Shown here: positions 1 through 28,773 of the stretch, in pieces
How positions within the stretch are numbered: position 1 is the stretch's first letter
Layout: every line of letters begins with the position of its first letter
IMG/VR virus record: IMGVR_UViG_3300034066_000777
Location: 1-28,773 of that record
DNA length: 28,773 nucleotides
Direction: 5' to 3' (one strand)
DNA from: a virus
The notes under the pieces: model-generated
Told to the model about the DNA's origin: nothing
The model's database searches: none
The model's input: only the letters and a program-made list of their open reading frames with translations
Program-made: the position numbers and the translations under genes

Positions 1-33
1 GAGGGCGCCGTACAGCTTGATCTTACGCAGCAT
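1..33 (-). CDS. Tail assembly protein I (lambda gpI-like), 5' end only
   Basis: The first 11 codons of a minus-strand gene lie at the left edge and read [11 protein letters not shown]. This matches the usual opening of lambda gpI-type tail-tip assembly proteins, which start with a short basic stretch followed by LYG. A strong SD sequence, AAGGAGG, sits 7 bases upstream of the ATG. The start overlaps the 3' end of the K-like gene by 11 bases, as in the lambda K-I junction. The identification rests on position, SD and 11 residues. The rest of the gene, and the expected central fibre gene J, lie outside the window. Confidence 0.6.
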
Positions 34-730
34 GACGCAACCTCCTTCCTACGCATTTTAGGGCCCAACCTCCAAGGATATCCCTAGATGACAACCGTCC
101 CTGCAGATGGTGAAGCATCATCTGATCACCCAGATACACAGCGCAATGGTTCAGGCCAGGGCTGCTGATGCTCATGAACAGCAGGTCGCCTTTTTCTAGT
201 TCTTCATCAGGTAGCAACTCACGGAAGCCTGTCGCCTTCCAGCGATCATCAAAGTACGGTTTGGCCTGAAAGTCTTCTGGGTTGGTGGAGCGTTCCCAGT
301 CGCGTAGCTTGATGCCCTGCTCGGCATACCAGTCACGCGCCAGTGTCCAGCAGTCATGCACCGCCCACACCCACTCGCGGCCAATCAATGGCGCCTTATA
401 CCCGCATGGCTTGCATTCGCCCCAGGTTTCTAGATTGGGGTTGACGATGTACCAAGGCAAGCCGCTGGCTTCACATGCGGCGCGGTCCGCTGGTGATGGA
501 TGCGGTGGCGTGCTCGGGTGACTGTGGACAATGGCCAGCACCTCGCCTTGATCCTCGGCTGCGGCGTAGTCCTCGGTTGACAGCACAAACATCTGATCCG
601 GTGCTGCTGCTTGGTTGCGGCATGGGATGTAGTGCTCGCGGCCTTTGATGACCACCAGCAACCCACAGGCCTCGCGGGGTTGTTCCGCCTTGGCGTGCTC
701 TAGTGCCGCGTCGCGCCAGGTCATTGTCAT
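23..730 (-). CDS. Tail tip assembly protein K (JAMM/MPN plus NlpC/P60)
   Basis: This is a 235-residue two-domain protein of the lambda gpK family, which acts in tail-tip assembly and is thought to have peptidase or peptidoglycan hydrolase activity. Residues 1-110 form a JAMM/MPN metalloprotease domain. Its Glu20 lies in EACGLL, and the zinc motif is H69-S-H71 with S79 and D82. Residues 115-235 form an NlpC/P60 domain with Cys127 in [11 protein letters not shown], His195 in LNHCAVYLG and a further His near 208. All expected catalytic residues of both domains are present, so both may be active. It overlaps gene L by an ATGA junction and the gpI-like gene by 11 bases. A second ATG two codons in is an alternative start. 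Confidence 0.9.
41..47 (-). promoter_or_regulatory. Ribosome binding site of the gpI-like gene
   Basis: The minus strand reads AAGGAGG, a full match to the anti-SD sequence, 7 bases before the ATG at 33. It lies inside the K-like coding sequence. It is notable because most genes of this window have weak or no SD sequences. Confidence 0.7.
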
Positions 731-1704
731 CCGCTGACTGTACCAACGCCAGGGAAGCCGCCAAACGGTAGTTCAGCATTCTGCCCGAACCGCAGGTGAC
801 AGCTATTGAGCCGCTTGCCGCATACATCACCAGATGCGCTCAGCACCGGCTGGTCTGCGGCGTCAAAGTAGTTAGTGCCGGTGTAACCACATTCAGCAGA
901 GCGGTAGGTCCACGGGCACAGGTTGGCGATGCACTGCCGCTTGGGTGCCCGCACACCGGCAAGGTCAAAGCTGGCCGCCAACTCAAACTCAACAAGGTTG
1001 CGATTTTCTGCGCTTTTGCGGTCGATGTAATAAATCTCTCGCGGGAACTCGGCGCTGGTATCTTCTGTCGGATTGGTTGGTTCCAGCAGAAAATGGCCGC
1101 CGTCTTCCATCAGTAACGCATCACCATCCTCAAGTAAAAGGATGTCACCACTGACCGGAAAATTAACGGCATCTAGATACTTGGCCAGCGTGCGGATGCG
1201 CGTTACCTTGGCGCCTTCTAAGCCAACCGGCAGGCTGAGGATGATGGCCGTAACCGTGCCAAAAATGTTGCTAACGCGAATCCTTGGCCGCGGCAATGTT
1301 CCTTGGCCGCTGTACTCAAACCCGTCTGCTTCAATCGGAAACTTCAAATAGCTATTGCCACGCCAAACCACATCGCCGTTATTGACTAGGTTGGTGCCCG
1401 AGTGGAAACGATAAACCTCGTTGCTGCCGTGGATGGCAGTGACCAGCTCCAGCTCAAATAGCTCAATGATTGCGCTGGGGTTAGATGTCTGAAAGTCACC
1501 TGACAGAATGGTGACCGCCATCCATGTAACAGTGCCATCGACAGTGGTATTACCGATGACCGTCGGCCAGAACGGTTCCGTCGCGCTAGTCGTACCGGCA
1601 ACCGTGCAACGGAAAAAGAATCCCGTCGCTGGCGGAATCGTGGCCTGTACAACATCACCGACGTTGTAGGCGTAACTAGCTTGCCACAGTGCAGGTGCGG
1701 TCAT
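727..1704 (-). CDS. Minor tail protein L with an extra N-terminal domain
   Basis: This is a lambda gpL-type tail-tip protein of 325 residues; lambda gpL is about 232. The body from about residue 70 has the family's features: a RLxLP-like beta region and a C-terminal cysteine set (C258, C263, C272, C295, C302) around [14 protein letters not shown]. In lambda gpL such cysteines bind an iron-sulfur cluster. Residues 1-68 look like a separate aromatic-rich beta module (YNVGDVV, EPFWP, DGTVTW) of a type often attached to phage tail proteins, possibly carbohydrate-binding. A short repeated insert, [15 protein letters not shown], lies at 189-203. The gene is coupled to K (ATGA) and to M (one-base overlap). 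The family call is firm. The role of the added module is inference. Confidence 0.85.
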
Positions 1705-2039
1705 CAGGGTTCAAATACTTCGCGGAATGTGGCTTGTACTTGGTTGTTATTGCAGTTGCTTAGCGTGACCTGCCATTCTTCGCAAATGTATTTCCCGGCG
1801 CTGCCGCGGGGTGGAGTCCAATCAAAAGATTCAACGCCACCACGCGCCTCTAAGAATGAAACTATGTTTTCCCGCTCGGCATCTGTTCGGTTGGCAAAGC
1901 TCAACGTCCACTCTTTTGGGTCAGGGTTAAGCCCAAAAGTAACCCGCTGCTCATAGCCGTCACCTGCCTGGAAACGCCGGACCCGTGGCTTGCTTGCCTC
2001 GGTTGCTTCAAAGCTTGGAGTGTAGGTAAAAGTTGCCAT
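1704..2039 (-). CDS. Minor tail protein M
   Basis: This 111-residue protein has the typical length and pattern of the lambda gpM family of tail-tip proteins: an N-terminal FTYTPSF, then RRFQAGDGYEQRVTFGLNP, then WTLSF, and a C-terminal FDWTPP motif followed by a beta-rich tail. It joins the tape measure and tail tip in lambda-like tails. It lies directly between the tape-measure gene (3 bases apart) and gene L (one-base overlap), the conserved H-M-L order. The call is supported by both motif and synteny. Confidence 0.87.
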   Translation of the reverse strand: MATFTYTPSFEATEASKPRVRRFQAGDGYEQRVTFGLNPDPKEWTLSFANRTDAERENIVSFLEARGGVESFDWTPPRGSAGKYICEEWQVTLSNCNNNQVQATFREVFEP

Positions 2040-2042
2040 GGG

Positions 2043-4322
2043 TTAAGCCGCCAGCAATCCGCCGGGTCGCCGTTGTTTAATCAATTCTGCCTGCACTGCC
2101 TGCGAAATGGCACGGCCAAGTTTTTCACCTTGGCCAGCGTTCCCCTGCACCTGGCTGCCCTTGGCATCCACGCTCACGTTGACGGTGGTATTACCGCCGC
2201 CGCCGCCCTGCATTGCAACCGGAATCCGCCGGCCATCGGGGAGGGGCACATAGGCCTCAGGCTTGCTGCCTTCGCCAAACATTGCCAATTGAGGACTGTT
2301 GGCAATGCCACCGCGTGCGTAAGTTTTCAACGGCATCGGGCCGTCGCCGGTCATGATGCCACCGCCAGCAAAAGTAAAGCCGGGAAAAATGCCACCAAGG
2401 GCTTTTACAATTGGCCCAATAATTGCCGCGCGAATTGCGATACGCGCCAAGTCAGAAAGAATACTGGTGGCTAGTTCCTTGAAATTGGCCTTGCCGGTGG
2501 TGACGAACGCCGTCAGTTGGTCCTCCAAACCTTGCAGACCACTGGTGACAGCTTCGCCAATGGCACCGCCCAAGTCCTTGACGCTGTTGTAGTAGTCTTG
2601 CAAGCGGTCACGAATGCCAACGCCAATAGATTCGCTGTCAGCTTTCTGCTTTGCAGTTGCGGCATCCAGCGCGCCAGCACGCTCACGCAACAGCCGCACA
2701 TGCTCAGCCAGTGCGGGGTTGGTCTGAGCAAGAATGTCCAGCTGCAGCAGGTTTACCTGAGCATTTAACTTTTCCAGCTCGGTCAGTTCGGCTTTGCCGC
2801 GCACTACCTCTGCAATTTTGGCGTCGTATTCAGCAACGCTGGGAAGCAAGTCTTTCAACCCTTGCAGGTAGGTTTGATCAGCAAGCGCCACGCTTGCTGC
2901 GGAGAACCTATCAATCAAATCAGCAAAAGGCTTTACGTCTAGCTGGCCACCGGCTTCGTTGATTTCGCGCGCTAGCTCGACCACGCTCAGCGTGAGTTGC
3001 TTTACCTTTCGGTCGTTTTCGGTGATTGCCTCGTTGCGCTGCAAAAACAGTTGATCGGTAGCCGATGCGCCCACGCCTGCATAAGCCGCCGCAACATCCG
3101 CAATGCTGTTTTGCAATTGCCCTTGCAGGTCGATTGCCTTGCGGGTCAAACCTTGCCGCCGCTCCAGCAGTCGTTCCTGCTCTGCAGCAGCCCGCTTTTC
3201 TTCTGCTGCTGCCCGTCGCGCAGCGGCTTCTGCCCCCCTATCCGCTTCGCTGGTGTCAAGTGCCATCGAACGGCCACCCGTGCGGCGACCAGTGCCAGGC
3301 GAGGACGCAGACCCAAACGCCAGTTTGCCAAGGTCCGCCAAAATCTTTTTTTGTTCTTCAATGCCGCTTGTCACTCGGTTAGTAATTACATTCCACGCAC
3401 CAGCAAAGTCACCCGAAAACGCCGCTTGCGCTGCTTGCACTGCCGCCACGATGTTCTTAATTAAAATGTCCACCGCCTTGACAACGGTGTAAATGACCAC
3501 CGCAACGCCGCGAATGCCCACCTCAATAATTTTAAATAACGCCGTCCAATCCTGATCTGTGTTAAACAGATCGCTAAACACTTCAAGAATTGACTGCAAC
3601 GCCGGCAATAGCGCATCGGTTAGTTCCAACCCAAAACCTTGCGCTTTAATGCCAAGCGTTGTAATTGTGTCATTGAATAAATCAGAGCGCGCGGCAAAAT
3701 CTTCACCTACTTTGTAAGTAAACTCTTCAATGCTGGCCGAGCCTTCATTTAGCAACGGAATCAAGTCCGCGCCGGACTTGCCAAAAATTGCAACCGCTGC
3801 GGCCGCTTTTTGCGCACCATCGGGCAAATCGGCAAACCGATCAGCAATCTGCTTCAGTGCTTCATCGGCTGGCACCACCTGGCCGTTGGCATCTTTGACA
3901 TTGACGCCCAACGCCTTGAACTTCTGCGCCAGCCCGTCGTTGCCTTCGGCTGCCTTGACAAGGTTGACGTTGAGCTTGGTCAGTCCCTTGCCCACCGTGG
4001 CTATGTCCACGTCTGCCAGCTTGGCAGCATTGCCAATGCCGATCAACGCATTGGCTGCAATGCCAGTCTTTGCTTGCAGGTTAAATAGCTCGTCGCCTGC
4101 GTCAATCGATTTTTTTACAACAGCCGTCAGCCCGCCCACAATGGCGCTTCCAGCTATTGCAGCGCCAAAGCCCGCCACTGCGCCCTTAAGAGTGTTAAAG
4201 CCCAGCGCAGCGTTCTTTGCCTGCCCCTGCAGGCCCTGCATGGAGTTGCCCAGTCGGCGAATATTGTTTTCGCCCTGAACGTCCGCCTTGATGCGGAGCA
4301 TGGCGTCCATGTTCATCGCCAT
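2043..4322 (-). CDS. Tail tape-measure protein (lambda gpH-like)
   Basis: At 759 residues this is the longest virion gene. It sets tail length and is expected to be ejected into the cell envelope. Visible features are a hydrophobic segment near residues 48-70 (AVAGFGAAIAGSAIVGGL), a second near 270-290 (GVAVVIYTVVKAVDILI), an alanine/arginine/glutamate-rich coiled-coil region around 355-400, a third hydrophobic stretch near 635-665, and a glycine-rich C-terminus with TTVNVSVDAKGSQ, typical of lambda gpH C-termini. It starts one base after the stop of the T frame. ATG codons at residues 3 and 5 are alternative starts. The length suggests a tail of roughly 110 nm by the usual rule of about 0.15 nm per residue (inference). 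Confidence 0.92.
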   Translation of the reverse strand: MAMNMDAMLRIKADVQGENNIRRLGNSMQGLQGQAKNAALGFNTLKGAVAGFGAAIAGSAIVGGLTAVVKKSIDAGDELFNLQAKTGIAANALIGIGNAAKLADVDIATVGKGLTKLNVNLVKAAEGNDGLAQKFKALGVNVKDANGQVVPADEALKQIADRFADLPDGAQKAAAAVAIFGKSGADLIPLLNEGSASIEEFTYKVGEDFAARSDLFNDTITTLGIKAQGFGLELTDALLPALQSILEVFSDLFNTDQDWTALFKIIEVGIRGVAVVIYTVVKAVDILIKNIVAAVQAAQAAFSGDFAGAWNVITNRVTSGIEEQKKILADLGKLAFGSASSPGTGRRTGGRSMALDTSEADRGAEAAARRAAAEEKRAAAEQERLLERRQGLTRKAIDLQGQLQNSIADVAAAYAGVGASATDQLFLQRNEAITENDRKVKQLTLSVVELAREINEAGGQLDVKPFADLIDRFSAASVALADQTYLQGLKDLLPSVAEYDAKIAEVVRGKAELTELEKLNAQVNLLQLDILAQTNPALAEHVRLLRERAGALDAATAKQKADSESIGVGIRDRLQDYYNSVKDLGGAIGEAVTSGLQGLEDQLTAFVTTGKANFKELATSILSDLARIAIRAAIIGPIVKALGGIFPGFTFAGGGIMTGDGPMPLKTYARGGIANSPQLAMFGEGSKPEAYVPLPDGRRIPVAMQGGGGGNTTVNVSVDAKGSQVQGNAGQGEKLGRAISQAVQAELIKQRRPGGLLAA

Positions 4323-4323
4323 C

Positions 4324-4563
4324 TCAACTGCACCTGCTGTTGATTGTGACCATCGCCGCTGCCTCCATTACCTGCAGGTCCTCCAGGAGCGCGCGCTGGT
4401 CTTTTACTTCATACATCATAAAGAGCCAAGCCAGGGCTCCATAGTCCAATCCCAGCACGCCATTCATGGTCGTGCGCCACTGGGTTTGCACTCGCAGAAA
4501 CATCTCCACCACCGGCCAATTTTCTTCCCACACTTCAAAATCTTCACACGGCTGCTCAGGCAT
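4324..4563 (-). CDS. T-like tail assembly chaperone frame (DUF1799-like)
   Basis: From the first ATG in this frame the protein is 79 residues. It contains FEVWEENWPVVEMFLRVQTQWR and GLDYGALAWLF, the signature of the DUF1799 family found in the T position of lambda-like tails. The frame is open upstream without a stop through the end of the G gene, as far as the slippery heptamer at 4644-4650. The biologically relevant product is therefore probably a G-T fusion of about 225 residues (5000 down to 4324) made by -1 frameshifting, with this ORF as its C-terminal T domain. The ATG at 4563 has no good SD. In lambda, gpGT binds the tape measure through T, and the tape-measure gene follows here too. 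Confidence 0.8.
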   Translation of the reverse strand: MPEQPCEDFEVWEENWPVVEMFLRVQTQWRTTMNGVLGLDYGALAWLFMMYEVKDQRALLEDLQVMEAAAMVTINSRCS

Positions 4564-4640
4564 AACAATGCCCAGAGCTGCTGCGTCTGCGTCAGTTTCA
4601 TCAACTACGCCGCCGCCGGCCCAATGCTCGGCGGCCTCTG

Positions 4641-5000
4641 TCAGTTTTTTCTCTTGGCTCCCTTGATGCTGTCCATGTACGCCTTGAGCACAGCAACCGC
4701 GAGAAATGGCACCTCCAGCAACTGCTGCAGGGCCTTTTGGCTGAATGGGATCTCCTTGCCGTCGTCACCAGTCACGCCGGACCAACCGACCAGCAGTTCG
4801 GCTGCCATCTCGGTGATGCGGTCTAGGTCGCCAAGATCTTCCAGCTTTTGCAGCTCGGCCACCATTGGTCCAATCTTGCTCTGCGGATGGCGCTTGAACT
4901 CACCGTCAAACGTCTGTTTTTCGTGGCGGCCACCATCGACAGGAATATCGAAGGTGACCGGCCAGACGTAGGTATCGGATTGCTTAAGGACAAACGCCAT
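4641..5000 (-). CDS. Tail assembly chaperone G
   Basis: This is a 119-residue acidic and helical protein between the tail tube and the tape measure, the position of lambda gpG. The N-terminus MAFVLKQSDTYVWPVTF is the beta segment common to phage tail assembly chaperones. The C-terminus ends KGAKRKN, and the stop codon directly follows a slippery heptamer. The ATG has a strong SD (AAAGGAGT at 5008-5015) that overlaps the stop codon of the tail-tube gene. The expected role is to coat the tape measure during tail assembly, with the longer G-T form as a minor product. Confidence 0.82.
   Translation of the reverse strand: MAFVLKQSDTYVWPVTFDIPVDGGRHEKQTFDGEFKRHPQSKIGPMVAELQKLEDLGDLDRITEMAAELLVGWSGVTGDDGKEIPFSQKALQQLLEVPFLAVAVLKAYMDSIKGAKRKN
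4644..4650 (-). promoter_or_regulatory. Programmed -1 ribosomal frameshift site
   Basis: The minus strand carries the heptamer A AAA AAC in the G reading frame (codons AGA AAA AAC TGA). This is a canonical X XXY YYZ slippery sequence, immediately before the G stop codon. A -1 slip continues as AAA CTG ACA GAG into the T frame, which is open to 4324. The predicted fusion is about 225 residues. Lambda and many other phages make the G/GT chaperone pair by the same mechanism, though lambda uses GGGAAAG. A downstream stimulatory structure is possible in the GC-rich segment 4605-4640 but was not modelled. Confidence 0.85.
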
Positions 5001-5013
5001 GCAGGAAACTCCT

Positions 5014-5943
5014 TTAGGTGAAGGCGAGGCTTAACTCATCATTGCCGGCCGTGGTCGGCACCGCAACATAAGGGATGTTAAGCATTTGCACGCCATCTTG
5101 GTCCCCGTAGGTCGGGTTAGTGATGTCGCACTGGCCAGCTGTAAGAGTGACACGGTTGCCAGCCGTGGTGCCGTGCAGGAAGGTGAGGTTTCCGGTGGTC
5201 TCGGTTTGGGCGATGCTGAAATAATCCTTAGTAGCCAGCGCCGGTGCCTCGATCATCACAGTGCCGCTGGGGGCGCGGTCAGTGATGAGGATTTCCTTGG
5301 TACAGCCAACCAGCTCGCGGTAAACCGTTTCATTCGCAATATCTAGGCTGACCGACTGAAGGCAACCGGCATAGCTGAAGAACTGGAAGCTAGACGTGTT
5401 GCCCTGCTTGAAGATCAGCGGGCTGGCTTGAGCGCTGTAGGTAACGGAAGGCAGCGCCGTGTCTGTCGGGGCGTTGTAAACGCCGATCATCGTGAAGTCG
5501 ATTGTGGGGATCTGACCCACTTCGGCGTTCAAAACAAACGTGCCCCGGCAACCGGTCAGGATGTGGCGGATGCCGTCGTTGTTGAAATAAATTGTCGCAG
5601 AACTTAAAGAGCTGCTAACCGGCGCATAGGTGACGCTGGTGGCAGCCACGATGGTCTCTGACAATCCACAGGCCTGCAGAACGGCGCCATAGCGAGGCGC
5701 AGTGCCAGCCGTGCCGGAACCAGCCAGCTCGACCTGAAACGTAATGCTGACGCGCGTGTTAGCCAGCAACTGAGGGCTGTTGCCAAAGTAAGGACGGATC
5801 AGATCGCGGCTGACTACATCAGCCTCAATAGGCGTGATTTCCAGGTTCCGCACCAAGAGGGCATCGGTTCCAGCCGGAGTGCTGTCCGTCCCGTAGGTGG
5901 ATTCCTTTTTAACCTGGATCAGTCTTTTGCGTGTCAGAGCCAT
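5014..5943 (-). CDS. Major tail tube protein
   Basis: This 309-residue beta-rich protein has the profile of phage tail tube proteins: a basic N-terminus with KKESTYGTD and AGTDALLVRNLEITP, an RDLIRPYFG segment, and central strands ending in TFVLNAEVGQIPTIDFTMIGVY. It is longer than lambda gpV (246). Several cysteine-containing strands are visible in the second half, and the extra length may reflect an additional surface domain. It lies between the small 52-residue gene and the G chaperone, the usual place of the tail tube gene. Its 5' end overlaps the small upstream gene by 35 bases, and its stop overlaps the SD of G. Confidence 0.87.
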   Translation of the reverse strand: MALTRKRLIQVKKESTYGTDSTPAGTDALLVRNLEITPIEADVVSRDLIRPYFGNSPQLLANTRVSITFQVELAGSGTAGTAPRYGAVLQACGLSETIVAATSVTYAPVSSSLSSATIYFNNDGIRHILTGCRGTFVLNAEVGQIPTIDFTMIGVYNAPTDTALPSVTYSAQASPLIFKQGNTSSFQFFSYAGCLQSVSLDIANETVYRELVGCTKEILITDRAPSGTVMIEAPALATKDYFSIAQTETTGNLTFLHGTTAGNRVTLTAGQCDITNPTYGDQDGVQMLNIPYVAVPTTAGNDELSLAFT

Positions 5944-6067
5944 CGCTCAGTTCCTCGATTTGGGGTTCGGGAGGCTTTGCTGGCTCAGTCCGCTCGACGA
6001 GCGTTCTCTTGCCAGTTTTGGGATTGAGTAGGTAGGACCCACCCACGCCGTAGTGTTCATCCATCAT
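5909..6067 (-). CDS. Small conserved-type tail-region protein, 52 aa
   Basis: A short minus-strand ORF reads ATGATGGATGAACACTACGG and ends at TAA 5911-5909. The protein begins MMDEHYGVGGSYLLNPKTG and continues with KRTLVERTEPAKPPEP and an acidic, Gln/Asp-rich tail. It fills the interval between the tail terminator and the tail tube and overlaps the latter by 35 bases, which suggests translational coupling. The G-G-S-Y and V-E-R-T-E pattern resembles small proteins encoded just before the tail tube in many siphoviruses. No function is known to me. The second ATG (6064) is an equally good start. No SD is apparent. Confidence 0.7.
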   Translation of the reverse strand: MMDEHYGVGGSYLLNPKTGKRTLVERTEPAKPPEPQIEELSDGSDTQKTDPG

Positions 6068-6075
6068 CGTAGCTG

Positions 6076-6507
6076 CTAGGGACTCAAGGCCAAGTTAGTC
6101 ACCTGTGTTCGATACTTCACTGCAAAATCGCAAGAGATCACCCCAGATGGCTGGTCTGCTTCTTGCAAGTCAAAGCTAACCGATACCGGCTGAACGTCAT
6201 AAGCAAAGCCATTGCAAGTCAGGTCAGCCATAATCTTGGCGTGAAGCGACTCAATGATCGGGTCTGCCACTTGATCTGGCACGTCACCCCGAACAATCAC
6301 CGCGATCCGCACGGTCATTGTCCAATCCAGCGTTGGCAGTGCCGTTAGCTGCTGGCAGACATCGCTGATCGGTTCAACGACAATTGCCGGCAGCTCACCG
6401 CGTTGCAACGGTTCAACCCTGCTGCGATAGATCCGCGTACTGACACCCGTGGTGCCCGTCAGGTTGGTGCGGATTCTGGCCAGGATTGACTCGCGATGAG
6501 TAGTCAT
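6076..6507 (-). CDS. Tail terminator protein (lambda gpU-like)
   Basis: This 143-residue protein begins MTTHRESILARIRTNL, the helical start typical of tail terminator proteins. It continues with YRSRVEPLQRGELPAIVV and a beta pattern with alternating hydrophobics (WTMTVRIAVIVRG). Terminators cap the tail tube at the head-proximal end and set the final length together with the tape measure. The gene lies upstream of the tail tube gene as in lambda (U before V). It overlaps the stop of the preceding beta-sandwich gene by 4 bases. Family assignment rests on length, pattern and synteny. No single diagnostic motif exists. Confidence 0.78.
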   Translation of the reverse strand: MTTHRESILARIRTNLTGTTGVSTRIYRSRVEPLQRGELPAIVVEPISDVCQQLTALPTLDWTMTVRIAVIVRGDVPDQVADPIIESLHAKIMADLTCNGFAYDVQPVSVSFDLQEADQPSGVISCDFAVKYRTQVTNLALSP

Positions 6508-7142
6508 GATGATGCCACCTGAACCACTGTGCAGATAATGCCAGGAATGCTGGGATGGGTAGGACTGCTTCCAGCAGATTCCGCGTGAATGTAAGCCGCG
6601 ACGTTAGTGGTTGACCATATCAGCTCGATGTAGTCTTCGGCGTTGAGACCTAAAACGAAATTGACTGTGCCGATTACGTTACCAGCGATTCCTCCGTGGC
6701 TGCTAATAATGCTGAACCTGCTGTCGCTAGCAGGCACGTCCCCACTGCTGCCGGCATTATTCTTGCGCAACCAAACATTAATGTCGTGAATAGAGCTGTC
6801 AGTGTTGCTAAATTGAATTGAAAAGGTGATGCTATAAACGCCTGGATGATCAACCGTTAGGCGCGTTTCAGAAATAACTTTTATGCCACGGCTTGCCGTG
6901 TCAACCTGCCGCAGCTTGATCGAATAGGCCGTGTTTGCCAATGCCGCCACTTGAGATGTCTCATCCCAAAACGATCCCCAATATCCAGGGCAACCAAAAT
7001 ATGGCAATTCAGACCATGGCGTTTTGCCGTCGCCAATTTTTAAATTCTCAGTTTCTTTTTCGACGCCAGGTTCTCCTGCCATCAGCACTGGATTGAGTGC
7101 CGACCACTGGCTACGAGTGTTGATCTTGAAGGGACCGCTCAT
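6504..7142 (-). CDS. Virion beta-sandwich protein with tropism-type N-terminus
   Basis: The protein has 212 residues. Residues 1-50 (INTRSQWSALNPVLMAGEPG, LKIGDGKTPWSELPYFG) match the short N-terminal module found on many phage fibre and tropism proteins. The remainder is a predicted jelly-roll: WGSFWDETSQVAA, DHPGVYSITFSIQFS, VWLRKNNAG, NFVLGLNAEDYIELIWS, and a closing PSIPGIICTVVQV. I recognise the latter pattern from structural proteins of marine cyanophages, where it is common but of unknown function. The gene sits between the joining protein and the tail terminator, where lambda has Z. It is probably a surface-exposed neck or head decoration that binds other molecules (inference). It overlaps both neighbours by 4 bases. 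Confidence 0.72.
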   Translation of the reverse strand: MSGPFKINTRSQWSALNPVLMAGEPGVEKETENLKIGDGKTPWSELPYFGCPGYWGSFWDETSQVAALANTAYSIKLRQVDTASRGIKVISETRLTVDHPGVYSITFSIQFSNTDSSIHDINVWLRKNNAGSSGDVPASDSRFSIISSHGGIAGNVIGTVNFVLGLNAEDYIELIWSTTNVAAYIHAESAGSSPTHPSIPGIICTVVQVASS

Positions 7143-7417
7143 GTCTTCTGGATCCCAAGTTGAACAAACTTGCCGTCATCGAGCAACATGGTTTCTCGAA
7201 CGGTGTAAGCAGTCCCATCCACGGTAATCGAATCGCCGCGGATGAGACTGCCAAAAGCGGAGGTCCTAGCGGTCAACGTGTAATCGGTGGTGAGCACCAT
7301 TCCATCGCTGATCACTTGACTGGGCATATCCAGAATTCCTTGAGCGGCAGTGGCGCCAGCCGTGCAGCTAACGCCAAAGTCCGCCAAGAAAATATCCAGG
7401 TCCTCCGCAAACGCCAT
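7139..7417 (-). CDS. Head-tail joining protein (lambda gpFII-like)
   Basis: This 92-residue protein opens MAFAEDLDIFLADFGV and continues with beta strands through DGTAYTVRETMLLDDGKFVQLGI. This is the arrangement of lambda gpFII-type joining proteins: a short helix, then a small barrel ending in a YxVRE...DG...L pattern. FII binds the completed head and provides the surface for tail attachment. Spacing to the neighbours is minimal (2 bases upstream, a 4-base overlap downstream). The length is slightly below lambda FII (117). Confidence 0.75.
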   Translation of the reverse strand: MAFAEDLDIFLADFGVSCTAGATAAQGILDMPSQVISDGMVLTTDYTLTARTSAFGSLIRGDSITVDGTAYTVRETMLLDDGKFVQLGIQKT

Positions 7418-7419
7418 GA

Positions 7420-7800
7420 TTAGCTGTACTTCGCGGAAGCAAGACCAATCACAGCCACGGCACCAGCGCCAGTGCCACCAGCAACGGTGGTAGAGACTTT
7501 CACAAAGCGCTTCAAAGAAGTCACGTTGACGAAAATCTTTTGCAGCGATGCAGTGTTAGCGGTGGTGGTGGTGAAAGCGCCGCCGCTCACGTCGGTGTAA
7601 GAACCGCCGGAAGTGTCGGATTCGGTCAGCTTGACGGCATAGGTAATGCTGGCACCGCCGGCTTCGGCGTCCAACAGCACAGCCATGTCGCCCTCGTAGC
7701 CCTGCAGGTCAATAGCAGAGCCGGTCCCGGTTGCGGTCACAACGTCGTTGCGCAGCAGACCGAGAACCGTGGTTTTAGAACCAAGGTTGTGGATGGTCAT
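7420..7800 (-). CDS. Head-region virion structural protein, beta-rich
   Basis: This 126-residue protein is rich in Thr, Ser, Ala and Gly. It resembles the small beta-sandwich structural proteins often encoded just after the capsid gene: an N-terminal helix and strand, GYEGDMAVLLDAEAGG, then YAVKLTESDTSGGSYTDV, and a closing RFVKVSTTV. The ESD...Y.DV motif is common in these proteins. Decoration or head-completion roles are possible. I cannot assign it to a named lambda gene. It overlaps the upstream small gene by 4 bases. Confidence 0.65.
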   Translation of the reverse strand: MTIHNLGSKTTVLGLLRNDVVTATGTGSAIDLQGYEGDMAVLLDAEAGGASITYAVKLTESDTSGGSYTDVSGGAFTTTTANTASLQKIFVNVTSLKRFVKVSTTVAGGTGAGAVAVIGLASAKYS

Positions 7801-8003
7801 GATTTAGTCCTCCGTCGAGAGGTAGATGGTTTAGGTGTTGGCTCAGTGAAAACCTGAACCGCTTCAGCCACTTTGTCAGCGGCTGCCACTGCTTTGCCAA
7901 TGCCGATCAACAGTTTGGCGTCTGAGGGGGAAGCCTCAAGGACTTCCCCAACTCGGACCACCAGACCCGCCAACATTGTCTGTCGCAGGATCTCGATCCT
8001 CAT
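7797..8003 (-). CDS. Small head-cluster protein, 68 aa
   Basis: The protein begins MRIEILRQTMLAGLVVRVGE, continues with SDAKLLIGIGKAVAAADK, and ends with a basic tail PSTSRRRTKS. Small proteins of this pattern, with a beta hairpin, a GxVLE turn and a helix carrying LIxxGKA, are regularly found directly after the major capsid gene in siphoviruses. Their function is unknown to me. It lies 2 bases after the capsid gene stop and shares an ATGA-type overlap with the next gene, so it belongs to the head operon. Confidence 0.65.
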   Translation of the reverse strand: MRIEILRQTMLAGLVVRVGEVLEASPSDAKLLIGIGKAVAAADKVAEAVQVFTEPTPKPSTSRRRTKS

Positions 8004-8005
8004 GA

Positions 8006-10102
8006 TCAGAGGGTGTTGTTGCCGCGGCTGAAGGATTCAGGATGGCGAATCGCAATGTCGCAATCCTGCATGGCCACCACGCGCACAGTCCCGGAGGTGC
8101 TGTGGGTGTAGGGGTCAACCATCAGGTCAAGGCCAGAGAAGTAACCAATGATCAGATCGGCAAAGTTGCCAAACCACAGATCGTTGGATGCCACTTGGTT
8201 AGAAAGCACGCCGCGGTAACCGTTGACCTCGCCGTTTTCCATGATGAAGATGCCGGAGCCGGCGTCTTTCTTCGTGGTCTTCAGATTGCCGCGCATTGCA
8301 GCGTTCATCAGATAGACAGGGCTACCCAGCAGAGCGTTGGCAGTTGCCACGTCGCTTTCAAGTGCCACCACCTCAGCAAAGGTAGGAGCATCAGCAGCGA
8401 AATCTTCGGTGCCGATGCCGGTGGTGTTCTTCAGGCCCAGGGGCTCGCTGTTGGCGCCAGTGCCGTAAAGGCCAGCGGCGTCAATCTTGAGAGCGATCAC
8501 GCGAGCCAGGTCGCCGCGAACCATGTTCTCCACGTCAATGGAAGACTGGATCATCAGGCGACGGCTGAAGTCGGTGTAAGCAGCAACCGTGCGGGGCACC
8601 AGGCTGACCTGATCGACGGTCTGCTGGCTTTCCGTGGGCGAGCCGGACTCGGATACCCAATAGGCGGTAGCAGCGCCGGACTGGCGGGGGATAGCAACGT
8701 TGCCGGTCAGGCCGGTCAGCACAGTGGCGCCAGCTTGATCCAGTGCCGAAGCATTGCGCAGCAGCTCAATGAAGCTGCCAGCATCCAGCTCGGTAGCAAC
8801 CAAGTTGCCGCCGGCAGAAGCGGTGCCAACGTTCAGGTCGCGACGCAGCACTTCCTGGGGAATGGTGATGCCACGGGACTGGCGGCCAAGCTTGGCGGCA
8901 GCGGCTTCAGATGCTTCAATCTCAAACGCAGCAGCCTCACGGGCCGAGCGATCGGTCGGGTTGGAAAGATAGTTGATGGCACGCAGGAAAGAGAAGCCGC
9001 GGCTCTCCTTCTCAGTGAGGCCAATGTCGGCGGCCTGCATGGTCACGGTCTCCTGGGGAATGTTGAGTTTGTCGAGCACAGCAGCCCGAGCCTCGTCGAT
9101 TGAACGACCAGACTCAATAAACTGCCGACCCATGTCTTCCATCTTGTGCTTGGCGCACAAAGACGTGATGTCCGAGATGCGGGCACGCTCAGCCTGAATG
9201 GCTTCGGCCTGCACCACGGCCAGATCGGGTGTGGTGTTTTCCATTTGCGGAATTTGATCGTGGGATGGTGCTGCCAAAGCAGCCGGTTCAGTGGACTCAA
9301 GCGATCGGCCGATGCCCACTGTTTTGTCAGCGGGAACACTGACAATAGACACCTCGTAAGGTGACCAAGCAGTTGCGACGAAATCGCCACTGCCACGCTC
9401 TTCCATTTTGTCGATGGAATAGCCGAAGGACACATTCCGTAGAACGCGGTCCTTCACATCACTCAAGATTTCTTGAGCGAATGCATTGCGGCTGAACCGC
9501 ACACGCGCATAACCACGGCGGCGATTGCCGTCGATGTACGCGCGCTCTACAACACCGATGACTTTGTCCGGGTTGTGATTGAACAACAGCGGGGCGCCAT
9601 CGTTCAGGCGGCTAAGGTCGGCCGCCTTTACTTCGTGGCTCAGGATTTCGTTGCCAAAATACCTAGCTACTGGATACTCCGAGCTGAATGGGAACTCGAA
9701 GGTCCGGTCTTCAACAGCGTCAAACTCGGTCAGTTCAGCGCGTTGATACTTGCCTTCCAAAATTCGGCTAGTCAAATCTTCGGCGTCGCGGTCAGCCTCG
9801 CCATCGCCAGTAGCTTCCTCGAATTCAATCGGGTCAAAATTGTTTTCGCTCAGCCATGCCCGTGCCTCGGCTGGCGTGAACTGCGAGCTGCGGAACCGAA
9901 TGGCCTGCACCTCGCTGTCGTTGCCTTTGATCCCGTAGATAAAATCCACGCCCGCGCCGCCTTCATCATTGACACGGCGCAGGGAGTCAAACTGCTCAGG
10001 GTCTTGCAACCTGGCAGCGTGCTCGTTCGGATAGGGGCGCTCTAAATCCACAGCGCTTCTGTCTTGTAGTGTCTTGATTCTATCGGTATTGCAATCAGCC
10101 AT
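8006..10102 (-). CDS. Fused prohead protease and HK97-fold major capsid protein
   Basis: This is a single 698-residue polyprotein. Residues about 20-95 form an N-terminal module (YPNEHAARLQDPEQFDSLRR, VQAIRF, FTPAEARAWL) that also occurs on other phage proteases. Residues 112-262 are a peptidase U35 (HK97 prohead protease) with the expected catalytic pair His176 (FNHNPDK) and Ser225 (NVSFGYS); E250 lies in SPYEVSIVSVPAD. Residues 270-400 are helical and charged, like a scaffold or delta domain. From about residue 410 an HK97-type capsid follows: ITIPQEVL, NLVATELDAGSFIELLRN, VAAYTDFSRRL, and a C-terminal VRVVAMQDCDIAIRHPESF. Processing near 400-430 would release the mature capsid protein (inference). 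It overlaps the portal stop by ATGA. Confidence 0.92.
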   Translation of the reverse strand: MADCNTDRIKTLQDRSAVDLERPYPNEHAARLQDPEQFDSLRRVNDEGGAGVDFIYGIKGNDSEVQAIRFRSSQFTPAEARAWLSENNFDPIEFEEATGDGEADRDAEDLTSRILEGKYQRAELTEFDAVEDRTFEFPFSSEYPVARYFGNEILSHEVKAADLSRLNDGAPLLFNHNPDKVIGVVERAYIDGNRRRGYARVRFSRNAFAQEILSDVKDRVLRNVSFGYSIDKMEERGSGDFVATAWSPYEVSIVSVPADKTVGIGRSLESTEPAALAAPSHDQIPQMENTTPDLAVVQAEAIQAERARISDITSLCAKHKMEDMGRQFIESGRSIDEARAAVLDKLNIPQETVTMQAADIGLTEKESRGFSFLRAINYLSNPTDRSAREAAAFEIEASEAAAAKLGRQSRGITIPQEVLRRDLNVGTASAGGNLVATELDAGSFIELLRNASALDQAGATVLTGLTGNVAIPRQSGAATAYWVSESGSPTESQQTVDQVSLVPRTVAAYTDFSRRLMIQSSIDVENMVRGDLARVIALKIDAAGLYGTGANSEPLGLKNTTGIGTEDFAADAPTFAEVVALESDVATANALLGSPVYLMNAAMRGNLKTTKKDAGSGIFIMENGEVNGYRGVLSNQVASNDLWFGNFADLIIGYFSGLDLMVDPYTHSTSGTVRVVAMQDCDIAIRHPESFSRGNNTL

Positions 10103-11661
10103 CAGTCTTCTGCACCTTCAAGCGGATCCTCAAGCACCGACAGCTCTTCGTATTCTTCCTCTTCAACAGGTGACTCGGTTTCAGGTGTTGGCATTGCGTG
10201 AACCATGCCGCTGTCAGTCACTTCGCTGGGGTCGCTGTCAGTCACAATGCCCATCTCATCCAACATCGCCAGTTCAGCCTGACGCGCCATCAACACATCA
10301 TCGAGATCACCGCCCTGCTCGCTGATGACTTGGCCTAGCGTCTTAAACCCACAACGCACCGCCGTTTTGTAAGCCTCAACCTCGCGTTGCGGGTCAACCC
10401 ACTCCCAACTTCTCGGGATCCACCGGCTAGCCCGGTAGCGGTCGGGGTTGGTTTCGTAACCCGGCAAGCTAAGCGCACCACTGAGCACCGCCATCTCAAG
10501 CCATGCCTCAAACACCGGCTGGTGGAAGCTCTCGATCATGTAACGCTGCAACACTCGGTAAGTGTCGCGCTCCTCAAGCAAGCTCAACCGGCTGCTGCTG
10601 TAGTTGCTCTCGCTGAAATTCTTGCTGATGCTTTCAAAGCTCACGCCAACACCAGCCGCCACAGCTCGCAGCATTGACCGCGTAAACGGTTCTAGCTGCC
10701 CATCCGGTGCGTTCAAATCAGGCACGGTTACCGATTCGCCCGGTGCCAAATACTTGAACACGCCAGGTTGGAAGTCACTGACCCGCTCGCCTTCGTACAC
10801 CTCGTCGCCAATCAGTTCTCCTTCAGGTGATTGAATGAATCCCATCAACGCAGAGCTGGCCCGAGCGCGCACCACCTCAGCCTCTTCGTAACCCTGCAAC
10901 ATGTGCAGCCGCATCAATGCCGACGCAAACCAGGTGACGCCTCTTGTCTGTCCAGGCCTTTCAGGCAGGAACAAATGAATCACCTCATCGGCCGGCACCC
11001 GAATGCGGCGGCCATTGGTCCGTGCATTGCCGGCATATGTATCGCCAGGGTGGTTGGCATAAAAGTGGTAAGCCTGTGGCCTGAGGTAGCTATCCACCTC
11101 GATGCCCATCCTCACCGTGTTGCCTTCAGCCGCTTGCGGCACGTCATCGTCAATCAGATAATCAGCCTCAAGAATTTGCAGCGCAAACGGCACCCGCGAA
11201 TCGCCAAACGGCCTGCGGATCATCCGCACAAACACCTCGCCAGACTCGGCCATGCTGCGCGCCAGCAGGCGTTCCATATCGTGGAAGCCCAGCAGCCCGC
11301 TCACGTCACAGCGGCTCTTGTGCATCCACCGTTCCCACTGCTCGTGGATTTGACCGTTAATTGCATCATCTAGCCGGCCGCCGCGCAGCATCCGCACCTG
11401 TGATTGATGCCTAATCCCGTGACCGATCACATTGTTCTGAATGGCACGGACTGCCTGTCGCGCATAGTCGTTGTCGCGAACCAATTGCCGCGCACGGTTG
11501 CGTAACGATTTGAAACTTGACTTAATTTCGCTGTCGGCGCTAGTGCCGCTCGTCACCCAGTCGGCAGTCAGCCGGCTAACCCTTGCGCCCTGATACGCCC
11601 GCGCCCTAGGCCGCAGCGGCTCATAACCCATTGCCTTGAATAGCCGCGTGCGCAGACCCAT
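10102..11661 (-). CDS. Portal protein, lambda family
   Basis: This 519-residue protein matches lambda-type portals: the start contains LRTRLFKAMGYEPLRPRAR with a basic surface, then SLRNRARQLVRDNDYARQAV, then QWERWMHKSRCDVSGLLGF, a YLIDDDVP segment, and FLPERPGQTRGVTWFASAL. The ring forms the DNA entry channel at the capsid vertex and binds terminase. The C-terminus from about 470 is very acidic (TPETESPVEEEEYEELSVLE), consistent with a flexible tail. It lies between the gpW-like gene (one-base overlap) and the capsid polyprotein (ATGA), the conserved W-B-C/E order. Length is close to lambda gpB (533). Confidence 0.93.
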   Translation of the reverse strand: MGLRTRLFKAMGYEPLRPRARAYQGARVSRLTADWVTSGTSADSEIKSSFKSLRNRARQLVRDNDYARQAVRAIQNNVIGHGIRHQSQVRMLRGGRLDDAINGQIHEQWERWMHKSRCDVSGLLGFHDMERLLARSMAESGEVFVRMIRRPFGDSRVPFALQILEADYLIDDDVPQAAEGNTVRMGIEVDSYLRPQAYHFYANHPGDTYAGNARTNGRRIRVPADEVIHLFLPERPGQTRGVTWFASALMRLHMLQGYEEAEVVRARASSALMGFIQSPEGELIGDEVYEGERVSDFQPGVFKYLAPGESVTVPDLNAPDGQLEPFTRSMLRAVAAGVGVSFESISKNFSESNYSSSRLSLLEERDTYRVLQRYMIESFHQPVFEAWLEMAVLSGALSLPGYETNPDRYRASRWIPRSWEWVDPQREVEAYKTAVRCGFKTLGQVISEQGGDLDDVLMARQAELAMLDEMGIVTDSDPSEVTDSGMVHAMPTPETESPVEEEEYEELSVLEDPLEGAED

Positions 11662-12230
11662 CAGAACCTCACGAACAGATTGTGCGGATTGCCGAGACCG
11701 TTGGCGATTAGGTCCGCCATCTGCTCACGCTTCACTTCAGCCTTCAGCTTACTTTCAAGCTGCAACAGGTCGGCCATGTCGTATTTCTTAAGGCTTCTGT
11801 TGCCAATGGTGTACTCCTTTGCAACGCCGCCGGCAACGATTGTTCTGATCGCAGCCTGCACAGCATCCAAGTCCTGCTGCGCTTGCGACCGGCCATCAAC
11901 CGCACCAGGCGACCCCGCATAGCTCAAACTGGCCAACACCGTCAACTGGCCGCTGCCCAGCGTGACAGTGCTTCCAGTCTTCGTTGCCACCGCCTGCCAA
12001 TACCAAGCGCCGGCATCGAAGTTTGCGCTAGTGCCCGCCGCAATGCTGAATTGCCAACCCGTGTCATAGGCGCTGCCCACCACCGTCGCCCCTGCGCTGG
12101 TACGGCTGGTCCGCAGGTAATAGGTCAGCGTGTAATCAGAGCTGCTGATCGCATCGCCCAAATTGTTCACGCCAGCCACGTCACGCCACTGAATCGTGTC
12201 GCCCGCTCTGATCTCGCTTGGAATGTTCAC
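11661..12230 (-). CDS. gpW-like head protein with an N-terminal beta domain
   Basis: The C-terminal third (about residues 140-189: EYTIGNRSLKKYDMADLLQL, then ESKLKAEVKREQ) resembles the lambda gpW fold segment, in which a short beta hairpin with a basic turn leads into a helix. gpW is a 68-residue head-completion protein encoded between terminase and portal, exactly this position. Here the protein is 189 residues because an N-terminal Ig-like beta domain (IRAGDTIQW, YTLTYYLRTS, AGAWYWQAVAT) precedes it. The fusion is a recurrent architecture in phages as I recall it. The gpW role is inferred from synteny and the C-terminal pattern. Confidence 0.65.
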   Translation of the reverse strand: MNIPSEIRAGDTIQWRDVAGVNNLGDAISSSDYTLTYYLRTSRTSAGATVVGSAYDTGWQFSIAAGTSANFDAGAWYWQAVATKTGSTVTLGSGQLTVLASLSYAGSPGAVDGRSQAQQDLDAVQAAIRTIVAGGVAKEYTIGNRSLKKYDMADLLQLESKLKAEVKREQMADLIANGLGNPHNLFVRF

Positions 12231-12233
12231 GGC

Positions 12234-14126
12234 CTACCAGTTGCTGACAAATCCAGGGCCGGCCGCAGCTGGTGCCGCAGGCTGTTGCCTTGATCTTAGC
12301 GGGGCTTTACGTTGTGACTCCGTTGGCTTTTCTAGTCGTTTCTCAAGCTGATCCCAAATAGTTCTGCGGTCGTATCGCTGATACATGCGATTCAACGCTG
12401 CGTATGCGTAAACCAAACAATCAAGCGCTTCGTTGCGTCGGCTGGCTGGCAACACCCACTCGCGAACCGGAAAGCCATTGCGGTTAGTGCGCAACACCTG
12501 CTTCTCGGCTGTCAGTTGCTCAAAGTATTCGCTTGTCGTTTGCATGTGAAAGTGCAAATATCCCGGGCCCGGTTCGTTGTGCTTAAGCCGACCAAACAGC
12601 GTAGTTTTAACTGTGTCGCTGCCCACCGGCCACACCTGCGCGCCTCGCTTTAGGGTTTGCCCCTTGGCATTGATGTCCACCTTGCCCGGTTTGCCAATCG
12701 GCGGCTTGCCGCGTTGGCTTTGACCCTTGATCGCAATCACGCCCTGGCGCCCACGCTCGCGCGCGTACTGGTAGACCTCCGCGGTGAAGTGGCCGCCCGA
12801 GTCGATCGCCACCACATCGGGGCGCAGCTTGTTGCCCAGCACATGCGGCCACTCGCGCAGCGCAACCTCATCCAGCTGCTTCCACAACTCCGGCCGGCTC
12901 GGGTCGCCGTAGATCTCCTGATGATCCAGCAGCCAGCCTTCCTCCTCGCGGCCCCATGCCCACACGCTGATTGCCAGCCGGTTGTCCTGCACGTCCACGC
13001 CCACCGTCAGCGCCAGCGCGTTCTCCGGCACCACCGCCGGCTCGAAGTGCTCGCACCGCTTTAGCAGGCCATCGGCGCTCACCTTGCTGGCGTAATCCTC
13101 CTCCCATGTTTCACCCAGCACGGTGTTGACCCAGGTCTTCAGCCGCGGCGCATCGCCCTTAGCGCGCAGGAAATCCTCCACCACCTCAACCCAGGACTTC
13201 CAGCCCAACGGGCTGTACAGCGATGAGATGTGGAACCCTGCCGTCTTGCCATCACCCGGCGCTGTTGCCCGCCACTCGCCAGCCTCCAGCATCCTCGTCT
13301 TGTGGCTTTCTGAGAACCGTTCGCAACAAGCCTCGCATTCATACTGCACCGTGCTCGGGTCGTTGTCCTGGTACTTCAGTTGCGTCCACTTCAGCCATTG
13401 CATCCCACCGCAGCAAGGGCACGGCACGAAATACCGCCGCTGATCGCTTAGCAGATACTCCGCCTCGATCCGGCTGAAGTCCTTCACCGTTGGCGTGCTG
13501 GTCATGAAGATCTTGCGCCGGCTGAACGTCGTGCTCCGCCGCTCGGCCAGCGTCACCGGGTCGCCTTCGCCATCCACATCGCCAGGGAATGCATCCACTT
13601 CGTCAAGAAAGATGTAGCGGCATGGCGTCGAGCGCAGACCCGTTGCGCTGTTGGCCCCGGTGAGGATCATCATCCCGCCGGGGAACTCCTTTGAAAACAT
13701 CGTGTTGCCTGAGTCCCGCGAGCGGGCGGGGGCGATCTTCTCCGAGAGCACCGGCGTGTCGGTGATCAGGCTTTCCAGTCGCTGCTTGCTTAGCCGCTTC
13801 GCCATGTCCACGGTCGGCTGCACCATCAGCATCGGCCCCGGCGCGTGATCGATCACATACCCCAGCCAGTTGGCGCCGCCCTCTGTCTTCCCCAGCTGCG
13901 CGCCAGCCATAAGCACCACCCGCTGCACCGGGCTGGTGGTGCTCAAGCAGTCCATCACCTCGCGCAGGTACGGCGTGCGATCAGTGCGCCACGGCCCAGG
14001 CTCCGCGCTGGCCTTGCCTGACAGCACCCGATGGCTGTCAGCCCACTGGCTCACCGTCAGGTCCGCTTCAAACCGCAGCGCCTCGCGGCATACCTGCAGC
14101 AGATCGTCAATCGCTGATGGCACCAC
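12234..14126 (-). CDS. Large terminase subunit, lambda gpA family
   Basis: This 630-residue packaging motor subunit has an N-terminal ATPase with the GpA-type Walker A AGAQLGKT at 74-81, a Walker B ending in FLDEVDAFPGD (D175-E176), and coupling motif residues before MTSTPTVKDFSRIE. A zinc-ribbon-like pair of CxxC motifs follows (CPCCGGMQW at about 237, CEACCERF at about 264). The C-terminal nuclease has the acidic GVDVQDNRL and VAIDSGGH segments expected for the RNase H-like fold. GpA-type terminases act with a small subunit at cos sites. It overlaps the small-subunit gene by 20 bases, and the gpW-like gene starts 3 bases after its stop. It is very close to lambda gpA (641) in length. Confidence 0.95.
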   Translation of the reverse strand: MVPSAIDDLLQVCREALRFEADLTVSQWADSHRVLSGKASAEPGPWRTDRTPYLREVMDCLSTTSPVQRVVLMAGAQLGKTEGGANWLGYVIDHAPGPMLMVQPTVDMAKRLSKQRLESLITDTPVLSEKIAPARSRDSGNTMFSKEFPGGMMILTGANSATGLRSTPCRYIFLDEVDAFPGDVDGEGDPVTLAERRSTTFSRRKIFMTSTPTVKDFSRIEAEYLLSDQRRYFVPCPCCGGMQWLKWTQLKYQDNDPSTVQYECEACCERFSESHKTRMLEAGEWRATAPGDGKTAGFHISSLYSPLGWKSWVEVVEDFLRAKGDAPRLKTWVNTVLGETWEEDYASKVSADGLLKRCEHFEPAVVPENALALTVGVDVQDNRLAISVWAWGREEEGWLLDHQEIYGDPSRPELWKQLDEVALREWPHVLGNKLRPDVVAIDSGGHFTAEVYQYARERGRQGVIAIKGQSQRGKPPIGKPGKVDINAKGQTLKRGAQVWPVGSDTVKTTLFGRLKHNEPGPGYLHFHMQTTSEYFEQLTAEKQVLRTNRNGFPVREWVLPASRRNEALDCLVYAYAALNRMYQRYDRRTIWDQLEKRLEKPTESQRKAPLRSRQQPAAPAAAGPGFVSNW

Positions 14127-14625
14127 TCAAGCCCTCCAAGGCTTGCCCGATCTCCTTCAGCAACATCGCGTGGATCTTTGCCTGATCGGTCTCGGCCGCC
14201 ACGATAGGCGCCACACGGTCCGGAATGGTGCGCAGCGCATCGCGCACCGCCATGTGCAGCTTGGCCAGCCGCATCTTCAGCTCGTTCTTATCCACCAGCT
14301 TGGCGCTGCGCTGGTCAAACTCCAGCCGCGTCAACCGCGCCGCATACGCCTCCCTAATTGCCCGTGACTGCGCGAACGATGGGATCGCCGCGGCCTGATT
14401 CTGCTGCTGCACCAGTGCCTGGTCAATTGCAGGGGCACCACCTCGGCCCCCACGGTCGGGGCTCTTAGCCGCGGCCACCTGCCGGTCCAGTGCTTGCGGA
14501 TCCACCACCACCCACAGCCGGCCATCCTTGCGCATCGCATCGCTGCTGAACCGGCCCTGGCCAGCCCACTTGCTCAGCTGCGTGTACTCAACCTTCCGGT
14601 CCTCGGCGTACTTGCGCAGGTTCAT
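14107..14625 (-). CDS. Small terminase subunit (Nu1-like)
   Basis: The protein has 172 residues. Residues 1-45 form a winged-HTH-like DNA-binding domain (LRKYAEDRKVEYTQLSKWA, then DGRLWVVVDPQAL). Residues 85-165 form a long charged helix region (AIREAYAARLTRLEFDQRSA, KLVDKNELKMRL) that ends with DALRTIPDRVAP, a signature of Nu1-type small subunits. It binds the packaging site and recruits the large subunit. It overlaps the large subunit gene by 20 bases and the methyltransferase stop by 4. Length is close to lambda Nu1 (181). Confidence 0.88.
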   Translation of the reverse strand: MNLRKYAEDRKVEYTQLSKWAGQGRFSSDAMRKDGRLWVVVDPQALDRQVAAAKSPDRGGRGGAPAIDQALVQQQNQAAAIPSFAQSRAIREAYAARLTRLEFDQRSAKLVDKNELKMRLAKLHMAVRDALRTIPDRVAPIVAAETDQAKIHAMLLKEIGQALEGLSGAISD

Positions 14626-15851
14626 GCGTCAGCCGGGAACGGTTCACCGGTCGCTTCCAGCTTGGCCGTCTTGCCCGTGAACTGCTGCCACCGCTTCACG
14701 ATCACGTCGCAGTAGCGCGGGTCCAGTTCCATCAGGCGGGCCTGGCGGGCGGTCTTCTCGCAGGCGATCAGGGTGCTGCCGGAGCCGCCGAACAGGTCGA
14801 GCACCAGCGCGCCGCGGTTAGTGGTCTTGTCCAGCGCCTCCTCGGGCAGTGCGACGGGCTTTTGTGTCGGGTGGACGTAGGTCGAAGCGCCGTCTTTGTT
14901 AATCGTCCACACCGAGCCGATGCGCTTGCCGCAAAGCTCTGCGCCGCGGTTCCACACCAGCGCAACTTCGTAATCGCTTGAGAAGGTTTTTGTCAGGTCG
15001 CCCATGCCGCCGCCGGGCTTGTGCCAGATCACGATGTTCGTGGGGTAGCCAAAGCCATCGAACAACTCGATCCACTTCGTCTGAACCTTCCAGCTGGTCC
15101 AGATGAATACCCACCCAGTCGAGTACGCCTCGACAATCGGAGCGATGTCCAAGAACTGGTCATCGTTGGCAAGCACGTCGAACTTGTCTGCGCCATCTCT
15201 CCAGTTGGACTGGTACTCAACTCCATACGGCGGATCGGTGAACACCATCTCAGCCTTCTTGCCATCCATCAACCGCTTTACCTCGGTCAGCGATGTGCTA
15301 TCCCCGCACATCACCCGATGCTTTCCCAGCAGCCACACGTCCCCAGGCTTGGTGACGGGATCGGCTTGGGGCTCCGGCACCGCATCAGCATCGGCATGCT
15401 CCGGCGGCAACTCCTCGATCTCGGGCAGCAGGTCCGCCAGCTCGTCATCGCTAAAGCCGATCAGGCTTAGGTCGAAGTCCTGCTCCGCCAGGTGCTGCAG
15501 CTCGCCCCGCAGCAGGTCGGTGTCCCATCCAGCGTTCAGCGCCAGCTGGTTGTCCGCAAGGATGTAAGCCTTGCGCTGCCGGTCACTCAGATGGTCAAGC
15601 ACCACCACCGGCACCGTCCGCAACCCCAGCCCCTGCGCGGCCGTCAGCCGGCCATGCCCGGCGATGATCCCGTCGTTGCTGTCTACCAGGATCGGGTTGG
15701 TAAAACCAAACTCCACGATCGACGCTGCGATCTGCGCCACCTGCTCAGCACTGTGCGTCCGCGCGTTGCGCTCGTAAGGCTGAAGCCGATCCACCGGCCA
15801 CAGCTCGATGCGCTTGGCCATTGTGATTGTCAATCCAGGATCAGCTGTCAT
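14622..15851 (-). CDS. ParB-domain DNA methyltransferase
   Basis: This is a 409-residue fusion. Residues 12-110 are a ParB/Srx-like domain (LQPYERNARTHSAEQVAQIA, DGIIAGHGRLTAA). Residues 165-395 are an amino-methyltransferase with motif IV DPPY at 206-209, followed by the SAM-binding motif DLFGGSGST at 352-360, the order of beta-class adenine-N6 or cytosine-N4 enzymes. Phages use such orphan enzymes to mark their own DNA against host restriction. No endonuclease partner is visible. It is directly coupled to the small terminase gene, so it is expressed with the packaging genes. An internal ATG at 15821 (MAKRIELWPVDRL) is an equally plausible start because neither has a clear SD. Target specificity cannot be read from sequence. 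Confidence 0.93.
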   Translation of the reverse strand: MTADPGLTITMAKRIELWPVDRLQPYERNARTHSAEQVAQIAASIVEFGFTNPILVDSNDGIIAGHGRLTAAQGLGLRTVPVVVLDHLSDRQRKAYILADNQLALNAGWDTDLLRGELQHLAEQDFDLSLIGFSDDELADLLPEIEELPPEHADADAVPEPQADPVTKPGDVWLLGKHRVMCGDSTSLTEVKRLMDGKKAEMVFTDPPYGVEYQSNWRDGADKFDVLANDDQFLDIAPIVEAYSTGWVFIWTSWKVQTKWIELFDGFGYPTNIVIWHKPGGGMGDLTKTFSSDYEVALVWNRGAELCGKRIGSVWTINKDGASTYVHPTQKPVALPEEALDKTTNRGALVLDLFGGSGSTLIACEKTARQARLMELDPRYCDVIVKRWQQFTGKTAKLEATGEPFPADA

Positions 15852-15894
15852 GCGTTATTGAGAACTTGTTGCAATAGGGCGGTTTGAATTTTCT

Positions 15895-15978
15895 CACGCT
15901 AGCCAAAGCGTGCGCGATTGGACGACCCGCAGGCTTTGGGCCAGGAAGGACCCGCAGAGGGGGGTGGAGGGGTCTATC
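15895..15978. other. Candidate cos/packaging region
   Basis: This non-coding stretch between the Z-like gene and the methyltransferase contains two copies of GACCCGCAG (15924-15932 and 15949-15957, 25 bases apart), an inverted pair CCAAAGC/GCTTTGG (15903-15909 and 15933-15939), and a G-rich run AGAGGGGGGTGGAGGGGTCT (15956-15975). The adjacent downstream genes include a Nu1/gpA-type terminase, which cuts at cos sites normally located just upstream of the small subunit. The arrangement makes this a candidate, but the small subunit gene is 1.2 kb away. No cohesive-end sequence can be proven from the sequence alone. Confidence 0.35.
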
Positions 15979-16642
15979 GAGCCGATGCCAAGGCCCGCTC
16001 AAGGCTGCTCAGCAGGTACGCGCCGAATCGCCGGTCAATCACCTTCTGCCCGATCTGCTCCATGGGGAACATCTTGCCGTAGGTGGCGCGGGGCACGGCA
16101 ATGAACAGGGGCCTAAGCTTGCCCCTTGCTGTTCGCTGGTAGACACCAGGAGGGCGGCCTGCGCCCTCTGGGCGGCCCAGGAAGACGCTGTTACGCCCCC
16201 TCGAGCCTATCTGCCCCTCAATGCGCTTAAGCGTGGCCAGGGAGACGTTGCCAGCGGCTGTCAGGTTGATGGCAGCAGGCACCAGCACCGAACCCTTGGG
16301 CATGGTCGCCTCTGCCTGAGCGATAAAGCGTCGCTCGACTGGCTTCTGCCCACGCACCCCGCCACTGATCAGGGTGCGCAGGTATCGAGCACGCCGACGC
16401 TCGGCATACACCTCAGCCGTTAGGTCGCGCTTGCTGGATCGATTGACCAGAAACGCACGCTGGGTGAAGGGGACAGGGTTCTTGAAGTATTGACGAGTGG
16501 CACCGTTGAGCGCAAGGCGCGTGTCAAACGCGGTCTTGTTTAGCGCCTGACTGATGGCGAACGGAAGCTGCCTGGTCATGGCATCCGTCCACCGGATAGC
16601 CATGGGCAGCTCTGACCTGATGTCGAGGGTGATGGTTGCCAT
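15974..16642 (-). CDS. Probable minor tail/virion protein, gpZ-like, displaced
   Basis: This 222-residue basic protein has LPFAISQALNKTAFDTRLAL near the start, followed by FKNPVPFTQRAF and YLRTLISGGVRGQKPVERRF. The helical start and the beta-rich, arginine-rich body recall lambda minor tail protein Z and HK97 gp10-type neck proteins, which also begin with an A..RALN.TA helix. The Z position in the tail cluster is taken by another gene, so this may be the same function moved to the far side of the packaging genes. The resemblance is by pattern only. It could equally be an unrelated virion or DNA-binding protein. The ATG has no obvious SD. Confidence 0.5.
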   Translation of the reverse strand: MATITLDIRSELPMAIRWTDAMTRQLPFAISQALNKTAFDTRLALNGATRQYFKNPVPFTQRAFLVNRSSKRDLTAEVYAERRRARYLRTLISGGVRGQKPVERRFIAQAEATMPKGSVLVPAAINLTAAGNVSLATLKRIEGQIGSRGRNSVFLGRPEGAGRPPGVYQRTARGKLRPLFIAVPRATYGKMFPMEQIGQKVIDRRFGAYLLSSLERALASAR

Positions 16643-16785
16643 GTGGTCAGGGTAGGCCGGTTGAAAGGCGAAGCCGTGAGACTGGCTGTTCCTATGTTCC
16701 CATCGTTCCGACCCTCCTTAGAGAGTTTCCCTACACCCCCTATACCCCCCCTATATACCCTATATAAATATATATATATAATAAG

Positions 16786-16809
16786 TAGGAACATAGGAAC
16801 ATAGGAACA
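16786..16809. repeat. Three tandem 8-bp repeats (TAGGAACA)
   Basis: The sequence is exactly periodic over 24 bases with no mismatch. Inverted copies of the same unit lie at 16687-16702, 16834-16841 and (direct again) at 16857-16864, so at least seven good copies occur within 180 bases. I noticed no such cluster elsewhere in the window. It is likely a protein-binding array. Confidence 0.85.
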
Positions 16810-16831
16810 TCGCTTGGCACGCAAGGGGTCT

Positions 16832-16866
16832 GGTGTTCCTAGCAGCCATTGCCAGATAGGAACACC
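16832..16866. repeat. Perfect 10-bp inverted repeat with 15-base loop
   Basis: GGTGTTCCTA and TAGGAACACC are exact complements separated by 15 bases. Each contains the 8-base unit of the tandem array. It starts 19 bases after the stop codon of the primase gene. No T-run follows on the minus strand, so a classical terminator is unlikely. A binding site for the replication protein, or a hairpin, fits better. Confidence 0.6.
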
Positions 16867-16884
16867 AACGGGACCGGGCCAGTC

Positions 16885-18993
16885 TCAAAAGTAGACCCAT
16901 TTGAGAACGCCATCGACTCTTTGGCGCCTTCTTTGGTAACCCAAGTCCCGCAGGATGCTGCCCACCTGCATCTGATCGGATCGCGTCTGGCGCTCCATCG
17001 GCTTAAAGATGGCATCGGCCAACAGCAGGTCAGTAGTGATCTCCTTGGCCTTGTTGCGCGGAGCGATCAGCCAAGCCTCAATCGGTGCACGCCATGGAGA
17101 CTCCACCAAGTAATCCTCGTTCTGTTCGGCCACCATGGCTTCCTGTTCGGCGGTCAGGACGCTGGGCTCGCCATTGCGATAGGCGGCCACCGCTGCCGAC
17201 CAGATTGCATCGCGCTCCATGTACAGGGCGGGAACGTCAATAGGCTTCTGCAGGGTGCAGGTAACGGGTATGACCCAAAACCGGCGGTTGCCCGTGTCAT
17301 CTACCAGAAAACCACTGTCGCGGTTCGTAGAGCCGACGATGACGCACCGCCTAGGGAAGGCTTCAGTGGCCTTGCCATAGGGCACTCGGAACATGTCCGT
17401 GGACTGGCTAAGGAACGCCTTGACTTGCCCGGCGTGTTTTTTGTTGGTGACGTGATCGAGTTCGGCCCACTCCATAATCCAAGAGCGGTGTAGGACCATC
17501 AGGTCATCTTTGGAACTGATGTCACGAAGGGCATCGGAAAAGAAATCGCCGCCTAAAGCTGCCCAAAACGAAGATTTGCGTGCCCCCTGCTCACCCATTA
17601 AGACAGTGGCATTGTCGTGTTTGCTGCCGGGTTCGTAAATCCGACGCACTGCTGCGACAAGAGTGCAGCGAATCATGTGATCAAAAAGGGTGGGCTCGGT
17701 CTGTTCGGCGTCACCTGGGCGAAGATAAGTTGAAGCTATGCGATCAATGTATGTGGGTTGAACATGATTAGCGACGTGATCAAGATAGTTGCGAATAGGG
17801 TCATAAGGATTAGATTTGGCGACTTTGACAAGGCAGTCAAGCGCAACCTCCTTCGAAATTTTGCCGCCATTTTCGGCAATTTCTAGATAGTAATGCTCTG
17901 CATTTTCAAGGACTATGTAGTCATTGCCAGGGTTGTTCCGTTCAATTTGCTGGGTGAAAATGTTGTATCTAAGAGCGTTGGCGTCTTTAAGTTGCATCAA
18001 CAGTTCGTTGGCTTCTAGTTTCTTGAGAGGCTGAAGGTCTTGGGTGATTTTTATTGGATCCGACGCCTGTACCACCTGCGGGACTTGGCGAGTAGGTTTG
18101 TAACCATACTGTTGAGCCAAATACCAAAATGTGCCGGCATTGACTGAATGGCAATTGCTGCCAGCGACCTGCTCAACTTCGGCAAATAAGGGACTATGAC
18201 GCTTCATCATGGCGATGGCGTCTTCGCTCGATGCGTTGGCCTCATGGCAGGCATCCATGAGGCCCCACATAAGGTTGCGAAAGAGGGGGTATTGTTTTGT
18301 TTTTGGTATTGCAGCGGGGATACAATCTAGGGCCTCTTGTATTTCAAAAAGCGTGCGGGTTTTATAATTTGCAAATTGCCTCGCCTGTACCAAATTATTG
18401 TGTGTGGGTTCATCGGGCAAGCATTCATCAAGTTGTGCGTAGCTGTAATAACTGTCGGATTGATGAATGATGGCCACCTGATCGCCTTGCGCGCCATCGG
18501 TGTCGATGTGATAGGTGCCAGGAAGGCGCATCACGCGCGATGGATTTTTAAGCGTGCGATCGGCATCAGCGTGCTCAAGAAGACGACGCTGAAGGGAGCG
18601 CCATTGATCGGTTGTGATTGGATCGGTAAACGCCCAATAGGTGTGGATGGATTTGCCGCCAGTATCGACTTGGACCGTTGGCTCTGGAAGGCCAAGGTCT
18701 TTCCATGCGGCTACCTGCCAGTCTTTGGGGCGATCATCCCATTCACAAAAGATGGCATGACAGGAATTGATTTCTGAGTCGGTGTCACCGCCTGTGTTGA
18801 TGACTAGGTAGACGCCGCGGCCTTCGGCTTGCCACTCTTCAACAATTTGGCGGCTTGGGGCGCCCTTCCGACCTGCGTCACCTGATTTAAAAGGATGGCC
18901 CGATGGAAAGAAAGCCCTGAGGCGTGCGGCTTTGGGTGGCTTGCGAAGGATCTTGATGAACTGGCGAGCGGCGTTGAAATCAATAGGTTTCAT
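16885..18993 (-). CDS. VapE-type primase-helicase (replication initiator)
   Basis: This 702-residue two-part protein resembles archaeo-eukaryotic-type primases in its N-terminal half: IFCEWDD at 81-87, VDTGGKSIHTYW at 109-120, and DRTLKNPSRVMRLPGTYH at 145-162, the usual primase pattern of acidic pair, G-x-S-x-H-x-Y-W and R-L-P-G-T. The C-terminal half is a VapE/VirE-like ATPase: Walker A GEQGARKS at 467-474, Walker B IMEWAELD at 506-513, and GSTNRDSGFLVDDTGNRRFW at 554-573. Such proteins initiate phage replication by unwinding and priming. Its stop is 19 bases from the repeats of the candidate origin. Its ATG overlaps the stop of a small RHH gene (ATGA). Base composition is less GC-rich than the virion genes. 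Confidence 0.9.
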   Translation of the reverse strand: MKPIDFNAARQFIKILRKPPKAARLRAFFPSGHPFKSGDAGRKGAPSRQIVEEWQAEGRGVYLVINTGGDTDSEINSCHAIFCEWDDRPKDWQVAAWKDLGLPEPTVQVDTGGKSIHTYWAFTDPITTDQWRSLQRRLLEHADADRTLKNPSRVMRLPGTYHIDTDGAQGDQVAIIHQSDSYYSYAQLDECLPDEPTHNNLVQARQFANYKTRTLFEIQEALDCIPAAIPKTKQYPLFRNLMWGLMDACHEANASSEDAIAMMKRHSPLFAEVEQVAGSNCHSVNAGTFWYLAQQYGYKPTRQVPQVVQASDPIKITQDLQPLKKLEANELLMQLKDANALRYNIFTQQIERNNPGNDYIVLENAEHYYLEIAENGGKISKEVALDCLVKVAKSNPYDPIRNYLDHVANHVQPTYIDRIASTYLRPGDAEQTEPTLFDHMIRCTLVAAVRRIYEPGSKHDNATVLMGEQGARKSSFWAALGGDFFSDALRDISSKDDLMVLHRSWIMEWAELDHVTNKKHAGQVKAFLSQSTDMFRVPYGKATEAFPRRCVIVGSTNRDSGFLVDDTGNRRFWVIPVTCTLQKPIDVPALYMERDAIWSAAVAAYRNGEPSVLTAEQEAMVAEQNEDYLVESPWRAPIEAWLIAPRNKAKEITTDLLLADAIFKPMERQTRSDQMQVGSILRDLGYQRRRQRVDGVLKWVYF

Positions 18994-19136
18994 TTGCTTG
19001 ACTTCTGCTGGCGAATGGCTTGATTAAGAAGCAACCGGATTGCGGCGCTACGGGACAGGGCGGAGCCACGCCAAGCGTCAAGCCATGCAAGCTGTTCTGG
19101 TGAAAGCCTCAGGGGTATGGGAGTGGCTAGTGGCAT
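18990..19136 (-). CDS. Small ribbon-helix-helix-like DNA-binding protein, 48 aa
   Basis: A short ORF begins ATGCCACTAGCCACTCCCAT. The protein reads MPLATPIPLRLSPEQLAWLD, then AWRGSALSRSAAIRLLLNQA, then a basic end. A beta strand (IPLRLSPEQ), a helix and a second helix introduced by SRSAAIR are the classical Arc/CopG arrangement. The stop overlaps the primase start (ATGA), so the pair is co-translated. A perfect 9-base palindrome lies 20-46 bases upstream and could be its operator. It may control replication gene expression, as CopG-like proteins do on plasmids (inference). A GTG seven codons upstream is an alternative start. Confidence 0.75.
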   Translation of the reverse strand: MPLATPIPLRLSPEQLAWLDAWRGSALSRSAAIRLLLNQAIRQQKSSK

Positions 19137-19155
19137 GTGGATCGGCAAAGCTTGC

Positions 19156-19182
19156 ACACCGTAGCCGTTTCGTCTACGGTGT
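19156..19182. promoter_or_regulatory. Palindrome upstream of the RHH gene, possible operator
   Basis: ACACCGTAG and CTACGGTGT form perfect 9-base arms around a 9-base centre (CCGTTTCGT). The element lies in the intergenic region between the RHH-primase genes (minus) and the AT-rich plus-strand gene. RHH proteins commonly bind such inverted repeats and repress their own operon. The spacing to the RHH start (19 bases between) fits a site over the promoter or leader. Confidence 0.5.
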
Positions 19183-19281
19183 CAAGGCCTTGTTCACCGT
19201 CCGATGCCAGCGCGCCGATCGAAGCCTTGCCCGCCCTTGGCCGGGATGCAATGCAGCAATTACAAAGATTACGAAAATCAT

Positions 19282-19935
19282 ATGAATAAGATTCGCAAAG
19301 AATCGCCAATTGGATTACCTTTGGATGGTGATAATTATTTATACGCCGAAGAATATTTGTCTTGGCATGTTGCTTGGCCAGAGTTCATTGAAGAACACGG
19401 ACCTGCTGAGGCCATTTTTGTCGAGCAAAATCCCGACGTTCCTCCATACCGAGACAGCACGGATCAGAACCAGTTTTGGGTACATTTTGCTGATGGCGAG
19501 CGTGAGGTGTTTTCCTACAAAATCTCTCACAGCAACTTTGGCCATAATTTGAATCATCCCGATTTGGTTTTTGGTCAGCACTTGAGGCAAATTAAGTCAG
19601 CGGCAAGGCACATTATTAGGCCATTGCACGAAGAGCTTAAACATCGCAGCGGCTTATCAGGTCCGCTTGATGTGCATCATGAAAACGAGCCGTTTCAGTG
19701 GCTTTTGTTTCGATTTTTAAGGGATGAGCTAAAACTGCAGACCTTGCAGGACTTGGTAGTTATTGGCACGGACGACATTGGCACGAAAAGATTTGACCCT
19801 CAATCAGTTTCTGATCATTGGTATCAATTCCACAAAGATCAGGCCACCTTGGTTGTGATGACAAAGGAAGCCCACAAACAATGGCATGTCGCCAATGGAA
19901 AAGATTTAGGGCCTAACTGGTTGGAGCTCCGATGA
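19282..19935 (+). CDS. AT-rich plus-strand protein, possible DUF3223/HNH-like nuclease
   Basis: The protein has 217 residues from the ATG MNKIRKESPIG; an upstream in-frame ATG at 19204 would add 26 residues that read as non-coding. Visible elements are an acidic aromatic N-terminal part, FWVHFADGEREVFSYKISHS at about 65-84, then a helix FGQHLRQIKSAARHIIRPLH, LDVHHENEPFQWLLFRFLRD at about 128-147, and WYQFHKDQATLVVMTKEAHK at the end. The DG..x..FSY and VxH..xPF..L..FL patterns recall bacterial DUF3223 (DCL-like) proteins with a histidine-rich, HNH-like core. I am only moderately sure. It is clearly more AT-rich than its neighbours and is oriented against them. Its 3' end overlaps the VRR-NUC gene by 23 bases, so it is probably a late acquisition. 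Confidence 0.7.
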   Translation: MNKIRKESPIGLPLDGDNYLYAEEYLSWHVAWPEFIEEHGPAEAIFVEQNPDVPPYRDSTDQNQFWVHFADGEREVFSYKISHSNFGHNLNHPDLVFGQHLRQIKSAARHIIRPLHEELKHRSGLSGPLDVHHENEPFQWLLFRFLRDELKLQTLQDLVVIGTDDIGTKRFDPQSVSDHWYQFHKDQATLVVMTKEAHKQWHVANGKDLGPNWLELR

Positions 19936-20275
19936 TTTTGCAGGCATCTCCCACGCTGCGCGCCACACCCGCAATGCCACCAGCACCACGCACCACGCCA
20001 AGCCATGCCTGCTGCTCGGGGCGCAGTCGGCCGGTGGGGGTCTTGACCTCGATGCTGGCGAACACGGCAATGCGCCGGCCAACCATGTCGGGGGTGACCA
20101 CGATGGTGCGCCAACCAATTAGATCAGCGCTGCCGCGTGCTAGGCCGAATGTGACGAGCCGGCCGGTGCGTGGGTCTGGCAAGCTGCCTACCTGGTTGCG
20201 GAATAGGCGCGTGTCCGCGCGGGTGCCAACGGCGAGCCTAATGCGTTGCTGCAGGTCGGTCTCGGCATTGGGCAC
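19913..20275 (-). CDS. VRR-NUC domain nuclease
   Basis: The protein has 120 residues from a GTG at 20275, which lies 2 bases after the helicase stop. An upstream start at 20320 would overlap the helicase by 43 bases and is less likely. The chain shows RADTRLFRNQVG, then GSADLIGW, then IEVKTPTGRLRPEQQAWLGV and GGIAGVARSVGDA. The D/E-x-K core (SIEVKT) and the G-S-A-D-L motif are the catalytic signature of VRR-NUC nucleases of the PD-(D/E)XK superfamily, which in phages act in recombination or DNA processing. It is paired with the DEAH helicase upstream, a common phage arrangement. Confidence 0.85.
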   Translation of the reverse strand: MPNAETDLQQRIRLAVGTRADTRLFRNQVGSLPDPRTGRLVTFGLARGSADLIGWRTIVVTPDMVGRRIAVFASIEVKTPTGRLRPEQQAWLGVVRGAGGIAGVARSVGDACKIIGAPTS

Positions 20276-20277
20276 AT

Positions 20278-21648
20278 TTATGCGCGCTGTTGCCGCGCAA
20301 AATAAACGTGTTTCGCCCAACCGACTGGGTTTTTCATGCCGCGGGCTTGACCGACATGAATTAGTTCTTGGAGTGTGCGGGCTTGGCGGCGTTCTTCGGT
20401 GCGTTGCCTAACCGCCTCCCGCTGCAACTCTTTCAGCTCACCATCCTGTTGGCGGATTGTGCGAGGTGGTGGCGCACATGCTGCACCGCAGCATGGGCAC
20501 AGTGGCGCCGGCTTGAACGCGGCAAAGCACGCGTGACAGGTCCGCACCGATGGTGCAGCGCTGCCGGCTCCAGCAGTGCGCCGCAGCCGATCATCCAAAG
20601 ACCAGTCACGCGGATCATCGGGAAAGCCATGGCGGTGAACGTTGCCGACGTGATCCAGCACGATCGCCGCGGCCTTGCCTGGTGCCGGCCTGAGCACCCG
20701 GCCAACCTGCTGCAGGTAGAGCCCGAGTGATTGGGTGGGGCGGAGCAGGATGGCGCAGCCTGCTGCGGGGATGTCAAAGCCCTCGGAGACCACATCAACG
20801 GTCACCAGCACCTGCAGATCACCGGAGGCAAAGCGGGCGACTGTGGCATCGCGCCGCAGTGGATTGGTGGATCCGAGCAACGTGGCGGCGGGTATGCCTG
20901 CAGCGTTGAAGGATGCGGCGACGTGCTCGGCGTGTGCAATGGAACAGCAAAACGCGATTCCTTGTTGACCTGCCGCCAGCCGTTGATAATGCGCGATGGC
21001 GTCACCTGTGACGCTAGGGCGATCCATAGCAGCGGCGGCTTGGTCGGTGGCGTAGTCACCGGCGCGGCGTTTCAAGCCAGTCAGGTCGGCCATTACGGGC
21101 GGCGCATAGATGCGAGCTGGGCACAGGAAGCCAGCGTTCATAAGGTTTGCAACAGACGGACCGAGGACAAGGCGATCAAAGGCTGCCGATAGGCCTCGGC
21201 CGTCTAAGCGCATGGGTGTTGCGGTGACTCCAAGGCGAAGGGCTTCAGGCCAGTGGTTGAGAGCACGCTGCCAACCGTTTGCGGTGGCGTGGTGTGCCTC
21301 ATCAATCACGATCAGGTCAGGCGCAGTGACGAGCTGCCCCAGCCGGCGCGTGAGCGTTTGCACCGATGCGACCTGAATCGGGTGATCAGTGGTCGGCAAT
21401 CCGGCGGCGATGATGCCGTGCTGCACGCCAGCAAGGCGAAGCTTATCGGCGGTCTGGGCGATCAGTTCACGGCGGTGGACCAACACCATGGCACTGCGGC
21501 CGCGTGCGGCAATGCCTTGAAGGATGACGGCAATGATCACGGTCTTGCCCATTCCGGTCGGACCAACCAGCAGGGGTGCGCGTGCGCCGTTGCGGTATGC
21601 GGCGCGGAGATTGTCGATTGCCTGCTGCTGGTAGTCCCGAAGCTGCAT
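20278..21648 (-). CDS. DEAH-box superfamily 2 helicase with zinc-finger C-terminus
   Basis: This 456-residue protein is an SF2 helicase of the ResIII/RecQ-like phage type. It has Walker A VGPTGMGKT at 28-36, motif Ia VHRREL, DEAH at 116-119, motif III VTATPMR, and motif VI QQVGRVLRP at 313-321. A CxxC-CxxC zinc-binding set follows (CHACFAAFKPAPLCPCCG, about 369-386), then a charged helical tail. It probably remodels replication or recombination intermediates together with the VRR-NUC protein. It starts at the divergent regulatory region and is the first gene of the leftward operon. Length and motif order are normal for phage helicases of this kind. Confidence 0.92.
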   Translation of the reverse strand: MQLRDYQQQAIDNLRAAYRNGARAPLLVGPTGMGKTVIIAVILQGIAARGRSAMVLVHRRELIAQTADKLRLAGVQHGIIAAGLPTTDHPIQVASVQTLTRRLGQLVTAPDLIVIDEAHHATANGWQRALNHWPEALRLGVTATPMRLDGRGLSAAFDRLVLGPSVANLMNAGFLCPARIYAPPVMADLTGLKRRAGDYATDQAAAAMDRPSVTGDAIAHYQRLAAGQQGIAFCCSIAHAEHVAASFNAAGIPAATLLGSTNPLRRDATVARFASGDLQVLVTVDVVSEGFDIPAAGCAILLRPTQSLGLYLQQVGRVLRPAPGKAAAIVLDHVGNVHRHGFPDDPRDWSLDDRLRRTAGAGSAAPSVRTCHACFAAFKPAPLCPCCGAACAPPPRTIRQQDGELKELQREAVRQRTEERRQARTLQELIHVGQARGMKNPVGWAKHVYFARQQRA

Positions 21649-21701
21649 ACGGTTGCATCTGCTGGCATCATGCTATAGGATACCGCAAGTCGCCACGGTT
21701 T
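21649..21701. promoter_or_regulatory. Divergent early control region
   Basis: These 53 bases separate the leftward helicase gene from the rightward exonuclease gene. On the plus strand TATAGG (21674-21679) is preceded by TG and one base, the extended -10 form, and by TTGCAT (21653-21658) with a 15-base spacer. The same segment reads TATCCT on the minus strand (21682-21677), a weaker -10 for the helicase. Overlapping back-to-back -10 elements would make the two directions compete. No SD precedes the exonuclease ATG at 21702. Confidence 0.45.
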
Positions 21702-22544
21702 ATGGAGAACGCCGACTATCACCGCCACTCAGCGGTTTCAAAGAGTCACCTCGATCAGGTTGCCAAGAGCCCACTGCATTACTGGGCGCGGTACTTGGAC
21801 CCCAACCGCGTCGCGCCAGAGCCCACGCCAGCCATGGCCATCGGCTCTGCCGTACACACGCACGTCTTAGAGCTGGACCAATGGGACGCGCGTTATGTGA
21901 CCGCGCCTGAAGGCATCAACCGGCGCACCAACGCAGGCAAGGCCGAATGGGAGACATTCGAGACGGCCGCCACCGGACGTACGGTTTTAAGCCGTACAGA
22001 CGCCGAATTGGTGATGCGCATGGGTCACTCGGTTTTCAAGCATCCGGCTGCAGCGATGCTGCTGGCTATGCCGGGCAAGGCCGAGACAACGCACATGTGG
22101 ACTGATGAGGCGACCGGGTTGCAATGCAAATGCCGCCCCGATTGGCTGACCGATGATGGCAGCCTGATCGTTGACCTGAAAACCACCGAGGACGCCAGTC
22201 CTACGGGGTTCCGCAAGTCGATTGCTAATTTTCGGTATTTCGTGCAGGCGAGCTGGTATTTGGACGGGGTTGAGCGCTCCACCGGCAAGCGACCTGAACA
22301 GTTCATCTTTCTCTGCGTGGAGAAAAAAGCGCCGTACGCCTGCGCCGTGTACGCCGCCGATGCCGAGATGATCGAGGCCGGTGCTGCTGCTGCCGCGCGC
22401 GACTTGGAGGTGCTTGCCACCTGCAGGCAGGCAAACGCTTGGCCGGGTTACAGCGATCAAATTGAGCCGATCAGCCTGCCGCCATGGATGCGGCCCAAGG
22501 CTGACGGCACGATGCCCACCACCACCGAGATCGAGACCTACTGA
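21702..22544 (+). CDS. PD-(D/E)XK exonuclease, RecE/DUF3799-like
   Basis: The protein has 280 residues from the ATG MENADYHRHS. The opening YHRHSAVSKSHLDQVAKSPL is the usual N-terminal motif of this family (S-K-S, then SPLHYW). The nuclease core follows: GSAVHTHVLE at 48-57, CRPDW at 144-148 with Asp147, VDLKT at 157-161 with Asp158 and Lys160, and QASWY at 182-186. All catalytic positions are present. The enzyme should resect double-stranded ends to give single strands for the annealing protein encoded next (TGATG junction). In-frame codons upstream of 21702 lie in the promoter and are not used. Confidence 0.9.
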   Translation: MENADYHRHSAVSKSHLDQVAKSPLHYWARYLDPNRVAPEPTPAMAIGSAVHTHVLELDQWDARYVTAPEGINRRTNAGKAEWETFETAATGRTVLSRTDAELVMRMGHSVFKHPAAAMLLAMPGKAETTHMWTDEATGLQCKCRPDWLTDDGSLIVDLKTTEDASPTGFRKSIANFRYFVQASWYLDGVERSTGKRPEQFIFLCVEKKAPYACAVYAADAEMIEAGAAAAARDLEVLATCRQANAWPGYSDQIEPISLPPWMRPKADGTMPTTTEIETY

Positions 22545-23209
22545 TGACCGACAGCACAGCACTAACAACCACGCAGCCGGGGGTGTTCTCTGGCATCCAA
22601 GCATTCGAAGACGCCCAGCGGATCGCCAAGGCGCTGGCCAGCAGCACGTTGATCCCGCAGCAGTTCCAAGGGCAGGCGGGTTACGCCAACTGCCTAGTGG
22701 CGCTCAACATCAGCCGGCGGATGGGCATGGATCCGCTGATGGTGATGCAGAACCTGCACATCATCCACGGCCGGCCGAGCTGGTCTAGCCAGTTCATCAT
22801 TGGCCTGATTAACGGTTGCGGGCGTTTCAGCCCGCTGCGCTACGACATCACCGGCAAGGGCGACACGTTGGCCTGCACCGCAGTGGCCACCGAGCTGAAA
22901 ACCGGCGAGGAGCTGCGCGGGCCAGAGGTCACGATGGCAATGGCCAAGCGTGAAGGCTGGGCGACCAAGAGCGGCAGCAAGTGGCAGACAATGCCGGACC
23001 TGATGATTCGCTACCGGGCCGCGGCCTTTTGGGGGCGTCTCTACATCCCCGAACTGCTGGTCGGCATTCAAACCCAAGAGGAGGTGCTTGACATTGAGCC
23101 GGTGACGGTCAGCAGCGAACCGCCCAAAGTGGAGCTGGCTGACCTAAACAAGAAGATCCAGGTCACGCCGGTTGAGGAGGTGCCGACTGATGGCGACGAC
23201 ATCTTCTGA
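22544..23209 (+). CDS. RecT-like single-strand annealing protein
   Basis: This 221-residue protein of the RecT type contains AQRIAKALASSTLIPQQFQG, then NISRRMGMDPLMVMQNLHII followed by HGRPSWSSQFIIGLINGCGR. This is the L.P...Q....I..G.P.. pattern of phage annealing proteins. A second half with TKSGSKWQTMPDLMIRYRAA forms the expected oligomer core. It lies directly after the exonuclease, giving the classical exonuclease/annealing pair for phage recombination. It ends in an acidic tip, PTDGDDIF, resembling the C-terminal tail of bacterial SSB, which is unusual for RecT. It could mediate contacts with host proteins that bind SSB tails (inference). Confidence 0.82.
   Translation: MTDSTALTTTQPGVFSGIQAFEDAQRIAKALASSTLIPQQFQGQAGYANCLVALNISRRMGMDPLMVMQNLHIIHGRPSWSSQFIIGLINGCGRFSPLRYDITGKGDTLACTAVATELKTGEELRGPEVTMAMAKREGWATKSGSKWQTMPDLMIRYRAAAFWGRLYIPELLVGIQTQEEVLDIEPVTVSSEPPKVELADLNKKIQVTPVEEVPTDGDDIF
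23174..23180 (+). promoter_or_regulatory. Ribosome binding site deciding the HTH start
   Basis: GAGGAGG lies 9 bases before the ATG at 23190, inside the RecT gene. It supports this start over the in-frame upstream codon at 23172, which overlaps the SD itself. Confidence 0.6.
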
Positions 23210-23387
23210 GTTCTTGACCGATCTTGAGCTGGCTGATCGCTGGCACATGCACCGCCAAACCTTGATCAGTTGGCGATCGGCTGGCACCGGCCCAGCATTT
23301 GTGCGCATCGGTCGGCGCGTGCTCTATCCCCTGGCCGAGGTGGAGCAATACGAAAAGGCCAACACCATCACACACGACCAACCATGA
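23190..23387 (+). CDS. Small HTH protein (excisionase/MerR-like)
   Basis: The protein has 65 residues. FLTDLELADRWHMHRQTLIS, then WRSAGTGPAFVRIGRRVLYP and LAEVEQY, is the winged-helix excisionase-like pattern (HTH_17): L-T..E-L-A, R-x-T-L, W-R..G-x-G-P, and Y-x..E-V..Y. The ATG at 23190 is chosen because GAGGAGG at 23174-23180 gives a good SD with a 9-base spacer; an earlier in-frame start lacks one. It overlaps the 3' end of the RecT gene by 20 bases and the next gene by ATGA. It may regulate the early operon or help excision. No integrase is seen in the window. Confidence 0.85.
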   Translation: MATTSSEFLTDLELADRWHMHRQTLISWRSAGTGPAFVRIGRRVLYPLAEVEQYEKANTITHDQP

Positions 23388-23761
23388 CTTTCAAAAGCAA
23401 AGGCGCCATCTTCAAGAACACGCCAGAAAAACTGCAGCAGCGGCTTGGCGACCGCTATGACGCCGGAAAGAAGTATCCCGATGTCGATGGCGTGTTTGGC
23501 ATCAAAGAGGAGGACCGAATGGCATTTGCCAGTTACATCATGAACGCGGCGCCCAATGACAAGGGCGAGATCCCGGTGCGAATCACGGGCTATAACAACA
23601 CCAGCCAGTCGGGTGTGAAGTATCTGGGCCTATCGATTGAGCCGGACTACAAAACCCAGAAAGTGATCGACGAAAAGCTGGCAGCAGCCGGCGCCGCTCA
23701 AAGCCTGGCCAAGGCAACCGACGGGGAAGTGGTCGCCATGAACGAGGAAGACCTGTTCTAG
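23384..23761 (+). CDS. OB-fold/SSB-like protein (DUF736-like)
   Basis: The protein has 125 residues from an ATGA overlap with the HTH gene. A basic N-terminus (FKSKGAIFKNTPEKLQQRLG) precedes beta strands. The segment YNNTSQSGVKYLGLSIEPDY resembles the closing strand of DUF736 and small phage single-strand DNA-binding proteins. The C-terminus VVAMNEEDLF is an acidic tip with a terminal Phe, as in SSB. The neighbouring RecT-like protein also ends in -DDIF. Together with the exonuclease it completes a recombination set: exonuclease, annealing protein and ssDNA-binding protein. The SSB role is inferred from tail and context and was not proven. Confidence 0.6.
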   Translation: MTFKSKGAIFKNTPEKLQQRLGDRYDAGKKYPDVDGVFGIKEEDRMAFASYIMNAAPNDKGEIPVRITGYNNTSQSGVKYLGLSIEPDYKTQKVIDEKLAAAGAAQSLAKATDGEVVAMNEEDLF

Positions 23762-23762
23762 G

Positions 23763-23942
23763 TCACATCAGTTCAAGTTCCAGGCGGGCGATCTCATTGA
23801 CCGCTGCCTGGAGCAGTTCCTGCTGGTAGCAGGTCTGGCGCAGGAGAAGTGCTGCAAGTTTGCCGGCGTCGCCGGTAGCCTGCAGCGCTCGGCACTGGGC
23901 TTCCAGTTGAAAGGCTTTCTCAGGCGGAATTTCCACCGCCAT
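23763..23942 (-). CDS. Small helical protein, 59 aa, function unknown
   Basis: The minus-strand ORF starts at ATG 23942 and ends one base from the stop of the SSB-like gene. The protein reads MAVEIPPEKAFQLEAQCRAL, then QATGDAGKLAALLLRQTCYQ and QELLQAAVNEIARLELELM. It is predicted to be two helices joined by a turn and is rich in Leu, Ala and Gln. The frame stays open upstream through 24407, but the upstream part reads as the shadow of the plus-strand zinc-ribbon gene. An in-frame GTG at 23960 is an alternative start. The helical hairpin with EKAF.L and LLLRQ..Y vaguely recalls NblA, the phycobilisome degradation adaptor carried by some cyanophages, but the spacing differs by two residues, so this remains a guess. 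Confidence 0.5.
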   Translation of the reverse strand: MAVEIPPEKAFQLEAQCRALQATGDAGKLAALLLRQTCYQQELLQAAVNEIARLELELM

Positions 23943-23990
23943 CCACTGACCAAAGTTCACTTGTTCGGGGCAGGTTGCCCCATGTTGCCC

Positions 23991-24353
23991 ATGAACTGCC
24001 CTAAGTGCAGCCACAGCCGCCACCGAGCGGCGGTGACGAACAGCCACCCGGACGACCAAATTGTGCGCAAGCGGGTCTGCGAGGCGTGCGGGCACGCGTG
24101 GTTCACGGTTGAGGTGATGGTGCCCAACTATGCGGTGGGCTGGAGTGCTGCGCATAAAAGGAAGCCGGTACTGCGTGTGCCGATGGAGCTGACGGCTGGG
24201 AGCACGCGGGTGCGGGTAAAGCATCAGGAGGCAAAAGACCGACTGGCATTGCTGCGCGAAGCAAACGAGAGGCGGTCGCGGGAAGCCGATCGCAGCCACA
24301 TGAACAAATGTCACACGGGGGATGATGCACTGCCCGCGGTGCAGCATACTTAG
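23991..24353 (+). CDS. Zinc-ribbon protein, 120 aa
   Basis: The protein begins MNCPKCSHSRHRAAVTNSHP and reaches RKRVCEACGHAWFTVEV. Two CxxC pairs (C3/C6 and C34/C37) form a zinc ribbon of the NrdR/topoisomerase-like type, with the R-K-R..C..C-G-x..W-F-T pattern. The remainder is basic and helical (DRLALLREANERRSREADRS). NrdR itself would need an ATP-cone domain, which is absent, so it is probably a small DNA- or RNA-polymerase-binding regulator. A second ATG 9 bases upstream is possible. It is the first plus-strand gene after the minus-strand small gene. Confidence 0.65.
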   Translation: MNCPKCSHSRHRAAVTNSHPDDQIVRKRVCEACGHAWFTVEVMVPNYAVGWSAAHKRKPVLRVPMELTAGSTRVRVKHQEAKDRLALLREANERRSREADRSHMNKCHTGDDALPAVQHT

Positions 24354-24405
24354 GTCACCGGAGGCAAACGGCCCTCCACTCGGCAGCCCAGAGGCTGCGC
24401 TGAAC

Positions 24406-24540
24406 ATGCAGGCTCTTCTCCTTGAGCTGGATCAACTGAACGATCAGGCCGACGCCTTGATGGAACCTGAGCAGTTCGATCAGTGGTGGGCTGTCACTCA
24501 GCGCCGCATCGAGGTCATCCGTCTGCTGGATGCCGCTTGA
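24406..24540 (+). CDS. Small acidic protein, 44 aa
   Basis: The protein is MQALLLELDQLNDQADALME followed by PEQFDQWWAVTQRRIEVIRL and LDAA. It is acidic, with a helical first half and a WW pair in the middle. An in-frame ATG at 24322 would lengthen it, but that part (HCPRCSILRSPEA) overlaps the 3' end of the zinc-ribbon gene and resembles its start, so the later ATG is preferred. A GAGG about 11 bases upstream may act as SD. Function unknown. Confidence 0.5.
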   Translation: MQALLLELDQLNDQADALMEPEQFDQWWAVTQRRIEVIRLLDAA

Positions 24541-24575
24541 GCCCTCCGGGGCTTCCCACCACCACCCACAACACC

Positions 24576-24719
24576 ATGATCACCAACCCTTGGATTAACC
24601 GCATCACCGTCCTAGTGGTGATGTTCGCCATCTACGCCGCTGGTTATGCCGGTGGTCGTGATCAAGCCACGCTGGCGCATCAGCAACATCCTGCTTGCCA
24701 TACCAACCTAAAGCCATGA
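24576..24719 (+). CDS. Small single-pass membrane protein, 47 aa
   Basis: The sequence MITNPWINRITVLVVMFAIY, AAGYAGGRDQ and a polar tail contain one hydrophobic segment of about 18 residues (ITVLVVMFAIYAAGYAGG), with a short N-terminus and a C-terminal polar part. The segment is not followed by a signal-peptidase site that I can recognise. Its stop overlaps the next start by ATGA. Possible roles are a spanin-like or superinfection-related membrane protein (inference). I do not recognise a family. Confidence 0.55.
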   Translation: MITNPWINRITVLVVMFAIYAAGYAGGRDQATLAHQQHPACHTNLKP

Positions 24720-24898
24720 GCACCACCAGAATGCGCCGCTTCTACTTCCAGATCCGCTCGGCCAACGTGATCGAATGCATCTGGGCGCACAGCCTGACAG
24801 AAGCCAAAGCCAAGGCCGCCATCACTTGGATGCCTTGGTGGCAAGAGCTGGAATGGCTCAACCCTGAAACCGTTACCGATCCATCTATTTATGTCTGA
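24716..24898 (+). CDS. Small unknown protein, 60 aa
   Basis: The protein begins MSTTRMRRFYFQIRSANVIE, followed by CIWAHSLTEAKAKAAITWMP and WWQELEWLNPETV. The arrangement of strand (RRFYFQIRS), helix (LTEAKAKAAI) and strand is typical of very small phage proteins with a ferredoxin-like half fold, where a residue of the type A-x-S-x-x-E-A-K begins the helix. It is coupled to the membrane protein gene (ATGA) and overlaps the next gene by 8 bases. Function unknown. Confidence 0.6.
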   Translation: MSTTRMRRFYFQIRSANVIECIWAHSLTEAKAKAAITWMPWWQELEWLNPETVTDPSIYV

Positions 24899-25127
24899 CA
24901 CGAGCACCGGCTCCATGCTGCCATTTCAATGGGACGAGCCAATCACTGGCCGCTTTGGCGATGGCATCAGCCGGCCGCGGCCCAAGGCGCGCGTGCGCGA
25001 GTATCGCGTGATCGTTTACCCAACAGGAGCCCGGCCAATGACTTGGATCACCCGCGCTGAAACCAAGCGCCACGCCATTCGCTACGCCGAAAACCGTTGG
25101 CCCGGTGCTGTGGTGGAGATCGCCTGA
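24891..25127 (+). CDS. Small unknown protein, 78 aa
   Basis: The protein starts MSDTSTGSMLPFQWDEPITG and contains ARVREYRVIVYPTGARPMTW followed by ITRAETKRHAIRYAENRWPG. The second half again shows strand (REYRVIVYP), short turn, helix (AETKRHAIRYAENRW) and a final strand (AVVEIA). This is the same strand-helix-strand plan as the preceding protein, possibly a distant paralogue. It overlaps the previous gene by 8 bases and the next start by TGATG. Confidence 0.6.
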   Translation: MSDTSTGSMLPFQWDEPITGRFGDGISRPRPKARVREYRVIVYPTGARPMTWITRAETKRHAIRYAENRWPGAVVEIA

Positions 25128-25327
25128 TGGATCACATCCGCGCCAAACTGGAAGCCCTGATCAGCGATTCCGGCATGTTCAACGCCGGCCAGCAGGAGGA
25201 ACGCTTGCGGCTGGTCACGTTGCTTCGCGCTCGCCTTGATCAGTTGGCCAACCTGCCATGTCACCCGCACATCTCAGCACGCCGCGAGGAGTTGCTGAAC
25301 ATCCTTCAATGCTTGACTCATCCATGA
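25127..25327 (+). CDS. Small helical protein, 66 aa
   Basis: The protein begins MDHIRAKLEALISDSGMFNA, then GQQEERLRLVTLLRARLDQL and ends with CLTHP. It is predicted to be mainly helical with a regular leucine/arginine pattern over residues 25-45. It is coupled by TGATG to the upstream gene and by ATGA to the next. No family is recognised. Confidence 0.6.
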   Translation: MDHIRAKLEALISDSGMFNAGQQEERLRLVTLLRARLDQLANLPCHPHISARREELLNILQCLTHP

Positions 25328-25590
25328 ATCGCGTTCAACTTGACCAGCAGCGCGCCAATATGCTCGACGCGCTTTACGTTGCCAGCGGCCGCACTAACGG
25401 GCTCTACACCGGCCTTTGGGAAGAGTTCTGCCGCGACATTGCGGCCAGCTTCCGCGACACCGCCTACGCCGAGCTGCACGCCGCTTGCGTGATGGCCATC
25501 GGTGACGCAGAAAGCCACCTAGCAGAGAAGCACGCGCAGCAGTGCATTGCCGTCTGCCGTCGGTTCCTGCTCGGCAGCCGATGGTCCTGA
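25324..25590 (+). CDS. Small helical protein, 88 aa
   Basis: The protein starts MNRVQLDQQRANMLDALYVA, then SGRTNGLYTGLWEEFCRDIA, and has several Cys residues (CVMAIGD, QQCIAVC). It is all-helical in appearance with alanine-rich helices (AYAELHAACVMAIGD). The start is supported by the ATGA overlap with the preceding gene. A longer form from 25258 would overlap the previous gene extensively. No family recognised. Confidence 0.6.
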   Translation: MNRVQLDQQRANMLDALYVASGRTNGLYTGLWEEFCRDIAASFRDTAYAELHAACVMAIGDAESHLAEKHAQQCIAVCRRFLLGSRWS

Positions 25591-25814
25591 GTGATCGCCG
25601 CCCTAAGGGCAAGGGCCGAAATTTCACGGTCAACATCAGGATGAGCCGTGAGGAGATCGAGCAAGCGCGTGAACTTGGCAGTGGAAACGTGTCCATGGGC
25701 TTTCGATGGGCATTGCGCTATGCCAGCGACCGCAAAATGAAACCCGTGACACTCACCACACTGCTCCGATCGGCAGCAGTGCTAGCCAGCGAACTCGAAG
25801 CTAAAAAGCGATGA
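25581..25814 (+). CDS. RHH-like DNA-binding protein, 77 aa
   Basis: The protein contains GRNFTVNIRMSREEIEQARE, then LGSGNVSMGFRWALRYA. A strand (FTVNIRMS), a helix (REEIEQARELG) and a second helix introduced by G-N-V-S-x-G-x-R form the typical ribbon-helix-helix arrangement of small phage and plasmid regulators. The C-terminal half is helical and could be an oligomerisation tail. It overlaps the upstream gene by 10 bases and the downstream gene by ATGA. It is probably a regulator of early genes (inference). Confidence 0.65.
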   Translation: MVLSDRRPKGKGRNFTVNIRMSREEIEQARELGSGNVSMGFRWALRYASDRKMKPVTLTTLLRSAAVLASELEAKKR

Positions 25815-26023
25815 CCGACAACATCAACCACCCACCGCACTATCGCCAGGGCAAGCTCGAGTGCATTGACGCGATCGAGGCCGCACTGACGCCGGAAGAA
25901 TTTGCCGGCTACTGCAAAGGCAATGTGCTCAAGTATGTCTGGCGCGAACGGCACAAGGTCGGCGGTGATTCATTGGCAAAGGCGGAGTGGTATCTGCGTC
26001 GTTTACTCGCCAAACTGGACTGA
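25811..26023 (+). CDS. DUF3310-family protein, 70 aa
   Basis: INHPPHYRQGKLECIDAIEA near the N-terminus and FAGYCKGNVLKYVWRERHKV followed by DSLAKAEWYLRRL are the signature of the DUF3310 family, common in phages and sometimes annotated as nucleotide kinase-like. The motif P-x-H-Y..G..E-x-I-D-x-I and Y-x-x-G-N-x-x-K-Y is complete. Its biochemical role is not established. It is coupled to both neighbours (ATGA and TGATG). Confidence 0.88.
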   Translation: MTDNINHPPHYRQGKLECIDAIEAALTPEEFAGYCKGNVLKYVWRERHKVGGDSLAKAEWYLRRLLAKLD

Positions 26024-26259
26024 TGGACACCCTTCCTAACATTTCACTACTTGAGCGCCTAGCTATCTGGGTGCTATGCCGCAGCCCGCGGGTGAGCCTG
26101 CTGGTGGTGAAGGATAAGTTCTGGCCGGACGTGTTCTTTGCCGCAGACATCACCGACCCAGCGGCTGCATTCGTTGCCGACGGCATGAACGAACCTGATC
26201 CACCGAGCATGGTGCTAGAGCGGTTGTATCACATGCCGTCACACGGCGAACGCGAATGA
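26023..26259 (+). CDS. Small unknown protein, 78 aa
   Basis: The protein starts MDTLPNISLLERLAIWVLCR, which could form an amphipathic or weakly hydrophobic helix, followed by SPRVSLLVVKDKFWPDVFFA and DGMNEPDPPSMVLERLYHMP. The start overlaps the preceding stop (TGATG) and the stop overlaps the next start. No family is recognised. A role together with the DUF3310 protein is possible only by position. Confidence 0.6.
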   Translation: MDTLPNISLLERLAIWVLCRSPRVSLLVVKDKFWPDVFFAADITDPAAAFVADGMNEPDPPSMVLERLYHMPSHGERE

Positions 26260-26606
26260 TTTCGCTGCACGCTGGCCGTCTGCTGTTGAGCTGTGAACGG
26301 GCGAGCCAGACATGGCACGCGCACATTATTCTCGGCCCCAAGCCTGAGCACCAGATGGTGGCCGATACAGGCACTGTCGATCTCCGGCAAGCAATGGAGC
26401 GCGGACAGAATCTGTACGCCGCATTTCGGGCAAAGGCAAGGCCGATCGAACCTGACGCTATTCCGCGGGTGATGTGCTGGGATTGCATCCACTGGACACC
26501 AGGCGGCCGCGGCCGATGTGAGATGGACATCCCCGAATCCCGCCAAACTGGGGGAAGATTTGCGCCGTCCTGCGCGGTGTTTACACCATGCAAGAACCCA
26601 TCGTGA
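26256..26606 (+). CDS. Cys-rich, possibly zinc-binding protein, 116 aa
   Basis: The C-terminal half carries PRVMCWDCIHWTPGGRGRCE and later APSCAVFTPC. The four-cysteine set C-W-D-C...C...C resembles a small zinc or metal site. The first half has a strand-rich AHIILGPKPEHQMVADTGT and a helix LRQAMERGQNLYAAFRAKA. It is coupled to the previous gene and overlaps the next ORF by 19 bases. No family recognised. Confidence 0.62.
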   Translation: MISLHAGRLLLSCERASQTWHAHIILGPKPEHQMVADTGTVDLRQAMERGQNLYAAFRAKARPIEPDAIPRVMCWDCIHWTPGGRGRCEMDIPESRQTGGRFAPSCAVFTPCKNPS

Positions 26607-26761
26607 TCAGCCGGTTAGAGCGCGACGGCGGCGCCATTGAGACGCTGGAGCCTGCTGCTGGCGGGGAGTTGTATTACCGCAGTTGCGCCAATGGGTACTG
26701 CCGGTATTCGAGCGACCTGTGGCAGGCTGAGCTGTACCTCGACCACCTGCTAGCGCGATGA
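26588..26761 (+). CDS. Small unknown protein, 57 aa
   Basis: The ORF starts ATGCAAGAACCCATCGTGAT and ends TGA at 26759-26761. The protein reads MQEPIVISRLERDGGAIETL, then EPAAGGELYYRSCANGYCRY and SSDLWQAELYLDHLLAR. Residues 24-42 (GELYYRSCANGYCRYSSD) form two strands with a C-x-x-x-x-C pair. The gene fills the space after the Cys-rich gene and overlaps it by 19 bases. Codon use is GC-rich at third positions, like its neighbours. No family recognised. Confidence 0.55.
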   Translation: MQEPIVISRLERDGGAIETLEPAAGGELYYRSCANGYCRYSSDLWQAELYLDHLLAR

Positions 26762-26847
26762 CTTTATCCGTCGCCCTCAGCTTGGCCATGGCCTATTGGC
26801 TTATCTGCGCCGCAGTTCTCTGCTTTTGTAAGAAGCTCCTGCCCTAG
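26758..26847 (+). CDS. Possible tiny membrane protein, 29 aa
   Basis: The ATG overlaps the preceding stop (ATGA). The peptide MTLSVALSLAMAYWLICAAV followed by LCFCKKLLP is one hydrophobic helix with a basic end. Tiny single-helix proteins at the end of phage early operons are common. The ORF runs antisense to the last 84 bases of the HNH gene, so one of the two may not be used at full length. It is listed because of the perfect coupling. Confidence is low. Confidence 0.3.
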   Translation: MTLSVALSLAMAYWLICAAVLCFCKKLLP

Positions 26848-27138
26848 CCAGTTGACAATCGCCCATTCACGGGTGGCGGACCAGAACGGTTGAACGCGAT
26901 ACCAGTCCACCCACGGCTTGTGGCCTTTCTGGCTGTTGCACATCAGGCAGCAGCTAACGAGGTTTTCGCGTACCGTCAGGCCGCCGTGGACCTTAGGGAT
27001 GACGTGATCCAACGTTGGGCTGCGGCCCAGCGGGTCGTTGCAATATGCGCATTGATAGTTCCACGCGAGATGGATCTGGTCACGGGCAGAGCGCCTAGTG
27101 ACCAGCCGCGTCTCATCAATGTGGTGCTTGTCCACCAT
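26764..27138 (-). CDS. HNH endonuclease
   Basis: The protein has 124 residues from ATG 27138; a TTG 13 codons earlier is less likely. The chain contains WNYQCAYCNDPLG, then TLDHVIPKVHGG, then LVSCCLMCNSQKGHKPW. These are the HNH metal-finger: a first CxxC, the D-H of the active site, and a second CxxC with N. Phages use such enzymes in packaging or as homing nucleases. It lies outside the early operon, on the opposite strand, next to a small companion gene that overlaps its start by 23 bases. The C-terminal 20 residues (GADKPIGHGQAEGDG) look low-complexity. Confidence 0.9.
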   Translation of the reverse strand: MVDKHHIDETRLVTRRSARDQIHLAWNYQCAYCNDPLGRSPTLDHVIPKVHGGLTVRENLVSCCLMCNSQKGHKPWVDWYRVQPFWSATREWAIVNWLGQELLTKAENCGADKPIGHGQAEGDG

Positions 27139-27367
27139 CTTGGCCAGGCAACAGGAAGGCGGAAACGTCGAGATCAACGATGTCGTCGTCGCTGGGAATG
27201 AACTCAGCCAGTTGGCTGTAGATGTCGGCTGGCAGCTCAGAGGGATCGGTTGCGGATCGGACGATCAGCTTGGCGTTGATCTCGACCAGGTATGCCCGCA
27301 CTGGCAGAAGCCCGGCTGAGCTAACGGTAGCGGGTGCAACCCAATCGCCCGTGTTACGGATTGTCAA
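27116..27367 (-). CDS. Small protein upstream of the HNH gene, 83 aa
   Basis: The protein starts at a TTG codon (27367), with no ATG or GTG in frame upstream in the promoter segment. It contains WVAPATVSSAGLLPVRAYLV followed by EINAKLIVRSATDPSELPAD and an acidic end SDDDIVDLDVSAF. The first half looks strand-rich and the second has an acidic loop. It overlaps the HNH start by 23 bases, so the two are probably one transcription unit. No family recognised. The TTG start is uncertain. Confidence 0.5.
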   Translation of the reverse strand: MTIRNTGDWVAPATVSSAGLLPVRAYLVEINAKLIVRSATDPSELPADIYSQLAEFIPSDDDIVDLDVSAFLLPGQDGGQAPH

Positions 27368-27404
27368 CTGGCCGACCCGTCGCCGCCGTATGCGCTGCGG
27401 GCGG

Positions 27405-27412
27405 TGTATAGT
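27405..27412. promoter_or_regulatory. Overlapping divergent -10 elements
   Basis: The plus strand reads TATAGT at 27407-27412 ahead of the small gene at 27441. The minus strand reads TATACA at 27410-27405 ahead of the HNH companion gene. Convincing -35 elements were not found, so this is a weak call. Confidence 0.3.
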
Positions 27413-27440
27413 TCACACATCGACAGCCACCCACCCGGTC

Positions 27441-27596
27441 ATGATCCACGCCGCCGCCGCCATCGCCATCCTCGACAACGCTGGCCTGACACTCGACCAA
27501 ATGATTGAGTTTTGGGGTTCCATGCTGGTCACCGACCGCGCCGGCAACGGTGACACCTGGTACAACCGCCAGCAAGTCGAGGCCTTCGCCGCCTGA
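27441..27596 (+). CDS. Small unknown protein, 51 aa
   Basis: The protein reads MIHAAAAIAILDNAGLTLDQ, then MIEFWGSMLVTDRAGNGDTW and YNRQQVEAFAA. A first helix rich in Ala, a turn (GLTLDQ), a helix and a final amphipathic segment are visible. The ORF continues upstream in frame, but this part reads as non-coding. Start chosen for position downstream of the possible -10. No family recognised. Confidence 0.5.
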   Translation: MIHAAAAIAILDNAGLTLDQMIEFWGSMLVTDRAGNGDTWYNRQQVEAFAA

Positions 27597-27615
27597 GCGG
27601 CCTTACCATTTACCC

Positions 27616-27786
27616 ATGACCTACATCCTCAACATTGGCCCGTGGCATATCGGGCCTTTCCCCACCCACATCGCCGCACAGCACTGGGCCGAGTGCCATG
27701 GTTGCGACGATTACCGGATGATCGCCGTGGATGATCCAGCAGAGGCACCGGGACGCATTGCTCGGTTGCGTGATTGCCAAGCATAA
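27616..27786 (+). CDS. Small unknown protein, 56 aa
   Basis: The protein reads MTYILNIGPWHIGPFPTHIA, then AQHWAECHGCDDYRMIAVDD and PAEAPGRIARLRDCQA. The start (strand, turn GPFPT, helix AAQHWAECHG, strand YRMIAVDD) is the same strand-helix-strand plan seen in the proteins at 24.7-25.1 kb. It lies 19 bases after the previous gene, and its stop is adjacent to the opposing terminator. No family recognised. Confidence 0.55.
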   Translation: MTYILNIGPWHIGPFPTHIAAQHWAECHGCDDYRMIAVDDPAEAPGRIARLRDCQA

Positions 27787-27816
27787 AAAAAAGCCCCGAC
27801 GCCCACCGCGCCGGGG
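27785..27816 (-). terminator. Rho-independent terminator of the dCTP deaminase operon
   Basis: Read on the minus strand, a GC-rich hairpin (27794-27816) is followed by eight T residues (27792-27785). The stem pairs CCCCG with CGGGG, then one mismatch and three more pairs around a 5-base loop. It ends 22 bases after the deaminase stop. The plus-strand direction has the A-run before the hairpin, so it should terminate only leftward transcription. It protects the convergent early operon from read-through. Confidence 0.85.
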
Positions 27817-27838
27817 TGCAATGCTCACCGAGCCAAGC

Positions 27839-28354
27839 CTAGCCCCTGCTTGCGGTTACGCCTAGGTCGCCGTTGTAGCGGCCAGTCTCGCGGTAGGTGC
27901 GTTCGGGCGTGCCAGCGATGACATGAAACACCATCTGACCGATCTTCATGCCGGGCCATAGGGGGATGTTGTGAAACCGGCGGCTGTTGTGCAGTTCCAG
28001 CGTCAACCGGCTGCCATGCCACCCGGGATCGCAATAACCTGCCAGCAGGTGCTCCAGGCCCTCGCGTGCGCGGCTGGACTTCAGCACGAACTGCGCCGCG
28101 ATGTGGTCGGGCAGGTTGAACATCTCCTGCGTCTCGGCCAAGCAAAACTCATTCGGTGCCAGCCAGTACGGATCGGCTTGGGTGTGGTGGCTGATGCCGA
28201 GGATCTGCAGTTCGGGCCGATCCTCCACCTCGATCATCAACCGATCGCCCAGCAGCACATCGAGGCTGGCGGGGTTTTGCAGTTCGGCGTTGTAGGGCAC
28301 CACCATCGCCGCCTGCCGACAGAGGCGGGCGATTTCGTAGTCGGGAATGATCAT
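27839..28354 (-). CDS. dCTP deaminase / dUTPase-family enzyme
   Basis: This 171-residue protein has the dCTP deaminase-dUTPase fold: IIPDYEIARL at the start, then SLDVLLGDRLMIEV, and FVLKSSRAREGLEHLLAGYC leading into DPGWHGSRLTLELHNSR, whose DPG..G..TLE.H-N motif includes the glutamate that distinguishes deaminases. IPLWPGMKIGQMVFHVI closes the barrel. Such enzymes remove dCTP or dUTP and supply dUMP for thymidylate synthesis, keeping uracil out of phage DNA. Length is slightly shorter than host dCTP deaminase (about 190). It follows the endolysin gene by 7 bases and ends at the terminator. Confidence 0.85.
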   Translation of the reverse strand: MIIPDYEIARLCRQAAMVVPYNAELQNPASLDVLLGDRLMIEVEDRPELQILGISHHTQADPYWLAPNEFCLAETQEMFNLPDHIAAQFVLKSSRAREGLEHLLAGYCDPGWHGSRLTLELHNSRRFHNIPLWPGMKIGQMVFHVIAGTPERTYRETGRYNGDLGVTASRG

Positions 28355-28361
28355 TCAGTCG

Positions 28362-28773
28362 CTAGTACGGCCAGCGAACTCTAGGCCTGCCATTTCGGAT
28401 GCCTAGATGGATGAACCCTTTGGGCGCGCCATACCCGACGCTATACGGCCACTCTCGATCCACCCAGTCCTGCACCTTGTAAATGTCCTCGCCGTCAACG
28501 TACCAATCAACAGCACCTACGCCAGGCGCGTTGTAAAGGTGCTCGCTGTTGCTAGCGCCACCCACGGATCGGTTGATTGCTGCCGGCCGGTAGCCACTTG
28601 TAATGGTGATGCGCTTGCCACCAAACGCTGTGCGCACCTTTTCCAGGAATGCAGCCAGCTCAATGGCCGTGTCCACCTGATGCTGCGCCACAAAGCGCCG
28701 GGCCGGATCACCCAGGGCAAATTCGCCCAGCGTGAAATGCGGCGACAGCTTGGTGCCAAATGGGCTCGATGGC
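28362..28773 (-). CDS. M15A-family peptidase, endolysin (5' end outside window)
   Basis: The frame is open from the stop at 28362 to the right edge, so the gene continues beyond the window. The visible 136 codons read PFGTKLSPHFTLGEFALGDP at the start, then ITSGYRPAAINRSVGGASNS, EHLYNAPGVGAVDWYV and GFIHLGIRNGRPRVRWPY. This is the peptidase M15A domain: LSPHFTLGEF, S-E-H...D, and I-H-L-G. The two His residues and the Asp are the expected zinc ligands. The GTG at 28691 is only a possible internal start, because the conserved LSPHFTLGEF segment lies upstream of it. It probably cleaves peptidoglycan cross-links at lysis or functions in a virion-associated manner. Confidence 0.85.
   Translation of the reverse strand, partial: PSSPFGTKLSPHFTLGEFALGDPARRFVAQHQVDTAIELAAFLEKVRTAFGGKRITITSGYRPAAINRSVGGASNSEHLYNAPGVGAVDWYVDGEDIYKVQDWVDREWPYSVGYGAPKGFIHLGIRNGRPRVRWPY

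Follow-up and report, generated by a model that had tools for sequence, protein, structure and literature searches.

Does the repeat-rich gap beside the primase-helicase gene of this virus serve as its replication origin and, if so, how would the neighbouring protein recognise the repeats? The window, i.e. the whole 28,773-base stretch of DNA that was analysed, is one entire IMG/VR virus record, of record class linear and perhaps incomplete. The 242-bp interval under study (16643-16884) is the entire gap between a minor-tail gene and a VapE gene, and is non-coding by position. An earlier note, made from the sequence, had proposed it as a candidate phage origin.

Gene neighbourhood and repeat array

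Genes for the terminase large and small subunits, a ParB_N methyltransferase and a minor tail protein occupy 12234-16642 (-); past 21.5 kb, the + strand carries genes for recombination (exonuclease VIII, RecT-like). Because both terminase subunits and a minor tail protein are present, we consider the window to be a phage and not a satellite, SaPI itself having no terminase or structural genes of its own. The DNA methyltransferase (14622-15851, -; N6/N4 type), beside the terminase genes, carries an N-terminal ParB_N domain. We take the virus to be a temperate-type virus of freshwater picocyanobacteria (Synechococcus/Cyanobium). The host assignment is based on two relatives, Synechococcus phage S-LBS1 and L257, which is contig BJHE01000012.1 from a bin of Cyanobium sp.; L257 is the sole relative found in a genome-collection scan and points to the host group.

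Perfect copies of TAGGAACA occur six times in the 28.8-kb window, all of them within 16643-16884, against 0.31 expected on average and a maximum of 2 in 100 dinucleotide shuffles. Outward from the VapE gene, an inverted pair is followed by a trio, an A/T run, a G-rich tract, a conserved box and an opposite trio, both trios being directed away from the A/T run:

15974-16642, - strand: minor-tail gene
16677-16686 and 16878-16887: outer 10-bp perfect inverted repeat around the entire array (TGAGACTGGC / GCCAGTCTCA)
16687-16694 (-), 16786-16793 (+), 16794-16801 (+), 16802-16809 (+), 16834-16841 (-), 16857-16864 (+): perfect TAGGAACA copies
16687-16711, - strand: distal trio in opposite orientation, made of 16687-16694, 16695-16702 (1 mismatch) and 16704-16711 (TCGGAACG)
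16713-16731, - strand: conserved non-iteron box GGGAAACTCTCTAAGGAGG, between the G-rich tract and the distal trio
16728-16760, - strand: G-rich tract, between the A/T run and the distal trio
16761-16784: A/T-only run of 24 bp, candidate unwinding element
16786-16809, + strand: gene-side trio of three perfect tandem TAGGAACA copies, period 8
16831-16867: inverted iteron pair on the gene side, 16834-16841 (-) and 16857-16864 (+), also present in relatives

The perfect tandem trio and the almost pure TA tract between the two sets are as the earlier note had described them. The inverted set that it had placed opposite does exist, but two of its copies are imperfect and the set has a period of 8 then 9 instead of a regular 8; the third (16704-16711, -) reads TNGG-AAC and is backed by the trios of relatives at the matching place. 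The inverted repeat holding two further copies measures 11 bp (16831-16841/16857-16867) and not 10, and the array indeed adjoins the VapE gene, at 20 bp instead of 19 from the stop (16885) to the nearest copy.

Several non-iteron elements recur in relatives. The G-rich side is present in 55 of 86, and variants of the box, CTC(T/C)NTAAG, occur at 32/86 loci, against 2.0 in shuffles and none of 79 upstream controls; this box is a possible priming or loading site. TGAGAC is likewise enriched (29/86 relatives, 11.2 in shuffles, 9/79 upstream controls). A CCTTGC dyad suspected in relatives between the first pair and the trio was not above the upstream control and was discarded. The array region gave no RNA family match, and no promoter-like site was found in it.

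The adjoining VapE-type gene and its relatives

The gene next to the array encodes a three-part protein, with the following features:

16885-18993, - strand: probable initiator gene, 702 aa, with an AEP-type PrimPol, a VapE (SF3-type) helicase and a C-terminal winged helix
16888-17100, - strand: codons of the modelled C-terminal winged helix (residues 632-702), proposed iteron reader
16903-16905, - strand: codon of Leu697, wing strand 2, tracking bases x1x2 of the iteron (defined below)
16918-16920, - strand: codon of Arg692, wing strand 1, tracking base x3
16930-16932, - strand: codon of Arg688, wing strand 1, tracking base N

Its product matched the Pfam VapE-like_dom (E 4e-66), while residues 12-187 matched the crystal structure of the S-2L PrimPol AEP domain (6zp9, E 7e-34) and residues 439-581 matched 7pds, 'PriRep1 with dsDNA' (E 1.5e-25 with the single sequence, 4.7e-36 with a profile). 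Foldseek also returned 6zp9 and PriRep1 7pds (the latter with E 5e-7). The previous reading of the gene as a VapE-type primase-helicase is thus borne out, with the PriRep1 structure as its kin. An AlphaFold2 model was built from 39 sequences, of which only the N- and C-terminal domains were used because confidence in the helicase core was low. In the C-terminal domain it predicts helices at 635-643, 654-660 and 671-683 and strands at 688-693 and 696-701, with pLDDT of about 75-92; residues 668-674 are invariant in the alignment. Across VapE relatives, three primase modules were seen joined to the common helicase and tail, namely the S-2L-type AEP, Pfam Prim-Pol (in S-LBS1) and Toprim (in Pseudomonas U5).

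The array recurs with this gene. The 24-mer TAGGAACAx3 was found in 9 of 2.9 million viral contigs, and 9/9 are contigs that the VapE search also returned as relatives. By eye, 80 retrieved relatives have the same layout in the gap behind VapE, with an iteron sequence that differs by lineage, and this type of array follows VapE in nearly all inspected relatives (cyanophage loci, S-LBS1, and Acidovorax, Pseudomonas and Marinobacter phages), most iteron copies of one locus changing together between lineages. In close relatives, the most frequent 7-mer of the gap is present 4-8 times, compared with 2-3 times in shuffles and in the remaining tiles of the locus; in the group matching residues 292-702 this simple test was often not above chance, because the copies differ. 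An automatic call based on an explicit core (T-N-R-G-xyz, both orientations, at least 4 copies) identified iterons at 72 of the 105 cyanophage loci, whereas about 5% of shuffles gave a call; 33/105 were left without a clear one. This core and orientation requirement replaced an expectation-maximisation motif search, dropped after drifting onto AT and G runs; an earlier core pattern had slipped onto the AGGT of the following copy, giving GTA and GTT as words, and the corrected core led to the same conclusions. The candidate origin is strengthened accordingly by the called loci and by the close homologues, which carry the array where the earlier note had held that missing repeats would speak against an origin.

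Among remote relatives, gap repeats exceeded shuffles in Acidovorax ACF1, Enterococcus phiFL4A, Corynebacterium StAB, Pseudomonas U5, Marinobacter PS3 and S-LBS1, and were borderline in Brevibacillus Emery; in S-2L, Javan100, VarioGold and ep3, the gap repeats examined with the 7-mer test were not above chance. ACF1 bears the TAGGAAC word too, with a helicase about 28-30% identical. In the linear S-LBS1 record (MG271909.1, L090) the last 500 bases repeat part of the origin array, which may reflect either overlapping ends in the assembly or a genuine duplication. In L064, L070, L061 and S-LBS1, an inverted iteron pair and then about seven T lie just past the VapE stop, and this first pair may double as an intrinsic terminator.

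Covariation of wing residues with iteron bases

The majority iterons of 38 non-redundant clusters share the general form AGGT-N-GG-x1x2x3, which is ATAGGAACA in the window. Some 200 variable protein columns (residues 300-702) were compared with the iteron bases over locus pairs, with regression on helicase identity and label permutation as a control. Base N was best tracked by residue 688 (partial r 0.55; largest permuted maximum 0.39), x1 by 697 (0.58; permuted maximum 0.26), x2 also by 697 (0.46; 0.39) and x3 by 692 (0.50-0.52; permuted maximum 0.38; next column 0.18-0.25). Taken jointly, x1x2 gave a partial r of 0.628 with 697, against a permuted maximum of 0.376 in 2000 and 0.33 for the next column. 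At the flanking positions -3, +1, +2 and +3, no column rose above the permuted 95% level. All three residues fall within the predicted wing. The permutation values are optimistic, as the covariation was first spotted by inspection and then tested.

The contingency counts were 17, 2, 3, 16 for K688 and N=T (p 1e-5) and 10, 0, 1, 27 for R692 and x3=C (p 2e-8), both p values assuming independence of the clusters, an assumption that holds only in part. They were 7, 0, 1, 30 for Q697 and x1=C, 10, 1, 0, 27 for L697 and AA, and 18, 0, 0, 20 for R697 and (x1=G or x2=C), a combined rule set after seeing the data. The simpler rule that 697 reads x1 was dropped, Arg697 occurring with ACG/ACA besides GCA/GAC. 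On the helicase tree, which has 38 tips, the iteron word must have changed no fewer than 21 times. Independent pairs on separate, well-supported branches gave expected-to-opposite ratios of 5:0 for x3, 4:0 for Q697, 5:0 for L697 and 7:0 for the post hoc R697 rule; residue 688 gave about 3:0, with 8 pairs using all branches. Such pairs almost never contradict the covariation; they are few, and most rules fall short of 0.05 alone. The switch that comes closest to a natural experiment separates S-LBS1 from L095, whose helicase cores are 95% identical: the iteron goes from CAA in L095 (GGTTGGCAA, wing GGQQRW) to GCA in S-LBS1 (GGTTGGGCA/GGTTAGGCA, wing EGGRQW), with wing differences at residues 694, 696, 697 and 698.

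The 692 and 697 rules were fixed before two further scans, whereas the 688 rule was derived after the loci of those scans were visible, though not from them. Well-called loci outside the training set were L253, L257, L316 and L320 only. L316 combines the word AAC with Arg688, Arg692 and Leu697, L257 combines AAA with Lys688, Thr692 and Leu697, and L320 combines ACG with Lys688, Arg697 and a residue other than Arg at 692; the remote ACF1 combines AAC with Arg688, Arg692 and a new residue, Thr697. The 692 rule fits these four well-called new loci, and the 697 rule finds its named residue in L316, L257 and L320, Thr697 of ACF1 being allowed loosely. Only L316 and L320 are fully blind cases, the ACF1 array and tail and L257 having been seen earlier. 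L270, L275, L281, L292, L325 and L335 agree by eye, with a weak or wrong automatic call; in the new clades the automatic calls failed in places by returning GAG or CAC (L270, L273, L281-283, L300). L261 and L263 have another core, and the L295-L329 clade, with Trp692, Asn/Ser/Met697 and weak, mixed downstream repeats without a single word, lies outside the rules.

From one related virus to another, three amino acids of the tail shift in step with the sequence of the repeats, a pattern that suggests a protein-DNA code which can be read. We lean towards a compact code in VapE-type phage initiators, in which an invariant helix would read the conserved part of the iteron and residues 688, 692 and 697 would set its variable bases. 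Within this code, favoured as a whole to that same degree, the proposed pairs are Lys688 with T and Arg688 with A/G; Leu697 with AA, Gln697 with CA and Arg697 with (x1=G or x2=C); and Arg692 with x3=C.

Linkage could produce covariation of this kind: the gene end and the origin are neighbours and can therefore be moved together by recombination, which could inflate the signal without any recognition of bases by residues. The wing codons indeed lie within about 50 bp of the array edge, and the C-terminal columns as a group exceed the helicase columns (partial correlation 0.09 vs 0.004). However, single columns exceed their equally linked neighbours (0.63 vs 0.33 for 697; 0.52 vs 0.25 for 692 with x3), separate iteron bases pick separate residues, and the flanks +2 and +3 pick none. 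This contrast argues against linkage alone, which we regard as unlikely, and does not remove linkage itself.

Probable origin function and comparison with known replicons

We consider it highly probable, from the sequence comparisons above, that a picocyanobacterial temperate-type virus has its replication origin in the gap 16643-16884 and that the product of the adjacent gene initiates there. The predicted winged helix and the covariation point to the C-terminal domain as the part that would bind the iterons (AGGT-N-GG-xyz), the conserved AGGT-GG being read by the conserved helix (668-674) and the variable bases by the wing. As the trios point away from each other, two helicase hexamers would be loaded head to head, either side of the AT tract, which would melt, and the N-terminal AEP PrimPol domain would then prime. 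What the computation shows is the repeats, their retention next to the gene in relatives, the kinship of the protein, its predicted fold and the covariation of the three wing residues; that the protein binds the DNA and loads as two hexamers, that the tract melts and is primed, and that the gap works as an origin, we infer, the iteron recognition and head-to-head loading by analogy with SaPI and SCC elements. The GC-skew check proposed in the earlier note put the lowest point of the cumulative G-C curve at 15806, some 0.9 kb away from the array, despite same-strand genes on both sides; relatives have their minimum at varying positions, in many cases 0-2 kb or more downstream. We rejected this skew as proof of an origin, as it is too weak and only compatible with one.

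The array could instead be a site where the initiator controls or terminates transcription of the VapE operon. It does lie at the 3' end of the gene, its inverted pair could form a hairpin in the transcript, the seven T after the first pair of S-LBS1-like loci resemble an intrinsic terminator, and T6 runs occur in 20/86 loci, against 9.6 in shuffles. Yet no terminator-like site was found within the array of the window, and termination needs neither the tandem trios, nor the AT tract, nor the opposed trio; we judge this explanation improbable, although the first pair, and it alone, could serve termination as an additional role. Inverted repeats are bound by partition proteins, and the nearby protein (14622-15851) has both ParB_N and N6/N4 methyltransferase domains, but its use of the repeats as a partition or methylation site is most improbable: the array follows VapE even beside other genes, ep3 lacks repeats above chance in the gap examined despite the methylase that adjoins its VapE gene, and it is residues of the VapE wing with which the iteron bases covary.

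An origin at this gap would be of a type already known, because the array and gene fit the staphylococcal SaPI/SCC replicons, in which iterons that lie immediately past the helicase gene are recognised by the C-terminal domain of the helicase itself (PMC7581432). The window has a VapE/D5-class helicase homologous to known initiators, a primase domain fused to it, and, immediately downstream of that gene, iterons that face opposite ways on the two sides of an AT-rich stretch. SaPI systems (SaPI5-type PriRep, SaPIbov1 Rep) similarly combine a C-terminal origin-binding domain, short downstream repeats in opposite orientations and a fused or adjacent primase (PMC7581432, PMC9894130; 7pds). Here, by contrast, the gene is a cyanophage one with an S-2L-type PrimPol and the iteron, AGGTNGGxyz, is not staphylococcal; the likeness of the repeat layouts is one of outline. 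SaPI origins bear opposed repeats for two head-to-head hexamers (PMC9894130), so that direct and inverted use of one unit, which the earlier note called unusual, is not so within this class. Cch2 of SCCmec is also a D5/Primase_Cterm-class helicase whose isolated C-terminal domain binds direct repeats between the helicase gene and the next gene, a putative origin where inverted repeats are also present, but its iterons are three units of 5 nt (AAGTG) and its primase is a separate protein based on an A-family polymerase (PMC7581432).

Cyanophage S-2L shares the AEP/PrimPol and VapE helicase, its AEP domain being the best PDB match, and S-LBS1 has the same layout after its primase-polymerase gene, with a different N-terminus (Pfam Prim-Pol, PF09250) and iteron (TTGG-GCA); the S-LBS1 paper (PMC6157547) makes no mention of a replication origin or repeats. 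Geminiviruses offer an analogy of logic only: the iterons of related viruses differ and are read by the cognate Rep (PMC12548392), but Rep is an unrelated rolling-circle initiator of ssDNA plant viruses. In the open-licence literature subset searched, no description of these cyanophage origins was found; what could strike a specialist as new is the wing-iteron code.

Origins are unannotated in most of the environmental phages that carry PrimPol-VapE genes, and opposed AGGTNGG-type iterons directly downstream of the gene provide a rule for locating them from sequence. If the wing-iteron correspondence is true, origin specificity would be predictable from three residues, and the many natural switches would be a test of how an initiator and all of its binding sites change together. 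Repeated coordinated changes of the three residues and of most iteron copies would then allow the origin specificities of related viruses to drift apart, perhaps as an escape from cross-recognition or from parasitism of the origin.
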